DNA of 64,000 nucleotides from Candidatus Peribacteria bacterium. GTDB lineage: Bacteria > Patescibacteriota > Gracilibacteria > UBA1369 > LOWO2-01-FULL-3. The notes under the pieces were generated by a model. That model did not search any database. It saw nothing but the letters and a program-made list of their open reading frames with translations, and was not told where the DNA came from. Shown one piece after another: positions 1-64,000 of this stretch. Location of the stretch: assembly GCA_943358175.1 (NCBI GenBank), contig CALRGV010000005.1, positions 1 through 64,000 of the forward strand. The letters run 5' to 3'. Each line of letters begins with the position of its first letter. Within the stretch, counting starts at the first letter, position 1. Made by a program: the position numbers and the translations under genes.

Positions 1-317
1 CTTTCATTGACCAAAATTTCTCTAAATTTAACAATCTGCTCCTCGCTCATAATCGGCATAATTTGCAGCCAATATTCACGTTCCTCCTCATTCATTGATT
101 CAGTTTCATAAATCAATTTCACGAGATCCGGAAATTTTTCCCTGACAATTGTAGGAACAATATATTTGGCTTCAGCATCGGTAATGTACTGCTCTTGTGA
201 TTTATTTTTATCCACCACTACACCATCACTACCTGCCGTACCTTGCTTCGTGCCTTTCTGGCCAAGCATCGTACCGCCGACTGCCGCTCCTTGATTTGCT
301 GTTGTTGTATCCGCCAT
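1..317 (-). CDS. Hypothetical protein, C-terminus cut by left edge
   Basis: The frame is open from ATG at 317 to the left edge (105 codons visible), so the 3' end is missing. I do not recognise a named family. The N-terminal 40 residues are low-complexity (Thr/Gly/Ala-rich, then VVVDKNKS). A helical segment follows, carrying EEREYWLQIMPIMSEEQI and then KFREIL. This pattern (acidic lead, I/L-P, then Q-I and a hydrophobic/acidic helix) recurs in the C-terminal part of the Pro/Gln-rich protein at 11791-12678, so the two may share a small module. There is no signal peptide. It lies 39 bp downstream of the next leftward gene and may be co-transcribed with it. Confidence 0.7.
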   Translation of the reverse strand, partial: MADTTTANQGAAVGGTMLGQKGTKQGTAGSDGVVVDKNKSQEQYITDAEAKYIVPTIVREKFPDLVKLIYETESMNEEEREYWLQIMPIMSEEQIVKFREILVNE

Positions 318-356
318 CCTTTTTATTTTATGCTATTTGAGTTTAAAAACAATTGC

Positions 357-1700
357 TTATTTTAATTTTTGCGCTTCAGTGTTATTTTTTTCCGCCTGAT
401 CCCTTAATAATTTTAATTTAGCCAAATTTTCTTTGAATTTATTTGCCTCTTCAATTTTTTTATATAAATTTTTATCTTCATCAGTGGCATCAGTGGCTTT
501 AGCTTTAGTTTTGGCTGCAGCCTCGTCTTTCGTCAACTTTTCTACATTCAGATTATCATCAGATTTTGATTTAGCATCCATCTCCTGATACAGCTTGTCA
601 GCTTCAGCAAAATTACTTGCTGCCGCGGTTTGCAATATAGCCAGATTATCTGGATTTTTATTTTTCGGATATTCTTGAATCATTCTTGCTCCCTCCGCAT
701 TATCTTTTTCAATTTTCTCCAGTGCCTTTTTTGTTTTATCTTCTATACCCTCAGCTGCCACCTCTTCCTTTGCATTTTTATAGCCTTCCACATTCTCCGC
801 CAATATCATCAATACTTTTACATCAGGCTTTTTAATTGGAGAATTAGGCGCACTTAGTTTAAAGGTCTGCACGGGATTACCCGGACTTTCAATGTCATAA
901 TATTTGAATTCATCCGCCACCCCTGTAGAATAAGCCATTACCTTTTCACCACTCTTCCAATTTGGCACGAAAACGATCAGGGTCCCTTTTCCCTTAGGTG
1001 ATTTCGCATCTAATTGCTGCTGAGCTATTTCGTTATACAAATTTTCTCCGCCCTTGCTCGTATGCAGCAAATGCGCGGCTAAAGTAGCCGTGTCATTGAA
1101 TTCATCATTATTCCACAATACATTGGTCACGAATTTAGTAGACGCTCTTTCCGCTCCCAATTTATTGCCACCCTCTTTGTCTCCTTCCGCTTTCAGAGCC
1201 TCTAACTCTTTTTTAGTCTGCTCCTCGGTTTTACCTTTATCATTCAAATGAGCCTCAACCAATTTATCGGCTTGTTCTTTGCTAAGAGCTTTATCTTTTA
1301 AAGCATCCGAGTTGTTTACCCTATTCGCAAATGCTCTGGGGAACATGTCGGTATATTTGGCATATTTAGCCGCCAGTTTTAGAGCAGCCAAAGCAAAACC
1401 CATCATCGGACCCTGCATGTTTATGTCATTCTTCATCTGCTCCTTTAACTCATAATATTGGCGAGACCACTCATTATCCGGTAAATTTTCCGGATTATCG
1501 AAGGGAGCTTCAGCAGGAGTTTCCTCCGGCTTTGCTTCCACAGATTTTGGATCTGCCACTGGAGCGGCCACTGCTCCGTTTTCTGTCTTTAATTTTTGCT
1601 TTGAAGCATCAATTACCTCAGCTGCCTTTGGCGCAGCAGCCGGAGCCGCTTGCGGAGCTTCTGGTTTCTCTACAGTTTTTCCTTTTCCTACTTCACTCAT
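357..1700 (-). CDS. Hypothetical Lys/Ala/Glu-rich protein
   Basis: This is 447 residues from ATG 1700 (MSEVGKGK). The frame is open further upstream, but a complete promoter overlaps that part, so the internal start is preferred; ATG 1706 is an alternative. Residues 1-75 are a disordered Ala/Pro/Glu/Lys stretch. Residues about 85-330 look globular, with no family that I recognise. The last 120 residues are strongly charged and probably coiled coil. There is no signal peptide, lipobox or membrane segment, so it is probably cytoplasmic. It is followed by the truncated gene at the left edge in the same direction, suggesting a two-gene unit of unknown function. Confidence 0.75.
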   Translation of the reverse strand: MSEVGKGKTVEKPEAPQAAPAAAPKAAEVIDASKQKLKTENGAVAAPVADPKSVEAKPEETPAEAPFDNPENLPDNEWSRQYYELKEQMKNDINMQGPMMGFALAALKLAAKYAKYTDMFPRAFANRVNNSDALKDKALSKEQADKLVEAHLNDKGKTEEQTKKELEALKAEGDKEGGNKLGAERASTKFVTNVLWNNDEFNDTATLAAHLLHTSKGGENLYNEIAQQQLDAKSPKGKGTLIVFVPNWKSGEKVMAYSTGVADEFKYYDIESPGNPVQTFKLSAPNSPIKKPDVKVLMILAENVEGYKNAKEEVAAEGIEDKTKKALEKIEKDNAEGARMIQEYPKNKNPDNLAILQTAAASNFAEADKLYQEMDAKSKSDDNLNVEKLTKDEAAAKTKAKATDATDEDKNLYKKIEEANKFKENLAKLKLLRDQAEKNNTEAQKLK

Positions 1701-1722
1701 AATCATTTGAATTAATCTCCCA

Positions 1723-3929
<2,207 letters not shown>

Positions 3930-3932
3930 TAC

Positions 3933-5456
3933 TTACTCTACTACTTTCCCTCCAAACATTTCTAAGGCATCCTCCACAGAGCTACTATCTGCAATAACCG
4001 GCTGTACCTCGACCTCATCCTCCACCACTGATTTTATTTCCACAGTCTTCACTAATGCCGTCACTTTTACCGCATGTTTAAATATTTCTTGAATCACTCC
4101 TTCCAGCTCCACCCTGTGCCCGGATTCAAAAACTTTATCCTTATGGAAATTTGTGGCAAATTGCAGAGTCAATTCGGCACCATCAAGACTTACCGGTTTT
4201 CCATTTTTCAGAGAATTTCTTAATGATGGTGTTTTAATTCTCTCCACTACTCTTGGCCAATTTTGAAGAATGTTTGCCATAGTTAGATCGATTGGGACAT
4301 TTGGCACATTTTCTACGGTGGTAGTTTTTACAATTGCTTGATGAGGTCTTTCTTGTGGCACTGTTACTGCTACAGCTACTACCTTTTCCACTTCCGCAAC
4401 TTTCTGCTCCACCTTCACCGGTTGAAATTCCTCCAAATTATTTGTCAGTTCTATCACCGCTATCTCCAATGCAAGCTGCGGAATATCCGCATCCAGACGC
4501 TGCTGCGCCTTTTGCAGCACTTCTATCATTTTAATTAATCTCGCTAGTGATCTCCTGTCTTCCGCGACTACGGCTTCCAGCATCTTATTTCTCAATAAAT
4601 CCACGAATTCATGGGAGAATTGTCTGAAGTCACTGCCTTGTATATGCAGCTCATTGATAATAGACAAAGCTCCTTTAGTTTGGTTTTTCATCAGCGCTTC
4701 ATACATATTTTCCAGTAAACTCAGTCCACTAATTCCCAATAATTCCTGTACTCTTTCCAAATCCAATTTATTATCCAGAGTCAATTGCTCCAGTAATCCA
4801 ATTGCATCCCTCAGCCCACCATTTACATATTTACTAATTGCCTCAAGAGCCCTATCGTCAGCCGTAATACCCTCCAATTGAGAAATATAGCTCAGTCTCG
4901 TCATCAGGGCTTTCGTGGTAATTCTTTTGAAATCAAACCTCTGACAGCGCGAAATAATAGTTTCCGGAATTTTATGTGCCTCAGTCGTAGCCAAAATAAA
5001 ATAGGCATGGGCTGGAGGTTCTTCCAATGTCTTCAATAAGGCATTAAAAGCTTCCTTCGTCATCATGTGTACCTCGTCGATAATATAGACTTTCACCTTG
5101 GATCTTGTTGGAGCAAAATTTATTTTTTCCTTCAAATCACGTACTTCATCGATACCACGATTGGAGGCAGCATCAATTTCAATCAAATCAATCAATCTAC
5201 CTTCTCCAATTTCTTTGCAAAATTCGCATTCCCCACATGGCTCAAAACTATCCTTAAGATTCTGACAATTCAGAGCTTTAGCCAAAAGTCTGGCCGTGGA
5301 AGTTTTCCCCGTACCACGTGGGCCTGTAAATAAATAAGCATGAGAAACATGCCCTGATTTAAAGGCATTCATCAAAGTGATTTTCACATGATCTTGTCCA
5401 ACCAGATTGTCAAAATTGTGCGGTCTATATTTGCGATACAAAGAAATTTCCTCCAT
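3933..5456 (-). CDS. dnaX: DNA polymerase III subunit gamma/tau
   Basis: The clamp-loader ATPase of the replicative polymerase. The N-terminal 220 residues are typical: RPHNFDNLVGQ, Walker A GPRGTGKTS (about residues 45-53), a four-Cys zinc site (Cys64 and the CGECEFC cluster), Walker B IIDEVHM, and sensor ISRCQRF. A three-helix domain III and a shorter tau-like tail rich in Val/Glu follow. The total of 507 aa is on the short side, as usual outside Proteobacteria. It is the last gene of a leftward run and ends at the palindromic repeat shared with ligA. A programmed frameshift site for gamma is not evident. Confidence 0.95.
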   Translation of the reverse strand: MEEISLYRKYRPHNFDNLVGQDHVKITLMNAFKSGHVSHAYLFTGPRGTGKTSTARLLAKALNCQNLKDSFEPCGECEFCKEIGEGRLIDLIEIDAASNRGIDEVRDLKEKINFAPTRSKVKVYIIDEVHMMTKEAFNALLKTLEEPPAHAYFILATTEAHKIPETIISRCQRFDFKRITTKALMTRLSYISQLEGITADDRALEAISKYVNGGLRDAIGLLEQLTLDNKLDLERVQELLGISGLSLLENMYEALMKNQTKGALSIINELHIQGSDFRQFSHEFVDLLRNKMLEAVVAEDRRSLARLIKMIEVLQKAQQRLDADIPQLALEIAVIELTNNLEEFQPVKVEQKVAEVEKVVAVAVTVPQERPHQAIVKTTTVENVPNVPIDLTMANILQNWPRVVERIKTPSLRNSLKNGKPVSLDGAELTLQFATNFHKDKVFESGHRVELEGVIQEIFKHAVKVTALVKTVEIKSVVEDEVEVQPVIADSSSVEDALEMFGGKVVE

Positions 5457-5480
5457 AAAAATATTTAATAGAACCGCATC

Positions 5481-6572
5481 TTAACACAACTTGCGGATTT
5501 TTTGCATCAACTTTTTTTCAAAAACTTCCCGTGAAAACTCCAAGGCATGTCGACGAATGGTTTGAGGTTTATAAAATTTTTCATTGTACATTAGCCTAGC
5601 CAGGCCATCTTCCATAGATTCCACATTTTGTTCGAAGAAGAATTCACCTGTTTTACCGGAAATTACACTCTCGGTTACTCCACCCTTCCCATATGCCAGA
5701 ACAGGTTTGCCACAAGCCATTGCTTCCACTGGAGCAATGCCAAAATCTTCTTCTCCCGGAAAAATAAACGCACGACAATTTTCCATATATTCCTTCACCG
5801 TTCTATCATCCTTGAATCCCAAAAAATCTATATTATCACCGGCAATATTTTGCAAATATTTCTTCTGCGGACCTTCACCGATAATTATGAGTTTACGGCC
5901 TATCTTATTGAAAAGTTGCACGGCGAGATCAATTTTTTTGTACGGAGTTAAAGTGGAAACAATCAGAAAGTAATTTTCTCTATGATCTTTCGCGCGAAAT
6001 CTTTCCACGTCCACCGGCGGATATATGATATCGCTTTCCTCCTGATAATACTTTTTCAAACGCTGTTGAACATTCATTGAATTCGCGATATACATATCCG
6101 GTCTGTCTGCCGCTATACGATCCCATTCTCTCAAATATTTCATCAATGGCGCATATAACAATCCCCTGAGACCATGCAGATTATTCTCTTCCCTATATTC
6201 ACTACTGTGGTCCCAGGCGTAGCGCATAGGGGAGTGACAATAACAAAGGTGTTTTGTTTTCAAACTGGTAATTAATCCATGTGAAAAAGCAGTACTGGAG
6301 CTGATTACCAAATCGTAATCATCCAGATCCATTTCCTCAATTGCCCGTGGCATTTTTGGCACCAGAAATCTGTAACGCTTTCTTAAAAACTTAGGGTAAT
6401 TTTGTAGAAATGATGTTCTCACTCTTTCTTTTGGAAAAGTACCTCCAACAGCACTTTCATCATATAGAATAGTATAAATTGGAGCCTTTGGAAACATATC
6501 CGCCAAAACCTTTACCACCCGTTCGGCGCCTCCCAGTTTGAGCAGGAAATCATGTACGATTGCAATCTTCAT
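5481..6572 (-). CDS. GT4-family glycosyltransferase
   Basis: A probable GT-B fold retaining glycosyltransferase (363 aa) using an NDP-sugar for cell-surface glycan synthesis. The N-terminus MKIAIVHDF and the Gly-rich LKLGGAERVV start the acceptor domain. The C-terminal donor domain has IIGEGPQKKYL and the GT4 E-x7-E region in FPGEEDFGIAPVEAMACGKP. I chose ATG 6572 because the upstream in-frame ATG (6605) lies inside the terminator hairpin of the preceding lipoprotein gene. The substrate cannot be read from the sequence. A second GT4 gene lies three genes upstream at 8803-9906. Confidence 0.88.
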   Translation of the reverse strand: MKIAIVHDFLLKLGGAERVVKVLADMFPKAPIYTILYDESAVGGTFPKERVRTSFLQNYPKFLRKRYRFLVPKMPRAIEEMDLDDYDLVISSSTAFSHGLITSLKTKHLCYCHSPMRYAWDHSSEYREENNLHGLRGLLYAPLMKYLREWDRIAADRPDMYIANSMNVQQRLKKYYQEESDIIYPPVDVERFRAKDHRENYFLIVSTLTPYKKIDLAVQLFNKIGRKLIIIGEGPQKKYLQNIAGDNIDFLGFKDDRTVKEYMENCRAFIFPGEEDFGIAPVEAMACGKPVLAYGKGGVTESVISGKTGEFFFEQNVESMEDGLARLMYNEKFYKPQTIRRHALEFSREVFEKKLMQKIRKLC

Positions 6573-6585
6573 GGGGATGAGAAAT

Positions 6586-6616
6586 AAAAAGGACGACACT
6601 CTCATGTCGTCCTTTA
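6586..6616 (-). terminator. Rho-independent terminator after the 6653-7051 lipoprotein gene
   Basis: A perfect 10-bp stem (AAAGGACGAC / GTCGTCCTTT at 6588-6597 and 6606-6615) with an 8-nt loop, followed on the minus strand by a T-run. It lies between the lipoprotein stop and ATG 6572 and supports that start for the glycosyltransferase. Confidence 0.85.
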
Positions 6617-6652
6617 ATTTACTGAAGTTTCAGATCTTAAACAAGCTCACTA

Positions 6653-7051
6653 CTATTTTTTAGGAGTCATAGCTTCATCAGCTTTTGGTGCATCAGTCTT
6701 CACGTCAGCTTTAGCATCAGCCGGAGCCTTATTTATCCCTTCTAATTTTTTAGTGAGGTCTCCACCGCATTCTTTTACAGCAGCTTCTACAGCAGTTTTT
6801 ACATCAGCATCATCTTTATATTTTTTAGCAAGCTCCTCCATTTTCTTCTCATCATCAGGACTAAAACCATAGTTTTTGAAAATATCTTTAGATTTTCCTT
6901 CCAAAGCTGGATCAAACAAATCAGTGGCTTTGAGAACCATACATGTAATCTCCTTTGTAGCTGTGATAAAACGTTCTTTTTCTGGCTTTTGACCTGTGCA
7001 TCCTATCAATGCAACCGGGATGAGAACCAAACCAGTCAATAATTTTTTCAT
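6653..7051 (-). CDS. Small predicted lipoprotein
   Basis: 132 aa. The N-terminus MKKLLTGLVLIPVALIGC is a lipoprotein signal peptide with lipobox LIGC, so the mature protein should be anchored at Cys18. The mature part has two further Cys (Cys37 region ITCMVLK and VKECGG) that could form a disulfide, a helical acidic/lysine core (SPDDEKKMEELAKKY), and a disordered Ala/Asp/Lys tail. The family is not recognised. It has its own promoter and terminator, so it is monocistronic. Confidence 0.85.
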   Translation of the reverse strand: MKKLLTGLVLIPVALIGCTGQKPEKERFITATKEITCMVLKATDLFDPALEGKSKDIFKNYGFSPDDEKKMEELAKKYKDDADVKTAVEAAVKECGGDLTKKLEGINKAPADAKADVKTDAPKADEAMTPKK

Positions 7052-7079
7052 GTGAAAATATTAGGAATTAAGTAACAAC

Positions 7080-7107
7080 ACTATAATGATCTAAAACCAG
7101 GTGTCAA
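7080..7107 (-). promoter_or_regulatory. Promoter for the 6653-7051 lipoprotein gene
   Basis: A consensus -35 TTGACA (minus strand, 7102-7107) and TATAGT (7080-7085) with a 16-bp spacer. The -35 lies inside the last codons of polX. The expected start point is near 7073, about 20 nt before ATG 7051. Confidence 0.7.
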
Positions 7108-8821
7108 ACTCCGCGAAGCTTCTTGTATTCAACACATCCGCTTTTGTGAGCCAGCCACGGCGAGCAATTCCCACTCCAAACTTCATGAATTCAGGATGGT
7201 TTACGCTATGAGCATCAGTATCAATTGTGAATTTGGCACCTTTTGCCTTGGCAATACGTACATATTTGTCTGTTAAATCCAGACGATTTGGATTTGAATT
7301 TATTTCCAAGGCGACTTTATTTTGCACACAGGCCTCAATAACTTTTTCCATATCAAATTCCATTTCGGCGCGCTTATTGATTAGCCTTCCGGTCGGATGA
7401 GCCAAAATCATTGGATATGGATTTTCAATTGCGGTAAGCAGGCGCTTAGTTTGTTCCTCATATGATAATCTATTGAACATATGAGCGCTGATAATCACTA
7501 CGTCCAATTCTTTTAAAATTTCATCGCTGAAATCCAATTCTCCATTTTTCAGAATATCCACTTCGCAGCCTTTCAGAATGCGAATTTTCCCCTTCAATTT
7601 TTTATTCAATTCTTCAATTTCTTTCCACTGCTGCTTAATTTCTTTTGTTCCCATTCCACCAGTCACTGCCATAATTGATGAATGATCCGTCACAGCAAAA
7701 TATTCATAACCACGAGCCATAAAAACTTCAGCCATTTCCTCTAAAGTGTTTTTGCCGTCACTGTAATTGGAATGACTATGTAAATCCGCCTTTATATCCT
7801 TCAACTCAATGAATTCCGGAAAGGATTTGTGCTCTATTCCATACTCGATTTCCCCATCATTTTTTCGTAATTCCGGGATTACATAGGGGAGACCAACCGC
7901 TTCGAAAATTTCCAATTCTGTTTTGCCGCCAATCATTTTTTCGCCCTTGAAAACTCCATACTCATTTACTTTCAAACCCTTCTTCTTGGCTAAATCACGA
8001 ATTTTTACATTATGATTTTTATCTCCTGTGAAATAATGCAAAGCCGCGCCAAAACTTTCTTCCGCCACTACTCGTAAATCCACATTGATACCACTTTTAA
8101 GGATTACCGCCGCCCTGGTATCTCCCTCAGCCACTACCTTCAAAACCTCGCTATAAGTAGTGAAATATTCCATCACTTTTTTCACGCTTTTGCCCGGATC
8201 TTTCACTGTAGTCAAAATATCAATATCCCCAATAGTTTCCTGCCATCTTCTGAGACTTCCCGCATACTGAATTTGCTTCACTTCTCCACATTGTTTCAAA
8301 TACTCCACATACTGCTCCGCCTCCTGTAAAGCTACATCAATAATATGCCTGGTGCTGGAAAAACTACCATATTCTTCAATCGCTTTCAGGATTTCGTTTT
8401 CACTTTTTTCACCCATTTTTTCCAGGTCACGCAGTAATTGTTTTTCTGCGGCATCTTTGAGTTGAGCTATCGTTGTGATTTTCAATTCGGAGAAAAACAA
8501 TTTAATTTTTTTCGGTCCAACTCCACGCAAATTCAGCATCTCCAAAAGTCCCGGTGGAAAATCTTTTTTCATTTCTTCATGCTCTGCGCACTTGTCTGTT
8601 TGCACGAGCTCAATAATTTTTTCTTTCAGCGCTCTGCCAATACCGGGAATAGCATCTAATTCCCTAGGGTCTCTTTCTACCATTTGTCTCAAATCATTCG
8701 CTAAATTTTCTATAGTCAAAGCCGCTTTTCTGTAAGCATTTACGCGAAAAAAATCTACGCCGTTTATATCCAGCATATTAGCTATTTCCGCAAATATCGC
8801 AGCTATTCCCTTATTGTCCAT
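7091..8821 (-). CDS. polX: PolX family DNA polymerase / 3'-5' exonuclease
   Basis: A 576-aa family-X polymerase of the bacterial type fused to a PHP phosphoesterase domain; the family acts in base-excision repair. Helix-hairpin-helix segments (residues about 45-130, IPGIGRALKEKI, RGVGPKKI) precede the nucleotidyltransferase palm with the metal-binding pair in GDIDILTT (about residue 197). The C-terminal PHP domain has DLHSHSNYSDG (about residue 345) and later metal ligands (TDHSS, LAHPTGR, DTDAHS). All core motifs are present. It overlaps the upstream glycosyltransferase by 19 bp, implying translational coupling. Confidence 0.95.
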   Translation of the reverse strand: MDNKGIAAIFAEIANMLDINGVDFFRVNAYRKAALTIENLANDLRQMVERDPRELDAIPGIGRALKEKIIELVQTDKCAEHEEMKKDFPPGLLEMLNLRGVGPKKIKLFFSELKITTIAQLKDAAEKQLLRDLEKMGEKSENEILKAIEEYGSFSSTRHIIDVALQEAEQYVEYLKQCGEVKQIQYAGSLRRWQETIGDIDILTTVKDPGKSVKKVMEYFTTYSEVLKVVAEGDTRAAVILKSGINVDLRVVAEESFGAALHYFTGDKNHNVKIRDLAKKKGLKVNEYGVFKGEKMIGGKTELEIFEAVGLPYVIPELRKNDGEIEYGIEHKSFPEFIELKDIKADLHSHSNYSDGKNTLEEMAEVFMARGYEYFAVTDHSSIMAVTGGMGTKEIKQQWKEIEELNKKLKGKIRILKGCEVDILKNGELDFSDEILKELDVVIISAHMFNRLSYEEQTKRLLTAIENPYPMILAHPTGRLINKRAEMEFDMEKVIEACVQNKVALEINSNPNRLDLTDKYVRIAKAKGAKFTIDTDAHSVNHPEFMKFGVGIARRGWLTKADVLNTRSFAEFDTWF

Positions 8822-9906
8822 AAAGTTTTTTTAACGGCTTCTTTCCAGCTAAATATTCTTAATCTTTCCTGACCTTTTTTCACCAAATCCTCCGCGTATT
8901 CAATATCATTTGCCAACTTTTCAAGCCCCTCGGAAATTTCTTCCACATTTTCAGGATTTACGTAGTGCGCCGCATTTCCACCCACTTCCGGCAAGGAAGA
9001 ATTATTGGAACAAAGCACGGCCTTACCGTAATAAAAGGCTTCCAGTAAAGGTAAACCAAATCCTTCATAGAGCGAAGGGAATACGAAAAAACTACAATTC
9101 TGATAAAAAACGGCCTTCTCCTCTTCCGTTATATAGCCCGGCATAATAACTTTATCAGCCAACTTTAATTTATTCACAGCCTTAATTATTTTATCAAAAC
9201 CCAAACCTCTTTTTCCGGCTAAAATTAATTGATAATCCGGATTTTTCTCCACGAATTTTGCGAACGCTTCCACCAGCTTCACCAGATTTTTTTTGCTCTC
9301 CAGTCTACCTACGAATAGTATATATTTGGTAGCTTTTGTAATGCCAAAATATTTAAAAACAATTGAATTGCTCATGACTTCATCTGCATCTACATCCTTT
9401 GGTTTTTCAAAGCCGTGAGGAATCACCACTACTTTTTCCGGCTTACAATTAAAGAACTTCACCAAATCATTTTTTGTAGCCTCGCTCGGCACAATTATTC
9501 TTGTGCCGTGTTTTACAGCCATTTTAGTGCTCCAATTCAAATGATGATATTCAGAAAAAGAATAAACATTTTTTAGATGTCTAAAAGCCACATCATGAAT
9601 AGTGATGACACTCTTTTTTGGCACATTTAGAGGCAAAGTATGTGATGGTACAAACAAAACATCGGGAGGGTGCATCCACATCTCCTTTGAAAGGCACCTT
9701 AAAGTCCACAACCTTTTAGCCGGGAGGACTCTGTTCGTGACATTTTTACGAGCAATCTTTAGCGGACCTTTTGAATATAAAACCAATTCATCATCCTTTG
9801 AGTCGGCCATTTCCTCGATCAAACCATTGATAATATGCCAGCTATACCATTCCACACCGGTTGCTTCTGCATGTTTATAACGTGATGCATCTATTCCTAT
9901 TTTCAT
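8803..9906 (-). CDS. GT4-family glycosyltransferase
   Basis: A 367-aa GT-B glycosyltransferase similar in style to mannosyl/rhamnosyl transferases. It starts MKIGIDASRYKH, has the acceptor domain HDVAFRHL, and a donor domain with LFVGRLESKKNL and the E-x7-E motif in FPSLYEGFGLPLLEAFYYG. It probably contributes to an envelope polysaccharide together with the gene at 5481-6572. It sits 12 bp after the ComF-family stop and overlaps polX, so the three form a leftward operon. Confidence 0.9.
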   Translation of the reverse strand: MKIGIDASRYKHAEATGVEWYSWHIINGLIEEMADSKDDELVLYSKGPLKIARKNVTNRVLPAKRLWTLRCLSKEMWMHPPDVLFVPSHTLPLNVPKKSVITIHDVAFRHLKNVYSFSEYHHLNWSTKMAVKHGTRIIVPSEATKNDLVKFFNCKPEKVVVIPHGFEKPKDVDADEVMSNSIVFKYFGITKATKYILFVGRLESKKNLVKLVEAFAKFVEKNPDYQLILAGKRGLGFDKIIKAVNKLKLADKVIMPGYITEEEKAVFYQNCSFFVFPSLYEGFGLPLLEAFYYGKAVLCSNNSSLPEVGGNAAHYVNPENVEEISEGLEKLANDIEYAEDLVKKGQERLRIFSWKEAVKKTLWTIRE

Positions 9907-9918
9907 ACTCGCATCCTA

Positions 9919-10632
9919 TCATTTTCCCCTGGCCAAGACTAGTCCACACACATGGCTTGCACCAGCAAGTTTCAAAACACGCGCGCATTCATTTAGAGTC
10001 GTGCCGGTTGTGGCGATATCATCAATCACGATCACACTTTTTCCTGCCAGAAATTTCTCCTGTCCCTTATTCATGAAAATTTTATTTTCCAAATTTTTCA
10101 ATCTCGCATTGCGCGCTTTTCCGGCTTGTTGCTCACTTCCGTCTTCACGTTGCATACAATCAGACACTTGCATTCCATTGAAATTTTTCACGAGATATTT
10201 AGCCAAAAGTAAAGACTGATTAAACCCACGAAATCTCATTCGCCCTGCGCTAAGAGGCACGGGAATTAGTAAAATATTTCCTTCCTCACTTCTAAAATTA
10301 TGGGAAAATACTGCCAGTTGATGTTTCATTATTTTCCCTAAAATTTCTACCAGATCCTCACTGAATCTATATTTGAATTGCACGACCATTTTACTAATCA
10401 AATTTGATTTTGAATATTCCAGGCAAACGATTAATTGATCGAAATTGAAATTTTCAGCGCACCTCTGATTACAAAACCTCCCTTCCGACTGATGCTTTCT
10501 GCAATTCGGACAACACTGCGTTTTTAATAGCTGAATTTTCTCTCTGCAAAAACTACACAAATATCCCTCCTCTCGGCCGCAGCCAAGACATTTTCTCGGA
10601 AAAATATAGTCTAAAACATCGCTTAATTTCAT
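9919..10632 (-). CDS. ComF family phosphoribosyltransferase-like protein
   Basis: 237 aa from ATG 10632; the longer frame needs a GTG at 10656. The N-terminus has a zinc-ribbon-like Cys set (CLGCGREEGYLCSFC ... CCPNC). The C-terminus is a type-I phosphoribosyltransferase domain with the PRPP loop VIVIDDIATTGTTLNEC. The family is tied to DNA uptake in competent bacteria (ComFC). A DNA-uptake role here is inference only, since no other com gene is visible in the window. It is the first gene of the run comF-like, GT4, polX. Confidence 0.9.
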   Translation of the reverse strand: MKLSDVLDYIFPRKCLGCGREEGYLCSFCREKIQLLKTQCCPNCRKHQSEGRFCNQRCAENFNFDQLIVCLEYSKSNLISKMVVQFKYRFSEDLVEILGKIMKHQLAVFSHNFRSEEGNILLIPVPLSAGRMRFRGFNQSLLLAKYLVKNFNGMQVSDCMQREDGSEQQAGKARNARLKNLENKIFMNKGQEKFLAGKSVIVIDDIATTGTTLNECARVLKLAGASHVCGLVLARGK

Positions 10633-10694
10633 GGTTGTTTTTTTATTAACAACCACAGGCTAGCACTCAAATCTAAAATTTTCTTAAATTTTTT

Positions 10695-10835
10695 CTAAAA
10701 TTTTCCTAAAATCTGCGCTTTGGTGAATGAATCTGATAAATAAGCCACACTTGCCGGCATTGCCGCCACAGCAATCAACATAAGTACCGCAATTACCAAG
10801 AAAGTTTTGAATCTCCAGAGCTTACTTTTAGACAT
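10695..10835 (-). CDS. Small single-pass membrane protein (46 aa)
   Basis: It starts at ATG 10835 (MSKSKLWRFK); the longer GTG-initiated frame runs through the promoter. A basic N-terminus is followed by one hydrophobic helix (TFLVIAVLMLIAVAAMPASV) and a short polar tail. It could equally be an exported peptide cut after an Ala. A strong promoter directly upstream supports it as a real gene. The function is unknown. Confidence 0.6.
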   Translation of the reverse strand: MSKSKLWRFKTFLVIAVLMLIAVAAMPASVAYLSDSFTKAQILGKF

Positions 10836-10859
10836 TTTTGTTTTTGTTTTACTCTTGGT

Positions 10860-10888
10860 ATTATACAACAAAAACACAAAAACATCAA
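10860..10888 (-). promoter_or_regulatory. Promoter for the 46-aa membrane protein gene
   Basis: On the minus strand, TTGATG (10883-10888), a 17-bp spacer and TATAAT (10860-10865). Transcription should start near 10853, about 18 nt before ATG 10835. Confidence 0.7.
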
Positions 10889-11000
10889 CGCGTAAGCAAT
10901 GGCCAAGCTCCACTATTACTCTGTGAAATCCTTGTCTTTTTCGCGGCTAATATCTACGTGCATAAATTAATTTTAGTAAATCTCCGCGGGATAGTACAGT

Positions 11001-11270
11001 TTATTTAAGATAAACTTCTCTTCTATGTCTAATATTCAAAATCATCAGAATCTGAATATTTCCTGATTTATCTACCGTGAAAATAGCTCGATAATCTCCA
11101 ATACGAAATCTACTTTTGTTATTTCCAAAACCATTCAACTGCTTTGAGAATTTACTTATATCTTTCTGCTGCGCAAAAAAAACCAGCTTTTTAATGATTC
11201 TTTGAGCTATAGACTTATCGATTTTTTTTAAATCTATTATGGAGTTTTCAGAGTACACCAATTTGTACAT
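11001..11270 (-). CDS. RelE/ParE-type toxin
   Basis: An 89-aa RelE/ParE superfamily toxin, probably an mRNA-cleaving ribosome-dependent RNase or a gyrase poison. The start MYKLVYSENSIIDLKKI, the central RFRIGDYRAIF strand and the end ILNIRHRREVY match the RelE fold, including the basic residues near the C-terminus. It lies 4 bp downstream of its antitoxin, the usual antitoxin-first order. Which RelE subfamily it belongs to cannot be decided here. Confidence 0.88.
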   Translation of the reverse strand: MYKLVYSENSIIDLKKIDKSIAQRIIKKLVFFAQQKDISKFSKQLNGFGNNKSRFRIGDYRAIFTVDKSGNIQILMILNIRHRREVYLK

Positions 11271-11274
11271 AAAA

Positions 11275-11526
11275 TCAGATTAAACCAAATTCCTTCATTG
11301 CCTCCTCTTGTGTGTAAAATTTACCATCTTTGATCTGTTTTTCGGATTCTTCCAGTTCCCTTGAAAGTTTCGTGTAGGCATATTCTTTCTCATCTATTGG
11401 TGTTATTTCAAGAACAGGAATATTCTTTCTGAGAATAATAAACTTAATTTTTTTCTTATTCGCCTGAGATGTGTATTGAGACATGTTCTGGCGAAAATCC
11501 TTCATTCCTAGAAATTTTGTAGTCAT
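11275..11526 (-). CDS. Phd/YefM-like antitoxin
   Basis: An 83-aa antitoxin partner of the RelE-like toxin. The N-terminal region (FLGMKDFRQNMSQY ... FIILRKNIPVLEI) has the Phd/YefM DNA-binding pattern. The charged C-terminus (LEESEKQIKDGKFYTQEEA) would wrap the toxin. A 10-bp perfect palindrome AGTGTACACT at 11552-11561 lies just upstream and is a good candidate autoregulatory operator. The gene begins 65 bp downstream of tRNA-Val on the same strand. Confidence 0.85.
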   Translation of the reverse strand: MTTKFLGMKDFRQNMSQYTSQANKKKIKFIILRKNIPVLEITPIDEKEYAYTKLSRELEESEKQIKDGKFYTQEEAMKEFGLI

Positions 11527-11551
11527 AAGATTTACTTTTAAGTTTACCTTA

Positions 11552-11561
11552 AGTGTACACT
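11552..11561. promoter_or_regulatory. Candidate toxin-antitoxin operator
   Basis: A perfect palindrome AGTGTACACT 26 bp upstream of the antitoxin start, with imperfect flanking symmetry. The position and symmetry fit autorepression by the Phd/YefM-like antitoxin; this is inference from family behaviour. Confidence 0.5.
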
Positions 11562-11590
11562 AAGAAAGTAGTTATAGCAACTTTTTTTTC

Positions 11591-11666
11591 TGGTGGGCGA
11601 TAGTGGGTTCGAACCACTGGCCTTCCGCAAGTCAAGCGGACGCTCTACCAACTGAGCTAATCGCCC
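11591..11666 (-). tRNA. tRNA-Val (GAC)
   Basis: A complete 76-nt cloverleaf with encoded CCA. The acceptor is GGGCGAT / ATCGCCC, the D arm GCTC...GAGC, the anticodon stem TCCGC / GCGGA with loop TTGACTT (anticodon GAC), and the T arm AGTGG-TTCGAAC-CCACT. Position 37, next to the anticodon, is T, whereas a purine is nearly universal. Everything else is canonical. Confidence 0.9.
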
Positions 11667-11735
11667 CTATTGAATGATTTCGGCCGCCCCATTCTATAAA
11701 TAATCTTGCCAATTGTCTAATTTATTAAATGCCCC

Positions 11736-11764
11736 TTGAAGAATTTCTGAAATGTGGCTAAAAT
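11736..11764 (+). promoter_or_regulatory. Promoter for 11791-12678
   Basis: TTGAAG (11736-11741), a 17-bp spacer and TAAAAT (11759-11764), preceded by TGGC. The start point should be near 11772, about 19 nt before ATG 11791. Confidence 0.65.
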
Positions 11765-11790
11765 ACAGTACATATCGACTATAAAAATTT

Positions 11791-12678
11791 ATGGATCAAA
11801 AAAACACCAACCCGGCCGCAAATCAGGGCCAACAAAAGCCACCACAACCACCAAAACCTGCGGCTCAGCAGCCTACACCGCCACCGGCTCAAACAGGAGC
11901 TGCCCAGGGACAACAAATACCACCGGCTTACTATCCTCCACAGGGGCAAATGCCTCCTCAAGGGTATCCGCAGGGAATGCCGCCTCAACCGGGCGCTTAT
12001 GCCCAGCAGGGCATGCCGGGAGGCACACCTCCAATGTACGGTGATCCATATGCTCAGCAAGGCATGCAGGGAGGTTATTATCCTCCACAGGGCTACTATC
12101 CTCCACAGGGACAAATGCCCGGATATCCACCAATGCCGCCTCAGGGTTATTCACCACAAGGCTATCCTCAGCCGGGAGCATATCCACAACCGGGAATGCC
12201 GGGAGGTTTTCCACCACAAGATCAGGGAATGATGCCGCAAGGCGCTATGCCTGGACAAATGCCTGGATATCCACCAATGCCACCAGCCGAAGATACTACT
12301 CCGGCAAATTTTCAATTGGGTACCAAATTTCCGGCAAAATTAAATGTGACTGCACCAAAAAGCGATCTGAAATACGATGACGAATATTTTATTCGCGTAT
12401 TGGCCGGTTCAATTTCTCTTTCCAAGGATGAAAAGAAAAAGATTATCGAATCGATTCCAAAGCTGAAACAAGCCCAGATCGACGAGCTAATTCGTATTTT
12501 CGAGGAAGAAAAGCAGAAATTCGCCGCTCTTTCCAAGAAGCATCTACCACAGCTCGAAAAATTGGCTCAACAACATTATGATGAGTGGATGGAACTCGAA
12601 CACGAATGGGACCAATCTCAAAAGAAAACTGAGGACACCAGCAAAGCCGACGCAATCAGGAAGTCTCTGGGGCTGTAG
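11791..12678 (+). CDS. Pro/Gln/Gly/Tyr-rich protein with helical C-terminal domain
   Basis: 295 aa. Residues 15-165 are a low-complexity tract of PPQGY/QGMP-type repeats (Pro, Gln, Gly, Tyr, Met), the composition typical of sticky disordered or surface-exposed tails. Residues about 170-295 are a charged helical domain ([20 protein letters not shown], then [12 protein letters not shown]) and a Trp-containing coiled-coil end. There is no signal peptide, so the location is uncertain. The C-terminal module resembles part of the left-edge protein (1-317). I do not assign a function. Confidence 0.75.
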
Positions 12679-12688
12679 TAAAAAATTA

Positions 12689-12717
12689 TTGATAAAAATA
12701 TTCGCATAGTATATAAT
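12689..12717 (+). promoter_or_regulatory. Promoter for candidate small RNA
   Basis: TTGATA (12689-12694), exactly 17 bp, then TATAAT (12712-12717). No coding sequence follows; the transcript would run directly into the hairpin at 12731-12792. Confidence 0.75.
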
Positions 12718-12723
12718 ATCACT

Positions 12724-12800
12724 AGAATTGCTCTTAGCTCGAACTGTGGCGTTGATCGTCGCGTTCCCTATAACTGGGGATAGAGCTAAGAGATTTTTTT
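12724..12800 (+). ncRNA. Candidate small structured RNA ending in a terminator
   Basis: About 77 nt from the predicted start to a T-run. The outer stem is CTCTTAGCTC (12731-12740) with GAGCTAAGAG (12783-12792), a perfect 10-bp helix followed by ATTTTTTT. Inside it, GAAC/GTTC flanks one arm and CCC...GGG forms another, so the fold looks like a three-way junction. It is independent of the upstream gene because it has its own consensus promoter. It ends against the 3' end of the convergent DUF3800 gene. It does not match the SRP RNA, tmRNA, hammerhead or 6S patterns I know. Confidence 0.6.
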
Positions 12801-13428
12801 ATAATGTTGGCCAGATTTGAACCAAAATCTCCCTATGTGCAATCATAGTTCTATATTCTAAAGCATTATTTTTTCGATTTTGAATAGACCTATTTACAAT
12901 GCCAGCAATGTAATCAGCAAGTTGTAAAAGGTTGGTTGACCCGGACTTTTGCATTTTTACATGTTTTATTCTTCTGTTAAGATCAGTATTCATTTTTATC
13001 TTTAAATATTTATTGAGTTGTTTTTTGAAGTCTAAACTTCCAGTTTCATCAATCGTGACGCTGGCCTGATAAAGTTTCTCTTTTGCACTTTCAAAAACTA
13101 GACTACATGCATATTTGTAAAACGACTTTTTATCCTTGAATCTTTCTCCGTAAAGTTTAGCCTTATCTAACACAATAGAATAATAAAAAAAGTTGTATGC
13201 CATTACAGCATTTATAAAAGCTCGACGAACATTGTGAGAATTTTTTTTAAAGTGAAATTCATCTTTTTGTTTCCATCCAAGTTCTCGTTTCAAAAGTCCT
13301 ATTTTACGATCACAGGCTTCAGCTTCTTCATTATCCTCAAAAACAACCAAAGCTACCACGAATAGTGGACTTGATCCACTATCTAATTTTAATCCACAAT
13401 CACCAGATTCATCAATGAAAACAAGCAT
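12799..13428 (-). CDS. DUF3800 domain protein
   Basis: 209 aa from ATG 13428 (MLVFIDESGDCG); an in-frame ATG at 13470 would add 14 residues. The N-terminal FIDESGD and the late acidic ALEYR/LLQLADYIAG segment are the DUF3800 hallmarks. The family has a predicted RNase H-like fold with acidic residues and is often found near mobile elements and defence genes, but its activity is not established. DEFHFKK and the C-terminal LADYIAG are well conserved, so it looks intact. Confidence 0.85.
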   Translation of the reverse strand: MLVFIDESGDCGLKLDSGSSPLFVVALVVFEDNEEAEACDRKIGLLKRELGWKQKDEFHFKKNSHNVRRAFINAVMAYNFFYYSIVLDKAKLYGERFKDKKSFYKYACSLVFESAKEKLYQASVTIDETGSLDFKKQLNKYLKIKMNTDLNRRIKHVKMQKSGSTNLLQLADYIAGIVNRSIQNRKNNALEYRTMIAHREILVQIWPTL

Positions 13429-13571
13429 ATTCAGATGTGTGTTTAACTTATTATTTCTACAACCTATCATTCAAAGTTAAAATTTTCTTAAATTAATTCT
13501 AAATTCGCGTTATCTTGCAAAAAGTGAAATTTTGTAATAGGTTTAATTCAACCCATTCCTAATTTTAACCT

Positions 13572-14111
13572 ATGAAAAAAACTCTTACCTGTTTACTTTT
13601 GACCGGCGTATTTTTGACAGCTTGTGGAGCTAAAAACACCATTTCTACCACCACCAAACCATCCGACCAAGCTTTGGATAACAATATTTTTTCAGAAGCC
13701 ACCGGCAGCGGCAATCTCGCTCGTTGCAAGGATATTATGGACACCACGCTGAAAACTTCCTGCGAGCAGGTAATTAATGATAAAAAGGCCACCTCCGCCG
13801 CCATCACAGAGCTAGACAAGAGCAAATGCAGCAAAGTCTCCGACTCAAGATACAAAAAAGAATGCGAAACCCAAGTCGCAGCTAAATTGGAAGCTAAAAA
13901 TGCTGATACAAAAAGACTTTCCATCGAACAAAGCGCGGTGGATAAAGGAGATGCGAGCTTATGCGACGGAATTGCCGACAAAAATCAGCAAGGCGCCTGC
14001 AAGTACAATATTCTGAGCAATCAGGCGATGCTGAAAAAAGACCCATCCCTTTGCGAGGGTATAGGTCTTAAGAATTTAATTTTGCAATGCAAGGATTTCT
14101 TAAAAAAGTAG
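13572..14111 (+). CDS. Lipoprotein with four Cys-pair repeats
   Basis: 179 aa. The signal is MKKTLTCLLLTGVFLTAC with lipobox LTAC. The mature protein contains four related units of about 25-45 residues, each with two Cys separated by 12-13 residues: RCKDIMDTTLKTSC, KCSKVSDSRYKKEC, LCDGIADKNQQGAC and LCEGIGLKNLILQC. Each unit probably forms a disulfide-locked helical hairpin outside the membrane. I do not know a named family. The downstream neighbour is convergent. Confidence 0.85.
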   Translation: MKKTLTCLLLTGVFLTACGAKNTISTTTKPSDQALDNNIFSEATGSGNLARCKDIMDTTLKTSCEQVINDKKATSAAITELDKSKCSKVSDSRYKKECETQVAAKLEAKNADTKRLSIEQSAVDKGDASLCDGIADKNQQGACKYNILSNQAMLKKDPSLCEGIGLKNLILQCKDFLKK

Positions 14112-14115
14112 GCTA

Positions 14116-15333
14116 TTACAGAGCTGGATCGAGACATAATGCAAATGCGTACAAATTTTTAGCAGCATCCTCTGTGTTTTTAGCATAAGCTGTACAGGTT
14201 GAGTTTGTGTAGTCAGGAACCAGTGAGTTCAAATATCCCCATCCGCTAAGATCCGCACCGCAGCTAAGCAGTTTTTCTGAACCGTTACAGCTCGCTACTG
14301 TCGAGCCAGTTCCTCCGGCTGCTAAAGAAGCGACTGCCGACTGTCGTCTATTTGTAGTTCCAAATCCTCCTTTTGCCTTTATTTTACCTGAAGCTTGGAT
14401 ATTTCCTGCTTCTATTGTTACATCTCCTATACCCTCATTAAAAACATCGAGGTGCTTGAAATAAGCTGCACCATCACTCCAAAGAGCTCCTGTACTTTGA
14501 AAATCTTTTGTTTTTAACCATACCCCCGCGGTGACATCACCCTCAACCGATAAGCTGTCAGCTATCTTTACAGGCAAAGGATCCCCGTTGTTATCTGTAT
14601 TGCTATTCACAATACCATACCAGGCATCCAGTGGGCTTTGAATCCTGAGTTTGCCACTTGGAGATGTAGACTCAATACCAGAATCGTCGGTTAAAGCCAG
14701 AGCAGCTCCTGTGATACCACCTGTTGTCTTCAAAAAGTTTCCAGTAACACCACCAGTTGCCACCAGTTCTAGAGCGTTTACGGCTCCTGTAGGAACATCA
14801 ACCGCGCCTGTTACTTTAACATTATCATCCAAAACAACGTCTCCACCATTCGCATTAGTTGAATTTTTAATTGCTTCAGTAACATCCATTTTTCCCTTAA
14901 TTTGCAGAGTGCCAGCTAGCGGAGTTATAGAACCTTCATCTCCATTAATTTTAATAGGCTTATTAGCCGCGGCATTTTTGCCATAAACTCCAAAATTATC
15001 ACGAATTGCCACAATACCTGTACCGTCAAGGTCACGACTTTTAATTCCCCAGCCTGAATCTATCAACAAACCTGAAATTGCCGTTATTGGTCCCTGAGCC
15101 TGCAAAGAATCATCAATAAAAACTGCTCCACCAGCTATTGCTGCCGGATCACTATTTTTGATTTTACCTTGAATATCCACGCCCTCAAACACAGGCGAAT
15201 ACAACGCCGCTTCAGTCGGATTTTGCGTCGGCGTAGCCACACCAAAAGCCACGTTGGCTCCCAGAGTCACAACACCGGCAAAAACTGCCACACCGGCAGC
15301 TACAAGAGAATTCTTTAAAGAAGAGTTTTTCAT
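14116..15333 (-). CDS. Secreted repeat-rich surface protein
   Basis: 405 aa with a typical signal peptide (SLVAAGVAVFAGVVTLGANV, cleavage near AFG-VA). The mature protein is Gly/Asp/Ala-rich with recurring short strands (for example GGAVFIDDS, GGDVVLDDN, VTGAVDVPTG), suggesting a beta-solenoid or fibre-like structure. A C-terminal Cys-containing cap (SCNGSEKLLSCGADLSGWGY) completes it. Convergent tail-fibre or pilus-tip proteins look similar, but I cannot assign a family. A strong promoter lies immediately upstream. Confidence 0.75.
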   Translation of the reverse strand: MKNSSLKNSLVAAGVAVFAGVVTLGANVAFGVATPTQNPTEAALYSPVFEGVDIQGKIKNSDPAAIAGGAVFIDDSLQAQGPITAISGLLIDSGWGIKSRDLDGTGIVAIRDNFGVYGKNAAANKPIKINGDEGSITPLAGTLQIKGKMDVTEAIKNSTNANGGDVVLDDNVKVTGAVDVPTGAVNALELVATGGVTGNFLKTTGGITGAALALTDDSGIESTSPSGKLRIQSPLDAWYGIVNSNTDNNGDPLPVKIADSLSVEGDVTAGVWLKTKDFQSTGALWSDGAAYFKHLDVFNEGIGDVTIEAGNIQASGKIKAKGGFGTTNRRQSAVASLAAGGTGSTVASCNGSEKLLSCGADLSGWGYLNSLVPDYTNSTCTAYAKNTEDAAKNLYAFALCLDPAL

Positions 15334-15362
15334 ATTTTTATTTTTATTTTTTTGTTGCCCTA

Positions 15363-15391
15363 ATTATAGCAAAAATAAGCCAAAATTTCAA
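15363..15391 (-). promoter_or_regulatory. Promoter for 14116-15333
   Basis: On the minus strand, TTGAAA (15386-15391), a 17-bp spacer ending in TGC, and TATAAT (15363-15368): an extended -10. The start point is near 15356 with a short A-rich leader. Confidence 0.75.
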
Positions 15392-15410
15392 GCCTCTGTG
15401 TTAATTATTT

Positions 15411-17207
15411 TTATTGCGCCTCCACGGCGTCGCTAATCTCGAAATTAATATTATCCGTCAGGCTCGGAATAGTAGGGGACCAGGCCGGCCAACTATTTAT
15501 TTCCACCTTATTTATCTCCGGTAAATTCTGGATGTAAATTTTTGCCTCCTCTATATCCAATCCGGCAACATGTTCGCGGATTTTTTCCAGCAATTGAGCT
15601 CCATTTTCCTTCTCGGGATCAATCTGGAATTGCTCTACTCCTTTTATATTAGCCGTAATCTTGATTTTGCCGGCGGCTTCATCTCTCTGAAAAATCCTAT
15701 AAGTTGTCGATCCCTCATTGATTCTCAAAAGCTCTTTCTGAGGGCTCTTTTTCAACAAAAGCTCATCTTTTAAAATCTCCAACATCGCATCATGATCATA
15801 ATATAATCCGCTTACATCCATATCTCCTGTAATTTGAAATTCGGCAATTTGCTTATTTATCAAAGTTTCATCTACCCTGATATTCACGTCACCTGTCGTA
15901 ATGGCTTGGCTATCACCCTGCAATAAATCGTAGCTGGCCACTTGTCCGGCAAGTGTGGCCTTGTCTTTAATTGCTTTTCTTAATTCATCAATTGCCGTCT
16001 TCGTTAATTCATCCCTAATTCTGGTTTTTGCCGCATCAATATCCTGCTGCGTCACAAAAGTCATATAATCGGTGACTCCTCCTTTCATTTCCACAGTGCT
16101 GTCAGCGTACACTTTGTTTTGATTATCGCCCTTTAAGCCGGGAAGGAAAAATCTAGTTGGCCCTATATTGCCGCGAGCTCCCACTATCGATCCACTCGCA
16201 TCCACCTGATCTGCTATCACGTAAGCTTCGATTTTGCCGGGACCCGTACTGTCAGCACCCGGAACAGTGATGTCGTCCATAATTCTGAACACAATGCCAT
16301 CTTTTGTCTGAAAACGCGTCTGAGTAACAAGTGGGCGCTCGGTATTCAGTGTGTTAATGATGGTAAGATTACCGCTCGCGTTAGCCCCTTTGTCAGAGAA
16401 TTTTTTGCCAGTGGCGTATTGAGTGATAGTCTTCGATACTCTTGTGGAAATCGGATAGCTGGCAATCTGGTGTGATGGCTTAGTCTCCAGTTCCGCACGA
16501 TTTTTCTGGGCATCAGCCAAAGTAATATTCACGGATTTTTCCAATACGCTGGCCGTAGGCGTGAGGTAAATTGTGACACCCGGAAGCGCTACGTAAATAA
16601 TGACCAGTAAAATTATCAAAGTAATAGATACCATTGCGATCAGGGCATGTCTGTTCGGTGCTATTATTACAAATTTTGACTTTGGTTTTTGAGGTTCCTG
16701 TTTTTTTTCTGCAGTTTTGATTTTGGAAATATCTATTGCCGTTTTCCCTTTTGCTCTGCGCAAAATTTCACCTATTGAAAGTTTTTTTTCGGTCAAACGC
16801 GTAGGAGCTTCTTCTTCCAACGCATTAATGCTCGCTTTCAGCGGAGTTATTTTCAACTTTTCGTCTTCTCCCTCTGAGGTAAAGAGAGCGGATTTTCCTT
16901 CCGGATTAGCCTTGTCGTAGACCTCAATGCCAATCTTTTGAGCTAAATGAATACCATTTTTATCATTGGTAATGAGAAAAATTTCTTTTCCGTCATCCTC
17001 CGCTTTTCTCTTTAGAATTTGTAAATTAACTAAACTTTGAAACAGAATCGCCCGTTTTGGTACGACAATATAAATATTTTTGGTATTAGTTTGTTTGATC
17101 TTATCAAAGAGAGTCGTGACCTCATCATCAATCTCCGCGTAGACCACTTTCTTTGGTGAAACCACCTTTTCCTCCTCCTTTTCGTTTTGTTTCTTTTTAG
17201 CTGCCAT
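15411..17207 (-). CDS. Single-pass membrane protein with baseplate-J-like ectodomain
   Basis: 598 aa. A cytoplasmic N-terminal part (about residues 20-100) has a Rossmann-like alternation (IYIVVPKRAILFQ, EIFLITNDKNG). A linker leads to one transmembrane helix near residue 190-210 (LIAMVSITLIILLVIIYVAL). The large outer domain contains segments like phage baseplate-J proteins, a call made with moderate confidence from patterns such as GPTRFFLPGLKGDN and the following VTQQDIDAAKTRI. It lies 9 bp downstream of the FtsA/PilM-like gene, so the two probably work together at the envelope. Confidence 0.75.
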   Translation of the reverse strand: MAAKKKQNEKEEEKVVSPKKVVYAEIDDEVTTLFDKIKQTNTKNIYIVVPKRAILFQSLVNLQILKRKAEDDGKEIFLITNDKNGIHLAQKIGIEVYDKANPEGKSALFTSEGEDEKLKITPLKASINALEEEAPTRLTEKKLSIGEILRRAKGKTAIDISKIKTAEKKQEPQKPKSKFVIIAPNRHALIAMVSITLIILLVIIYVALPGVTIYLTPTASVLEKSVNITLADAQKNRAELETKPSHQIASYPISTRVSKTITQYATGKKFSDKGANASGNLTIINTLNTERPLVTQTRFQTKDGIVFRIMDDITVPGADSTGPGKIEAYVIADQVDASGSIVGARGNIGPTRFFLPGLKGDNQNKVYADSTVEMKGGVTDYMTFVTQQDIDAAKTRIRDELTKTAIDELRKAIKDKATLAGQVASYDLLQGDSQAITTGDVNIRVDETLINKQIAEFQITGDMDVSGLYYDHDAMLEILKDELLLKKSPQKELLRINEGSTTYRIFQRDEAAGKIKITANIKGVEQFQIDPEKENGAQLLEKIREHVAGLDIEEAKIYIQNLPEINKVEINSWPAWSPTIPSLTDNINFEISDAVEAQ

Positions 17208-17216
17208 TTGTTTGCT

Positions 17217-18467
17217 TTATATTTGCATCAAGCGCACTACTTTTTTCAAAAGTTTCGAAAGTGGCTGCTCCTCGCCCATAAAGCCAAGCGCAAGATTAGC
17301 CAAAGCCATCGGCATAATATCTTGCTGATCTTTTAAAAGTTTTGTTTCATCGGAAACATTTGCGATCATTTTAGGGTTGAGGAAGCTGATTTGAGGTTTT
17401 CTTGTGAATGGGAGCAGCTTAACCCATTCCATAGATTCTAAAGTCTCCTTTATTTCAGGCAAATGTGCGCCACCACCGGAAAGATAAATTTTTGAAGGTA
17501 ATACGTCTACGTGTTGGAAGGATTCCAGGGTCAAAATGACTCCTGAAAGCCAAACATCGCAGTCGCTTTTCATCGCTTCGCGCACGATTTTATGTGATTG
17601 TCTCTCAAGCTTATCTTCACTGTAGAGCATTTTTATTTCTTCAGCTTCTTTGAAGGAAATATTTAGAGCCTGAGAAAGTCTCTTTGTAAAAGTACGTCCA
17701 CCCAGGGTAAACATTTTTGTTCCTTCCACTGTTCCATCTCTTACTACAGCCACATTTGTCGTGCCTCCACCAATATCCAGGAATATAGCTCCAAATTGGC
17801 CTTCTTCTTCCAGGCATCTGGTTAGGGCGTATGGCTCAGCGGCAATAGCTAAAAGTTCCTTATCAATTTCACAGGCAATAGTTTGCAGTGCTCCATAATG
17901 AACCAAAGGCGCGAAAGCATTGAAAATTCCCAAAGTCACTTCTTTGCCCTGAAAGCCGGTTGGATTTACTACTTTATATCCATCAATTCTCACGTCAACA
18001 ATTGCGGCGTTTACTAACTTTACATCTATTTCACTGTATCCGGTCTCGTCCGAAAGCTGGCTTCTAACCTGATCAAAAGCTCTCCACTGCACTTTATGGA
18101 CAATATTTTTCAATTCCGCTAAATCAATTTTGCTATTTGCATCACTGCGTACGTAGCTGGTGGTAATAGTAGCGCCTTTTACCAATTCTCCGGAAATTCC
18201 GATAATCATTTTCCCCGCTGTCACTCCGGCCATGTTTTCCGCATCACGAATAGCACTGTGGCAATTGGCTATTACGGAAGCAATATCCGTAACCACGCCA
18301 CTATTCATATCTCCAAGTTTTTGCTGTCGGCGTCCAACTCCTAGAACCTTAGCTTTTTTTGTACCTTCAGCTTCGCATATTAAAGCCTTCACATAGTCTG
18401 TGCCTATATCTAAAGCCAAAAAATGGGCTTCGCTAGATCTTTTTTTTATTCCCCTAAAAAGTCTCAT
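17217..18467 (-). CDS. FtsA/PilM-family actin-like ATPase
   Basis: 416 aa from ATG 18467. The actin-like ATPase motifs are clear: LALDIGTDYVKALI (phosphate 1), IFLDIGGGTTNVAVV (phosphate 2) and YLSGGGAHLPEI (adenosine). Between them is an SHS2-type insert (VKLVNAAIVDVRIDGYKVVN, then PTGFQG) as in FtsA. FtsA tethers FtsZ at division, while PilM is the cytoplasmic part of type IV pilus machines; the sequence alone does not separate them. Its downstream partner has an N-terminal cytosolic domain and an ectodomain, which favours a PilM/PilN-like envelope assembly over classic ftsA-ftsZ context. Confidence 0.85.
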   Translation of the reverse strand: MRLFRGIKKRSSEAHFLALDIGTDYVKALICEAEGTKKAKVLGVGRRQQKLGDMNSGVVTDIASVIANCHSAIRDAENMAGVTAGKMIIGISGELVKGATITTSYVRSDANSKIDLAELKNIVHKVQWRAFDQVRSQLSDETGYSEIDVKLVNAAIVDVRIDGYKVVNPTGFQGKEVTLGIFNAFAPLVHYGALQTIACEIDKELLAIAAEPYALTRCLEEEGQFGAIFLDIGGGTTNVAVVRDGTVEGTKMFTLGGRTFTKRLSQALNISFKEAEEIKMLYSEDKLERQSHKIVREAMKSDCDVWLSGVILTLESFQHVDVLPSKIYLSGGGAHLPEIKETLESMEWVKLLPFTRKPQISFLNPKMIANVSDETKLLKDQQDIMPMALANLALGFMGEEQPLSKLLKKVVRLMQI

Positions 18468-18477
18468 AAGTGTGTGA

Positions 18478-18506
18478 AATATACGGAAAATGGGAGGGAA
18501 AATCAA
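18478..18506 (-). promoter_or_regulatory. Promoter for the FtsA/PilM-like operon
   Basis: On the minus strand, TTGATT (18501-18506), a 17-bp spacer and TATATT (18478-18483). It lies inside the longer open frame, so it decides for ATG 18467 with a leader of about 5 nt; the mRNA may be effectively leaderless. Confidence 0.65.
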
Positions 18507-18590
18507 TAGTATGGTTATTTCTATCCCAGCCGGACAGACCTCGGTATCCGGCAGAGTAAGCCACTCCCACTCATTTCGTTAGCTATTCCC

Positions 18591-18616
18591 AAAAGTCTCC
18601 CTGGGGAGAGTTTTTT
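18591..18616. repeat. HNH-associated palindrome, copy a
   Basis: AAAAGTCTCCC-T-GGGGAGAGTTTT, palindromic with one central base and one mismatch, and followed by extra T's so that it could also terminate transcription on the + strand. Six more copies of the family occur at 19656-45666. Confidence 0.8.
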
Positions 18617-18849
18617 ATTTCACCTCTCTCGCTCATCATGCGCCTCTCATTCTTTGACTTGACGGTTTCCGGTGGGCGAGATTTTAGTTGAGAATTTTGC
18701 GGAATTTTCATGTTTTCAAAGTTTTCAGAACAATTTTCGTTTTCGCAATTCTAGAGAGTCCTGTAGGCAGATTTTTAGCTAAATTTCAGTGAAAATTTCG
18801 ATCACGTTACCTCGACCATTTTTCGTATTGCACGATAGCACTTCAACCC

Positions 18850-18877
18850 TTGTGGAAGCCGAAAATAAGAATATAAT
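18850..18877 (+). promoter_or_regulatory. Promoter for HNH gene 1
   Basis: TTGTGG (18850-18855), a 16-bp spacer and TATAAT (18872-18877). The start point is about 28 nt before ATG 18913. Confidence 0.55.
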
Positions 18878-18912
18878 TTTTATTACAAATTGCAAACTAA
18901 CAGCAAAATTAT

Positions 18913-20079
18913 ATGGTAATAAAAGATAATTTTACCGACAAAGATCTCCACCGAACTTTCGTAAAACTCGGCAATAATCGTCGACTTTTAACCAACGAAC
19001 TTTTGGCCATTCTACCGGAAATTTTCGAAAGAAAAATCTGGTGCAAATACGCGCGAACCATCGAGGAGTATGCCGGAAAATTTGGCGGGCTGAGTGAACC
19101 GGTGGTCAAGAAGAGATTGAGACTGGAAAAATATTTGAAGGATAAGCCGAATTTGAGAGAGGCCATCGCTACCGAAGGTATACACAAAGTGGCTCTGGTA
19201 GCCAGTTTAGCGACGGTGGAAAACGAAGCCGCTTGGGCGGACAAAGTAAAAAACATGAGCAAACCGGCAATTCAGGAATTGAGTAAAGAGGTGAGGTGGA
19301 AGGCGGGAAAAGGTGAAATAAATTTTGGGGAAAGTGCTAATGAAAATTCAAATTGCAAAACAGCTTTATGTAGTGCCTCTCCGCAATCAATCAAAATCAA
19401 CCTCGAGGGCGAATTGTTCTTCATGTTTTTGAAATTAAAGAAAAAATACGCAAAAAATCTGCCTGCCGGCGGGCAAAGTCTATCCAATCAGGAGGTGATG
19501 CAGAAGATTTTTGAGGAGAATTTGGGCGGAAATTTACGAAGCGAATTTAAAAACGTGAAGAGAGTGGTGGCAAAAATAAATGAGCAGAATGAGAAAGTAG
19601 AAAATCATGAAATTAAAAAGAGTGACCGAAACAAAATGGTCCAGCCCCAATCTGCAAAAAGTGTCCCCGGGGATAGCGGAGTCGATGCTAAGGCTCCGTG
19701 TCGCGCGGGTCCTCTCGGACACTCGCTGCTGCTTGAGTGCGCGATCGAAGCATCGCTGCCGCACGGGCAACCGAAAAAATCTAAATCCCGCTACACCTCC
19801 GTCCATCTCCGCCGAAATTGTTTACAGAAAACGGCTGGTAAGTGCTCATATCCGGGCTGCAACCGACCGTCTCAAGTCTTCCATCATAAGGATCGTTTTG
19901 CAAACAGCCGATGCCACGAATCCCTAACGCCGCTCTGCAAAATACATCATGAATTTACCCACAACGGGCTCATTCAAAATGAAAAGTGCGAGGTAAAAGA
20001 TTGGCAACTGCAACTCCAAACCGGCGAGCCGGATATGATTGATCAGCTCTACCGGAAATACAGAAAAGTTGCCAGATGA
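18913..20079 (+). CDS. HNH endonuclease (paralogue 1)
   Basis: 388 aa. The N-terminal helical domain (residues 1-125, with IWCKYARTIEEYAGKFGG and MSKPAIQELSKEV) matches the same region of the paralogue at 44809-45999. A variable, low-conservation middle follows, then a C-terminal HNH nuclease domain: CSYPGC, FHHKDRF and LTPLCKIHHEF, with all metal and catalytic His/Asn positions in place. The middle contains an in-frame palindromic element (19656-19675, coding KSVPGD) and a second kind of palindrome (19461-19474, coding LPAGG). It resembles 13E12/DUF222-type HNH repeats, but assignment to that family is tentative. Confidence 0.88.
   Translation: MVIKDNFTDKDLHRTFVKLGNNRRLLTNELLAILPEIFERKIWCKYARTIEEYAGKFGGLSEPVVKKRLRLEKYLKDKPNLREAIATEGIHKVALVASLATVENEAAWADKVKNMSKPAIQELSKEVRWKAGKGEINFGESANENSNCKTALCSASPQSIKINLEGELFFMFLKLKKKYAKNLPAGGQSLSNQEVMQKIFEENLGGNLRSEFKNVKRVVAKINEQNEKVENHEIKKSDRNKMVQPQSAKSVPGDSGVDAKAPCRAGPLGHSLLLECAIEASLPHGQPKKSKSRYTSVHLRRNCLQKTAGKCSYPGCNRPSQVFHHKDRFANSRCHESLTPLCKIHHEFTHNGLIQNEKCEVKDWQLQLQTGEPDMIDQLYRKYRKVAR
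19461..19474. repeat. GC palindrome in HNH gene 1
   Basis: GCCTGCCGGCGGGC inside the coding sequence, translated as part of LPAGGQ. A related sequence, CCTACCGGCAGG, lies at the equivalent place of the second HNH gene (45491-45510), where it codes PTGRQA. Confidence 0.65.
19656..19675. repeat. HNH-associated palindrome, copy b (in coding sequence)
   Basis: AAAAAGTGTCCCCGGGGATA within HNH gene 1, read in frame as KSVPGD. The core GTGTCCCCGGGGATA is identical to copy d at 44451-44475. Confidence 0.8.
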
Positions 20080-20304
20080 AATTGGCACCACGACGCGCAT
20101 GCCAGCGTTCGGCATCTCTCATGCGATTTGGTTGCGTAGACCTATTTCTCAATGACTCCAAAAAAAATCACGAAAAATAATCTGTTAAATTGGGTTAGCG
20201 GTAGAAGTAGAAATAAAATGGCTTACGCTAGAGCAAAATAAGCCGTCAATTTTTAGCAAAAAACTATTGAAATCGTACTCGCTTTTGTTGTAATATCATT
20301 GCAT
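20080..20304. other. Intergenic region before the ddl fusion
   Basis: 225 bp with no gene. Near the end, TTGAAA is followed at 16-18 bp by a TGTAAT/TAATAT -10 (about 20271-20296), which is the likely promoter of the peptidoglycan-precursor operon. Otherwise I see only A-rich sequence. Confidence 0.5.
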
Positions 20305-22692
20305 ATGTCAGATGAAAATAAATTTAAAATCGCGGTTTTGTGTGGTGGTCCATCGCTTGAAAGAGGCATTTCCTTGAATTCCGCTCGCTCGGTTTGTGAT
20401 AATCTCTACTCGGACGACATCGATGTTGTGCCGGTTTATTTTGATCATTTTAAGCGACCATATGCCATTTCTCGCGACCAGCTCTATTCCAATACCCCTT
20501 CGGATTTTGATTTCAAACTAAATCAGACTTCCAAGCCTCTCAGCCAAGCCTCACTCATCAAATTGCTAAAATCCACCGATATAGTTTTTCCTGTTATTCA
20601 CGGAGCATTTGGTGAAGATGGAGAAATTCAAACTTTCTTGGAGAAGCATAAAATCCCTTACATTGGTTCGGACCGCCCGGCGTGTCGCAATTGTTTTGAT
20701 AAATATCGTTCCAATGAATTTATTAGAGAACAAGGATTCTACACTTTGCCGTCGACAGTTTTGAAAATTCACGAACCTAAAACTTTTAAAAAAAATATTC
20801 AGGATTTTTTCCTCGAACACAAAATTACTCGCGCTATAGTAAAGCCTGCGACAGGTGGCTCTAGCATCGGAGTATATTCTGTCACCACGGTAGAAGAAGC
20901 TATCGAAGCCACAAAATCAATTTTCAAGAAACGTATTGATACCAGAGTTGTCGTGGAGCCTTTCTGCACGGGCACCGAATTTACAGTCATCATTTTGCAA
21001 AATCGTTTCGGTCTTCCGGTAGCTCTTTTCCCCACAGAAATCGAAACCGATTATTCCAAAAATCAGATTTTTGATTTCCGCAAAAAATATCTCGCCACTA
21101 GGCAAGTGACTTATCATTGTCCTCCACGTTTTTCCTCGGAAATTGTTGAGAAAATTCAGATTCAGGCCGAGCAACTTTTCAAAACTCTTGGCATGAAAGA
21201 TTTTGCCCGTTTTGATGGCTGGCTAATGAAAGATGGCAACTTGTGGTTCTCTGATTTTAATCCGATTAGCGGCATGGAGCAGAATAGTTTTCTGTTTTTG
21301 CAGTCCGCTCAGGTTGGCTTTAGTCATAGTGACCTTCTGCATTTTATTGCAAGAAACGCCTGCCAACGTTATGGCATAAAGTTTCCGGAAATTCATAAAG
21401 TTCCACACACAGAAAAAAAACCTATCAATGTGATTTTTGGTGGTAGTACATCCGAGCGGCAAGTCTCTGTCATGAGTGGTACGAACGCTTGGCTTAAACT
21501 TCGTAAATCAAAAAAATATCAGCCGCATCCTTATTTACTCGACTTAGATGATAGGACGGTTTGGCGCTTACCTTACTCGAAAACTCTTAACCACACGGTG
21601 GAAGAAATTTCCGCTGCGTGTATCTCCGCCCAGGATGGAGAAAATACTCTCCGCCCTTTACGTCGTCGCGTTTTGGAAAAGCTGGGAGCTTTGCCGGGAC
21701 ACTTGAATGAAGAACTTTTCGTGCCGGAAAAAATGACGCTTAACGAGTTTATTAAAAAATCTCAGTATGTCTTTATTGGCTTGCATGGAGGAATAGGGGA
21801 GAATGGTGAATTACAATCTATGCTTGAAAAGTCACATATTCCATTTAATGGCTCCGGCGCTGCCGCTTCACGTCTTTGTATGGATAAATTTGCAACTGGA
21901 GAAATTCTAAAAAACTTGGAAAAAGATGGAATTCACATTCCAAAAAAAGAATTGGTCAGCACGGATAAACTTCTGAAATTTAAAAACTCCGAACTTGTGA
22001 AATTTTGGAAACACCTTAAGCATCAGCTGGGAAATAAAGCCATCATAGTGAAACCTCCGGAAGATGGATGTTCTACCGGTATTGTGAAACTCACCAAAGC
22101 TCAGGACCTCGTAATTTACATGGACCTTATTCACAAGGGTATTACCAGCGTCCCAAAATTTACTTTCGGCGCTCACCAGCATGACATGCTTGAAATGCCT
22201 ATCCATAAGCCAAAAAACTTGATGTTCGAACAATTTATCCACACCGATAAAGTTGCAGTCATCAAGAATAAATTAAAATGGCAAAGAATCTCCGGTTGGA
22301 TTGAGATCACTATGGGAGTTTATGGCAAAGGGGAGAAAATAAAAGCAATGAATCCCAGCCTTACTGTTGCCCGAGGCACTGTCCTTACTTTGGAAGAAAA
22401 ATTCCAAGGAGGAACCGGCGTAAATATCACGCCACCACCTCAGCCTTATGTGAAAATTAAAGCCATAGAAAATGCTCGTCGCCGCATGGAAATTGTCGCA
22501 AAAAAACTTGGCATTTCAGGCTACGCGCGTATCGACGCTTTCATGGATGTAAACACCGGCGAGCTCATGATTATAGAAGCCAATAGCACTCCGGCCCTCA
22601 CTCCTTCCACAGTGATTTTTCATCAAGCACTGGACGAAACTCCAAAAATGTATCCGGTAAATTTTCTGGAAAAAATTATTGAAAACAGCTAA
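20305..22692 (+). CDS. ddl: Tandem D-alanine--D-alanine ligase fusion
   Basis: 795 aa from ATG 20305; the frame is open two codons further to a TTG. It contains two complete Ddl units. Unit 1 (about 1-370) has CGGPSLERGISLNSA, IHGAFGEDGE, VKPATGGSSIGV, GTEFTV and FNPISGM. Unit 2 (about 373-795) has FGGSTSERQVSVMSG, LHGGIGENGE, VKPPEDGCSTGI and EANSTPALTPST. Each has the N-terminal fold plus ATP-grasp. Ddl makes the D-Ala-D-Ala dipeptide of peptidoglycan and is normally a single 300-360 aa unit acting as a dimer. The halves diverge: unit 2 carries an insertion before its last motif. Alanine racemase follows after 9 bp. Confidence 0.93.
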   Translation: MSDENKFKIAVLCGGPSLERGISLNSARSVCDNLYSDDIDVVPVYFDHFKRPYAISRDQLYSNTPSDFDFKLNQTSKPLSQASLIKLLKSTDIVFPVIHGAFGEDGEIQTFLEKHKIPYIGSDRPACRNCFDKYRSNEFIREQGFYTLPSTVLKIHEPKTFKKNIQDFFLEHKITRAIVKPATGGSSIGVYSVTTVEEAIEATKSIFKKRIDTRVVVEPFCTGTEFTVIILQNRFGLPVALFPTEIETDYSKNQIFDFRKKYLATRQVTYHCPPRFSSEIVEKIQIQAEQLFKTLGMKDFARFDGWLMKDGNLWFSDFNPISGMEQNSFLFLQSAQVGFSHSDLLHFIARNACQRYGIKFPEIHKVPHTEKKPINVIFGGSTSERQVSVMSGTNAWLKLRKSKKYQPHPYLLDLDDRTVWRLPYSKTLNHTVEEISAACISAQDGENTLRPLRRRVLEKLGALPGHLNEELFVPEKMTLNEFIKKSQYVFIGLHGGIGENGELQSMLEKSHIPFNGSGAAASRLCMDKFATGEILKNLEKDGIHIPKKELVSTDKLLKFKNSELVKFWKHLKHQLGNKAIIVKPPEDGCSTGIVKLTKAQDLVIYMDLIHKGITSVPKFTFGAHQHDMLEMPIHKPKNLMFEQFIHTDKVAVIKNKLKWQRISGWIEITMGVYGKGEKIKAMNPSLTVARGTVLTLEEKFQGGTGVNITPPPQPYVKIKAIENARRRMEIVAKKLGISGYARIDAFMDVNTGELMIIEANSTPALTPSTVIFHQALDETPKMYPVNFLEKIIENS

Positions 22693-22701
22693 ACCCTTTC
22701 G

Positions 22702-23808
22702 ATGGACCTAACTTGGATTGAAATTTCAAAAAGTGCTCTCACTAACAACATTCAACAGTTTAGAAAAATCGTTGGTCCGGAAGTGCTTTTGTGCGCTTGT
22801 ATCAAGGCAAATGCTTACGGCCACGGCCTCCTGGAATGTGCTCAGGTTTTTATTGCAGCCGGCGCAAATTGGCTGGCAGTAAATTCCCTATACGAAGCAA
22901 AAGCGCTAAGGGACGCAAAAATCGAGGCGCCGATTTATATTTTGGGTTATGTGGCACTTGAAGATTTAGCTGAAGCGGTCGAATTGAAATGCCGCATGGT
23001 GGCTTATAATAGAGAAATGATTGAAAAGCTCGGCACTATTAATAAACCCGTTAAAATTCACATAAAAATAGAGACCGGCAATAATCGCCAAGGCATTTTA
23101 CTAGAGGATTTAATTGAATTCACAAAATATATTAATAGCCATGAAAATATTGAAATAGAAGGCTTAACCACTCATTTTGCAAATATTGAGGACACGACTG
23201 AGCATTCTTACGCGGAATTACAATTGGCTCGATTTCACGAAGCGGTGAAAAAGCTGGAGAGCATCGGTGTCAATGTGCCAATCAAGCATTGCGCGAATTC
23301 AGCCGCGGCAATTTTATTTCCAAAAACTCATTTTCAGATGGTGCGAATAGGTATAGCCAGTTACGGATTGTGGCCATCAAAAGAGACTAGTGAAGGCATT
23401 CACTTGCAGCCGGCTCTCACCTGGAAAGCCAGAATCGCCCAAATTAAAACTATTCCAGCCGGCGAATTAGTAGGTTATGGTTGCACTTATAAGACCGTCC
23501 ATGAGACAAAGTTGGCGATTATTCCAATCGGTTATTACGACGGCTATGATCGCGGCGTGAAGGACGGCTATGTGCTTATACACGGGAAAGCAGCACCAAT
23601 TAGAGGTAGAATTTGTATGAATATGCTCATGGTGGAAGTGACAAACATCCCAGAAGCGCAATTGGAGAATGAAGTGGTTTTGATTGGGAAAAGCGGCCCG
23701 TATGGCTCTGAACAAATCACCGCCGAACAATTTGCGGATTGGGCCGGCACAATCAACTACGAAGTAACAACAAGAATAAACGAGCGTATCCCACGACTTT
23801 TGGTTTAA
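22702..23808 (+). CDS. alr: Alanine racemase
   Basis: A PLP-dependent enzyme that converts L-Ala to D-Ala for the ligase encoded just upstream. At 368 aa it is the standard length. The PLP lysine is in CIKANAYGHG (Lys35). The C-terminal domain carries the catalytic tyrosine region VGYGCTY, and MVRIGIASYGLWP and GRICMNMLMVEV are family signatures. With the ddl fusion it forms a compact D-Ala-D-Ala operon, evidence that this organism builds its own cross-linkable peptidoglycan. Confidence 0.96.
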   Translation: MDLTWIEISKSALTNNIQQFRKIVGPEVLLCACIKANAYGHGLLECAQVFIAAGANWLAVNSLYEAKALRDAKIEAPIYILGYVALEDLAEAVELKCRMVAYNREMIEKLGTINKPVKIHIKIETGNNRQGILLEDLIEFTKYINSHENIEIEGLTTHFANIEDTTEHSYAELQLARFHEAVKKLESIGVNVPIKHCANSAAAILFPKTHFQMVRIGIASYGLWPSKETSEGIHLQPALTWKARIAQIKTIPAGELVGYGCTYKTVHETKLAIIPIGYYDGYDRGVKDGYVLIHGKAAPIRGRICMNMLMVEVTNIPEAQLENEVVLIGKSGPYGSEQITAEQFADWAGTINYEVTTRINERIPRLLV

Positions 23809-23834
23809 CAGATCAGGCTTACCTTCGCGTTTCA

Positions 23835-23862
23835 TTGCAATTTCCCAAAAATATACTATAAT
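23835..23862 (+). promoter_or_regulatory. Promoter for the Bax-inhibitor-1 gene and following operon
   Basis: TTGCAA (23835-23840), a 16-bp spacer and TATAAT (23857-23862). The start point is near 23870, about 18 nt before ATG 23888. Confidence 0.65.
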
Positions 23863-23887
23863 CAAAAAGCCCTTAACAAAATCTCAT

Positions 23888-24568
23888 ATGTTCGAAAATA
23901 ACAGTCATCTTTATTCCGCTAAAACAGGCATTGAAACAACATTTTTTGGCAAAGTAATGGCGTTTTTTGCTTTGGCTATTTTGTGTTCCGCCGCCGGAGT
24001 TTATATCACCAGCACTTATTGGATGGAGTATTTCTATCAACAACCGGCACTTATTTATGTTGCCATGGTTGTTGAACTGGCAATTGTTTTGACATCTCGT
24101 TTATGGAGTACGAAAGTTCCTTTGAATCGCTTTCTGTTTGTCCTTTTTACTTTTATCAGTGGCATGACCGCCGCACCGCTGATTGGAATTTTGGCTAACA
24201 CACCTGAAGGAGTGGGTATTTTGACTAAAGCACTTCTGGCTACAGGTCTCATGTTTACAGCTACTGCCGCCTTCGGTTGGACGACAAAAATGAATCTCAC
24301 CGGCATGCGTGGATTTCTGATGATAGGCCTCATTGGCATGATCGTAACCGGCCTGATTGGTGTTTTCATTCCATGGAGTAATACTATGGAAATGGTCTAT
24401 TCCGGAGTTGGTGTGCTACTCTTTACCGGATTCATTGCCTACGATTTTCAAAAAATTAAAAGCTATCCCGAAGATCGTTATATTGATGCGGCTTTAGTAT
24501 TATACTTGGACATTTTTAATTTATTCATGTATATCTTGCGCCTGATTTTGTCTATGAACAGACGTTAA
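23888..24568 (+). CDS. Bax inhibitor-1 (YccA/YbhL) family membrane protein
   Basis: 226 aa with seven hydrophobic helices, the family's topology. The start (KTGIETTFFGKVMAFFALAI) and the C-terminal AYDFQKIKSYPED ... ALVLYLDIFNLFMYILRLI are strongly typical. Bacterial relatives are calcium-leak or FtsH-interacting membrane proteins; the role here is not known. It lies 21 bp upstream of the yceD gene and may share its transcript. Confidence 0.92.
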   Translation: MFENNSHLYSAKTGIETTFFGKVMAFFALAILCSAAGVYITSTYWMEYFYQQPALIYVAMVVELAIVLTSRLWSTKVPLNRFLFVLFTFISGMTAAPLIGILANTPEGVGILTKALLATGLMFTATAAFGWTTKMNLTGMRGFLMIGLIGMIVTGLIGVFIPWSNTMEMVYSGVGVLLFTGFIAYDFQKIKSYPEDRYIDAALVLYLDIFNLFMYILRLILSMNRR

Positions 24569-24589
24569 TCAAGAAGTAATCCAAACTAA

Positions 24590-25126
24590 ATGTCCAATTC
24601 AAACTTAATTTTCAAAGTCTCTTCTCTTATGGAGGCATCCACCGGAGCTCGCGAAGAGTATTCCTTTGAGGTTCCACTGGAATACGATGGGCTCAACCTG
24701 ATTTCCAATGCCATAGGAAAGCTCGAAATCATGAAAATAGAAGAAGGTTTTAATGTCAAAGTAAGTGATTTGAAGGTGAAAGTGGAAGTTCCTTGCGATA
24801 AATGTTTAAAAAAAATTGAGGAGGAAATATTGGTGGATTTTGCAGAAAGGCAATATCTGATGACCGAACCGGACCAAACATTAGAATCCAAAGTAGATTC
24901 TAATGACATCTATCTCGTGAACAAGAAAGAGCAAACGATCGACCTGGGTGAATTTTTGCGCCAAGAAATAATCTTGCATTTCCCTTCGATTCCAGTATGC
25001 TCTAAAAGTTGTAAAGGGCTATGTCCTATCTGTGGCCATGACAGAAACGTAAAAGATTGTCACTGTGAAACTGAAGAAAAAGTGGAATATAAGCCTCTAG
25101 CTGCTCTAAAAGATCTACTAAAATAA
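24590..25126 (+). CDS. DUF177/YceD family protein
   Basis: 178 aa. It is recognised by the CDKCLKKIEEEILVDF core, the acidic NDIYLVN-QTIDLGEFLRQEI segment and the Cys-rich end SCKGLCPICG. In most bacteria this gene directly precedes rpmF, as here, and in plants and bacteria it is linked to 23S rRNA accumulation. The C-terminal Cys set probably binds zinc. Confidence 0.92.
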   Translation: MSNSNLIFKVSSLMEASTGAREEYSFEVPLEYDGLNLISNAIGKLEIMKIEEGFNVKVSDLKVKVEVPCDKCLKKIEEEILVDFAERQYLMTEPDQTLESKVDSNDIYLVNKKEQTIDLGEFLRQEIILHFPSIPVCSKSCKGLCPICGHDRNVKDCHCETEEKVEYKPLAALKDLLK

Positions 25127-25156
25127 CATCCCAAAGGGGATATCTAACTAACAAGT

Positions 25157-25396
25157 ATGTCAAAACATCCTACACCCAAGAAGAAAACGTCGAAAGCCCG
25201 CACAAAACGTCGTTACGCCAGTTTTAAAACTAAAACACAGAGAAAGCTTGTGAATATGGCCACTTTAGTGACTTGTCCAAGTTGTGGTTCTAAATGTCGT
25301 GCTCATTCTGCCTGTCCTGACTGCGGTAAATATCGTGGTCGTCAGGTAATTGACAAAAAGAAGAAGATCGAAAAGATCACCAAAATTAAAGCTTAA
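25157..25396 (+). CDS. rpmF: 50S ribosomal protein L32
   Basis: 79 aa. The N-terminus HPTPKKKTSKARTKRRYA and the four-Cys zinc ribbon CPSCGSK ... CPDCGKYRGRQV identify L32; the Lys-rich tail is slightly longer than usual. It lies 30 bp after yceD and 2 bp before nusB, in an expected ribosome-related operon. Confidence 0.96.
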   Translation: MSKHPTPKKKTSKARTKRRYASFKTKTQRKLVNMATLVTCPSCGSKCRAHSACPDCGKYRGRQVIDKKKKIEKITKIKA

Positions 25397-25398
25397 GT

Positions 25399-25848
25399 AT
25401 GGCTAGTTATAGGCATCTTGCTCGTACATGCGTCATGCAGACAATTTTCGAGATGGAGTTTCGTACAGGACCTTTCAGTAGTGAAAGCGAGGCGCCGGAA
25501 GTCGCCCCTCAGGACATTTTGTCCGCTATTCTGAATGAGTTCGCGCCAAAGCTTACCGAAAAGGAATTTGCCAAGACCACCCTCGAAGGAGTCGTTGCTT
25601 TTCATGAAGAGATTCTAGAAATTATTGCCAAATTTGCACCGGAGTGGCCAATAGATAAAATTGCTCGCATTGATCGGGCAATTTTGGAAATTGGTGTCTA
25701 CGAAATAGCTTTTTCTGAGGATGTCCCACCGGTGGTAGCCATTAATGAAGCTGTTGAAATTGCCAAGCATTTCGGGGATAATAACAGTCAGAAATTCATT
25801 AATGGAGTTTTAAGCAGCGTGATGAAAAAGCACCATGAAAAATTATAA
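25399..25848 (+). CDS. nusB: Transcription antitermination factor NusB
   Basis: 149 aa, all-helical. Typical motifs are HLARTCVMQTIFEMEF at the start and IDKIARIDRAILEIGVYE with PPVVAINEAVEIAKHFG and KFINGVL at the end. It acts with NusE/S10 on boxA during rRNA transcription. It overlaps rnc by 14 bp, implying coupled translation. Confidence 0.95.
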   Translation: MASYRHLARTCVMQTIFEMEFRTGPFSSESEAPEVAPQDILSAILNEFAPKLTEKEFAKTTLEGVVAFHEEILEIIAKFAPEWPIDKIARIDRAILEIGVYEIAFSEDVPPVVAINEAVEIAKHFGDNNSQKFINGVLSSVMKKHHEKL

Positions 25849-26524
25849 AGAACTGGAAGACGCAATTGATATAAAGTTTGAAAATCTCGAACTCCTTGAT
25901 AATGCTTTTGTGCATAGATCTTATGTTAATGAACATCGTGGCGAAGGAATAAAGGATAATGAGCGTATGGAATTTCTTGGTGACGCGGTGCTGGAATTGG
26001 CTGCCACGAGACATCTTTTTGAACGATGTAGCGATAAGAATGAAGGGGAAATGACTGCTTTTCGCTCAGCTTTAGTCAAGGGTAAGCATCTCGCTGAAAT
26101 TTCCGAATCCTTAAATCTTGGTAAATATCTTTATCTTAGCAATGGCGAAGAAAGATCCGGAGGGCGCGAGAAAAAATATATTTTAGCTAATGTTTTGGAA
26201 GCTCTTATCGGCGCGATTTATCTCGAACAGGGCTATGATACGGCTGAGAAATTTATCAATAAATTTATTCTTACAAGGTTAGATGAAATCATTGCCGGAG
26301 GCGGACACATCGACGCAAAATCTCAATTCCAGGAGATTTGTCAGGAGAAGGAGGACTTTACCCCTTACTATGAAGTTTTGGAGGAACATGGGCCTGATCA
26401 CGATAAAAACTTCATTATGGGAGCCTACATTAACGGTCTACTTATCGCTAAAGGTAATGGTAGTAGTAAACAAAAGGCTGAAGAGGAAGCGGCAAAAAGT
26501 GCTTTAAAAATAAAGGAATGGTAA
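25835..26524 (+). CDS. rnc: Ribonuclease III
   Basis: 229 aa. The RNase III signature is ERMEFLGDAVLELA (catalytic acidic residues), with the second metal site in EALIGAIYLEQG. The C-terminal dsRNA-binding domain runs from about residue 155 (DAKSQFQEICQ) to GNGSSKQKAEEEAAKSAL. It processes rRNA precursors, consistent with its place after nusB. Overlaps with both neighbours indicate one operon. Confidence 0.96.
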   Translation: MKNYKELEDAIDIKFENLELLDNAFVHRSYVNEHRGEGIKDNERMEFLGDAVLELAATRHLFERCSDKNEGEMTAFRSALVKGKHLAEISESLNLGKYLYLSNGEERSGGREKKYILANVLEALIGAIYLEQGYDTAEKFINKFILTRLDEIIAGGGHIDAKSQFQEICQEKEDFTPYYEVLEEHGPDHDKNFIMGAYINGLLIAKGNGSSKQKAEEEAAKSALKIKEW

Positions 26525-26943
26525 TAAAATTTGATGAAAAATCTTGCGGCATTGTTCTTTTTCGCGAAAAGGACGGAATTAATTTATATTTAATTTTGAA
26601 TTATCCCAGTGGTCACTGGGATTTGGCAAAGGGTCATGTGGAAGCCGGAGAAACCGAACACCAGACTGCGGCTCGCGAACTTTTGGAAGAAACGGGAATT
26701 GCCGATATTCAATTCATTGATGGTTTTCGTGAAGAAATTTCTTATCAGTATCGAAGAAATAAAAAAATCTCCAATAAACAAGTGGTATTTTTTCTCGCAA
26801 AAACCAATTTGGAAGAAGTGAAATTGTCACATGAACATAAAGGCTTTAAATGGCTTCCATATGGGGCTGCATTTAACACCCTTACTTTTGATAATGCCCA
26901 AAATCTGGTAAAGAAAGCTCACCTTATTTTGGCGAAAAACTGA
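26518..26943 (+). CDS. Nudix hydrolase
   Basis: 141 aa with a complete Nudix box (GHVEAGETEHQTAARELLEE, then TGI). The N-terminus CGIVLFREKDGINLYLILNY and the late FKWLPYGAAFNTLTF resemble the diadenosine tetraphosphatase (Ap4A) group, so a nucleotide-housecleaning role is likely. It overlaps rnc by 7 bp and ends the operon. A repeat element follows immediately. Confidence 0.92.
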   Translation: MVIKFDEKSCGIVLFREKDGINLYLILNYPSGHWDLAKGHVEAGETEHQTAARELLEETGIADIQFIDGFREEISYQYRRNKKISNKQVVFFLAKTNLEEVKLSHEHKGFKWLPYGAAFNTLTFDNAQNLVKKAHLILAKN

Positions 26944-27045
26944 GCGCACGGCGCGAAGGCGTAGACGAAACGAGGATCTGGCTTTGCCAGTCCGAGTGAG
27001 CCGGAGCTTACAAAGAAAAGTCGCGCACGGAGCTTATCAAAAAAA
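26942..27045 (+). repeat. Intergenic hairpin repeat, copy 1
   Basis: A GC-rich element starting at the nudix stop codon. Its core at 26972-27011 contains the hairpin CTGGCTTTGCCAG followed by GCCGGAGCTTA. It is nearly identical to 35347-35390, and its tail resembles 38271-38297. A second GCGCACGGAGCTTAT phrase ends it just before an A-run. It may terminate the yceD-nudix operon. Confidence 0.75.
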
Positions 27046-27049
27046 ATTT

Positions 27050-27077
27050 TTGCAGACAGCCAGTGCTCTGCTATAAT
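27050..27077 (+). promoter_or_regulatory. pepA promoter (leaderless transcript)
   Basis: TTGCAG (27050-27055), 16 bp ending in TGC, then TATAAT (27072-27077). Only 7 nt separate the -10 from ATG 27085, so transcription should start at or next to the start codon. The upstream ATG at 27076 overlaps the -10 and cannot be the start. Confidence 0.75.
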
Positions 27078-27084
27078 GCAGATC

Positions 27085-28560
27085 ATGAAGGTTCAATTTA
27101 ATAAGAAAATCGGCTTAAACAAGGGTATTTTAGTTGTTCCTGTTTTTCAGGAAAATTTGGGGAAACAATCTACTAAACTCCCAACAGTTGTTCAAGAATT
27201 TATCACTAAAGCAGTAAATAATGAAGATTTCAAAGCTATTTTTGGCGAAACTTTTTTTACTTACCTTGCAGATAATAATTTGCCGGAGAAGCTTTTGATT
27301 ATCGGTGCCGGCCTGCAAAAAAACTTTGATGCTAGCAAGTCTAGAATTTTTGGAGCAAAAATTGCCAAATTTTTAAAAAAATCAAAAAACGAAAGCCTCT
27401 CGCTTTTTCTTTCTCCTCAACTGGAAAAATATATTGAAGAATTAGCTGAAGGATTTTCATTGGCACAATACGACATTGGTAAACTAAAAAGCAAAAGCAA
27501 AAAAGAGACTCTCGCCCTCAAAGCGGCAGAGCTCATTACTGATGCTAATGCTCAAGAAATAGAAGCCAAAATAGGGAAGGCTCGCAGTATTGTGGAAGCC
27601 GTTTCATTCGTAAAGGATTTGGTCAACAGTCCCTCAAATATTGCGACTATTGATTACATGGTGAAAGCCGCCGAGAAGGTTGCTCAAGATAATAAATATA
27701 AAATTACCATTCTGGGACTAAAGGAATTTACCAAAATGCATTGGGGTGGTGTTTTAGCGGTGAATCAAGCTTCCGATGTAGAACCGAGATGCGTAATTAT
27801 GGAATACTACGGCGCGAGCAACCCTAAAGAAAAGCCAATTGTGCTCGTTGGAAAGGGTGTGGTTTTTGATACTGGTGGTTATAATATCAAGCTCAGCGGT
27901 AGTATCGAAACCATGCATCAAGATATGGCTGGTGCCGCTGCTGTGTATGGCGTTATGAGTCTTCTGAAAAAACTTGGAATTAAACGGAATGTTATTGGTA
28001 TTACACCTATCGTCGAGAATCTTATCAGTGCCAAAGCCTTCAGGCCTTCAGACATTATTACGATGCTATCCGGGCATACCGTGGAAATCACCAATACCGA
28101 TGGTGAAGGTCGCCTGATTCTTGCTGACGCCATTACTTACGGCCAGCGCTTCGATCCAAAGTATATGCTTAGTATTGCAACTCTTACCGGTGCCGTTTCT
28201 GTTGCTCTTGGCGATCGTTACGCGGGTATACTTGGCAATACACCGGAATTACAAGACATGCTCTCAGCCGCAGGAGAACAGGTGGATGAACTGGTGTGGC
28301 CATTACCAATTCACCCGGATTTTAAGAAAAAATTAAATAGCACAGTTGCTGATTTGAAAAATCGAGATCCGGCCACTTTCCGTCTCGCCGGAACTGCCAA
28401 GGGGGCAGCTTTCTTGAGCAATTTCTATGGCAAAAATAAATGGTGCCACATCGATATCGGCGGCACCGCCTTTACCAGCGATCCCCAAGAATTTCAGACT
28501 ATGGGAGCGACGGCGCATGGATTGCGTTTATTGCTAAGGTTCTTGGAAAATTTAGCCTAA
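27085..28560 (+). CDS. pepA: Leucyl aminopeptidase (M17 family)
   Basis: 491 aa from ATG 27085. The C-terminal catalytic domain has GKGVVFDTGGYNIK (metal and catalytic Lys), the MHQDMAGAAAV segment and the family signature NTDGEGRLILADA with the catalytic Arg. The N-terminal domain (residues 1-160) is the usual less conserved regulator part. The enzyme needs two metal ions and recycles peptides in the cytoplasm. Convergent trxB follows across a long hairpin. Confidence 0.95.
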   Translation: MKVQFNKKIGLNKGILVVPVFQENLGKQSTKLPTVVQEFITKAVNNEDFKAIFGETFFTYLADNNLPEKLLIIGAGLQKNFDASKSRIFGAKIAKFLKKSKNESLSLFLSPQLEKYIEELAEGFSLAQYDIGKLKSKSKKETLALKAAELITDANAQEIEAKIGKARSIVEAVSFVKDLVNSPSNIATIDYMVKAAEKVAQDNKYKITILGLKEFTKMHWGGVLAVNQASDVEPRCVIMEYYGASNPKEKPIVLVGKGVVFDTGGYNIKLSGSIETMHQDMAGAAAVYGVMSLLKKLGIKRNVIGITPIVENLISAKAFRPSDIITMLSGHTVEITNTDGEGRLILADAITYGQRFDPKYMLSIATLTGAVSVALGDRYAGILGNTPELQDMLSAAGEQVDELVWPLPIHPDFKKKLNSTVADLKNRDPATFRLAGTAKGAAFLSNFYGKNKWCHIDIGGTAFTSDPQEFQTMGATAHGLRLLLRFLENLA

Positions 28561-28564
28561 ATAA

Positions 28565-28677
28565 AGGCGGGTGGCACGGGGGAACAAATTTTCTTTCGAG
28601 CGAATTGAGCCACTGCTTGGCAGGGCGATTTCTTGAGCGAAGAAAGAAAATTTGTTCTTCCGTGACAGGACCCGCCC
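28565..28677. repeat. Long imperfect hairpin between convergent pepA and trxB
   Basis: The arms GGCGGGT...CACGG...GAACAAATTTTCTTTC and GAAAGAAAATTTGTTC...CCGTG...ACCCGCC enclose a loop of about 40 nt. It fills the whole space between two convergent genes and could terminate both. It has the same size and architecture as the 3809-3929 repeat but a different sequence. Confidence 0.8.
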
Positions 28678-28678
28678 A

Positions 28679-29614
28679 TTAAAAACTCGGTCCAGTGGTA
28701 CAAATATGAAACGCATAGTAAGAGGCTATGACGGCTTCAGCGGATCCGGTTATTGCTTGTTTGAATTCTGAATCACAGCAATCTCCTGCCGCAAATACTC
28801 CGCGTACATTTGTCTCGCTTTTGCGATTAATAATAATTTCACTTTTCGCGTTTAAATCCACGCCGAGACTTTTAGCCAATCCCGTCTGTGGATACTGACC
28901 TATCGCCATAAAAATTCCCTGCATTTCTATTTCTTTGCCGGACAATTTTCCTTTTCCTTCCTTCAATTTCACCCTCTCCATACTCTTAGCACCGGAAATT
29001 GATTCCACCTCCGTATTAAAAAGCACTTCAATTTTCTGATTTTGACCTACCCTCTGTGCATTAATTGGCTCTGCTCTCAAAATATCTTTACGCACAATTA
29101 TATAAACTTTACTGGCATGTTCACTGAGGAATAACGCTTCTTTTGCCGCACTGTCTCCACCTCCCACCACACCAACTACTTTGTTTTTGAAGAATGCTCC
29201 ATCACAAAGCGCGCAATAAGAAACTCCTTTGCTTTCGAATTCCGCTTCGCCCGGTGCTCCTAATTTCCTATGATGAGAACCGGTAGCGATTAAAATGGTT
29301 TTGCTAATATATTCGCCGGTAGAAGTAATTGTTTTGAATTGAGGAAACCCATTTACATCCGGCAATTTTTCAATTTTCGAAACGATTTCATTTTTAATTT
29401 CCGCACCACTGGCTTCGGCATGATTATACAAGGCCATCGCCAAATCCGGACCCGTGGTAGTGATAATGCCCGGCCAGTTTTCCACTAAATGAGTAGTAGT
29501 AATGAGTCCACCTGGCAATTCCGCGAAAACCAGAGTCTTAAGCCCTAAACGAGTCGCATACATTCCAGCGGAAAGTCCGCTGCACCCACCTCCAATGACA
29601 ATAAAATCGTACAT
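28679..29614 (-). CDS. trxB: Thioredoxin reductase
   Basis: A 311-aa flavoprotein of the low-Mr type that reduces thioredoxin with NADPH. FAD site IGGGCSGLSAGMYATRLG, redox-active pair CALC in SYCALCDGAFF, NAD(P) site GVVGGGDSAAKEA, and the C-terminal GVFAAGDCCDSEFKQA are all present. It lies 24 bp downstream of the BFD-like protein gene on the same strand, so the two likely share a promoter. Confidence 0.95.
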   Translation of the reverse strand: MYDFIVIGGGCSGLSAGMYATRLGLKTLVFAELPGGLITTTHLVENWPGIITTTGPDLAMALYNHAEASGAEIKNEIVSKIEKLPDVNGFPQFKTITSTGEYISKTILIATGSHHRKLGAPGEAEFESKGVSYCALCDGAFFKNKVVGVVGGGDSAAKEALFLSEHASKVYIIVRKDILRAEPINAQRVGQNQKIEVLFNTEVESISGAKSMERVKLKEGKGKLSGKEIEMQGIFMAIGQYPQTGLAKSLGVDLNAKSEIIINRKSETNVRGVFAAGDCCDSEFKQAITGSAEAVIASYYAFHICTTGPSF

Positions 29615-29638
29615 GAATAAAATTTAATAATTTGTTGC

Positions 29639-30199
29639 TCATTTTATACCACCAAGAGCAGTTTTTCTCCTAGTTACAATTTCCATCACGCGAGTTATAC
29701 AGGTATTACAGCCGGTACCGGCACCTGTCACCGCCCCCAAAGATTCCAAAGTATTATTACCTTTTTCTATGGCTTCCTGAATATCCAAGTCCGTCACATG
29801 ACGACAATGACAAATTACAGTTTCCGTAGCCTTGCGTAAGCGCTCTATTTGTCCAGTTTTCTCGAAATAATTCACAATCGCTTTTTTCATTGCCCGCAGC
29901 GCCGGAATAGGGAATACGTCCGCACAAATGTCTTTTTCTTTTAACTTCAAAGCATCTTCAATAAACATTCCGCCGTTTTCATTTAGCATCTCCGCCAATT
30001 TTTCCGTATACTTGCGCGAAGTATCCTCACCCTCAAAGCACCAATTGAATTTTTCAATAGCATCAAACTCCGGAATTTCTCTGTCTCGGCGAACCTTTAC
30101 CCAGGTTTTGATCAAAGTTTTAGCGTCGGTGGTTTTACTTTTCCCAAAACCATCGGACGTGTGAGTTTCAGCTTGTTGTAATGTTAATTCGTAAGTCAT
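29639..30199 (-). CDS. BFD-like [2Fe-2S]-binding protein
   Basis: 186 aa. The C-terminal 60 residues are a BFD-like [2Fe-2S] domain with C-x-C (VICHCRHVT) and, 31 residues later, C-x2-C (GTGCNTC). The N-terminal 120 residues are not a family that I know (EFDAIEKFNWCFEGEDTSRK, LRAMKKAIVNYFEKTG). Such domains pass electrons in nitrite reductases, NifU-like scaffolds and bacterioferritin release. Its operon partner is thioredoxin reductase, suggesting a redox link, but that is inference. Confidence 0.85.
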   Translation of the reverse strand: MTYELTLQQAETHTSDGFGKSKTTDAKTLIKTWVKVRRDREIPEFDAIEKFNWCFEGEDTSRKYTEKLAEMLNENGGMFIEDALKLKEKDICADVFPIPALRAMKKAIVNYFEKTGQIERLRKATETVICHCRHVTDLDIQEAIEKGNNTLESLGAVTGAGTGCNTCITRVMEIVTRRKTALGGIK

Positions 30200-30208
30200 G
30201 GTAAATAC

Positions 30209-30214
30209 ATTATA
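30209..30214 (-). promoter_or_regulatory. -10 element of BFD-like gene (leaderless)
   Basis: TATAAT on the minus strand preceded by TGC. Only 9 nt lie between it and ATG 30199, so the transcript should begin within about 3 nt of the start codon. The -35 is weak, consistent with an extended -10 promoter. It overlaps the divergent promoter of 30301. Confidence 0.65.
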
Positions 30215-30219
30215 GCAAG

Positions 30220-30248
30220 TTGAAAAAAAATTGTGTAATATTTATAAT
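30220..30248 (+). promoter_or_regulatory. Promoter for 30301-30936
   Basis: TTGAAA (30220-30225), a 17-bp spacer and TATAAT (30243-30248). It supports ATG 30301 rather than the open frame that begins at 30220. Confidence 0.7.
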
Positions 30249-30300
30249 TAATAGTAGTATTAACTTACGAAAATCATTTATTTTTTTAACCCAACTTCTT

Positions 30301-30936
30301 ATGATTTCAAAACGCATTGCCTCCGCTGTCTTAGCTCTAGGTTTTATGGCCACAAGCGTAGCCCCGGCTTTTGCTGAGGAAGCTGTAACTACAGGCACTC
30401 CGGAGACTCCAACAACAACTACTACAACGACCGGCACTCCTCCTGCCGAAACTACAAAGGCCACCAAGGAGGAGGCCAAGGCTGACAAAAAAGCCACCAA
30501 GGAAAAAGCCAAGGCCGACAAAAAGGCCACTCACGAAAAAGAAAAAGCTGATAAAAAAGCAGCGAAGGAAAAAGAAAAAGCCGATAAGAAAGCTGCGAAA
30601 GAAGTAGAGAATCAGGCGGATTTGGCTTGTATGCAGACAGCAGTTACAGCTCGTGAGACAGCTGTAATTACTGCCTTTGAAGCGTATTACAGCAATGTAA
30701 AAGCGGCTCTCAGCACAAGGATGAGCGCGTTGACCGCGGCTTGGGCTTTGACAGACAAGGTTGCTCGCGCCGAAGCTGTAAAAAAGGCTTGGTCTGATTT
30801 TCAGGGTACTTGGAAGACACAACGCGAAGCTTTGAATCAAGCTAAAAAAGCAGCACAGGAAAAATTCAATGCTGACAGAAAAACTTGCCACGCCACCAAC
30901 GACGCCAAAGACGGCGGCGATGACGCAAATTTGTAA
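30301..30936 (+). CDS. Exported Lys/Ala-repeat protein
   Basis: 211 aa from ATG 30301. The signal peptide is RIASAVLALGFMATSVAPAF with cleavage after AFA. A Thr/Pro linker follows, then six or so ADKKA-type heptad repeats (KEKAKADKKAT, KEKEKADKKAA) likely to form a long helix. A helical domain with two Cys (LACMQTAVTARE ... RKTCHATN) completes it. The Lys-rich repeat may bind anionic cell-wall polymer, but that is a guess. It is monocistronic with its own promoter and terminator. Confidence 0.8.
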   Translation: MISKRIASAVLALGFMATSVAPAFAEEAVTTGTPETPTTTTTTTGTPPAETTKATKEEAKADKKATKEKAKADKKATHEKEKADKKAAKEKEKADKKAAKEVENQADLACMQTAVTARETAVITAFEAYYSNVKAALSTRMSALTAAWALTDKVARAEAVKKAWSDFQGTWKTQREALNQAKKAAQEKFNADRKTCHATNDAKDGGDDANL

Positions 30937-30964
30937 GCATCTCTCTCTCCATATAAAATAGCGT

Positions 30965-30997
30965 AAAGGCCTCGTTCAAAAAAACGGGGCCTTTTTG
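30965..30997 (+). terminator. Terminator after 30301-30936
   Basis: AAAGGCCTCGTT and AACGGGGCCTTT form a 12-bp stem (one G-T pair) with a short A-rich loop, then TTTTTG. Confidence 0.85.
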
Positions 30998-30998
30998 T

Positions 30999-31026
30999 TT
31001 GACTAATTGTTGTATTTTGTTATTAT
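30999..31026 (+). promoter_or_regulatory. Promoter for the DUF1501-cytochrome pair
   Basis: TTGACT (30999-31004), a 16-bp spacer and TATTAT (31021-31026). It immediately follows the preceding terminator and implies a leader of about 30 nt before ATG 31063. Confidence 0.65.
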
Positions 31027-31062
31027 GTAGCCATAATTATTGTACTATTTATTTTAAAATAA

Positions 31063-32652
31063 ATGGCATTTGATGGGATACAAAAAGGTGCAGGAGATGA
31101 TAATTTTCCTATGGGAGAATGTCAGGAACACAGAGATGCTCAAGCCTTTTTTACTGAACAGACTCAAAAATTAAATCAAGTCGCCACAGAAGATCGCCGC
31201 ATTTCACTTGATACTGGAGACTTGCTCACTGCAGGTCTCGTTTCAGTTACCGGTCGAGCTGCAATTGAAAACCTGGCCAATAATACTCCTCTGGGTCGCC
31301 GAAAGTTTCTATACACGACTTTAGCCGCATTGGGAGTAGCTACCGGAATTACCATGAGACCGAGCGATGCTTTTGCAGTCGATCCGGAAGCAGGAACTGA
31401 TGTGCTGGAAGTGGAAATTTATCGGTCCGGTGGTCCCGACTGGCGTTGGCTTTTCAATTGGCAACAGGCGACAACCGCTGATCACACTAACGGCCCACTG
31501 AAATCTCCTCCATTGAATCAGCCGGCCGCTCCGGTCGGATATGGTATGGTACCTGATCCAAAGGGCGGCCCAAATCCGGTGCACTTTTTGCAAGCTTGGG
31601 GCGATCAAATGCAGGTGATACTTACCGATCAAGGAACGACCAGTCACTCCGACGGTACTCAACGTGGTTTCAACGGTAGCGTCGATATGACTATTCCATC
31701 TATAGCAGCCATGCGCGCCTCAGCCTTTGGCAAGGGTGCTCCACTCGCATTTATGAGCGGCAGCAACACTAATTTTACCGGGGGACTTGTTGCGGCTAAT
31801 TCTGTGAATAGTCTGAATAATCTTGTGAGCCTTGCTAATCCAAATCTCGTCGGTAAAAATGGGGGTAAGATTTTGGCGGACTCCATCGCTCAACATGTTG
31901 TTCAAAAGCGCGCGGAAAATGTTGGCAGTTATGCCAATGGTCTCAGTCCTCGCGGGCGCAGAGTTTCGCCGGGCCTGCAAAGCATTGGAGCCAAACGTCA
32001 AACTGCTCAAAGCGCCGCGCAGGAAGTTCAAAAAGTTCTCGCAACCTTAAACAGTATTCAGCAAAATCAAAACAATCCGCTCCTAACCTCCGCTTTACTT
32101 GGAGTTGAATTATTCAAACAGAAACAATTGGTGGGGCTGACTTTACAGCATGGTGGATATGATACCCATGGTGAAGCAAATGGAGCTCAACAAATGGCCA
32201 GAAACCAAACTATGATTATGGCTATGCACGGATTTCTCATGGCTTGTAAGCAGGCTGGAATTAAAGGCCGAATAGCTCTTCACGGGGACTTTGGCCGTCA
32301 TGCGGCAGGTACGGGTGATCCTTCCGCTCATCACCATATTGGATCGGTAGTTTTGATCGGAGAAGGAGTAAAGGGACCGAGAGTAATTGGGCAAGTGAAT
32401 CCGGTGACTTCTCAACATACTGGAGAAAAAAATACTTATGCCGATGCCATGGCCTATAGGAGATGGCTCAATGGTCTGGATAAGGTAAACTTTCCCGTAA
32501 ATACCACTCTCACCGACGTGACTGGGACAGACGTCATCAATAATTTTCTCCAAAAACAAACCGGTCAATTAATACGCGATCCATCAAAACAGTTTCAGCG
32601 CGAACTGATGTTTGATCCGGTCAGAGATGCAATTAAAAAAATGTTAGGCTAA
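31063..32652 (+). CDS. DUF1501 family exported protein
   Basis: 529 aa. Residues 79-105 (RRKFLYTTLAALGVATG) are a twin-arginine-like export signal, although it starts unusually far from the N-terminus (75 extra residues). The body has DUF1501 features: HGGYDTHGE near residue 361, then LHGDFGRHAAG and HHHIGSVVLIGEGVKGP. DUF1501 belongs to the alkaline-phosphatase/sulfatase-like superfamily; its substrate is unknown. In other bacteria such genes are paired with cytochrome-bearing or DUF1800 proteins, matching the neighbour 5 bp downstream. Confidence 0.85.
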   Translation: MAFDGIQKGAGDDNFPMGECQEHRDAQAFFTEQTQKLNQVATEDRRISLDTGDLLTAGLVSVTGRAAIENLANNTPLGRRKFLYTTLAALGVATGITMRPSDAFAVDPEAGTDVLEVEIYRSGGPDWRWLFNWQQATTADHTNGPLKSPPLNQPAAPVGYGMVPDPKGGPNPVHFLQAWGDQMQVILTDQGTTSHSDGTQRGFNGSVDMTIPSIAAMRASAFGKGAPLAFMSGSNTNFTGGLVAANSVNSLNNLVSLANPNLVGKNGGKILADSIAQHVVQKRAENVGSYANGLSPRGRRVSPGLQSIGAKRQTAQSAAQEVQKVLATLNSIQQNQNNPLLTSALLGVELFKQKQLVGLTLQHGGYDTHGEANGAQQMARNQTMIMAMHGFLMACKQAGIKGRIALHGDFGRHAAGTGDPSAHHHIGSVVLIGEGVKGPRVIGQVNPVTSQHTGEKNTYADAMAYRRWLNGLDKVNFPVNTTLTDVTGTDVINNFLQKQTGQLIRDPSKQFQRELMFDPVRDAIKKMLG

Positions 32653-32657
32653 AAACT

Positions 32658-35204
32658 ATGAATATTGAAAACCAACAACCGGATTCCCGCAACGAACAGG
32701 TAACGACTCAACCCTCGTTTTTCGATAAAGCTGTAACCACTTTGCGCCAAAGCGTTTCCGGGCGAGCTTTGTACTATGTTCTAGCTGCTCTGCAAGTACA
32801 AGCAGCCGCCTGTAATAACGACAACACGGAAACAAAACCGGCTGATACCTATACTCAAAGTTCTGATGTGATAATTGACGGTAAGGATTCTGCTGTTGCA
32901 ACCGGGGAAGACCCCACCACCACTTCTGCCCCGTGTCCTCAAGACCAATTATATTATCAATTTAAGGAATTGGATGTCACTTTGGATCAATGTAAAAGTT
33001 GTCATCGTCCGGGAGGAGTGGGATATAAACCGGAAATTAATTCCGGCTGGCAATGGGACGCCAGTGGCAATCCGATTGCTTCAGGAAAATCTTTCGATAG
33101 CCTTTTTAAGAAAGCGGCCCGTTTTACGGAAATTAAGGAACCATATTGGGTAGCCTACGCCAAGGGTGTTACCAAAAACACGGACGGTAGCGGTAAAACT
33201 CACGGAGGAGGAGAGCAGTCCCTCGATAATGGGCAGGTTGCTCAAATGAGTGAGTTTACCAAATCAGTGCGCGCTTATGTGCAATCTCTGGGTAATGACC
33301 CTGATGCAAAGACCCTTCCGGATGCTCCAAAGGTAAATGTGGATTGCAAAAACACTCAATACTCGGAAGAAAAGTTATTCGAAGGAATGGAAATGCTGAG
33401 TTTGCCTGAAGTGTATGTGAAATTTTTACGTAATGTGACCGGGGCAAAAATTCCAACTTCACCATTGAAAATCACCACCAAAGATCAATTGAGACAGATG
33501 ATGATGTTGGCTACGGAGGATCTAGGTTTTTACGAATGGCTCAAAACAAATTATAATGATGAAACTTTGACTCAAGCCCTAGCAAAGGACGATAAGGCCA
33601 TTAAGGCTTTGGGTACAAGCTATGGCATAGATTGGACTAAAAGAGACAATGCTGAATTGGCCGATGGTCCCGGAAATCTCTTGGTCTATATAGTCAAACA
33701 TAATCGCTCAATCAAAGAACTTGGTACCGCTACATATATTGTTGATCCCGGTATTAAACCGATTAATGGAGGTTTTGATGACTGGGTTGGTCGTCAAAAG
33801 GCTCAAAATATTACCACTGATACTGCTCCATTGGCAGGCGTTCCATCGGATAGAATTTGGTTAACAAGATGGCCTTCAACCGAGACCAATATCAATCGTA
33901 ATAGATCTAGGCTTACTCATGAAGGATTTTATGATATGGATATTTTGAAATTTGGTTCGCGCAATGTTCAACAAAACGATCCGAATGCGACATATCCCAC
34001 TTTAACCGATAAAAACTGTATAACATGCCACCGCGGTACTCCACTGGATCTGGGTTCCAGAGCTTTTACCAAATTTGATTTGGTAACCGGAAAATATAAC
34101 CCAAATGCAAAAGAGCCTGCGCCGATTTCCCTGCTCAATATGGGTCTTTACGGTCAGGAAATAAAGCATAATGCTCCGAATGCTTTGCAGCAGTTGATGT
34201 ATTTGATGACTTTGGATCCGGATTTGTCTCCGAGTGATCCGGGCTATGATCCAGATCGCAGACGTCCGTTCGCCAAAGCTATGGCAAAGATGTCTTACAA
34301 ATTCTTGATGCAAAGAGATCCTTCCGAGAAACCAAACGATGGAGAAATGGATTTCGAAGCCAAGATGAATCGTTACATGTCTGAAAATAAATTTTTGAAT
34401 GAAATGGCTACTTTCCTTCACGACAATGGGTATAATTTCCGTAAACTTGTAGCCGAAATGGCAATGAGTAAATGGTTTTCAGCCAGCGGCGAGATGACTA
34501 CCGGTGATGAATTAACTTCTAAGAGAACAATTGAGTTGGCCAATGTCGGTCCGGTACTTGCCACGCCGGAACAATTGGCAATGCGTCTCAAAGGATTACT
34601 TGGTCCGGATGTGGAAAAGTTTGGTTTAACTCAGCTCATTAAGGGTGCAGCAAATGTAGAACTTGGTGGCATCGATTCCATTGGAGTAGTGACGAGACAG
34701 AAAGATCCGACTTCAATCTATGAGCTTCGAATCGATGCGATAGCTTTGGATAATGTCGGAAAAATCGTGGTTGCAGATTTGGCAAAGAAACCGAATGAAA
34801 GGCATTTGTTCAAGGCTCTCAGCGATTGGGATAATTTAAAGCTGGAATCTCCTGTCCAGCCCGGTACTAACGAAGTAAATAAGTCGGTTGAATTGAAATA
34901 TAAACAGACAATGGCTGTGATATTGCTCCATAAACACGGAAAATATTTTGATGTAAACAGTAAGGAAGTACAGGACCTATTTAATGAATGGGTTAAAATT
35001 TGGAATAAATATTTCGACACCAAGGACAACGATAATATCGTTTCAACACATCAAGTTCCGGGAGTTGATCCGTCTGACAAATTCAGAATTATCCGAACTT
35101 GGGTTACTTTCATGGCTGAAATTATTCAGAGTATCGAATTCACTACCAGCCAAAATGATGCTGAGGATCCGAGTGGAATTGAATCAGAAAAAATAGCTGC
35201 TTAA
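32658..35204 (+). CDS. Exported diheme cytochrome c-like protein
   Basis: 848 aa. Two CxxCH heme-attachment motifs are present: CKSCH at residues 112-116 and CITCH near residue 454. The N-terminus has a hydrophobic stretch (ALYYVLAALQVQAAAC) that could be a membrane or lipoprotein signal, although the lipobox is not canonical. Between and after the hemes are long helical segments with no family that I recognise. The partner of the DUF1501 gene (5-bp gap), it probably acts outside the membrane. Heme attachment requires a cytochrome maturation system not seen in this window. Confidence 0.75.
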   Translation: MNIENQQPDSRNEQVTTQPSFFDKAVTTLRQSVSGRALYYVLAALQVQAAACNNDNTETKPADTYTQSSDVIIDGKDSAVATGEDPTTTSAPCPQDQLYYQFKELDVTLDQCKSCHRPGGVGYKPEINSGWQWDASGNPIASGKSFDSLFKKAARFTEIKEPYWVAYAKGVTKNTDGSGKTHGGGEQSLDNGQVAQMSEFTKSVRAYVQSLGNDPDAKTLPDAPKVNVDCKNTQYSEEKLFEGMEMLSLPEVYVKFLRNVTGAKIPTSPLKITTKDQLRQMMMLATEDLGFYEWLKTNYNDETLTQALAKDDKAIKALGTSYGIDWTKRDNAELADGPGNLLVYIVKHNRSIKELGTATYIVDPGIKPINGGFDDWVGRQKAQNITTDTAPLAGVPSDRIWLTRWPSTETNINRNRSRLTHEGFYDMDILKFGSRNVQQNDPNATYPTLTDKNCITCHRGTPLDLGSRAFTKFDLVTGKYNPNAKEPAPISLLNMGLYGQEIKHNAPNALQQLMYLMTLDPDLSPSDPGYDPDRRRPFAKAMAKMSYKFLMQRDPSEKPNDGEMDFEAKMNRYMSENKFLNEMATFLHDNGYNFRKLVAEMAMSKWFSASGEMTTGDELTSKRTIELANVGPVLATPEQLAMRLKGLLGPDVEKFGLTQLIKGAANVELGGIDSIGVVTRQKDPTSIYELRIDAIALDNVGKIVVADLAKKPNERHLFKALSDWDNLKLESPVQPGTNEVNKSVELKYKQTMAVILLHKHGKYFDVNSKEVQDLFNEWVKIWNKYFDTKDNDNIVSTHQVPGVDPSDKFRIIRTWVTFMAEIIQSIEFTTSQNDAEDPSGIESEKIAA

Positions 35205-35640
35205 TTTCCAGGCACGTCAAAAAACAGTGCAGCATTGCGAGGACACGGTCCGAGCGCGCAGCAAGCGAAGAATGTGGCTTTGCCACTTCTGAGCGAAGCG
35301 AGCTTTAAAAAAAAGCGAGGACACGGTCCGAGCGCGAAGGTGAAATGAGGATCTGGCTCTGCCAGTCCGAATGAAGCCGGAGCTTATAAAAAAGAGCCTC
35401 GCAAGGTATGTGACTTTTTTTCTTGTGCTTGTCAGCTTTGGTACCCAATATTAGCGGGTCCTGAGCTGAACGACTGAAAAAAGTTATTTGAATTTTTAGA
35501 ATGTTGAAAGGAACAGACAGGGGACCGGTCGCGAGCTTAAGGCACGCGACCAGTCCTCGTCTCTTGGCAGAGTGCTGGCTATTGTGAGATGAGTCACCAG
35601 CACTCTACCGCGCAGCGCCCCTAGAAATGGGCGCTACTTA
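35205..35640. other. Intergenic repeat and hairpin region
   Basis: 436 bp with no gene. The left part (35237-35402) is a dispersed repeat. From about 35515 the base composition becomes GC-rich. Three stable hairpins follow: 35522-35556 (GGACCGGTCGCG / CGCGACCAGTCC), 35569-35606 (AGAGTGCTGG / CCAGCACTCT) and 35614-35635 (AGCGCCC / GGGCGCT). They are at the 3' end of the leftward Cys-rich gene and may stabilise or end its mRNA. Confidence 0.65.
35237..35402 (+). repeat. Intergenic hairpin repeat, tandem copies 2 and 3
   Basis: A 22-bp phrase occurs at 35237-35258 and again at 35315-35336. Each is followed by a hairpin unit ending in GAGCTT and an A-run. The second unit (35347-35390) matches 26972-27011 almost base for base. 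Confidence 0.8.
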
Positions 35641-37803
35641 TCACTTGGACGGCGGCCAAGCGATCATGAAGGCATCTCCTTGCGGCTTGGAGAAGCTCTT
35701 CGTTTTGAGACCCTGACCGGACGCCGGAAGGGGCCAGAAGACCTCGAACGCCCAAGATGCTGGCGCCGATGCGACCTTTTCGTCCGGCGTATTGCCGAGT
35801 GGGCCCTGCACCCACGCTTGCAGCGTGCCGCCATAGATGGACGGCGTGCTCAGCGTTGCGGTGAAGGGAACTTCCTCGCAGTACACCTGATATCCCTTGC
35901 CGCCAGGAGGTGCCGGCAGGGACTGAACGACATTGGGCTTGTCAGCCGTGACAAATCCAACGGTGGCCTTGTCGTACTGCGCAGAAACGAACAGGACAAA
36001 AGCTTTCGACTTCGGTCCACACTCGCTGTCGTCGCAGTCGATTTTACCCTCTTTGTCGTCGTCGATGCCGTTTCCACAGATCTCCCCGATGCCGCATCCG
36101 GGGATTGCCACTGAGCCGCACTTGCCCGTGGTCTTGTCGCAGGAGTCCGTCGTACACAGATCTCCATCGTCGCACTTCGAGGCGGTCCCACCACAGGTAC
36201 CGCTCGCGCAGACGTCACTCACCGTGCAGACGTTGCCGTCATCGCACGTCACGGCATTTGCCATGAACACGCAGCCCGTCGCCGGGGCGCACGTGTCGTC
36301 AGTGCAGAGCTTGCTGTCGTCGCACTTGACTTGAGCGTGAGTACAGGCCGGGAAGTTTCCCCCGTCGACCGTGCACGCATTGCTATCATCGCATGCCGCG
36401 CTAGAGCCCTTGCAGATACCAGCCGAGCAGGCATCATTGACCGTTCCCGGGTTTTTGTCGTCGCACCCGGTTCCAGTCAGTCCGATTTTCTTGCAGCCGC
36501 TGGCCGGGTCGCATGCGTCTGTCGTGCACACGTTCCCGTCGTCGCAGCTGGGCGCGGGTCCGCCTGTGCAGATCCCGCCCGCTGAACACTGGTCATTGGT
36601 CGTGCACGAATCGCTATCGTTGCACGCCACGCCGGTCAGCGGCGTAAACACGCAGCCCGCTTTCGGGTCACACGTGTCGCTCGTGCAGGGATTGCTGTCG
36701 TTGCATGCGGGAGCGACCCCACCTGCGCAAACCCCGTTTGAGCACTTTTCTCCCACCGAGCAGGCGTCGCCGTCGTCGCACTGCGCGCTGTTGTTCACAG
36801 ACACGCAGCCCTTCTTCGTATCGACGCACTTGTCGGTGGTGCACGCTTTGCCGTCGTCACAGTTGATCGCCACGTTGGTGCATTGCACCCCGTTTGCAGG
36901 ATCTCCCGTATCGACGGTGCAGGCGTTCTTGTCGTCGCAGGAGGGCGCACCCCCTACGCAGACACCTGCCGCGCACTGATCTCCCACCGTATTGCCGTTG
37001 CCGTCGTCGCACGCCTGTCCCGTGAGGGGAGCGTGGAGGCAGCCTTGGGCCGGTGAGCAGCTGTCATTCGTGCAGACATTCTTGTCATCGCACGTAGGTG
37101 CAGTGCCGCCTTTGCAGCTACCGCCCTTGCACATGTCGCTGCTCGTGCACTGGTCACCATCTTCGCACGCCGCCCCGTCGAATTTGGGCTTGTTGGCGCA
37201 GCCGGTCTTGGTGTCGCAGCTATCCATCGTGCAGTCATTCTTGTCGTCGCAGTTGACGTTGCCGTTCTTGCAACCTCCCATCTTGCCTTCGCAAGTATCG
37301 GTGGTACAGACGTTTTTGTCGTCGCAATCCAACGCCGCGCCAGGTACACAACCGCCACCCTTGCACATGTCGCCAGAGGTGCAGGAGTTGCCGTCGTCAC
37401 AGGTGTTGTCGTTGTTGCCGTGGACGCATTTGCCGTCCTTGGGGTTGCAGTTGTCGGTGGTGCAGGGGTTGTTGTCGTTGCAGCCCCCACTGTCAATACC
37501 TTGAACGCACTGTCCGGCCTGGCAGGTCTCGAGCGACGTGCACTTGTTGCCGTCGTCGCAGGTGGTCGCGTCCGGGACGGGGGTGTTCACACACTTGCCC
37601 GAGACCGGATCGACCGAGTCGATGGTGCACAGATTTTGGTCGTCGCAGCCGGTCTTGCCGTCTGCGCCGCCGTCGTTGTTGTGGCCGTCTGCACTGTCCG
37701 CCGCTACCAGCGTAGGGCCGTTCACAGGCTCATCGGCGCAACCTGCGCCGACGATGAGGATCACCGCACATGCGATGATCGATTTATTGCTCAGTTTGAG
37801 CAT
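35641..37803 (-). CDS. GC-rich Cys-repeat lipoprotein
   Basis: 720 aa. The signal is SIIACAVILIVGAGC with lipobox VGAGC. About 20 tandem repeats of 24-30 residues follow (residues about 52-590), based on CDDGNxCTTDxCDPxxGC, alternating two subtypes. Then come CGNGIDDDKEGKIDCDD and a 120-residue C-terminal domain without repeats. This repeat style is characteristic of Myxococcota/Deltaproteobacteria surface lipoproteins. The gene is strongly GC-rich (codons such as GGC, GTC, GAC) in an AT-rich genome, so lateral transfer is likely. The function is unknown; the repeats may bind calcium through the Asp clusters. Confidence 0.85.
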   Translation of the reverse strand: MLKLSNKSIIACAVILIVGAGCADEPVNGPTLVAADSADGHNNDGGADGKTGCDDQNLCTIDSVDPVSGKCVNTPVPDATTCDDGNKCTSLETCQAGQCVQGIDSGGCNDNNPCTTDNCNPKDGKCVHGNNDNTCDDGNSCTSGDMCKGGGCVPGAALDCDDKNVCTTDTCEGKMGGCKNGNVNCDDKNDCTMDSCDTKTGCANKPKFDGAACEDGDQCTSSDMCKGGSCKGGTAPTCDDKNVCTNDSCSPAQGCLHAPLTGQACDDGNGNTVGDQCAAGVCVGGAPSCDDKNACTVDTGDPANGVQCTNVAINCDDGKACTTDKCVDTKKGCVSVNNSAQCDDGDACSVGEKCSNGVCAGGVAPACNDSNPCTSDTCDPKAGCVFTPLTGVACNDSDSCTTNDQCSAGGICTGGPAPSCDDGNVCTTDACDPASGCKKIGLTGTGCDDKNPGTVNDACSAGICKGSSAACDDSNACTVDGGNFPACTHAQVKCDDSKLCTDDTCAPATGCVFMANAVTCDDGNVCTVSDVCASGTCGGTASKCDDGDLCTTDSCDKTTGKCGSVAIPGCGIGEICGNGIDDDKEGKIDCDDSECGPKSKAFVLFVSAQYDKATVGFVTADKPNVVQSLPAPPGGKGYQVYCEEVPFTATLSTPSIYGGTLQAWVQGPLGNTPDEKVASAPASWAFEVFWPLPASGQGLKTKSFSKPQGDAFMIAWPPSK

Positions 37804-38043
37804 GGTGTCCTCCGGACATGAACCCCGCCATTTGGCTTAGCAGGGAATGGAATGGCCTCGCCACAGCGTTCAGAAGCACATGCCCCCGAAACTACGCTGT
37901 CGCTAGCCGGACGCCTCCAAGTAGAACACTTGAGTTCAGGGTTGAGCTCTTACCCTCAACCCAGGTGTACTACCCGGAAACTTACTGATCTGGTTTCTGC
38001 CTTGCATGACATCTACCAGGACCGTCGACATAAAGGTAATATA

Positions 38044-38163
38044 AGAGTGTTTACTTAATGCCATATACTTCGTTGACAAGAAAATTTTGCTCCTCATGTA
38101 CTTCACGTACACTGCGGTCAAAATTTTCTTGTCGCCTCGTATCTGACATCAATTAAACACTCT
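38044..38163. repeat. Long palindromic repeat, copy 2
   Basis: Termini AGAGTGTTTA and TAAACACTCT. The element is homologous to 3809-3929 when reverse-complemented: shared blocks include CTTCGTT, TCCTCATGTAC, CGGTCAAAATTTT, GCCTCGTA and AATTAAACACTC. Here it stands alone in an intergenic region, which shows that it is mobile or dispersed and not merely a ligA/dnaX terminator. Confidence 0.88.
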
Positions 38164-38270
38164 TTGACAAGCCTCGGAATCTTTAAAAAGTGCCCACTTT
38201 TAGAATTGATTCTGTAAACTTATACATTACCTTCATGATCGACAGCCCTGATTGTGTCTACTCAAACAAA

Positions 38271-38297
38271 TATGAAGCCTGAGCTTATAAAAAAAAA
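38271..38297 (+). repeat. Truncated hairpin-repeat tail
   Basis: ATGAAGCCTGAGCTTATAA plus an A-run matches the last 25 bases of the unit at 35347-35390. The rest of the element is absent. Confidence 0.55.
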
Positions 38298-38636
38298 TTC
38301 AAATATTTACCTTGCGAGTTGTTAAGGAACATCTAACCTGTACTACTCGGTCATTCCTCGACCCATCTTAAAGATTTTTATAAAGACAGGGAGAATTGAC
38401 CTTGTCAGAGGTCCACGAACGATCGCATTAAGTGGGCGCCCAATGGACAGCATAGATTAGAGAATGACATTACGCACAAAGTGCTAATTTGTCAAGATGT
38501 AATACGCAAATTTTATCATTAAGTTACAAGAAAAATACGCACCAATAGTGTAGCCCGCGAAGCGGGCGAGAGGGGGAGGCTCCAAATCCGGCTCCGCCGG
38601 TTTGGAGGGGGCGACGCGAGCCCCTAAAAAGGAAAG

Positions 38637-38666
38637 AAAAAACCCGCCTTGCGGCGGGTTTTTTCC
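38637..38666 (-). terminator. Terminator after the first SLH gene
   Basis: AACCCGCC-TTGC-GGCGGGTT with A6 on one side and T6 on the other, so it can work in both directions. It lies 48 bp past the stop of 38714-41278. Confidence 0.88.
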
Positions 38667-38713
38667 CCTCATTCCTATGAAAAATGTCATTCGTACTAAT
38701 ATTGAATCTTAGA

Positions 38714-41278
38714 TTAATAGCCTTTCATTGAATATTCTGGGCCGTAACCTAAAAGGTAGTTGTTGTACATCTTGTACAAAATTAGAGCCACCTCACCTCT
38801 TGTGATAGATTGTTCTGGATATAGATTTACTTTCGCACCTGTTCCGTTGTAGTTATATCCGAAGAATCCCATATCATACGCAACTCCTGCGAAATCTTTG
38901 TACCAAGCGCTATTTGCATCTACGTCAGCGTAGTAAGAGAAAGCATAGCTTGGAACCTGGTAACCTGTGAAAGCGGAACTACCCTTAAGAGCGAATTTCA
39001 AGAACTCTGCTCTTGTTACATGTTTGTTCACGCCTACGCTACCGTCTTTGTAACCCTGAAGCATGTTGTAGAACTTAGCTGTTCTTACGAACGGCATATA
39101 CCATTCTGATGTATCAACATCCCAGAATCCCTGGTTTGAACCATCGCTAGGTAAAACAGTTACGCTAGGGAAAGCTTTCAGCACAACTTTCAACACTTCA
39201 GTTCTCTTGATAGGAGTATTTAGTCCAAATGAACCATCTCCATAACCCTGGAATATACCTTGTTCGCTTACCCAGCTAATAGCCTGACACATTTCGTAAT
39301 TTTGATTGACTACAAACTTAGTGTCTGAATATCCACCACAATTTTCTACAACAGGTGGTTCTACAACGTAGTTATACTCATCGTTATCCTCCGAGCTATC
39401 GCAACCTGCGTCCATTAAATCTGTATAACCATCAGCATCATTATCGATACCATCTTCACATGCTGCGTATGTTTCTGGAGGTTCAGGAGGAAACGGAGGC
39501 TGAGTAATATAATCACCGGAATTACCAATTACAAAAGTACCTGTTTCAGTTTCCTTGTAGTTACTGCCTACTTTAGCAATAATCTTGTAAGTGTATACAC
39601 CGTCTGCCAAGGTCTTGCCGTTTGTATCACGACCATCCCAAGATACATTGTGATCACCTGCGTATTGAGCAACGTAGTCTAAAAGAGTTGCTTTAGCTTT
39701 ACCGCCTGTAGAGTTACCTTCGTAAACAGCGATGAAAACTTGTGCGTCTTGATCCAAAGAATAATTGATGTCGATATATTCACTTTGTTGATCATCATAT
39801 ACCGCTGGACTTGTAGTATCGTTGGTTACATTGGATTTTTTTTCATTTACAGTATCAGCTGCAACCTGGAATGATACAGCTTTATTACCTAATAGATCTT
39901 CAGCTGTTGGATTCTTTGCAGAGATCTTGAATTTCCAATCTCCGGCATTGTCTACCTGCGCGCCGTCCATATCGCGGCCATCCCAAGCAACAGAATACCA
40001 GTTGTTCTTCTGTACCATCAATTCATCAACAAGCTTGTTTTCTTTTTGTGTGCCCTGGAAAACCTCTACCGTTACAACTGCTTTAGCATCGATTTTGAAA
40101 ACTAAATTTTGCATTTCGTTTTTTGAAGGATCAAATGAATCCTTGCTTACAAATGCTTCTACTACTGCAGGTTGAGTATATTTAGCAGTAACATTTTTAG
40201 TAGCAGTTACTCCGTCAGCAATAATGCTGATTGTCCATGTGCCTGCATCAATATAATTTCCAATATCGTCCGTACCATCCCAAATTTCAGTGTAGTAACC
40301 GCTGTCTACATTCTTGTCGTCAAGAATTTTTACAACTTTGTTACCACTCTTAGCCTGAATATGAAGAGATTTAACTTTTTCAGTCAATTGATAGTCAACA
40401 TCAATTCCTCCCTTGATAGGGTTCCATACAGTATCCGGATTGATTTTGAAATTCTTTACTGAACCTACGGCAACATTGACGCTTGTCAACGCCTTCACCG
40501 CGAAAGTAGACTTATTGAAATCAACACCGTTGTTTACTGAAGCTGTTACCTTTACAGTATAAGTATTGGTACCAACATTATCAGCTACAATATTACCAAG
40601 GTCGTTCTTACCATCCCAATTGATAGCAAATGAACCTGCATCGTAATAAAAATTAGTGTATTCCGTGAAAGTACGTACAACATTTGCTCCCTGAAGAATC
40701 TGAACAGTTATAAAACCATCTTTGCTGGTAGTGAAGTAAATATCAGCAGTCTCACCTGTAGATGGAGAGAAAGTAGCTGGTTCAACTTTAAAAGATGAGA
40801 TTTTAGGAGCTGTTTGATTTACAGTAGAAAGATAAACAGTCTGGCTGGAAGAATCACTTACTGTTACAACACCGGCGTTATCCTTCGAAGAGGAGAAAGT
40901 CTTTACAGTATATGTGCCATCAGGCAAAACGGCAGTATTTGCACCATTATTTTGTCTACCTGTCCATGTCAGAGATATTGCTCCGGCAACTGTTTTTGCG
41001 TGTGTAGCTGCAGTACCTACCAATTCAGCCATTACATCACCAGTTGAGGAAAGCACGTAAGAATAAAGATCTGCATCTTTAGTCAGAGTGAATGTTACCT
41101 TCAATGTTTCTACTGGAGTTGCGATAGGGTTGAAAGAAGCCGCGCTTAAAGCGTGGTTTGCAACAACGATACCGGTCGATGGAGCATTTACTCCACCAGG
41201 CAATGGATCAATCGCGAAAGCTGTACTTGTTGAAAGTATAGCTACAAGGCTCAACGCTGCTAAGAATTTCTTGAACAT
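38714..41278 (-). CDS. S-layer-like protein with FlgD-Ig and SLH domains (1)
   Basis: 854 aa from ATG 41278. The signal peptide FLAALSLVAILSTSTAFA is followed by about five FlgD-like Ig repeats, each with a WDGRD/WDGKND turn and YTYK/YTVK end. An acidic calcium-like stretch (CEDGIDNDADGYTD) follows, then three SLH motifs (GIFQGYGDGSFGLNTPIKRT, GYKDGSVGVNKHVTRAE, and the last in YPEQSITRGEVAL). SLH domains bind secondary cell-wall polymers, so this is a likely surface-layer protein. It has paralogues at 41375 and 57687. Confidence 0.93.
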   Translation of the reverse strand: MFKKFLAALSLVAILSTSTAFAIDPLPGGVNAPSTGIVVANHALSAASFNPIATPVETLKVTFTLTKDADLYSYVLSSTGDVMAELVGTAATHAKTVAGAISLTWTGRQNNGANTAVLPDGTYTVKTFSSSKDNAGVVTVSDSSSQTVYLSTVNQTAPKISSFKVEPATFSPSTGETADIYFTTSKDGFITVQILQGANVVRTFTEYTNFYYDAGSFAINWDGKNDLGNIVADNVGTNTYTVKVTASVNNGVDFNKSTFAVKALTSVNVAVGSVKNFKINPDTVWNPIKGGIDVDYQLTEKVKSLHIQAKSGNKVVKILDDKNVDSGYYTEIWDGTDDIGNYIDAGTWTISIIADGVTATKNVTAKYTQPAVVEAFVSKDSFDPSKNEMQNLVFKIDAKAVVTVEVFQGTQKENKLVDELMVQKNNWYSVAWDGRDMDGAQVDNAGDWKFKISAKNPTAEDLLGNKAVSFQVAADTVNEKKSNVTNDTTSPAVYDDQQSEYIDINYSLDQDAQVFIAVYEGNSTGGKAKATLLDYVAQYAGDHNVSWDGRDTNGKTLADGVYTYKIIAKVGSNYKETETGTFVIGNSGDYITQPPFPPEPPETYAACEDGIDNDADGYTDLMDAGCDSSEDNDEYNYVVEPPVVENCGGYSDTKFVVNQNYEMCQAISWVSEQGIFQGYGDGSFGLNTPIKRTEVLKVVLKAFPSVTVLPSDGSNQGFWDVDTSEWYMPFVRTAKFYNMLQGYKDGSVGVNKHVTRAEFLKFALKGSSAFTGYQVPSYAFSYYADVDANSAWYKDFAGVAYDMGFFGYNYNGTGAKVNLYPEQSITRGEVALILYKMYNNYLLGYGPEYSMKGY

Positions 41279-41331
41279 ATTTTTTGAGTTATTTATAAGC
41301 ATTTATATGTGAAGGGCAATTAAGGAAATGA

Positions 41332-41359
41332 ATAATACTCGAATTAGAAAGTTTGTCAA
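41332..41359 (-). promoter_or_regulatory. Promoter for SLH gene 1
   Basis: Consensus TTGACA (minus, 41354-41359), a 16-bp spacer and TATTAT (41332-41337). The leader is about 45-50 nt and contains CACATATAA, a phrase also present upstream of 57687 and 59692. Confidence 0.7.
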
Positions 41360-41374
41360 GTATTTATTGAATAA

Positions 41375-44197
41375 TTACAGCAAATTGCTCAAATGTAATC
41401 TGTAAAGTACCTCGGCAATTTCACCTCTTGTTGAGAGAGTAGAGACTCCAAAGACCTTACTTTCGATGTCGTATAGACCCAAATTATCGGCTTCGCACAC
41501 GTATTTTTCATACCATGCAGCGGCAGGTACATCGGGATAAGTATTGTTACATTTACCATCAATTTTGCTTAATCTTCCGGTAGCTTTCATTGCCTCAAAA
41601 ATCATTTTCAAAGCTTCCACTCTCTGACTTGAGCCATATGGGCGTACAGTGCCTTTACCGCCATCACCATTTATAATACCCAAATTCTTTCCCGCCTGCA
41701 GGTATTCCATATACCAGAGACCCGGAACCACATCCGTAAAACCCAAATTGCCATTCTCCGGCTTGCTTGTTTCAATATCCAAGGACTCCATAATTACTTT
41801 CAGTAATTCCACTCTTGCTATCGGGCTATTCACTCCGAAAGTACCGTTAGCGTACCCGGTAAATATTCCCTCTTCCTTGGCCCATTGAATCGCCGCGCAA
41901 TATTTATTATCCGGGCTTACATCGCTAAATCCACCGCAATCCTCCATGGGATTTTTCAAACCATAGCCTGTATCATTTACAGGATCTTTTGTTGGCACAG
42001 TGTCCGTTTTCTTTCCGCCATCTACTATCACTCCTGATCCAACTTTTCCACCTTTTGATGAGCTTGAAGATCCGGAAGAACTCGAACTTCCTCCACCTTC
42101 CACGTCACCCACGCTACCAACCACAAACAATCCTGTTTCCGTGTCGCTTGTAGAAGTTGTTGAAATTATTTTATAAGTATATAGACCCTTAGAAAGGGTC
42201 TTGCCATCATCATCCTTGCCATCCCAAATCACTTCATGGTCACCATTATCCTGATCACTTACGTCGAGTAATTCGGCTACTACGGTGCCGGTACTGGTGT
42301 TTCCACGATGAATTGTCACCTTTACGTCGGCATTTTCAGAGAGGTTGTAGAACAATTGCATTTCTTGATCTCCATCGGTAGCCACAGGATTAATATAGTC
42401 TTGAGTGATGTTTGATTTTGAACTTGAAACTATATCTTCAGCTAAATCCACACTCACTTTCTTGCTATTGAAAACATTATGATTCACCGAATTCTGCGCT
42501 AAAACTTTTATATCCAAACTATCCTCATAGCTAAACCCGCCACCATCCCAGCTTACTGCATACCACTTGTTTCCATCCACGGCCATATCCTCCACGATAT
42601 TCTCCTGCTCGCTGTTATTCATCAATATTTGGATGGTTACATCGGAATCAGAATCCATGCGGAAAAAAATATAAGTGAACTCATTTTTTTCATTATCAAA
42701 CTTGGTTTTTGAAAGATAGACATCACTGATTTTTGGTTTATTGTAAGTTACACTGATTGATTTAGCCGCAATCAAACTTTGAGAACCAACTTTTGATTCA
42801 AATTGAATTTTCCATGAGCCCTCATCTACATACTCACCAATACTATCCGTTCCATCCCAATCCAATTCCACATTATTCTCAGTCTCCAGGCTGGTTTCGC
42901 TTTGCAATTCAATCTTATCTGCACCTCTCATCGCATAGATTTTCAATGAATCAAGCTTCTGCTTGATATCATATTTAATCTTTAATTGATCATTTTTAGC
43001 CGGATCGAAAGTCGAAGAAGGACTGAAAGAAATTCCGGAGATATGCGCATTTTCTGTTGAAATTGAAGAAGCGGTAGAGCTGCTTACTCCAACATTTTGT
43101 TCGGCAACAACAACTCCAAAATCGTTTCTCAATGTTATAACCACTTTATAAGTACCTGTGGCCACACTACTACCGTTTGTATCTCTTCCGTCCCAGGGTA
43201 TTGTATTGATCGTGTTTGAACCATAATTATCATCTTGAAATCCGACAAAAGTACGCATCAGAGAATCATCGCTCGTCCTAAAAATTTCCGCCGTGATATT
43301 GGTATTAACTGTATTTGTAAATTTAATAACTACGTCTCCATCAGCCGCACTGAATATGGAAGGCGCCACTGTAAAGGCGCTGATCGCCCCCTTACCTGTA
43401 TTATTGTAAGCAACTGTAAATGTTTTTGAGCTTGTAACCGTTGTTGTTCCTGATTTTGTAGCTGTGATTTTCGCTGTGTAAATTCCAGGCGCAACTGTTT
43501 TTAAGGCAAAAATACCATCCCATATGAATGGACTTGTTGTGTTATTGCTGGTGTTTGTTTGAGAGAAAGTTTTCAGTAGCAAATTTTTTGGACTCAGAAT
43601 CTCGACAGAAACAGTATCCACCGACTGATTTAATGTGTAATCAATATTTAAATTCTGCTTATCACCGTTTTTTGAAGGATCAAAAGTACCACCTGTAACA
43701 GTTGGAGTTGGGGCTAAATTGAAAGAATTCACAACAATTGAAGTTGGAGCGGTGACGATTGTAAAAGTTTTAGTAAGCTTCTCGGTAACGCTTGCATTGT
43801 CTATTTCCACTTCAATTTGATAATCGCCTGTAGGGCATAGTACTGCTGCCGGCGCCGTACCACACAATGTCACACCGCTATCAACTGATTTACCATCCCA
43901 TGCAACAGGTGAAACAGGTGATGTTGCTTGTGTATTCCATGTCGCCAAAGTCTTTATTACCGTTGATCCCTGTATTACTTTCACATAACCATTTGAAGCA
44001 GCCGTCTTAGTCGCGTCATAGGTTGGGGTAGCTTGTAGTTTCTGACCTACGCTCGGATTAAAGGTTTGAGGTGTGGAACCGTTATCCACCGCCAAAGTAA
44101 GATCAATAATAATAACATTCGCCGCAAATGCCGGTAAAGTAATTACGGAGCCAAGTATTGCCGATAGGCAAAGCGCAGATAATAATTTTTTCAACAT
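41375..44197 (-). CDS. S-layer-like protein with FlgD-Ig and SLH domains (2)
   Basis: 940 aa. Signal peptide LLSALCLSAILGSVITLPAFA. Six or so Ig-like FlgD repeats (WDGKSVD, WDGIFAL, WDGRDTNGS, WDGTDSIG, WDGGG, WDGKDDDG) precede a Ser/Gly linker. C-terminal SLH motifs follow (GIFTGYANGTFGVNSPIAR, GIINGDGGKGTVRPYGSSQ and STRGEIAEVLYRLH). It is likely exported and anchored to the cell wall. It is transcribed separately from SLH gene 1, and its promoter is at 44231-44260. Confidence 0.93.
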   Translation of the reverse strand: MLKKLLSALCLSAILGSVITLPAFAANVIIIDLTLAVDNGSTPQTFNPSVGQKLQATPTYDATKTAASNGYVKVIQGSTVIKTLATWNTQATSPVSPVAWDGKSVDSGVTLCGTAPAAVLCPTGDYQIEVEIDNASVTEKLTKTFTIVTAPTSIVVNSFNLAPTPTVTGGTFDPSKNGDKQNLNIDYTLNQSVDTVSVEILSPKNLLLKTFSQTNTSNNTTSPFIWDGIFALKTVAPGIYTAKITATKSGTTTVTSSKTFTVAYNNTGKGAISAFTVAPSIFSAADGDVVIKFTNTVNTNITAEIFRTSDDSLMRTFVGFQDDNYGSNTINTIPWDGRDTNGSSVATGTYKVVITLRNDFGVVVAEQNVGVSSSTASSISTENAHISGISFSPSSTFDPAKNDQLKIKYDIKQKLDSLKIYAMRGADKIELQSETSLETENNVELDWDGTDSIGEYVDEGSWKIQFESKVGSQSLIAAKSISVTYNKPKISDVYLSKTKFDNEKNEFTYIFFRMDSDSDVTIQILMNNSEQENIVEDMAVDGNKWYAVSWDGGGFSYEDSLDIKVLAQNSVNHNVFNSKKVSVDLAEDIVSSSKSNITQDYINPVATDGDQEMQLFYNLSENADVKVTIHRGNTSTGTVVAELLDVSDQDNGDHEVIWDGKDDDGKTLSKGLYTYKIISTTSTSDTETGLFVVGSVGDVEGGGSSSSSGSSSSSKGGKVGSGVIVDGGKKTDTVPTKDPVNDTGYGLKNPMEDCGGFSDVSPDNKYCAAIQWAKEEGIFTGYANGTFGVNSPIARVELLKVIMESLDIETSKPENGNLGFTDVVPGLWYMEYLQAGKNLGIINGDGGKGTVRPYGSSQRVEALKMIFEAMKATGRLSKIDGKCNNTYPDVPAAAWYEKYVCEADNLGLYDIESKVFGVSTLSTRGEIAEVLYRLHLSNLL

Positions 44198-44230
44198 ATT
44201 TTTTAGGTTAAATTAAAAGTTAGGAGGCTC

Positions 44231-44260
44231 ATACTAAACAATAAGCACACGTAAAGTCAA
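44231..44260 (-). promoter_or_regulatory. Promoter for SLH gene 2
   Basis: On the minus strand, TTGACT (44255-44260), an 18-bp spacer and TAGTAT (44231-44236), giving a leader of about 25-30 nt that contains AGGAGG-like CCTCC complement close to the start. Confidence 0.6.
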
Positions 44261-44379
44261 TAGCTGATGCTTAGGTTTACGTCTATTCTAAAAGAAAATT
44301 ACAAGATTTAAATTTTTCATATCGGCCTACTACATCTATTTTTGTAGGTGCGCTCTCCAGACTAGTGCAATCCCAGATC

Positions 44380-44405
44380 AAAAAAGTGTCACCGGTGAAA
44401 CTTTT
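44380..44405. repeat. HNH-associated palindrome, copy c
   Basis: AAAAGTGTCACC joined to GGTGAAACTTTT, nearly perfectly palindromic. It is upstream of HNH gene 2. Confidence 0.85.
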
Positions 44406-44450
44406 CGCCACGATCGGCAGCGGGAGTTTTTTGCTCATCTTCATTCCTCG

Positions 44451-44475
44451 AAAAGTGTCCCCGGGGATAGTTTTT
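44451..44475. repeat. HNH-associated palindrome, copy d
   Basis: AAAAGTGTCCCC joined to GGGGATAGTTTT, the same core as copy b inside HNH gene 1. Confidence 0.85.
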
Positions 44476-44492
44476 GCTCATCTTTATTCCTC

Positions 44493-44515
44493 AAAAGTCT
44501 CCCCGGTGAGAGTTT
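44493..44515. repeat. HNH-associated palindrome, copy e
   Basis: AAAAGTCTCCCC joined to GGTGAGAGTTT, the same left arm as copy a. It is followed by the second CCACGATCGGCAG phrase. Confidence 0.82.
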
Positions 44516-44808
44516 CCACCACGATCGGCAGTGAGAATTTTTGCTCATCGCCGCCTCAACTTCAAGACCATTTTCGCACGAAATATGAACCGAGTTTCCA
44601 TCTACTTTTCATCCTGTTTTTACTTCGACTTGACGCCCATTTTCGCACGAAATGCGAACCTTTTCTTTGGCTTCCGGCAGGGCAAAAATCGGTGTGATAA
44701 TTTTTGCGACCGAAATGTGTTGGAGTAGCATTTGCTAGCCATTTCAGGCTTGCCTGACGATCCAATTTTTGAGAAAATTAAGGTCTAAAATATTTAACGA
44801 AAAACTAT

Positions 44809-45999
44809 ATGAATATTTCTGTACAACAACAAATGATACAAATTTCCCCAATCACTTCGCGCGTAACTCAAACAGCCAATTCGGCTCAACAGCTCCACCG
44901 CGAATTTGTCCGGCTTGGCGGCATGCGATTCAAATTAAAAAACAAAATGCTGGCAATGCTGCCGGAAATTTTCACCAGCGGAATTTGGAAAAAATATGCC
45001 GGAACGATCGAGGAGTATGCTGGAAAATTTGGTGATATCGCAGGAACCACAGTCGAAAAACGGCTGAGACTCGAAGAAAACTTGAGCGATAAGCCATTCT
45101 TGAAGGCCGCAATTGCGACGATCGGCGTGCACAAAGTCGCGATGGTGGCAAAAATCACCACACCGGAAATGGACGAAGCGATGGCGGAAAAGCTCTGCAA
45201 CATGAGCAAAATGGCCGTACAGAGTTTATCGAAGGAGCTGAGGAACGGGCAGCGTGCAGATATGGTGGGAGAGGGACGCAATGGCTCGCAGCTGAGCTTT
45301 GTTGATGAACGAAATTCATGGATAGTCGGTGAGCGAGATTGCAAAGCCGATGCGCTTATGAAAAAAATAGAACTGGATGAAAACTCCACCTTTCTTTTCA
45401 TGAAATTAAAGAAAAAACTTGGTAAAACCCTCAGTGACAAAGAGTTTTTAAAACAAATTCTTGAAGAACGAGAAAAGCAAGAGTTTCCCATGCCTACCGG
45501 CAGGCAGGCGCAGAAGAAAGGGGAAAGAGCTGGTAGTATCACCGACGATGGTGGTAATGCGAAAGCAGTTCACGATACAACAGATCAAAAAAGTTTCACC
45601 GGGGAGACTTTCGAAATTTCGCAAGGTGATGGTCAAGCTGCAAAAAGTCTCACCGGTGACACTTTCGAAATTCAGACGGCTACGCTAGAAGAGCCCCGCT
45701 ACGTAAAAGCAAAAAGACGACATCAAGCACTCGCGCCAACAAACGGCAAATGTGCCTACCCAAATTGCAACTCCCCATACACAGTCCTTCACCACCGCGA
45801 CCGCTACAGTGAGAGCAAAAACCACGATTCCATCATTCCTCTTTGCAAAGTTCATCATGAATTCATGCATAACAATTTGATACAAAATGAAAAATTCAGC
45901 GCGAATCAATGGAAATTGGAGGTTGGGGAGATGGTGGATGTGAAAGTTTCGCGGGCTGATGATCTCTATAGAAAGTACCGAAGGGCGGCGGTAAATTAA
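44809..45999 (+). CDS. HNH endonuclease (paralogue 2)
   Basis: 396 aa. It matches paralogue 1 (18913) through the N-terminal domain (LPEIFTSGIWKKYAGTIEEY, AGKFG, VEKRLRLEENLSDKP, MSKMAVQSLSKEL) and the C-terminal HNH domain (CAYPNCNSPY, LHHRDRYSESK, IIPLCKVHHEF). The middle differs and contains two palindromes read in frame as KSFTGETFEI and KSLTGDTFEI, plus a GC palindrome coding PTGRQA. It is likely an intact nuclease. Given the palindromes, it may recognise or spread with them, but that is a hypothesis. Confidence 0.88.
   Translation: MNISVQQQMIQISPITSRVTQTANSAQQLHREFVRLGGMRFKLKNKMLAMLPEIFTSGIWKKYAGTIEEYAGKFGDIAGTTVEKRLRLEENLSDKPFLKAAIATIGVHKVAMVAKITTPEMDEAMAEKLCNMSKMAVQSLSKELRNGQRADMVGEGRNGSQLSFVDERNSWIVGERDCKADALMKKIELDENSTFLFMKLKKKLGKTLSDKEFLKQILEEREKQEFPMPTGRQAQKKGERAGSITDDGGNAKAVHDTTDQKSFTGETFEISQGDGQAAKSLTGDTFEIQTATLEEPRYVKAKRRHQALAPTNGKCAYPNCNSPYTVLHHRDRYSESKNHDSIIPLCKVHHEFMHNNLIQNEKFSANQWKLEVGEMVDVKVSRADDLYRKYRRAAVN
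45491..45510. repeat. GC palindrome in HNH gene 2
   Basis: TGCCTACCGGCAGGCAGGCG, a variant of the inverted repeat CCTGCCGGCAGG, read as PTGRQA. It has the same type and relative place as 19461-19474 in HNH gene 1. Confidence 0.65.
45587..45612. repeat. HNH-associated palindrome, copy f (in coding sequence)
   Basis: AAAAGTTTCACC joined to GGGGAGACTTT, in frame in HNH gene 2; translated KSFTGETF. Confidence 0.85.
45642..45666. repeat. HNH-associated palindrome, copy g (in coding sequence)
   Basis: AAAAGTCTCACC joined to GGTGACACTTT, in frame in HNH gene 2, 55 bp after copy f and in the same reading phase; translated KSLTGDTF. Confidence 0.85.
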
Positions 46000-46215
46000 G
46001 TCAGTGCAAATGAGGATGGCGAAGGTTGGAAAGATGGATTGAGTGGCGGCAGTAACCAAAATCACCTAGAAAAGAAATTATGCGAAAATTTTCCGAATGG
46101 CGGAAGCATGGAGGTGAATTGATGGTGGGCCTTTACGGCAGTCAATCAAGGTTCAGCGCCGGCACGGGGATAGTTGTATCGCAAAAATTTCAAAGTAATG
46201 CGTGCGACTCATGCA

Positions 46216-47085
46216 CTACAACAACCCGCTAATCAACTTCAAGGTTCCCCCGGCATGCAAAATTCTCTCACCATTTTCATTTTTAACAGATTGAATTAGA
46301 GGATTATTAGGCAAAATTTCTCCCACAGAATATGGCGTGCCAAAACGCCCACTCAAAAAATAAAAATCATTGCCACCGACTTGTGCGCTATCTCCGACAG
46401 TCAAAATTTCGCTATACCTTGAGTCAAATTCCATGCCTCTGTTCTTTGTCAAAAACTGCCCGAATTTTTCAACCGCCGCGTCCTTGTCACCATTCGCCGG
46501 ACTGACTATCACGCCAATTCCGGAATTTCCCACGTGCACGTATTTCCCGTAATCAGGATTTATTTTCGCCAAAACCTCCAAAGTAATTTCATAAATCTTT
46601 CCTGCCAGTTCATACACCTTATCGATTGCCGGCTTATCTTCGTAATAAAATTTCGTACCCATCACCACTACTATCTCATGAGCATTATACAAAATCTCAC
46701 CATGCTCCTTCACGGCTTCATTCAAAATCGTCCGCAGTTTTTCCCGCTCAATAAATTCCTTCGGCCACTCTATGCGATAAATTTCTTCAAAGTCACCAGC
46801 CACTGCATTAAAGTCGTAACCTATCGCTCCATTTTCCGCGAACAGATACAGATTTTCCATAAAACGCGGCTTTTCCGCCTCGTTAACCTCCGCCAGCAAA
46901 TGAGCCAAGGCTCGACGCTCAAAAGACTCCAATTGTCTACCGGTACAAAAACCAATAGGCATTTTCTGCGATAGCTTTACCAGAGCATCGGCGATTTCCC
47001 GTGAAGGAGTATTGTGTCCCTTTTCAGTCAAAGTACCATCAAAATCAAACATCGCCGCCTTAAAATCTCCAACCTTAAAATCCAT
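46216..47085 (-). CDS. HAD-superfamily hydrolase (phosphomannomutase/Cof-like)
   Basis: 289 aa. HAD motif I FDFDGTLTEKG, motif II near FCTGRQLESF, and motif IV VGDSAQVGGNDFYFL place it in the HAD-IIB branch, which includes sugar phosphatases and eukaryotic-type phosphomannomutases. The cap lies between residues about 90 and 200. The substrate is unknown. It lies 9 bp downstream of the O-antigen-ligase-like gene, so a role in sugar metabolism for surface glycans is plausible but inferred. Confidence 0.85.
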   Translation of the reverse strand: MDFKVGDFKAAMFDFDGTLTEKGHNTPSREIADALVKLSQKMPIGFCTGRQLESFERRALAHLLAEVNEAEKPRFMENLYLFAENGAIGYDFNAVAGDFEEIYRIEWPKEFIEREKLRTILNEAVKEHGEILYNAHEIVVVMGTKFYYEDKPAIDKVYELAGKIYEITLEVLAKINPDYGKYVHVGNSGIGVIVSPANGDKDAAVEKFGQFLTKNRGMEFDSRYSEILTVGDSAQVGGNDFYFLSGRFGTPYSVGEILPNNPLIQSVKNENGERILHAGGTLKLISGLL

Positions 47086-47094
47086 AAATATAAT

Positions 47095-48990
47095 TTAAAA
47101 AGTTTTCTGAGCTCTCAATTCTTCCATTTTCCGCAGCATCTTGATCTTTTTAGTCTGCAGATCATTGATTTTTGCCAAATCATTTTGATCAAAAAGTGGG
47201 GGATTGGACAGACTCTTCTCGGCCAATAAATCAATCAATTCAGCAGCAGTCTCAACATTGATTGTATAAGCCGTAAAATGCACGTTCATTTCCACATAAT
47301 CCGCGTATGTATCCAATAGCTTCAGAGTTTGCTTCAAGTATTTTGAAAAATCCACCACTTCCACTTTTCCATTAAATATCTGTTTGAAGTATTCCAAGTA
47401 ATATTTGAAGTCATTCATGGGATTGAGCTTCAAGGCCTGCAACGCATCTTTTGCGCAGTCATCGGCATTATTGAGAATATATTCCTCGCCACAATCAATC
47501 TGAGCTTTGAGATACCAGGCCTCCGCGTCCAGGGGATTTAGAGTTAAGAAATAATCCAGATTGGCTTGCGCGTCCTGGAAGTTTTTCGCTACCAATTTAT
47601 CTTTGGCCACGGCCAGAAAATGATCACGTGGGTACAAAGAATGATCTAAGGCCTTTTGATTATTATTGAAATGGCTCAAAAATAAAAAGTAAACCTCCCA
47701 TATGGAAATAAGAGCAACAATTAGAGCGAAAATCACCGTGGAATAGTTACGGCATTCTTCAGTCTCTTTTACTACGGTAGAACGAATAAAAATCAAATAG
47801 ATAAAGATTAACAGGAGATTCGCAAAGAAATTGAAATTATAATCGATCATACTGTGCGTGATTCCTCCTACCACCGCCAATCCCAAAATAAACACAAAAT
47901 CTTTTGATTTCTGATCCAGATTCTTAAATCTCCTCAAAACCGTCACTGCAATCATTAGCAAAAATGCCAGAAAACAAACCATCGCCGGAATACCATTTTC
48001 CACAGCAATTTTTAAGAAAATATTATGCGGATGATCGGCATTTGCCAGGAAGGTTTTTTGAATTGGATTGTAAGCATAACGGAAACTAAAAGGACCCCAT
48101 CCTAGCAGCGGTTTTTCCAATGATAATTCTATTGCCGCCTTCCAGAAATCTATCCTTTCCTGCTTTGAAGTCACACTGTCATCATTACCAAAAGTAACGC
48201 GCTCTTGAACATTTATCACCTTATGTTCAAAACTTCTCAAATAATTAGTCGCAAAAAATATTCCCACAGCTGCTACCACTACGACACCGGCCACAAAAAA
48301 CTGCTTAACATTTATTCTACGGAAGTAATAAATCAACAGCAGCACGGCTTGCCCACCAAATACCAGGGCCGCTCCTCTTGAAAAAGTCAGCAGCAAGCTC
48401 GCAATGGTGAAAATAATAATCACAGTCCTCCAGAAATTTGCTTTTGGATAATCGCTACGTAGCAAAAGTATCGGCCAGGTCATTAGCAAGAATAGCGCAA
48501 AGGCGTTTGGCCAGACATTTCCATTTCTCAAAATATTGAAGAAAGGTCCAAACATTCTGACCTCTGCCATCATGAAATAGATTACGAAACCCATGATTAC
48601 CGCCAGCACAGTCGACATTTTTACTATTCTCAGGAATTTTTCTTTCCAAATCAGCTCCTGATTTGCATAGATAAGATAGAGCACGATGACCGATAAAAAG
48701 GCTAACACCTCACTGAATCCAAGATTTTTTGTCTGAGAAAAAGAGAAAGAAAAAATTATAAGTAGGCCGAACAGTAGGAGGAATATTTTTTCCCAGGAAA
48801 TCTGCTCGCGAGCCTTTCTGAATTCAACCACCGCCAATGCCATCAAAAGCACGCCAAAAGCCAGCAGTATCGGATACTCTGCGCCGTAATCATATTTTTT
48901 AAATACCGGATTAAAAAGATCCACCACAAAGAATATACCCAGCGCCCAAAGCGAAAAATTTTCCTTAAAGATTTTTAGCACATTTTTCAT
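47095..48990 (-). CDS. O-antigen ligase/polymerase-like membrane protein with TPR tail
   Basis: 631 aa from ATG 48990. About 11-12 hydrophobic helices cover residues 10-450. A Wzy_C-type outer loop carries the family hallmark ADHPHNIFLKIAVENG (about residue 325), preceded by PLLGWGPFSFRYAY. The last 170 residues are soluble helices with TPR-like spacing (NFQDAQANLDYFLTLNPLDA, EAWYLKAQ). The family ligates or polymerises surface polysaccharides. With the GT4 genes it suggests glycosylated S-layer or capsule synthesis; the acceptor is unknown. Confidence 0.85.
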   Translation of the reverse strand: MKNVLKIFKENFSLWALGIFFVVDLFNPVFKKYDYGAEYPILLAFGVLLMALAVVEFRKAREQISWEKIFLLLFGLLIIFSFSFSQTKNLGFSEVLAFLSVIVLYLIYANQELIWKEKFLRIVKMSTVLAVIMGFVIYFMMAEVRMFGPFFNILRNGNVWPNAFALFLLMTWPILLLRSDYPKANFWRTVIIIFTIASLLLTFSRGAALVFGGQAVLLLIYYFRRINVKQFFVAGVVVVAAVGIFFATNYLRSFEHKVINVQERVTFGNDDSVTSKQERIDFWKAAIELSLEKPLLGWGPFSFRYAYNPIQKTFLANADHPHNIFLKIAVENGIPAMVCFLAFLLMIAVTVLRRFKNLDQKSKDFVFILGLAVVGGITHSMIDYNFNFFANLLLIFIYLIFIRSTVVKETEECRNYSTVIFALIVALISIWEVYFLFLSHFNNNQKALDHSLYPRDHFLAVAKDKLVAKNFQDAQANLDYFLTLNPLDAEAWYLKAQIDCGEEYILNNADDCAKDALQALKLNPMNDFKYYLEYFKQIFNGKVEVVDFSKYLKQTLKLLDTYADYVEMNVHFTAYTINVETAAELIDLLAEKSLSNPPLFDQNDLAKINDLQTKKIKMLRKMEELRAQKTF

Positions 48991-49006
48991 ATGGCGACAC
49001 AATACC

Positions 49007-49037
49007 AAAAAAGGCCCCGTAATTTCCAGAGCCTTTT
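49007..49037 (-). terminator. Terminator after the 70-aa membrane protein gene
   Basis: AAAAGGC and GCCTTTT arms around a 15-nt loop, with an extended T-run on the minus strand. It separates 49064-49276 from the gene at 48990. Confidence 0.7.
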
Positions 49038-49063
49038 ATGATTTACCTTAATTCGGCACTTTA

Positions 49064-49276
49064 TTATTTCTTGCAACTACCACAGCAGCCACCGCTACCA
49101 CATGGGCAGAAACCGCTAACAGCATAGAGTAGTACGCCAGCCGGCCACCATTTCATTACCCAGTCACCAAAACTTCCGAGGTCTACACCTAGGTTTACTA
49201 AAAGTAGTGCTAGGGCGGTCACAGCTAAAATAGCAGGAGCTACCCAACGACACGCTGGACATTTGGATTCTTTCAT
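49064..49276 (-). CDS. Small two-helix membrane protein with Cys cluster
   Basis: 70 aa. The N-terminal CPAC pair (residues 5-8) is followed by two transmembrane helices (AILAVTALALLLVNLGV and WWPAGVLLYAVSGF). A dense Cys tail (CPCGSGGCCGSCKK) follows. The Cys groups at both ends would lie on the same face and may bind a metal or Fe-S cluster. It resembles small DUF5668-type membrane domains, but I cannot name the family. It is monocistronic. Confidence 0.7.
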   Translation of the reverse strand: MKESKCPACRWVAPAILAVTALALLLVNLGVDLGSFGDWVMKWWPAGVLLYAVSGFCPCGSGGCCGSCKK

Positions 49277-49301
49277 ATTTTTGAGGTTAGAAATTAATTA
49301 A

Positions 49302-49330
49302 CAAATAGCACATCTGTAAAATTTCTGCAA
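49302..49330 (-). promoter_or_regulatory. Promoter for 49064-49276
   Basis: On the minus strand, TTGCAG (49325-49330), a 17-bp spacer ending in TGC, and TATTTG (49302-49307). Confidence 0.55.
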
Positions 49331-49395
49331 CCAGCGCGGAGCGTAGAGAGGCGGCATTGTTTCTTTTTTTTAAATTTTTCTGTTAAACTTCATCC

Positions 49396-50667
49396 ATGAA
49401 AATGATCACAGTCAAGCAGAAGATGCGCGCAATTCTTGTGGATGTGATTGATAGTCGCACGCCAAAAAATGATGCCGAAAAGCGTCTGATAGAAATGGAA
49501 AGCCTGGTGAATACTTATGGGGGAATTGTCGTGATGAAAGCTATTCAAAAACGTGGCATTCCAGACTACGACACTTATATTGGCAAAGGAAAACTGGAGG
49601 AAATCGTAAAGATGGGTGAAGAAATGGAAGCGGATATTCTCATCATTAATAATATCCTCAAACCGAAACAGATTTTCAACCTTGATGAAACCCTGGGCAA
49701 AGTGGGAATGAAATCCTGGGATAGAGTGGATCTGATTCTGAAAATTTTTGATAAACATGCCAAAACCACGGAAGCAAAATTGCAAATTGAATTGGCCGCC
49801 ATAAAGCACATGGGTCCGCGTATTTACAATATGGGTATAGATCTTTCCCAGCAGGCCGGAGCCAGGGGTACACTTGGTGGTCAAGGAGAAACCAATATCG
49901 AGCTTATGAAGCGCCATCTCCAGGGCCACGAACTCACTCTTCTCAAAAAGCTGGAACATTACGAGTTAATAAATAAGGGTCATCGCGATCGTCGCAAGCG
50001 TCAGAATTTTCAAAGCGTGGCGATTGTGGGATATACCAACGCCGGGAAAAGCTGTCTGCTAAACGCTCTTACCGGTAAAGACCTATATATTGCCGATGAA
50101 CTTTTTGCGACACTCGACACCAGAGTTGCAAAAATTTACATCCCCCCGGCCGTCAGTACTGCCGAAGACGGTAAATACGTGTCAGGCCGGGAAATAATGC
50201 TCTCTGATACCATTGGTTTTATCCAGGATTTACCCCCGGGTCTGATTCAAGCCTTCAAATCCACTCTGGCTGAAGCTATAGCTGCCGATCTGATTCTGCA
50301 TGTCATTGATATGAGCGATCCGGATTTGCACGAAAAGATTGAAGTGGTGGAGGATATTTTGAAGCAGCTCGGACTACAGGAACGTAAAAAAATCTATGTT
50401 TTCAATAAAGTCGATTTGCTTGCCAACCGCATTGTTTTTGAAGATCCCGAACAAGTCCCTGAATTAAAACGCCAGGGAGGACTGATAAAAGCGGGGGAAT
50501 ATGCCTCCCATTTGCTCGGTTGGCATGACAACAAACAGCATGAAGCCGCCACTAAACTCATATGCCTCCTCAAGGAGAAGCATGGAGAATTTCAGCCTGT
50601 TTTTGTCTCCGCTCACCAGAAGGTGAATCTTGAAAAATTGATAAAAACCATTGATGAAAATGTTTGA
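49396..50667 (+). CDS. hflX: GTPase HflX
   Basis: 423 aa. The N-terminal HflX domain (GGIVVMKAIQKRGIPDYDTY, then IGKGKLEEI) is followed by the GTPase domain with P-loop GYTNAGKSCLLNALTG, switch region FATLDTR, G3 LSDTIGFIQDLPP and G4 FNKVDLL. HflX splits stalled or hibernating ribosomes. The gene looks complete. It is divergent from 49064-49276. Confidence 0.95.
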   Translation: MKMITVKQKMRAILVDVIDSRTPKNDAEKRLIEMESLVNTYGGIVVMKAIQKRGIPDYDTYIGKGKLEEIVKMGEEMEADILIINNILKPKQIFNLDETLGKVGMKSWDRVDLILKIFDKHAKTTEAKLQIELAAIKHMGPRIYNMGIDLSQQAGARGTLGGQGETNIELMKRHLQGHELTLLKKLEHYELINKGHRDRRKRQNFQSVAIVGYTNAGKSCLLNALTGKDLYIADELFATLDTRVAKIYIPPAVSTAEDGKYVSGREIMLSDTIGFIQDLPPGLIQAFKSTLAEAIAADLILHVIDMSDPDLHEKIEVVEDILKQLGLQERKKIYVFNKVDLLANRIVFEDPEQVPELKRQGGLIKAGEYASHLLGWHDNKQHEAATKLICLLKEKHGEFQPVFVSAHQKVNLEKLIKTIDENV

Positions 50668-50751
50668 GGTATTGAGATTGTTGGCTTTCCACCTTGCTTT
50701 ATAAAGTTTTGTAGTATAAACTGCAGCCCATTAATTAAATAAAAAATTACA

Positions 50752-51474
50752 ATGGCGTATAACCCAGGAGGTAGTCACAGAGGAGGCGGAGATCCAAGAT
50801 TTGGAGGAGGAAGAAGTGGCGGAGGCGGAGGTAGAAGCTTTGGCGGCGGATACGGCGGTGGCCGTGGCGGCGACAGAGGCAGCAGAGGACCTGCGGAAAT
50901 GCACCAAGCTACCTGCAGTGAATGCAGCAAATCTTGCGAAGTTCCGTTTAGACCAAGTGGTTCAAAACCTGTTTTTTGCAGTAATTGTTTCAAAGGTAAA
51001 GATAAAGAGAGAGGCGGTGGAGATTTCGAAAGACGTGATTCAAGCGGCGGACGCAGAAGTTACGGCGACAGAGATTTCTCTGACAGACCACCAATGCAAA
51101 TGCATCAAGCAGTTTGCAGCGAATGCGGCAATGACTGCGAAGTGCCTTTCAAGCCATCTGGTGATAAGCCGGTTTATTGCAACAACTGTTTCGACAAAGT
51201 AGCAAAACCTGAAAGAAATGACAGAAAATCTGAAGGAAAAGGTGGTGCTGATTTTAACGCTAAATTCGAAATGTTGAACATCAAGCTCGACAGAATTTTG
51301 AAAGCTTTAGACGCTAATGCTTCTCATAAATCAGGCAAGGAATCAAAAGAAGCTGTAAAAGAATTGAAAGAAATGACTTTCGAAGCTCCAAAAGCCGCTA
51401 AAAAAGCCATCCCAACTGAGACAAAATCAGTTATCAAAAAAGCTAAGTCAAAGGTAAAGAAGGCGAAGATGTAA
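50752..51474 (+). CDS. Gly/Arg-rich protein with two CxxC zinc ribbons
   Basis: 240 aa. A Gly/Arg/Ser-rich disordered start (residues 1-45, RGG-like) is followed by two almost identical zinc-ribbon units: CSECSKSCEVPFRPSG with CSNCF, and CSECGNDCEVPFKPSG with CNNCF. Each has Cys pairs separated by about 20 residues (CxxC-x20-CxxC type). A charged helix and a Lys/Ala tail end it. The composition suggests RNA or DNA binding. It is a monocistronic gene with a downstream terminator. Confidence 0.8.
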   Translation: MAYNPGGSHRGGGDPRFGGGRSGGGGGRSFGGGYGGGRGGDRGSRGPAEMHQATCSECSKSCEVPFRPSGSKPVFCSNCFKGKDKERGGGDFERRDSSGGRRSYGDRDFSDRPPMQMHQAVCSECGNDCEVPFKPSGDKPVYCNNCFDKVAKPERNDRKSEGKGGADFNAKFEMLNIKLDRILKALDANASHKSGKESKEAVKELKEMTFEAPKAAKKAIPTETKSVIKKAKSKVKKAKM

Positions 51475-51500
51475 ATTTCAATTTCAATCTACAATAAAAT

Positions 51501-51530
51501 AAATCCCTTCAGCGATGAGGGGATTTTTAG
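51501..51530 (+). terminator. Terminator after the zinc-ribbon gene
   Basis: AAATCCC (51501-51507) and GGGGATTT form a stem with an 11-nt loop, then TTTAG. Confidence 0.7.
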
Positions 51531-51904
51531 TTAAGATCAAATTCTTCGTATTGATGGGTCTCAATATCTTGAATAAGTCTGTCCATATTTTTGTTTATCT
51601 GGATCGCTATAGCTGGATTATTCATTGCCATATTCATACCAAATATTTTATCCTTCTTGAGTCGAATCAGCACAGGAACAACTTTATTATTTTCGGTCAC
51701 TAAAAATACTATCATTCTTGCTCTATTCTTTCTGCCAATTCTTACTTTGAAAAATCTAAACCCAATTAAGCCACTTGGGGACTTCGTTTCAATTGCCAAG
51801 CCCTTTAGAACTTTTTTTGCACCATCAATTATATCTCTTAGGTTGATAAATCGAGACAAAGGTTTAAATTCATGTTTAGCAATATATTGAGTTAGAACGA
51901 GCAT
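51527..51904 (-). CDS. Putative toxin partner of the DinJ/RelB-like antitoxin
   Basis: 125 aa. It lies 4 bp after a ribbon-helix-helix antitoxin, the typical toxin position. The core (FRFFKVRIGRKNRARMIVFL) and VVPVLIRLKKDKIFG are strand-rich and basic like the RelE/ParE group, but it is longer than usual and less canonical. I call it a toxin on context plus fold-like features. A role in mRNA cleavage is inference. Confidence 0.7.
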   Translation of the reverse strand: MLVLTQYIAKHEFKPLSRFINLRDIIDGAKKVLKGLAIETKSPSGLIGFRFFKVRIGRKNRARMIVFLVTENNKVVPVLIRLKKDKIFGMNMAMNNPAIAIQINKNMDRLIQDIETHQYEEFDLN

Positions 51905-51908
51905 TAAT

Positions 51909-52148
51909 CTATTTTAATAATTTGGTTAATTTAGCAGCTTTTTCATTAATTAATTTGTCCTCAAATACAAATTCTTCAACATCTCGTTCTTTATTGATAA
52001 TTGTGAGACCTAAGGATATTTCACCCTCCACAAAACTTTTCATAGCATAAGTAAGCAAGGCTTTCAGCGTAATGCCCTCGTTTTTTGCCTTTTGGAGAGC
52101 CTTGTTTTTCAACTCTGAATCAGTTACGAAGGAAACTTGAGTGGTCAT
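51909..52148 (-). CDS. RelB/DinJ-like antitoxin
   Basis: 79 aa from ATG 52148; the frame upstream is open but begins in the promoter region. MTTQVSFVTDSELKNKALQKAK followed by GITLKALLTYAM matches the DinJ/RelB ribbon-helix-helix N-terminus. The acidic/basic tail would contact the toxin. It begins 136 bp downstream of the CAT-anticodon tRNA on the same strand, as the first toxin-antitoxin operon does behind tRNA-Val. Confidence 0.8.
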   Translation of the reverse strand: MTTQVSFVTDSELKNKALQKAKNEGITLKALLTYAMKSFVEGEISLGLTIINKERDVEEFVFEDKLINEKAAKLTKLLK

Positions 52149-52283
52149 TTGAGTGTATTTATTAGCTATATTTAAACTACTTATAGTATACATTGAAACT
52201 ATGTTAAGGTAAAGCATGAAAAAAGCATATTTGAACTTTAACACCCAAACATTAAATTTTCTTAAATTTTTCCTAAATTAATA

Positions 52284-52360
52284 TGGTGGGTCTGCCTGGA
52301 CTTGAACCAGGGACCAATCGGTTATGAGCCGACTGCTCTAACCAGCTGAGCTACAGACCC
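52284..52360 (-). tRNA. tRNA with CAT anticodon (Met or lysidine-Ile)
   Basis: A complete 77-nt cloverleaf with encoded CCA: acceptor GGGTCTG / CAGACCC, D arm GCTC...GAGC, anticodon loop CTCATAA, and T arm CCTGG-TTCAAGT-CCAGG. The anticodon CAT is shared by elongator Met and Ile2. The variable loop and T arm resemble bacterial Ile2 somewhat more than Met, so the identity is open. It is not the initiator, because the acceptor and anticodon stems lack initiator features. Confidence 0.92.
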
Positions 52361-52757
52361 ACGTTTTCAAGTAACACTGCCAAGCAAACAATTTCCAGAT
52401 TCAGCCAGACATCGCAGTGAGTTTAATATAAAAACCAATCTAAAGCAAAACTACTTCCCCAAAATTCGGGACCATCATCATTTTCGGCTTAGATAAGGTA
52501 ATATCTAGATTTTACAAATAATTTTTGGGGAAGTTATTAAAAATACTTTTCTCTAATTTTGGCAAATCAAAGTGCGAAAAGTTTAAAAATTTTAGAATTA
52601 ATTTAGGCCTGCTCCGGGTTAGACTCCCGGCATCTCAACCAGATTGATGCGAAAAAGACCGGCACATAAGGCCGATCTTTCTACTACGGGCTCCACCAGC
52701 GCACATTACATTTTTCAACTCTTAGACTTTTCCCCTACTTAGTTTTAATATCATCAC
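52361..52757. other. Structured intergenic region with tmRNA-end-like sequence
   Basis: 397 bp with no gene. An inverted repeat CTTCCCCAAAA / TTTTGGGGAAG (52454-52464 and 52523-52533) encloses an inner TAGATA / TATCTA stem. Further on (about 52612-52640) is a T-arm plus acceptor-like run, CCGGGTTAGACTCCCGG then CATCTCAACCA. Next is a stem AAAGACCGGC / GCCGATCTTT (about 52655-52681), and finally a second CCA-like end, GGGCTCCACCA. It looks like the relic of a tRNA/tmRNA integration site. Confidence 0.5.
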
Positions 52758-53003
52758 ATGCCCTTCTTCGTCTACATCCTCAAATGCAATGATGACACAC
52801 TTTACGTTGGATCCACCAATGACCTTCATCGTCGTCTCCATCAGCACAACAATCTCAAATCCGGGGCCCATTACACGAAAATCCGCCGCCCGGTGGAACT
52901 GGTCTACTTTGAAAAACTGAAAACCCTAAGAGAATCAAAGCAGAGAGAACACGCCCTCAAAAAACTCTCCAGAAAGGAAAAGTTGGCAATGATCTGGCAC
53001 TAA
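52758..53003 (+). CDS. GIY-YIG nuclease domain protein
   Basis: An 81-aa single-domain UPF0213/YhbQ-like protein. FFVYILKCNDDTLYVGSTND carries the GIY-YIG pair (VYI / YVG), followed by the catalytic Arg region LHRRLHQHN, and a late Glu (ESKQREHALKKLSR). Many bacteria have such stand-alone proteins, and some are linked to DNA repair. It lies just after the tmRNA-end-like sequence. Confidence 0.88.
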   Translation: MPFFVYILKCNDDTLYVGSTNDLHRRLHQHNNLKSGAHYTKIRRPVELVYFEKLKTLRESKQREHALKKLSRKEKLAMIWH

Positions 53004-53058
53004 TCCGTTAATTATGCTATAATTTCCAGATTTAACATGCCATTTTAGAACCTATTTT

Positions 53059-53232
53059 ATGGACGCTCAAAACACCCAAAATCCGCAAAAAATCCTTACA
53101 AACGCCGAACTCAAGGCCAAACTTGATGAAGCCACCAAGGACCTCAATCAATTTGACGAATTGGCAAATAAAGTTGAGGAACAACAGGAAATAGTAGCTA
53201 TGGAACAACAAATGAATGATATAAATTTATGA
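53059..53232 (+). CDS. Small protein (57 aa) coupled to the 894-aa gene
   Basis: ATG 53059 to TGA 53232. The sequence is Gln/Asn/Lys/Glu-rich and helical (ELKAKLDEATKDLNQFDELA, KVEEQQEIVAMEQQMND), probably a short coiled coil. Its stop overlaps the next start as ATGA, a classic translational-coupling arrangement. A TGCTATAAT extended -10 lies near 53017-53025. It could be a chaperone or inhibitor of the putative protease, but this is inference. Confidence 0.65.
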   Translation: MDAQNTQNPQKILTNAELKAKLDEATKDLNQFDELANKVEEQQEIVAMEQQMNDINL

Positions 53233-55913
53233 TACTTTTTTGTCGTAAAAATCAGCCAAATCGCCGTTTCGTTTTCTTCGGAGAAAATGGTCCGGATAGT
53301 CATGCATCCACGCAGGCTGAAATGGCCGATAAACCCAAAGAAAAAATTGAACCTAAACTCCAAAATTCAGAAGACATCACCAAGGAAAGAGATGGGCTTT
53401 TGGCTCGCCACAATCAAGTTAATCAACGTATAGGTAATGCAAATAACAGATATGACAGGTGCAAAGAGATTGCAGAGAATAAACTTCCGGCAGGATCTGA
53501 GGCTCAGAAGATAGCACTGGACGCTTGCGTTAAAGCAAAAGGTAAGTTGGATAAAATTGACAGAGAGTTTCCAGTGGCAGACGAGCTGAGCCAAGATGTA
53601 ATAAAGCATGAAGAAGTAATCAATAGAGCAGATAGCATTACTAGAAAAGTGGTAAGAGACTTAACCGATACTGAAAAACAGGAATTGGAGGCGAAAAAAA
53701 CAGTAGATTCTTTGAGTGGATTTGGATTGAAGACTGAAGCAATACAATCTATTTTTCAAGATAATGCCTCAAACATTTCTGACATATCTTTCATTATTAA
53801 GGATTTACAAGGTTTGAAAAGTGATGGAACAGATGGTGACTTCAGAAAAATAGTAGATGATATAAATAAAATTGGTAATTTAGAAAAGTTTAACTCTAAT
53901 CTTCGAGAATTAGGAAATCTCAAAATCCTATCTACTCAACAAAAAATAGGTGTTATGGCTATGGATAAGGTTTTGGATGGTTCACTAAAAGTTGAAACAG
54001 TGATCAAGTATTTAACTGATGCTACCACTGATAAGAAATTCGACGTGGGTTTTGCGCTTAGTGTTATAGATACAATTAAAATGGATGAAGATATTGGTAG
54101 TCAACTCGAGGAATTAAAGTTTTATAATGACACTACTGGAAGTCTAAAGGAACAAGGACTTGATGCTAAAATTGATGTAGCTTTGATGAGTAGTTTTGTG
54201 GATTTTGTTCGCAAAACACAGGATCTTGCAATACCACTGGATTACAAAGTAGAGCTTTTTAAAATTGAAAATAACCCAACAGAAGCAATTGCTATATATC
54301 ACTTGGCAGAAACTTCCGCGGTTTATAATGGGCAATCTGTAATAGATTCAGTGAAGACAATTAAAGGATTTGACGCAAATATTAGCAAGGATGATGTTAT
54401 TAAGGGCATAATGACGCTAGAAAAAGGATGTCGTCCAAAATTTGAGGAAGGGCTGCTTGGTTCTAAAAAGGTAGAAAGCAAAAACAGTGAACAAATTTCT
54501 GATGAAATGGATGAATATGCAAAAAAAATTGATGGTTATAGTGATTTTAAAAATGATTTTAAAAAAATTGCTCTTTTAATGAAGCTATATCCAAATGCAA
54601 AAGATGCATCTAATGGATTAGGAGGAAATGTTGAAATTTTAATTAAAGGTAAATCTGAAAGTATAAAAATTAGCGAAGCGTCGTTGTTTAAAGGTAATAT
54701 GGGGGAGGCTTTATTGTTTATCTCCGAATTGAAAGGAAAAATAACGCCATCAGAAATAGTCCAAAGATGGGAAGAGGGTAAAAGAAATCCTGCGGAGATA
54801 TTGGAACTCAGTAGATACACAGAGGATTACAAATCAATGAATTATCCAGATCTGCCAATGAGTTTAGAATTAGGTCGTGCTTTAGGGAAAGTTCCTGGGC
54901 TTTATCCATTTGCGGCCATAGTCACAGGTAGAACGGTAGTTGATAAATTTGGAAATGATGAATTTATGGCTTTTCTGGGGGATCCGGGATTAATGAATGC
55001 TATCAAAATCAATGAGATTTTTAATGGAAAAATAAAAGGTGAGCTTACGCCTGACGATGTAAAGTCTGCAGAGAAGTATCTAAATGCCGGGAGAGCACTT
55101 GATTTAGCTGGAGTAAAACCTGAGGAACTCAAGATAAACGACGACAAAACTATTAGCATGCTGAATTCAAAGTTCGATGAGCTGGAGAATCATGCAAAAG
55201 CACATGAAAATGAGGAGTTATATTATTATGTGGAAAATGGAGTGAGAAAACCACGAGATGTTATTTTCCTTGCCTCTAATGAAAGTGATCATGGAGATAA
55301 GCAATTTTATAGCAAAGATTTAATAGCAAGTTTTTTGAAACAAGGGATTGATTTTACGGATACTACTAAGCCAAAAGCTCTCTTTGCCACAAAAGATTCA
55401 TCACCTACCCCGGAGGAAGCAGATGAGACAAAGAAAGATTTAATAGCACGTCTGACAAGTGCTACTCCACCACTGACATTTACCTTCAATGGGCACTCGG
55501 GTAGTGATGGGAAAGTATCCGGAATATATTATGATAAAAATGCTTGCTTGTCAGAGGAAGAGCTTGCTGGAATTATAAAAACACGATCGAAGAATGCCAA
55601 ATTTAGCAGAGAACTTCTTGCAAAAGACACTTATCTTCTTTCTGGTTGTGATACACGTCGAGTTGTCACTAATGTATATAAACTGGTTCTACAGAATAAG
55701 GACATTGTAATTCCAAGGATGGGAGGCGCATCAGATTATGGATTCAAAGTAGGAATAGATGGTAATCACGCTAAGGACACACTACAAGTTAATGATAGTG
55801 ATGCAGCAAAAATTGGAGGATTAGGTAACCTAAACAAGACAAACCACGGACGATCCACGTTTATGTTCGCAAGAAACAAGGACAACATCCCACAACAAGT
55901 TGTCGGACCCTAG
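53229..55913 (+). CDS. Large protein with a putative caspase-like (clan CD) peptidase domain
   Basis: 894 aa. Residues 1-170 are charged and coiled; residues 170-640 are helical with no family known to me. The C-terminal 260 residues contain a block like clan CD peptidases: LTFTFNGHSGSDG with His756, and DTYLLSGCDTRR with Cys807, both preceded by hydrophobic strands and 51 residues apart, as in caspases and CHAT proteins. The overall identity to a known family is not evident, so the peptidase call rests on this dyad. There is no signal peptide, and it has a coupled 57-aa gene upstream. Confidence 0.7.
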   Translation: MILFCRKNQPNRRFVFFGENGPDSHASTQAEMADKPKEKIEPKLQNSEDITKERDGLLARHNQVNQRIGNANNRYDRCKEIAENKLPAGSEAQKIALDACVKAKGKLDKIDREFPVADELSQDVIKHEEVINRADSITRKVVRDLTDTEKQELEAKKTVDSLSGFGLKTEAIQSIFQDNASNISDISFIIKDLQGLKSDGTDGDFRKIVDDINKIGNLEKFNSNLRELGNLKILSTQQKIGVMAMDKVLDGSLKVETVIKYLTDATTDKKFDVGFALSVIDTIKMDEDIGSQLEELKFYNDTTGSLKEQGLDAKIDVALMSSFVDFVRKTQDLAIPLDYKVELFKIENNPTEAIAIYHLAETSAVYNGQSVIDSVKTIKGFDANISKDDVIKGIMTLEKGCRPKFEEGLLGSKKVESKNSEQISDEMDEYAKKIDGYSDFKNDFKKIALLMKLYPNAKDASNGLGGNVEILIKGKSESIKISEASLFKGNMGEALLFISELKGKITPSEIVQRWEEGKRNPAEILELSRYTEDYKSMNYPDLPMSLELGRALGKVPGLYPFAAIVTGRTVVDKFGNDEFMAFLGDPGLMNAIKINEIFNGKIKGELTPDDVKSAEKYLNAGRALDLAGVKPEELKINDDKTISMLNSKFDELENHAKAHENEELYYYVENGVRKPRDVIFLASNESDHGDKQFYSKDLIASFLKQGIDFTDTTKPKALFATKDSSPTPEEADETKKDLIARLTSATPPLTFTFNGHSGSDGKVSGIYYDKNACLSEEELAGIIKTRSKNAKFSRELLAKDTYLLSGCDTRRVVTNVYKLVLQNKDIVIPRMGGASDYGFKVGIDGNHAKDTLQVNDSDAAKIGGLGNLNKTNHGRSTFMFARNKDNIPQQVVGP

Positions 55914-55928
55914 GTATTATAGCTAAAC

Positions 55929-56213
55929 TTAAGCCTTCTTAACCCCACCCTTCTGAGCCTTGTCTAAAGCTAAAGCCAAACGTGATTTCTTGTTTGCGGC
56001 GTTGTTTCTATGTAGAAGATTTCTTTTTAGACACATATCGATCACGGAAAAAGCAGTTGGCATAAATTTCACAGCCTCATCAAGTTTTCCTTCTTCGATA
56101 AACTTTAATTGTTTTTTGAAAACTGTTTTTACTTCACTTCTGTGAGGAGCATTGCGTTCACGACGTTTCAAAGCCTGACGCATCTGTTTCTTTGCTGACT
56201 TGATAACTGGCAT
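55929..56213 (-). CDS. rpsT: 30S ribosomal protein S20
   Basis: 94 aa from ATG 56213. PVIKSAKKQMRQALKRRERN, the VKTVFKKQLKFIEEGK core and the end LHRNNAANKKSRLAL identify S20. The upstream part of the open frame is the promoter region: TTGACT, 17 bp, TAGAAT. It is divergent from maf. Confidence 0.95.
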   Translation of the reverse strand: MPVIKSAKKQMRQALKRRERNAPHRSEVKTVFKKQLKFIEEGKLDEAVKFMPTAFSVIDMCLKRNLLHRNNAANKKSRLALALDKAQKGGVKKA

Positions 56214-56238
56214 TTTCTTGTAATTAATATAATATAAG

Positions 56239-56272
56239 CCACGTGATTCTAGGATAATGACCACTTTTAGTC
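56239..56272 (-). promoter_or_regulatory. rpsT promoter
   Basis: On the minus strand, TTGACT, a 17-bp spacer and TAGAAT, ending about 30 nt before ATG 56213. Positions are approximate to 1-2 bp. Confidence 0.6.
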
Positions 56273-56280
56273 AATTAAAA

Positions 56281-56862
56281 ATGAATACAAGACAAATAGT
56301 CCTGGCCTCCCAGAGCCCCCGCCGTCGCGAATTACTCGAAGGAATCGGCCTGGATTTCATTACCCATCCTAGTAAATTCGAAGAAAAGGAAACTCACATT
56401 ACTCCTGAAGAATTAGCCCTTCACAATGCCATGGGCAAAGCCCAGGAGGTCAGCCGCCATTATAAGGATGCTCTGATTATTGGCGTAGATACCGTGGTAG
56501 CCTTCAACGAACATTTTCTCGGCAAACCAAAAGATAAAGAGGATCACAAACGCATACTCCGCATCCTCAGCAATACCACTCACAAAGTAATTTCCGCCAT
56601 TTGTATTATCGATACTAAAAGCAAAAAAAACATCACCGCATTCGAAACCACCCTCATCACCATCGATCGCCTGGACGAAGATGATATTGAGGCTTACGTG
56701 AACTCCGGAGAGGGCGAGGATAAAGCCGGCGGCTACGCTATACAAGGAATCGGCTGCCTTTTTTGCAGTAAAATAGAAGGGGATTATTTCAACGTAGTGG
56801 GCCTGCCAATGTATAGATTACGCAAACTCCTGAAAGAGTTTGGAATTAAAAAACTTATTTAA
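56281..56862 (+). CDS. maf: Maf-family nucleotide pyrophosphatase
   Basis: 193 aa from ATG 56281. The characteristic start QIVLASQSPRRRELLEGIGL and the IIGVDTVV-HFLGKPKDKEDH region are present, as is the late GGYAIQGIG. The family hydrolyses non-canonical nucleotides and is often near cell-division genes. It shares one base with the methyltransferase gene (TAATG), so the two are translationally coupled. Confidence 0.93.
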   Translation: MNTRQIVLASQSPRRRELLEGIGLDFITHPSKFEEKETHITPEELALHNAMGKAQEVSRHYKDALIIGVDTVVAFNEHFLGKPKDKEDHKRILRILSNTTHKVISAICIIDTKSKKNITAFETTLITIDRLDEDDIEAYVNSGEGEDKAGGYAIQGIGCLFCSKIEGDYFNVVGLPMYRLRKLLKEFGIKKLI

Positions 56863-57605
56863 TGACCCATACCCCACTCCAAAACTCCTTTCCGGAAGAC
56901 TATCTCAATCGCAGTTTTCTCAAAGTGAAGAGAATGTTTCGCAATACGGACGTGAAATTTTTTCTGAATTTTTCGCGCATCGTTCGAAAATCTCCAGATC
57001 CTACTATTACCGTTCTCGATCTCGGCTGCGGCACCGGCACCACCATCGAGGATTTTTGGCAGAAACTGAGCAATCCAAACTGGCGCTATCGACGCCGACT
57101 TCACGGCAAAAAACTCATAACTATTGGCATAGATGCGAATCCACTTCCGAAACTAATCCCGAAAAGAATTTTCAAAACCACCACTACCCCTCAAACGAAA
57201 TTCATCAAGTCGGATGCTCACCAGCTTCCACTTCCGGACAATTCCGTCGATTTTGCTTATTCTGTGGGGCTTCTTCGCTACCTGAGAGATCCATTGCGCG
57301 CCATTGAAGAAGGTTATCGAGTGCTCAAGCCTGGCGGCATTTTCATGTGGCTGCTGAGCGGTTTTACTGACATAAGTACAAAGCCAACCCTCGAAAAAAT
57401 TCTCGCCGAAACTCCAGGTACCACTGACGTTTTCCAGCTCTCCTTTGGCTACAGCCGCATGAGGGGCACACTTATTTGCACCAAAAAGCCCAATTCCAAA
57501 TTCAAAAAATTCCCCTTCAAACTCTCCAATTCTTTCCCTCGTACTCTGAAAACTCAACCAACAGACGAGTTTCTGGAACATAAAATCTACGAAAGGCTTA
57601 TCTAA
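56862..57605 (+). CDS. Class I SAM-dependent methyltransferase
   Basis: 247 aa. SAM-binding motif I is VLDLGCGTGTTIEDFW (about residue 50), followed by the acidic motif near IGIDANPLPKL, and the ubiE-like region DNSVDFAYSVGLLRYLRDPL with VLKPGGIFMWLL. The substrate is unknown. It overlaps maf by one base. Confidence 0.9.
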   Translation: MTHTPLQNSFPEDYLNRSFLKVKRMFRNTDVKFFLNFSRIVRKSPDPTITVLDLGCGTGTTIEDFWQKLSNPNWRYRRRLHGKKLITIGIDANPLPKLIPKRIFKTTTTPQTKFIKSDAHQLPLPDNSVDFAYSVGLLRYLRDPLRAIEEGYRVLKPGGIFMWLLSGFTDISTKPTLEKILAETPGTTDVFQLSFGYSRMRGTLICTKKPNSKFKKFPFKLSNSFPRTLKTQPTDEFLEHKIYERLI

Positions 57606-57620
57606 AGCTGAATTTAGCTA

Positions 57621-57649
57621 TTGACAGAACTTACTATCAATGCTATAGT
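57621..57649 (+). promoter_or_regulatory. Promoter for SLH gene 3
   Basis: Consensus TTGACA (57621-57626), 17 bp ending in TGC, then TATAGT (57644-57649), a strong promoter. The leader of about 30 nt contains CACATATAACCC. Confidence 0.82.
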
Positions 57650-57686
57650 CGCATGCTTATTTCACATATAACCCCCCCTTAAAAGT

Positions 57687-59585
57687 ATGTGTACAACTAT
57701 AAAAAAATGGATATTGGGTGCTACTCTAATGTCTATCGCTATTTCCGGCCAGACCGCTCAGGCCTTTACTTTGATTGACACCAGTCAGTCTGCGCTCTCC
57801 ATCACTGGTTCTTCCGTTTCTCCGAACGGTTTCGACCCTAATTTGAACGAAACTACGACCATTAATTACTGCCTTACGGCTCCTGCCACTGTAAACCTGG
57901 GTATATTCCAGGCCAGCGGCTCCAGCTCACAGAAGGTGGCTACTTTGACCTCAAATAAGCCACAAAACGCCAGCTGCTACAGTGTTGTTTGGAATGGTGA
58001 AAATGATGCTACTACCGAGATCGGCACCTCCGGTGAAATCGTCGATAATGGTCAATATTTCTACTATCTTGAGGCCAAAAATGGATCTTCCGCATCTACG
58101 GCCAGTGATTGGGTTTCCATAGGTGATACTCCTGGTCACGGTACTCTCAAATTCATCGATGTTCAGGTTAATAACCCTGTTTTTGACCCTTGGGACAGCC
58201 AGAAAACTTCTGTAAACTTCAGCCTTGGGAAAAGCGGCTACGTGACCCTGCAGATCAACGATAGTGATAACCTCAAAATCACTAAAGTAATTGATAGTAA
58301 ATGGTACGATAAAGGTGAATATACCGCTTATTGGAATGGTGAAGACGATATGGGTGAAAAAGTGGCCCAAGGTGAATACGCTTATTCCATCAAGATTGTA
58401 AATGGCGAAGATGTAGCCAAAAAGACCGGTAACTTGGTGGTGAAAAAAGGCTACAATGATCAGACAGCCCAAACTGAAGATCCACGTATTGAGAATTTCT
58501 ACGCTACAAAGGAAGAATTCGACCCGGGTCGTAAGGAAAAAGAATATATTGTTTTCAACCTTACCGCTAAAGCCGATTTACAGGTAGCCATCTATGATAA
58601 GGATGACAATTTGGTTAAAAAACTGTTCTCTAAACCGGATCAGGAAGCTAAAACCTATCAGATCCAATGGGATGGTAATGAAGCAATCGGTCAGGAGGCC
58701 ACTTATACCTATAGAATTTACGCTAAAAATGCCAGTGGTGAAGACTTTCAAAAAGGTAAAATTATGGTAGAAGAAGATCGTAGTGATACCAGCAGAGCCA
58801 ACGTTTTCAAGGATTACGTAGATTCTCTTATTTATACCACAAAAGATGGTGATCAGGGTATCAACTTTACCCTCGAAAAAGACGCTTCTGTAACTGTAGA
58901 AATCCGTGATGAGAGACATCTGGTTGCTACAATCGCAAAAGGCACAGGTTTTACTGAAGGTAACCAGACTATCTATTGGAACGGCAAGGATAAATATGGC
59001 CAGGCAGCCGATGATGGTCAGTACATGTATCGTATTACCGCTAAAAATAATGCCGGTAAAGAAGTTGAAGAAGGTAACTTTACGGTAAAAAAATCTGACG
59101 CCGGAAATCCTACAAACGATGATTGCAACCAATTCAAAGATGTAGATAGCTATAACAAATATTGCAAAGCTATTCAGTGGGCTGCATCCGAGGGAATATT
59201 CCAAGGATACAATGATGGCTTATTTAAACCAAATCAGACCATTACTCGTGCGGAAGCCCTAAAGGTAATAATTAAAACTTTGAAAATCCAGCTAATTTCT
59301 CCCGGCAGCTCCAGTCTCGGATTCAAGGATACTGATGCTCGTCTATGGTATGGCACTTATGTCAAAACCGGTGTAGCTCTTGGAATAATTCACGGATACC
59401 AGGACGGCACCTTCCGTCCCGATCAAACTGTAATTCATTCCGAAGGTCAAATCATGCTATTCCGTGCAGCAAATTCAAAGGGAGTATACTATCCGGAAAG
59501 TAATCAATCCAATCCTTCAGCTCCAATGAGCAGAGCGGAAATGGCCAATATGTTATATAGTTACTATCAAAATTCAAGAGGGTAG
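57687..59585 (+). CDS. S-layer-like protein with FlgD-Ig and SLH domains (3)
   Basis: 632 aa. Signal peptide WILGATLMSIAISGQTAQAF. Four FlgD-like Ig repeats (VVWNGENDA, AYWNGEDDMG, IQWDGNEAIG, IYWNGKDKYG) are followed by SLH motifs (GIFQGYNDGLFKPNQTITRA and GIIHGYQDGTFRPDQTVIH) and a short third one. It is smaller than its paralogues at 38714 and 41375, with Trp-Asn in place of Trp-Asp in the turn. It has a strong promoter and its own terminator. Confidence 0.93.
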   Translation: MCTTIKKWILGATLMSIAISGQTAQAFTLIDTSQSALSITGSSVSPNGFDPNLNETTTINYCLTAPATVNLGIFQASGSSSQKVATLTSNKPQNASCYSVVWNGENDATTEIGTSGEIVDNGQYFYYLEAKNGSSASTASDWVSIGDTPGHGTLKFIDVQVNNPVFDPWDSQKTSVNFSLGKSGYVTLQINDSDNLKITKVIDSKWYDKGEYTAYWNGEDDMGEKVAQGEYAYSIKIVNGEDVAKKTGNLVVKKGYNDQTAQTEDPRIENFYATKEEFDPGRKEKEYIVFNLTAKADLQVAIYDKDDNLVKKLFSKPDQEAKTYQIQWDGNEAIGQEATYTYRIYAKNASGEDFQKGKIMVEEDRSDTSRANVFKDYVDSLIYTTKDGDQGINFTLEKDASVTVEIRDERHLVATIAKGTGFTEGNQTIYWNGKDKYGQAADDGQYMYRITAKNNAGKEVEEGNFTVKKSDAGNPTNDDCNQFKDVDSYNKYCKAIQWAASEGIFQGYNDGLFKPNQTITRAEALKVIIKTLKIQLISPGSSSLGFKDTDARLWYGTYVKTGVALGIIHGYQDGTFRPDQTVIHSEGQIMLFRAANSKGVYYPESNQSNPSAPMSRAEMANMLYSYYQNSRG

Positions 59586-59612
59586 AAAAGAGCCGCCGCA
59601 AGGTGGCTTTTT
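59586..59612 (+). terminator. Terminator after SLH gene 3
   Basis: AAAGAGCCGCC-GCAA-GGTGGCTTTTT, a GNRA-type loop and T-run directly after the stop. Confidence 0.88.
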
Positions 59613-59691
59613 CTTTTCTCAATAAACTTTTCCGCTTCCGTTTTAAAAATAATATTGTTACTATTAAATCCACATATAACCCTCATTCAAT

Positions 59692-59976
59692 ATGTTTAAA
59701 ACTCTAAAAGGTCTATTGGCGGGAATTATTGCCGGAACGGCTGTTGGCGTACTTTTTTCTCCTAAAAAAGGAAGCGATATTCGCAAGGAATTCAAAAAGG
59801 AAATCAAAGGTGGCGGCGTAGGTTTCAATACTGCAAAAGAGACTTTAACAGATATGGGTAAGGACATTGGTGATACCTGCAAAGATGGTTACGACAGTAT
59901 TCCGGCAGATAAAAAAAGAGAGGCAAAAAAGGTATTCAACAACCTAAAGAGTAAAATTGCCGGTAAGAAAAAATAA
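59692..59976 (+). CDS. YtxH domain protein
   Basis: 94 aa. A hydrophobic Gly-rich N-terminal helix (LLAGIIAGTAVGVLFSPKKG) followed by a charged helix is the YtxH (gas-vesicle/stress) pattern. Its 3' end overlaps the start of the TyrA-PheA fusion by 20 bp, an unexpected pairing. The leader contains CACATATAACCC, like SLH gene 3. Confidence 0.85.
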   Translation: MFKTLKGLLAGIIAGTAVGVLFSPKKGSDIRKEFKKEIKGGGVGFNTAKETLTDMGKDIGDTCKDGYDSIPADKKREAKKVFNNLKSKIAGKKK

Positions 59977-61684
59977 CACTCCGATAATTGGTATTATAGG
60001 CGGGCAAGGACAGATGGGCCGCTTATTTGCTGATTTTTTTCGTCAGGGGCTAAATGGCATAAGCCCGAAAGTCCTTATTGCAGATATTGTTACGAAGCTG
60101 ACTAATAGACAGTTGGCTGAAAAAAGCGACATTGTTATTATCTCCGTTCCAATTAGCGAAACTGAAAAAGTTATTAAAGAAGTTCTTCCTCATATCCGCA
60201 AAGAGTCGTCAATTATGGATCTTACTTCCATTAAGGAAGTTCCTGTCGCAGCCATGTTGAAAGGAAATTGTGAAGTCCTCGGCATGCACCCAATGTTTGG
60301 TAGCAGTAATCCGGTACCGGGCCAGACGGTGATTTTATGTTCGACAAAAAAGTCCGGAAAGTGGTCCAAGTGGATGGCAGATTTTCTGCAAGAAAATCAT
60401 GTAAAAATTGAAAAACTCTCACCAAAAGAACACGACCAAACTATGAACATCGCTCAAGGTCTCATTCATTTTGCGGAGATTACTTTTGCTGATTCTATCC
60501 GTCGTTGCCAGTTGCCGATCAGGCAACTATTGCGATACACCGGCAAAGCCTCGGAGTTGAAAATTCTGCTCGCCGCTCGGCTTATCGCTCAGGATTCCGG
60601 TCTCTACGGTAACATTCAAATTTCGAATCCATACGCCCTCAAATCACTAAAGGAATTTCAGAAATCCGTTACGGAATTAATTAAAATTGTCGAAAAAAAA
60701 GATTTAAAAAGTTTTAATAAATATTTCGAAAAAAACAAGAAATTTTACGGCAAATATTTGCAGGAAGCTTATGGAGATAGTTCCTATTTGATTGATAAAT
60801 TGATGGAATTAAAGACAGGGCGTCAGCAGAAAGAAGCCCCACCGAAACCGGATAAAAACGATTTGGCAATTCTGGGACCTGCGAACACCTTTTCCCATAT
60901 TGCTGCAGATAAATACAGCGCCTCACCAAAATATTTTGCTCACGACATTGATGAAGTTTTCGATCTTGTGGAACAGGGAATTGTCGCCGAAGGTTTGGTT
61001 CCCATTGAAAACAAATTAAATGGCACTGTTCGTGAAACTCTCGATGCTTTGTTTCATCGCAATGTTCATATTTGCAAAGAGATTACCATTCCAATTAATC
61101 ACTGTCTTGTCTGTTTGGCTCATGCTAAAAAAAAGGATATCAAAATTATTACTTCCCACCTCCAGGCACTCAGTCAGTGCAAAAAATACCTACATAAAAA
61201 TTTTCCAAAAAGTGAAAAAGAAGCTATCAGTTCTACCGGCTCAGCTATTCAGAAACTGCTTAGCGGTAACGATAAATCAATTGCTGTAATTGCTCCAGCC
61301 ATTGCCGCACAAAACCCAAAATTAAAAATTCTGGCCACCAATATTGCTGATGAAGAAGACAATGTCACTACTTTTGTGGCGATCAAAACGGGAAGGATTT
61401 TAGCCTCGCAGTTCATTCCAAAACCCGACTCAATTTCTCATAAAACCTACATTGCTTTCTACTTCAGCGCCAATGCTCCGGGCACACTCTTTACCGTCTT
61501 TCAGGACTTTGCCACTGCCAAAATCAATCTCACCAAAATAGAATCCCGCCCAACCCAAAAATCCTTTGGCGAATATATTTTCTATCTCGATTTCACCGGC
61601 CACATATCTGAGCCCCACATTCAAAAAGCTCTAACAGCCGTCAGTTCCAAAGTCGCCGAACTGAAAATCCTCGGCAGCTATTAA
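59957..61684 (+). CDS. Bifunctional prephenate dehydrogenase / prephenate dehydratase
   Basis: 575 aa. Residues 9-285 are TyrA-like: NAD site PIIGIIGGQGQMG, then DLTSIKEVP and LGMHPMFGSS. Residues 300-480 are the PheA dehydratase domain (LAILGPANTFSHIAADKY, EGLVPIENKLNGTV). Residues 490-570 are an ACT regulatory domain (KTYIAFYFSANAPGTLFTVF, IESRPTQKSFGEYIFYLDF). The two domains give both the tyrosine and phenylalanine branches from prephenate. Fusions of this kind are uncommon. No chorismate-mutase domain is present. Feedback regulation by phenylalanine through ACT is expected from the family. Confidence 0.93.
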   Translation: MPVRKNNTPIIGIIGGQGQMGRLFADFFRQGLNGISPKVLIADIVTKLTNRQLAEKSDIVIISVPISETEKVIKEVLPHIRKESSIMDLTSIKEVPVAAMLKGNCEVLGMHPMFGSSNPVPGQTVILCSTKKSGKWSKWMADFLQENHVKIEKLSPKEHDQTMNIAQGLIHFAEITFADSIRRCQLPIRQLLRYTGKASELKILLAARLIAQDSGLYGNIQISNPYALKSLKEFQKSVTELIKIVEKKDLKSFNKYFEKNKKFYGKYLQEAYGDSSYLIDKLMELKTGRQQKEAPPKPDKNDLAILGPANTFSHIAADKYSASPKYFAHDIDEVFDLVEQGIVAEGLVPIENKLNGTVRETLDALFHRNVHICKEITIPINHCLVCLAHAKKKDIKIITSHLQALSQCKKYLHKNFPKSEKEAISSTGSAIQKLLSGNDKSIAVIAPAIAAQNPKLKILATNIADEEDNVTTFVAIKTGRILASQFIPKPDSISHKTYIAFYFSANAPGTLFTVFQDFATAKINLTKIESRPTQKSFGEYIFYLDFTGHISEPHIQKALTAVSSKVAELKILGSY

Positions 61685-61750
61685 AAAGAATTGTATTGCT
61701 CATTCCACCCTTAGAGATATAATGATCCCCAATCATAATTGTATTTATAC

Positions 61751-63754
61751 ATGGAACAAGCCATATCCAGACCAAAAAGACAAAGGCTAGATCTCGCAGC
61801 AACATTGCAAAAATTGAATTTCGATGAACAGCTTACCAGAATGGGTGAATTGAACCCTGCTTACACCGGTGCCCTCACCGACGCTAAAATTTCCAAAGCG
61901 CTTCGAAAAGAATTACAGGAGGTTTTTATTGGCAAAGGAAAAGATGAAAATGGACGATTCCTACCTTTATCCCGTCGCGCAATTATGGCTCGTTTAGCAG
62001 CAATTACAACTTCTATCTCTTCTAGAGTTGAGCAAATAGAAGCTTTGCAGCCTCAAAATGGAACTCAGCCGGAATTCTCCCGTGATGAAGCGGAAACTGC
62101 TGTACGTACTTTTTTAAAAACCGTTCAGGAAGTTCTTAGTCATCCCGATGATCGTCGCGCTTTCGACCGCGGAGAAGATGATGTTGATAATATTATCATC
62201 GATCCGCTTCTAATCACTGACACCTTACTCACTAATCTTGGCCTTGCTCAATATATCCCGGAAAAGGGGACTAAAGAGCCGGAAAAAGTCAGTCAACGTG
62301 CTAAGGCTATTCCGGATATTAAAGAGATGCTCAAGCATTTAGAGCCGATGAGGCTTCCGGGTCAGCAAGACCATGAGCTCAAATACTTCCGCCTTATGCG
62401 CATGTCCGGAGGAGAAAATGAAGGAATGATTCTCGGAACACAAGTAATTAATGGACAGAAGGTTATTTTTAAAACTGATCTTTATGGTTCTGGCCGCCGT
62501 TTGGCTCATATTGAGGCAAGATATTTAGAGGAAATAGATCTTTTGCAAAAAATTGCCGGTGTTATCAAAAATGCATTGGCTCATCTCTCTGATTGGGCCT
62601 CAATCTCCGAAGATGATTTAGCGGAAATTCGTGACGGCATTTTGGAATGTGTGGATAGTCTCGAGAATGTAGAGAACAAAGACAAAGTAGCTTTACATGA
62701 GCAACTGGAAAAATCCCTTACCCTCCGTGACAGTCTTGGTCGCTACAATCCCGGCGCGACAACATCACGCCTGATCAAAGCCCAAACCCATCTCACCTCC
62801 AGGATAATGGAAATAGAGGCTATTTCCAGGTATTTGACCGTCGACAAACTCAAGATGCGCGGACTGGTGGCCGAACAGGTAAACCCTATTGAAAAGTTCT
62901 TAGCCACCGTCGCCACCACTCACCATTCTTTCCGCTTGTTAAAGCCGGAAAGTGAAATGAGTCCCGCTAAAAAAGCCGAAATTTTACGCAATCTCAAAGG
63001 CTTGAAAGCTATTAGTGACCAACAAAAATACGAACCATTCCTTTCCTTTGGACGTAAGTTTAGTGCTCAGCTGGAAAAGGCTCACGCCGCTCTTCAAAAT
63101 GATGATCGCCGGACTGCCGCTCACGAATTCACCAAGGTTTATCTCGTAGCCAAAATGGAACGCGCTTACAAAGAAATACAATCCGCCTATTCAAAAATAT
63201 CGCTTCAGGGCGATACCACGGATCCAGTTACTCTATACGCAGAGATAAAAAGTATTCATTCTCGCCTGCAAGATCACAACGTCGCTCCAGATATTAAAAC
63301 CACTGAATATGACCAGGCCTTCATTGAATTATACCATTTGTTAAATAGTCTGAAAAAGCGCCTCCGCGAAATTGCCCCTGCTCAGCAAGATTTTGATTTT
63401 GATGACAGAGCCGAGCCGGTTGCCGCTCCGACAGCACGAGAAGCCAAAAAAAGTCGCATCGACGAGGTTCTAGAGAGAGTGGAGAAAATCCCCGCCGTAG
63501 GTAAGGTAATTGCAGAAATCCGCGGCATTCTCGGCAAAGTATGGAACAGATTTAAAGCATCTGGAGGCTCATCAGCTCCTATCGCTCCCCAGTACTCGCC
63601 AGTCATCAAAACAGCTTCTCCGGCTCCGGCTGCACCTATCTCTGAGTCAGTCCCCACCCCGGAAAAATACCTCACCAGGGAAGAAGCCTTCAAGGCCATG
63701 AAAAAACGCATCAAAAGATTCAATTTCCGCGAATTGGCTAAAAATCTACCATAA
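61751..63754 (+). CDS. Hypothetical cytoplasmic protein
   Basis: 667 aa from ATG 61751; the frame is open to a TTG at 61739. It is helix-rich and charged, with a short strand-like middle (MSGGENEGMILGTQVINGQK, then VIFKTDLYGSG) reminiscent of a small catalytic or binding fold, and a Pro/Ala linker before a basic tail (KAMKKRIKRFNFRELAK). I recognise no family and no signal peptide. The next gene, cut by the right edge, starts 54 bp later. Confidence 0.7.
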   Translation: MEQAISRPKRQRLDLAATLQKLNFDEQLTRMGELNPAYTGALTDAKISKALRKELQEVFIGKGKDENGRFLPLSRRAIMARLAAITTSISSRVEQIEALQPQNGTQPEFSRDEAETAVRTFLKTVQEVLSHPDDRRAFDRGEDDVDNIIIDPLLITDTLLTNLGLAQYIPEKGTKEPEKVSQRAKAIPDIKEMLKHLEPMRLPGQQDHELKYFRLMRMSGGENEGMILGTQVINGQKVIFKTDLYGSGRRLAHIEARYLEEIDLLQKIAGVIKNALAHLSDWASISEDDLAEIRDGILECVDSLENVENKDKVALHEQLEKSLTLRDSLGRYNPGATTSRLIKAQTHLTSRIMEIEAISRYLTVDKLKMRGLVAEQVNPIEKFLATVATTHHSFRLLKPESEMSPAKKAEILRNLKGLKAISDQQKYEPFLSFGRKFSAQLEKAHAALQNDDRRTAAHEFTKVYLVAKMERAYKEIQSAYSKISLQGDTTDPVTLYAEIKSIHSRLQDHNVAPDIKTTEYDQAFIELYHLLNSLKKRLREIAPAQQDFDFDDRAEPVAAPTAREAKKSRIDEVLERVEKIPAVGKVIAEIRGILGKVWNRFKASGGSSAPIAPQYSPVIKTASPAPAAPISESVPTPEKYLTREEAFKAMKKRIKRFNFRELAKNLP

Positions 63755-63776
63755 AGAGCTGACTTTAATCTCTAAA

Positions 63777-63787
63777 AATGCTATAAT
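63777..63787 (+). promoter_or_regulatory. Extended -10 for the right-edge gene
   Basis: TGCTATAAT ending at 63787, with a weak CTGACT -35 17 bp upstream. About 20 nt separate it from ATG 63808. Confidence 0.6.
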
Positions 63788-63807
63788 TTAGGGATTGATT
63801 TTTCCAT

Positions 63808-64000
63808 ATGTCTGAACAAATACCTTCGAGAGAAATATCGGCAAAAAAGCCTAGAGAATCCTCTGAGCTAATCAGAGAGGCTAAGAACGGGCTCAATAAA
63901 CTAGCCGACAATCTGGCTAGAGATATAGTGAGACCACTTGGAAACATGAACCCCAAGGCTGCTCTACTTGAAAAACTGAGTCAATTCAACAAAGCCTCTA
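63808..64000 (+). CDS. Hypothetical protein, cut by right edge
   Basis: The open frame runs from ATG 63808 to the window end (64 codons visible). It starts MSEQIPSREISAKKP and continues charged and helical (ELIREAKNGLNKLADNLAR). It is too short to classify. It has its own extended -10 promoter. Confidence 0.6.
   Translation, partial: MSEQIPSREISAKKPRESSELIREAKNGLNKLADNLARDIVRPLGNMNPKAALLEKLSQFNKAS

What the first reader, a model, noticed from the sequence alone, without database searches (positions are those of the whole stretch)
12689..12800. Candidate small RNA with its own promoter and terminator
A textbook promoter (TTGATA, 17 bp, TATAAT) is followed by no ORF. The roughly 77-nt sequence folds into a perfect 10-bp outer stem with two inner arms and a T-run. 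It matches no RNA class that I know.
Basis: partly seen in the sequence, partly recalled or inferred. Interest (0 to 1): 0.55.

Follow-up and report, generated by a model that had tools for sequence, protein, structure and literature searches.

The report
Partner RNA of a mobile nuclease
The predicted small RNA is real and belongs to a catalogued but functionally unexplained class (DUF3800-IX); it is one half of a compact unit, RNA plus an RNase-like protein gene placed tail to tail, that moves between bacteria and probably works by the RNA controlling the nuclease.

Summary
In detail: promoter TTGATA-17-TATAAT, a three-way-junction fold with a 10-bp outer stem, then a T-run. The interpretation 'matches no known class' is wrong. 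Window 12730-12797(+) is Rfam RF02968, DUF3800-IX RNA (52.9 bits, cut-off 36.8). The next gene, 12799-13428(-), encodes a DUF3800 protein; its stop codon lies in the RNA's T-run. Searching by protein gave 88 loci: 83 carry this RNA, always on the opposite strand at the gene's 3' end, and the other 5 (viral contigs) carry another structured RNA there. Covariation is strong, and a promoter at a fixed place is found in 53 of 81. RNA plus gene form an about 830-bp unit that is absent from this site in 3 of 3 other genomes of the genus, and near-identical units elsewhere have unrelated flanks. The protein is predicted to have an RNase HII fold. RNA copies without the gene occur, some in tandem with another RNA; no DUF3800-IX-type gene in a cellular genome lacked the RNA. 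Best reading, inferred: the RNA binds and restrains the nuclease, antitoxin-like; a ribonucleoprotein defence complex is the main rival. A further RNA class, paired with another DUF3800 clade and not in Rfam, was found on the way.

The parts
12689..12717 (+). sigma-70-type promoter of the RNA (TTGATA, 17 bp, TATAAT)
   Evidence: a promoter at the same place in 53 of 81 relatives against 2.5 (sd 1.5, maximum 6) in 200 rounds of shuffles
12724..12729 (+). conserved leader AGAATT just 5' of the outer stem (subclass A leader, consensus UGGAAUU); likely near the transcription start
   Evidence: leader type splits the protein tree with one change; start site inferred
12730..12797 (+). DUF3800-IX small RNA (Rfam RF02968), three-way junction: outer stem 12731-12740/12783-12792, arm 1 12745-12763, arm 2 12765-12780
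   Evidence: covariation
12794..12800 (+). T-run ending the RNA (intrinsic terminator together with the outer stem); overlaps the stop codon of the DUF3800 gene
12799..13428 (-). DUF3800 gene (likely start ATG at 13428, MLVFIDESGD...; longest ORF to 13470), predicted RNase HII-like nuclease, convergent with the RNA
   Evidence: PF12686 E 1.4e-15; relatives start at MLVFID; model and fold match
12680..13513 (.). inserted mobile unit (RNA promoter, RNA, DUF3800 gene, gene upstream region); right end approximate
   Evidence: 872 bp (12680-13551) in the window against 52 bp in G064 and G078, alignment; G379 also lacks it

Best explanation
Window 12680-13513 is a horizontally mobile two-part unit. 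Part one is a DUF3800-IX RNA made from its own promoter, folded as a three-way junction and ended at a T-run (shown by sequence, covariation and family match; expression not measured). Part two, tail to tail with it, is a small DUF3800 protein with an RNase HII-like fold and invariant acidic residues (predicted). The two travel as a unit, and the RNA subtype follows the protein clade (shown). Inferred: the RNA binds its cognate protein and holds the nuclease in check, in the manner of an RNA antitoxin; when the RNA is lost or overcome, for example in phage infection or when the unit is lost, the nuclease attacks host nucleic acid. This would explain why gene-less RNA copies persist while RNA-less genes are not seen in this clade. 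Rough confidence by step: class 0.97, unit and mobility 0.9, direct RNA-protein partnership 0.75, restraint rather than activation 0.4.
For: RF02968 match. Of 88 loci found by protein, 81 have the RNA with model R1, 2 more with R2 and the other 5 (viral) have a different structured RNA in the same place; in the 81 R1 loci the RNA is always on the opposite strand, -43 to +88 nt from the stop codon. Covariation: 21 of 24 pairs change on both sides, score 0.595 against 0.233 shuffled and 0.074-0.174 slid; 290 G-U against 42 A-C cells in the stems point to RNA of that strand rather than a DNA hairpin. Promoter in 53 of 81. Leader type: one change on the protein tree, shuffled mean 20.1. Unit boundaries: pairs 84-90% identical share only about 830-880 bp; empty site in 3 of 3 other genomes of the genus. 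Fold: pLDDT 93.7, RNase HII best by Foldseek (E 2.7e-5) and VIA-align (Z 13.1); D6, D127, D172 invariant in 72 proteins. Asymmetry: of 20 RNA copies found by RNA search 13 have the gene at the 3' side, 7 do not, while 80 of 80 cellular loci found by protein have the RNA.
Against: No toxicity, binding or expression data. Gene-less RNAs may be decaying relics: 4 of 7 gene-less or tandem IX copies show no promoter by my test. An insert carrying two RNAs without a gene (L027) could mean that RNA copies are mobilised as such. Convergent genes are not the usual layout of RNA-antitoxin operons (recalled). Two frameshifted DUF3800 genes keep their RNA, which fits the model but may be sequencing error.
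Confidence: 0.45

Rival explanations
1. Ribonucleoprotein nuclease: the RNA is an essential subunit (scaffold, sensor or short guide) of an active DUF3800 complex, for example an anti-phage effector.
For: Obligate pairing and matched RNA and protein subtypes; DUF3800 proteins occur as accessories in CRISPR V-A2 and VI-F loci and DUF3800 has an RNase H fold (passages of PMC10910872 and PMC12669027); PADLOC models PDC-M04A and DUF3800_VII match.
Against: No variable guide-length stretch: apart from the conserved leader nearly all of the RNA is structured. Gene-less RNA copies persist (7 of 20), with no evident use in a complex. No CRISPR, reverse transcriptase or other effector next to the unit in the window.
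Confidence: 0.3
2. Transposition-related: the structured element is the cis-acting end or cofactor of a minimal mobile element, the DUF3800 protein (RNase H superfamily fold) moves it, and RNA-only copies are non-autonomous.
For: Unit is mobile with sharp borders; an about 300-bp insert with two RNAs and no gene splits a restriction-modification gene; tandem copies in L021, L028 and L194.
Against: Copy number is about one per genome (53 copies in 49 of 50 genomes) and copies in one genome differ in sequence. No terminal repeats or target duplication seen by eye. G-U bias and promoter argue for function as RNA.
Confidence: 0.12
3. Cis regulator only: the RNA is an antisense or convergent transcript, or a two-way terminator, that limits DUF3800 mRNA, with no protein contact.
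For: Invariant convergent position within -43 to +88 nt of the stop codon; the DUF3800 mRNA, if it runs on, is antisense to the RNA.
Against: Compensatory change in all three helices and near-invariant unpaired junction bases (A3) go beyond a terminator; antisense action would not need them. Gene-less copies exist.
Confidence: 0.1
4. Chance hairpin or a plain terminator of the upstream proline-rich gene.
For: A stem and T-run lie 50-120 nt downstream of that gene's stop codon.
Against: Family match, covariation, and the same element beside unrelated genes in other genomes; absent behind the same gene in 3 of 3 congeners.
Confidence: 0.01

Closest known systems
DUF3800-IX RNA (Rfam RF02968)
   Same: Sequence, three-way-junction structure, length, neighbouring DUF3800 gene
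   Different: Nothing of substance; the window RNA is a member. Not found in the papers I could search: mobile unit, empty site, gene-less and tandem copies, invariant tail-to-tail layout (original 2017 paper not held)
Type III toxin-antitoxin systems (recalled: ToxIN and kin)
   Same: Small structured RNA paired with a small protein of presumed nuclease activity; one compact unit, patchy and mobile
   Different: RNA is a single unit, convergent at the 3' end of the gene with its own promoter, not a repeat array upstream in one operon; protein fold predicted as RNase HII
Retron type VII effector (PADLOC model DUF3800_VII; link to retrons recalled)
   Same: DUF3800 protein with a non-coding RNA partner; the second DUF3800 clade matches this model with 90-106 bits
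   Different: No reverse transcriptase among the neighbours scanned; the window protein matches only weakly (7.1e-6)
DUF3800 accessories of CRISPR V-A2 and VI-F (PMC10910872, PMC12669027, passages read)
   Same: DUF3800 nuclease domain in a context with RNA
   Different: No Cas genes among the neighbours scanned and no CRISPR family match in the window
RNase HII
   Same: Predicted fold (Z 13.1); the start D-E-S-G recalls RNase HII's D-E-A-G motif (recalled)
   Different: Sequence identity 11-17% in the top RNase HII rows; paired with an RNA; the E after the first D is not invariant (D in FIDDSGD, K in L058)

Membership tests
DUF3800-IX RNA (RF02968) | Covariance-model score above the curated cut-off | tested here: met
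   52.9 bits against 36.8, full length 1-67 of 67
DUF3800-IX RNA (RF02968) | Three-way junction with conserved GAAC and UAG junction bases | tested here: met
DUF3800-IX RNA (RF02968) | Lies near a DUF3800 gene | tested here: met
   PF12686 E 1.4e-15 at 12799-13470(-)
Type III toxin-antitoxin | RNA antitoxin encoded upstream of the toxin in the same operon, usually as tandem repeats | tested here: not met
   RNA convergent at the gene's 3' end in 81 of 81 R1 loci; a single RNA at the 3' side, a second RNA only at the 5' side in L021 and L028
Type III toxin-antitoxin | Protein toxic, RNA neutralises it by binding | not testable with these tools
   needs experiment
Retron (type VII) | Reverse transcriptase gene and msr-msd RNA beside the effector | tested here: not met
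   no reverse transcriptase among 7 proteins scanned between 11001 and 17207; msr-msd not searched for
CRISPR V-A2 or VI-F accessory | Cas effector and CRISPR array in the locus | tested here: not met
   no CRISPR family at gathering score in the window; no Cas family among 7 neighbours
RNase HII | RNase HII fold | tested here: met
   Foldseek E 2.7e-5, VIA Z 13.1, rmsd 2.8 over 156 residues on a predicted model
RNase HII | DEDD catalytic set | tested here: inconclusive
   D6, D127, D172 invariant in 72 proteins; E7 varies; geometry not compared
Integron cassette (attC site) | attC core boxes and single-strand DNA recombination | not tested
   considered only; G-U against A-C count and promoter favour an RNA

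The most novel reading that the evidence does not exclude
DUF3800 RNAs, of several unrelated-looking classes, are the RNA half of a widespread RNA-controlled RNase HII-like toxin family that spreads as compact mobile units; bacteria keep gene-less RNAs, sometimes two classes in a row beside restriction, Fic or TOTE genes, as antitoxins that neutralise newly arriving units. The RNA set is larger than catalogued: one further class beside another DUF3800 clade and one on viral contigs are not in Rfam.
Probability: 0.27. Interest if true: 0.85.

Novelty: new member of a known kind. Interest (0 to 1): 0.5.

Why it matters
I found no paper in the held library that assigns a function to DUF3800 RNAs or proteins. 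The results turn a catalogue entry into a testable module: exact borders, a cognate pair, a predicted nuclease fold with candidate catalytic residues, an empty site, and RNA subtypes that track protein clades. If the RNA restrains the nuclease, it is a new layout of RNA-protein addiction or defence present in many candidate-phyla bacteria and several other phyla; if it activates it, it is a new small ribonucleoprotein nuclease.

Tried and rejected
Rejected: chance or plain terminator (conservation, empty sites). DNA-hairpin recombination site as main reading (G-U 290 against A-C 42 cells; 156 against 42 without the two pairs that are nearly always U-G; the alignment was fitted to a model, which may favour standard pairs, though arm 1 was not in model R1). 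CRISPR or retron component. Transposon with terminal repeats: no common ends seen by eye in three close pairs.

Led nowhere: no DUF3800 relative of this clade in the phage and plasmid collections; PDB by sequence gave only one weak hit; paper searches beyond the passages cited gave nothing. The first RNA-model search missed L077 and L112, found later. A first pair count on A7 used a mistyped structure and is replaced, whose structure is RNAalifold's own. A first RM comparison printed nothing and was redone. The count of phylum changes (33 for 26 labels) is uninformative, since 25 is the minimum. I first read L002, L003, L005, L007, L008, L013, L016 and L017 as same-strand pairs, because genome-search loci keep contig strand; one search corrected this.

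Not done: no control for how often restriction, Fic or TOTE genes lie beside random intergenic sites; no unbiased census of DUF3800 genes without RNA; 66 of 146 candidate relatives were not returned; 30 of the 80 genomes were not given. Left out of A4: near-duplicates L060, L095, L117, L119, L120; the six loci flagged (L074, L077, L092, L099, L104, L116), of which one search shows two recoded, two truly frameshifted and two flagged only by stops upstream of the true start; and loci whose tblastn match spanned under 560 bases.

Full report
OBSERVATION. The sequence shows TTGATA (12689-12694), a 17-bp spacer, TATAAT (12712-12717), then a 10-bp outer stem (12731-12740 with 12783-12792) that encloses two arms, and seven T (12794-12800). 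The promoter is the best of 11 promoter-like sites in 11500-14200 (11 of 12 matches). The fold has -29.9 kcal/mol, z -4.69, 0 of 200 shuffles as good.

WHAT IT IS. Rfam places 12730-12797(+) in RF02968, DUF3800-IX RNA, full length, 52.9 bits against a cut-off of 36.8, E 1.4e-8 for the window. The convergent ORF 12799-13470(-) is DUF3800 (PF12686, E 1.4e-15); relatives start at MLVFID, so the gene is probably 12799-13428. Its stop codon lies in the RNA's T-run. Rfam 15's paper lists RF02968 among families whose structure was revised (PMC11701678, passage). The 2017 paper that described these motifs is not held; PMC10910872 cites it for 'DUF3800 ... associated with putative ncRNAs' (passages).

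HOW TIGHT IS THE PAIR. By RNA search in the phylum, 16 of 379 genomes have the RNA (15 above the cut-off; 0 of 14 control genomes), 20 copies in all. Thirteen of the 20 have a DUF3800 gene at the RNA's 3' side, all convergent; 7 do not. Two of the seven (L014, L018) are one identical 75-bp stretch at two contig ends and may be one copy. By protein search, 217 stretches matched, 146 encode relatives, and the best 80 cellular loci were kept; 8 viral loci were added. My model R1 finds the RNA in 81 of these 88 and R2 without filters in 2 more, L077 and L112. In the 81 loci it is always on the strand opposite the gene, -43 to +88 nt from the stop codon. So 80 of 80 cellular loci and 3 of 8 viral ones carry it. 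The 5 viral loci without it (L118-L122) have another structured RNA in the same place, which no Rfam family matches: 30 predicted pairs, 5 with compensatory changes in 5 sequences.

IT IS AN RNA. On 80 distinct sequences, 21 of 24 pairs have changes on both sides; covariation score 0.595, shuffled 0.233 (sd 0.009), slid 0.074-0.174. Mispairs are lopsided: 290 G-U against 42 A-C cells (156 against 42 without two nearly constant U-G pairs), as expected of an RNA from this strand and not of a DNA hairpin. The alignment was fitted to model R1, which may favour standard pairs; arm 1 was not part of that model. A promoter of at least 9 of 12 matches at the expected distance occurs in 53 of 81 loci, against a mean of 2.5 (sd 1.5, maximum 6) in 200 rounds of dinucleotide shuffles. 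Just before the stem stand two leader types, UGGAAUU-like and UACAAA-like. On the protein tree these types need one change (shuffled mean 20.1, 0 of 500 as low; 8 of 72 rows unassigned; one 'A' row, L107, lies on the B side beside the midpoint root, and its leader call is doubtful). So RNA and gene have been inherited together, as expected of cognate partners; co-inheritance alone would also give this.

IT MOVES AS A UNIT. In G064 and G078, same genus, the flanking genes align but 52 bp stand where the window has 872 bp (12680-13551). The alignment puts the insert at about 12680-13513 (right end by eye). G379, the fourth genome of the genus, also lacks it: window 12657 and 13571 lie 47 bp apart there. 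Elsewhere, pairs of loci with 84-90% identical units (L058/L060 Flavobacteriales, L072/L099 Elusimicrobia, L049/L053) share only 827-878 bp, from about the gene's start codon to 98-185 bp beyond the RNA's 5' end; the flanks are unrelated (masked N lie near the ends in L060). Relatives occur in many candidate phyla and in Bacteroidota, Chloroflexota, Planctomycetota, Nitrospirota, Elusimicrobiota, Omnitrophota, Caldisericota and Pseudomonadota, some on contigs over 180 kb (L058, L067, L075, L104), which makes mis-binning less likely there. Two Gracilibacteria copies (L074, L077) have in-frame TGA at glycine positions, so the unit has evolved within a recoded lineage. Copy number is low: 53 copies in 49 of 50 genomes (50 of the 80 loci given).

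THE PROTEIN. The model from 72 sequences has pLDDT 93.7 and pTM 0.91. Foldseek's only matches below 0.001 are four RNase HII chains (best E 2.7e-5); VIA-align gives RNase HII/H2 at Z up to 13.1, then Argonaute PIWI at about 8. D6, D127 and D172 are invariant, E57 nearly so. RNase HII's active site is D, E, D, D (recalled); E7 is not invariant here, so catalysis is likely but unproven. PADLOC models PDC-M04A (5.9e-10) and DUF3800_VII (7.1e-6) match the window protein.

RNAs WITHOUT THEIR GENE. L027: two halves of a type ISP restriction-modification gene align to residues 6-632 and 635-1048 of an intact Paracoccus enzyme; between them lies an insert of about 300 bp with a DUF3800-IX RNA and a second three-way-junction RNA, and no DUF3800 gene. 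L036 has the same two RNA classes in a row, 5' of a Fic gene. L032: RNA 5' of a Fic gene. L183: RNA convergent with a TOTE primase-helicase gene. L022: RNA kept while the DUF3800 gene of its close relative L021 is replaced by an ORF without family. L021 and L028: a second IX RNA, same direction, 5' of a complete unit; in L021 it has the other leader type. Of these gene-less or tandem IX copies, L027 and the second RNA of L021 pass my promoter test at 9 of 12 or more, L032 gives 8, and L022, L183, L037 and the second RNA of L028 give none. No background rate was measured for the defence-type neighbours.

A SECOND, UNLISTED CLASS. Model R3, built from the extra RNA of L027 and L036, finds 8 copies in 7 of 379 genomes. 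Five of the six new copies (L189-L193) lie convergent at the 3' end of a DUF3800 gene of another clade, gaps -13 to +12 nt; the sixth (L194) lies 5' of a DUF3800 gene that has a DUF3800-V RNA (RF02964) 54 nt behind it. Two proteins of this clade score 90 and 106 bits with DUF3800_VII. On 8 sequences 11 of 22 pairs change on both sides; score 0.466, shuffled 0.241 (structure derived from the same alignment). No Rfam family matched it up to E 5.

MECHANISM. Shown: a conserved RNA with its own promoter, always at the 3' end of a nuclease-like gene, moving with it. Inferred: direct partnership. I favour restraint (antitoxin-like), because RNA copies survive without gene while no gene in this clade was seen without RNA; that asymmetry is what a toxin with an RNA antitoxin would leave. 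An active ribonucleoprotein is the main rival, and RNA-marked mobility a lesser one. It works like an RNA antitoxin or retron control at best; it is not filed as type III toxin-antitoxin, because the operon layout fails that test.

VERDICT. The window feature is an ordinary member of a catalogued RNA family; interest comes from the unsolved function and from the context found here.

Noticed in passing
L027:8209-8276(+), L036:67-134(+), L189-L194: A three-way-junction RNA not in Rfam, convergent with DUF3800 genes of another clade in 5 of 6 copies outside L027 and L036; two proteins of this clade match PADLOC DUF3800_VII.
   Followed up: partly
L118:4638-4722(-), L119:4637-4721(-), L120:4637-4721(-), L121:4622-4704(-), L122:4672-4754(-): Another structured RNA tail to tail with DUF3800 genes on IMG/VR viral contigs, not matched by Rfam.
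   Followed up: partly
L027:6871-10321(-): Type ISP restriction-modification gene split by an insert of about 300 bp carrying two gene-less DUF3800-type RNAs.
   Followed up: yes
L194:170-2565: Fic gene, a gene-less copy of the unlisted RNA, then a DUF3800 gene with a DUF3800-V RNA (RF02964) at its 3' end: RNA classes side by side.
   Followed up: partly
window 11001-11526(-): ParE-like toxin gene (PF05016, 6.4e-8) and a Phd/YefM-like antitoxin gene (below Pfam's cut-off) near tRNA-Val, about 1.2 kb from the unit.
   Followed up: no
window 13465-13507 and 10660-10699: A 35-43-bp intergenic repeat just upstream of the DUF3800 gene, with many copies in this genome and its family; perhaps a shared promoter or regulatory element.
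   Followed up: no
L074 and L077, DUF3800 genes at about 4001-4630: In-frame TGA at conserved glycine positions in Gracilibacteria, consistent with TGA = Gly.
   Followed up: partly
L022:9023-9886(-): A second, distant DUF3800 gene (PF12686, 1.5e-5) near the gene-less RNA of G078.
   Followed up: no
L099 and L116: DUF3800 genes with a frameshift near codon 73-78 while their RNA is intact.
   Followed up: partly

Follow-up and report, generated by a model that had tools for sequence, protein, structure and literature searches.

Planctomycetes and Verrucomicrobia that host proteins with PSCyt1-3 and PSD1-5 domains have larger genomes and a respiratory chain. Their PSCyt/PSD proteins, the function of which is unknown, are reported to adjoin conserved genes that are likewise unknown, and have been linked to carbohydrates (PMC5615132). 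DUF1501 genes form operons with DUF1800 genes in Enterobacterales and Agrobacterium, where they are found with chitin synthase genes and have been transferred together (PMC5122149). Our literature search retrieved no experiment on any DUF1501-PSCyt pair.

We analysed a stretch of 64,000 nucleotides (the window) from contig CALRGV010000005.1 of a Candidatus Peribacteria bacterium, in which a DUF1501 gene is followed, after a gap of 5 bases, by a gene for a lipoprotein with the motifs CKSCH and CITCH, the gene pair named in the original prediction from this DNA.

Organization of the locus

30965..30994, + strand: terminator-like hairpin separating the pair from the gene for the secreted protein upstream, a 12-pair stem followed by a T-rich tail (consensus scan only)
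30999..31026, + strand: promoter-like site TTGACT-16-TATTAT, 5′ of the pair (consensus scan only)
31063..32652, + strand: exported DUF1501 protein, 529 aa, Pfam PF07394 above cut-off, with homologues in G001, G002, G003 and G083
32658..35204, + strand: PSD4/PSCyt3-type lipoprotein, 848 aa, with two CxxCH motifs; PSCyt3 and PSD4 Pfam matches are on the Hahellaceae homologue

The two genes would form one transcription unit, and are embedded in the order trxB, BFD protein, secreted protein, pair, Cys-rich protein, SLH protein. Terminator-like hairpins are in total no more numerous than in shuffled sequence, and the count of promoter-like sites lies within about 1.6 sd of the shuffles. Neither protein of the pair matched PHROGs or PADLOC.

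The host genome (1.38 Mb, 99% complete) belongs to the CPR (Patescibacteria, Peregrinibacteria), as had been predicted; another member of the genus, G001, is contig JACRIB010000076.1, deposited in GenBank as “Candidatus Peregrinibacteria bacterium”. All four genomes of the genus contain the pair, and its gene neighbourhood is the same in G002, in G003 and, over the length of the contig, in G001.

The DUF1501 protein

The window DUF1501 protein is a member of PF07394 with 27.5 bits, just above the cut-off of 27, while the Hahellaceae homologue that aligns with it reaches 84.2 bits; within the genus, G001 scores 21.3 bits, below the cut-off, and G002 and G003 are unmatched. The motifs that characterize the family (GG-D, TxxH, GG-DTH and DFGR) are all present in the alignment of homologues:

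31294..31383, + strand: signal region with GRRKFL (residues 78-83), a hydrophobic stretch and the cleavage-like site AFA-V (105/106), preceded by a 77-residue leader
31429..31440, + strand: GGPD motif with the conserved acidic residue; G, G and D invariant in the alignment
31636..31647, + strand: TTSH motif; T192 and H195 invariant
32152..32172, + strand: GGYDTHG motif, from the alignment of homologues
32284..32337, + strand: GDFGR ... AHHH motifs; DFGR/DFSR and the later H kept in full-length homologues

The displaced twin-Arg signal that had been noticed earlier is indeed recognized by the NCBIfam model TAT_signal_seq (16.8 vs a cut-off of 16.7, residues 78-105). The two arginines (residues 79-80) are invariant in nine homologues, and the leader that precedes them measures about 50-95 residues in the four genus members, about 48 in a fifth Peregrinibacteria copy from another family, and 2-6 in the homologues from Gammaproteobacteria and Myxococcota. 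Going by what is known of the fold and metal site in this family, the protein is probably a metal-dependent hydrolase, with a putative fold of the alkaline phosphatase superfamily; a PDB sequence search found no relative of it, and its AlphaFold model has a mean pLDDT of 42.6, too low for a fold search.

The CxxCH lipoprotein

32802..32813, + strand: lipobox-like AAAC (C52); each of the four genus homologues has a Cys after the hydrophobic stretch
32991..33005, + strand: first CxxCH, CKSCH (residues 112-116), invariant in six aligned homologues
33201..33212, + strand: HGGG (H182), candidate distal ligand, likened to LPHGGG of Myxococcota and MPIGG of Hahellaceae
34017..34031, + strand: second CxxCH, CITCH (residues 454-458), corresponding to the PSCyt3 motif and followed by invariant D464, in seven aligned homologues

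The lipobox-like site of G001 reads AIGC and is offset by two alignment columns. Both CxxCH motifs are invariant in the four genus members, at identities as low as 29-46%, and their Cys codons show synonymous TGT/TGC changes within the genus. The invariance of the second one extends to the fifth Peregrinibacteria copy and to Hahellaceae, Myxococcota, Vibrio and Photobacterium, so that lack of conservation, one of the two observations that were to count against the original prediction, did not materialize, and nor did the other, a host outside the CPR. When the protein was shuffled 20,000 times, two CxxCH motifs arose in no shuffle and one in 9. To judge from these alignments, the motifs are kept by selection. 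Purifying selection acts on both genes of the pair: between G002 and G003, dN/dS is 0.075 (0.086/1.14) for the lipoprotein and 0.077 (0.050/0.65) for DUF1501, with trxB, taken for comparison, at 0.058.

All four genus members retain H182, and its resemblance to the Myxococcota motif is what one would expect of a heme site, an observation that speaks against a heme-free protein.

Pfam yields only Cytochrom_C and Cytochrome_CBB3 on the window lipoprotein, both under their cut-offs, and it reaches the gathering score of neither PSCyt3 nor PSD4. C454, C457, H458 and D464 are nevertheless invariant in seven proteins, in agreement with the central CxxCH and Asp of PSCyt3/PSD4 proteins, and the Hahellaceae partner scores 29.9 bits with PSCyt3 (DUF1588; cut-off 27) and 25.6 bits with PSD4 (DUF1592; cut-off 23.3). 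By alignment, the window lipoprotein is thus homologous but divergent, and by score is not a Pfam member of either family. Its AlphaFold model has a mean pLDDT of 40.3, and the c555 trimer matched in a PDB profile search (5e-6) over the region of the second CxxCH says little beyond the motif itself.

Comparison with other pairs and origin

Adjacent homologous pairs were found in Vibrio, Photobacterium, Hahellaceae and Myxococcota. A wide alignment proved too diverse for the genome scan, and it was with a narrower one that the loci in Peregrinibacteria, Hahellaceae and Myxococcota came to light; DUF1501 alone as a query matched nothing among plasmids and named genomes. Since the Hahellaceae partner passes both cut-offs, the window pair is, on sequence grounds, a divergent DUF1501-PSCyt/PSD gene pair. 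With the Myxococcota and Gammaproteobacteria pairs it shares gene adjacency, homology along both proteins, the RR signal on DUF1501, and an N-terminal and a central CxxCH, the latter followed by D. It differs from them in gene order, with DUF1501 first here and second in the four outgroup loci, in its identity of only about 18-25%, in a partner below all Pfam cut-offs (Gammaproteobacterial homologues carry recognizable cytochrome c domains, with Cytochrome_CBB3 above cut-off), in its long leaders, in the absence of fused CBM or LamG domains, and in a host without detected Tat and Ccm. The Vibrio homologue, in contrast, is fused to CBM96, LamG and GbpA_2, and has a GSDH match under the cut-off.

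The PSCyt3 and PSD architecture of the planctomycete and verrucomicrobial proteins is likewise seen on homologues, and the CPR proteins match those models only through them. The DUF1501-DUF1800 operons resemble the window pair in joining a Tat-type DUF1501 to one conserved partner, but that partner is DUF1800 and not PSCyt, and no chitin synthase gene was seen next to the window pair. A solo DUF1501 with an RR signal occurs in three further genera of this class (G238, G320 and G455), in genomes without TatC and with no CxxCH partner nearby; these proteins form a separate clade and are 14-19% identical to the paired DUF1501.

The five Peregrinibacteria copies group together as a single clade, with support of 100/100 in the lipoprotein tree and 97/97 in that of DUF1501. 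Within the genus the pair is far more diverged than neighbouring genes, which suggests that it was exchanged as a cassette. The concatenated tree groups G083 with G000 and G001 (95/95), but the AU test does not reject trees in which the genus stays together (p 0.07, 0.12 and 0.14), so that a transfer of the pair from one Peregrinibacteria family to another is no more than suggested. Peregrinibacteria most likely acquired the pair through transfer. The prediction of an exported module agrees with the export signals, and homologous pairs do exist in other bacteria; that it was obtained from such bacteria is likely, a direction that we infer from few outgroups at the low identity given above.

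Heme, maturation and export machinery

Six-frame searches with positive controls detected TatC in none of 60 genomes, and in none of 10 genus members or DUF1501 carriers. Cytochrom_C_asm is absent from the genus, the 60 genomes yielding one match under the cut-off, with stops (positive controls). ResB and ferrochelatase are each absent from 31 genomes, as judged against positive control genomes. When the search for hidden Tat and Ccm components was relaxed to E 10, only pieces of unrelated membrane proteins appeared, which on reading were an MraY-like protein, an RND-type transporter and small pilin-like membrane proteins. The genome combines conserved CxxCH motifs with no detectable CcmC/CcmF or CcsA/ResB, and a twin-Arg signal with no detectable TatC. 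Apart from the lipoprotein, no exported CxxCH protein turned up in the 98% of the genome (1.353 Mb) that was surveyed. Across the genus, then, the outcome for ccm, Tat and heme genes is negative, and the covalent heme protein that had been envisaged gains no support.

In signal-like N termini of the genome RR is not enriched (RR 5 vs RK 6, KR 3 and KK 37) and so gives no sign of a Tat regulon.

Because the host has no detectable Tat, known cytochrome c maturation or ferrochelatase, we infer that both proteins are exported through Sec, with a twin-Arg that the signal has simply retained, and that no electrons would be passed to a respiratory chain. The product would be an exported surface module, in which the DUF1501 protein and a lipid-anchored PSD4/PSCyt3-type partner act on an extracellular substrate, possibly glycan-like by analogy with the carbohydrate-binding domains of the Vibrio homologue. 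The CxxCH motifs most likely form a disulfide or metal site, rather than holding c-heme from a dedicated system, in a protein that would be heme-free. This reading as a whole, a transferred exported module operating without Tat or Ccm and with heme-free CxxCH motifs, has in our estimate an even chance of being correct.

Alternative explanations

Heme may yet be present. If the lipoprotein is a genuine diheme cytochrome of the c type, its heme would be taken from neighbouring cells or from a host cell, would become attached to CxxCH spontaneously or through an unrecognized factor, and would allow electrons to be transferred locally, together with DUF1501, on the cell surface. The invariance of both CxxCH motifs across CPR copies and of the second across all homologues, the conserved candidate distal His and the Cytochrome_CBB3 domains of the Gammaproteobacterial homologues are in its favour, as is the report of c-type cytochromes in one Parcubacterium (PMC5220378); however, the genus lacks Cytochrom_C_asm, ResB and ferrochelatase, no second exported CxxCH protein was found, and published Peribacteria genomes are without most respiratory chain components (PMC4736985), and we regard this possibility as rather doubtful. 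A combined version, in which heme from other cells is covalently attached outside the cell, by such a factor or spontaneously, to a module that needs no Tat for its export and that Peregrinibacteria have exchanged as a cassette, is unlikely. Tat and cytochrome c maturation genes might also be present but too divergent, or located in missing sequence, with the module working as it does elsewhere; every Peregrinibacteria DUF1501 protein retains RR-x-[FIL]-[LIM], including the three solo ones of other genera, but no match was found in the genus, where three genomes out of four reach a completeness of 99%, TatC is missing from all 60 relatives, and neither the sub-threshold matches nor the RR counts lend themselves to it, leaving this a distinctly improbable explanation.

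The idea that the pair is a relic in decay, left over from a transferred operon and now without function, would be compatible with the apparent absence of the expected machinery; it is largely refuted by dN/dS of about 0.08, open frames in all copies and motifs that are invariant at low identity, and we consider it very improbable. Contamination by a contig from a non-CPR bacterium could be suspected from the other family members found, which are from Myxococcota and Gammaproteobacteria, but is excluded since the pair occupies the same place in all four genus genomes wherever contigs are comparable. We rejected it on this conserved synteny, in separate genomes with UvrA identities of 91-93%, and give it practically no credence.

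Implications

The module is real, constrained and exported. With neither Tat nor the known Ccm systems at its disposal, it must function either free of heme or with heme that is scavenged and then attached by some unconventional route. If the protein holds heme, Peregrinibacteria would load scavenged c-heme without known machinery; if it is heme-free, it would reveal a role for PSCyt without heme, and would help to make sense of a family that has no known function in Planctomycetes, Verrucomicrobia and Myxococcota. Either way, a host with a small genome and without the usual machinery would offer a clean system for DUF1501-PSCyt function.

Gene pair and host genome

Contig C5, whose first 64 kb make up the window, belongs to a genome of 1.38 Mb that is 99% complete. 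A protein scan of named genomes identified the contig of the same-genus genome G001 as JACRIB010000076.1, from a "Candidatus Peregrinibacteria bacterium", so that the organism, originally predicted to be a probable member of the CPR, is indeed one. Features of interest are as follows:

12730-12797, + strand, Rfam DUF3800-IX RNA (52.9 bits, cut-off 36.8)
12799-13470, - strand, DUF3800 gene (Pfam, 58.7 bits), directly beside this RNA
30965-30994, terminator-like hairpin (consensus scan only)
30999-31026, promoter-like site (consensus scan only)
31063-32652, + strand, DUF1501 ORF (Pfam, 27.5 bits, cut-off 27)
32658-35204, + strand, CxxCH protein ORF, starting five bases after the DUF1501 ORF

The hairpin and the promoter-like site suggest that the pair constitutes its own transcription unit. 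The CxxCH protein has seven cysteines: C52 in a lipobox-like AAAC, four within the two CxxCH motifs, C93 and C230; two CxxCH motifs appeared in none of 20,000 shuffles of its sequence. Structure prediction yielded no usable model for either protein, probably because of too few homologues. Elsewhere in the window, the association of the DUF3800-IX RNA with a DUF3800 gene (12730-13470), named in Rfam, is present here in a CPR genome.

Conservation and selection

Each of the four genus genomes encodes DUF1501, as does a single one (G083, from another family) among the 95 other relatives searched; the CxxCH protein follows this pattern, occurring in 5 genomes out of 89 from the order. Two congeners, G002 and G003, keep the order pepA, trxB, BFD protein, secreted Lys/Glu-rich protein, DUF1501, CxxCH protein, Cys-rich repeat protein and SLH protein, which G001 matches as far as its 5.7-kb contig reaches. 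Lack of CxxCH conservation in homologues, named at the outset as grounds for dismissing the prediction, was not observed: both motifs are invariant in the four genus copies, even though identity drops to 29-46% once the close relatives G002 and G003 are set aside, and their Cys codons show synonymous changes. Between G002 and G003, the two genes of the pair have dN/dS values of 0.075 and 0.077, close to 0.058 for trxB, which argues against decay; together with the invariant motifs, these low values place both proteins under purifying selection.

Upstream on the opposite strand, a genus-conserved thioredoxin reductase and BFD-type [2Fe-2S] protein (28679-30199) could be a redox partner set. Adjoining the pair in three genomes is a gene for a protein rich in Cys, with ten CTDC (Dictyostelium) repeats (35641-37803 in the window), with 61% GC versus about 41% in its surroundings.

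Relatives in other bacteria

Photobacterium and Vibrio plasmid-encoded proteins match residues 390-718 of the CxxCH protein (tblastn) and are adjoined by DUF1501, and a genome scan revealed further pairs, one in Hahellaceae and one in Myxococcota; acquisition from other bacteria, as originally predicted, is likely. The Hahellaceae partner carries PSCyt3 (DUF1588) and PSD4 (DUF1592) domains that score above the Pfam cut-offs, plus an N-terminal Cytochrome_CBB3 domain; the Myxococcota protein is nearest in layout (N-terminal CTACH, LPHGGG, central CTGCH). Being itself below every Pfam cut-off, the window protein is a divergent homologue. In trees using four outgroup loci only, the five copies from Peregrinibacteria cluster together to the exclusion of the other four (support 100/100 in the lipoprotein tree, 97/97 in the DUF1501 tree), and gene order in the outgroup pairs is reversed. 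Verrucomicrobia PSCyt/PSD proteins were already known, without assigned function but linked to carbohydrates (PMC5615132), and DUF1501-DUF1800 pairs, in which the DUF1501 protein bears a twin-Arg signal, accompany chitin synthase (PMC5122149).

Within the genus, the pair (31063-35204 versus loci L007 and L008) is 29-33% identical, compared with 51-84% for flanking genes and 91-93% for UvrA when the window genome is set against its congeners. Specifically, G000 (the window genome) and G002 share 77-84% identity in pepA, trxB and the BFD protein, 51% in the secreted protein, 29% and 33% in the pair, and 52-71% in the next three genes; G002 and G003 share 91% and 86% in the pair. The concatenated tree places G083 beside G000 and G001 and separates these three from G002 and G003 (support 95/95), although a genus clade for the pair did not reach rejection (p 0.07). 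Judging from these sequence comparisons, the two genes may be swapped jointly as a cassette.

Heme and Tat machinery

The ccm and Tat genes that the original prediction proposed to seek in this genome were not found. In highly complete genomes, none shown closed, TatC was found in none of 60 relatives, including the four genus genomes, and in none of 10 genomes of the genus and of DUF1501 carriers elsewhere (control genomes positive, 11 of 14); Cytochrom_C_asm, the domain common to CcmC, CcmF and CcsA, had no match in the genus, and ResB and ferrochelatase were each found in 0 of 31 genomes. A relaxed search (E up to 10) returned only pieces interpreted as MraY-like, RND-type transporter and small pilin-like proteins, plus one weak match on contig C12 of the window genome, in which an intact frame was not readable. 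In 1.353 Mb of the genome, ten ORFs of at least 100 aa contain CxxCH; by reading, the nine besides the protein of the pair start like DnaJ, UvrA, Fur-like, zinc-binding and other cytosolic proteins. Tat has been reported from other CPR classes (PMC9166423), and few respiratory components from Peribacteria (PMC4736985).

Solo DUF1501 genes with a twin-Arg signal occur in three other genera of the class (loci L029, L030 and L031 in G238, G320 and G455), whose genomes likewise lack TatC; beside that in G455 lies another RR-signal protein (DRRHFILGS, L031:6469-7830). The window genome, itself without TatC, has a second SRRFFF-type lipoprotein signal (G000:C3:81486-83324).

Proposed mode of action

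The two proteins carry export signals, are encoded side by side, and occur where the tested machinery is absent; both would be exported via Sec, the second with a lipid anchor. DUF1501, which we take to belong to the alkaline phosphatase clan, keeps the motifs GG-D, TxxH, GG-DTH and DFGR in the alignment and is probably a metal-dependent hydrolase. Its substrate may be glycan-like, by analogy with the Vibrio homologue, which has CBM96, LamG and GbpA domains.

Since nothing in the genome was found able to load heme, we favor CxxCH as a putative disulfide or metal site. The main rival, binding of scavenged heme at the same motifs, is favored by conservation of a candidate distal histidine, H182. 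Finding c-type cytochromes in a CPR genome is not in itself novel, since several are known from one Parcubacterium (PMC5220378). By the negative searches, the present lineage has no visible route to make or attach c-type heme and no visible Tat translocase, yet it has retained two heme motifs and a twin-Arg signal.
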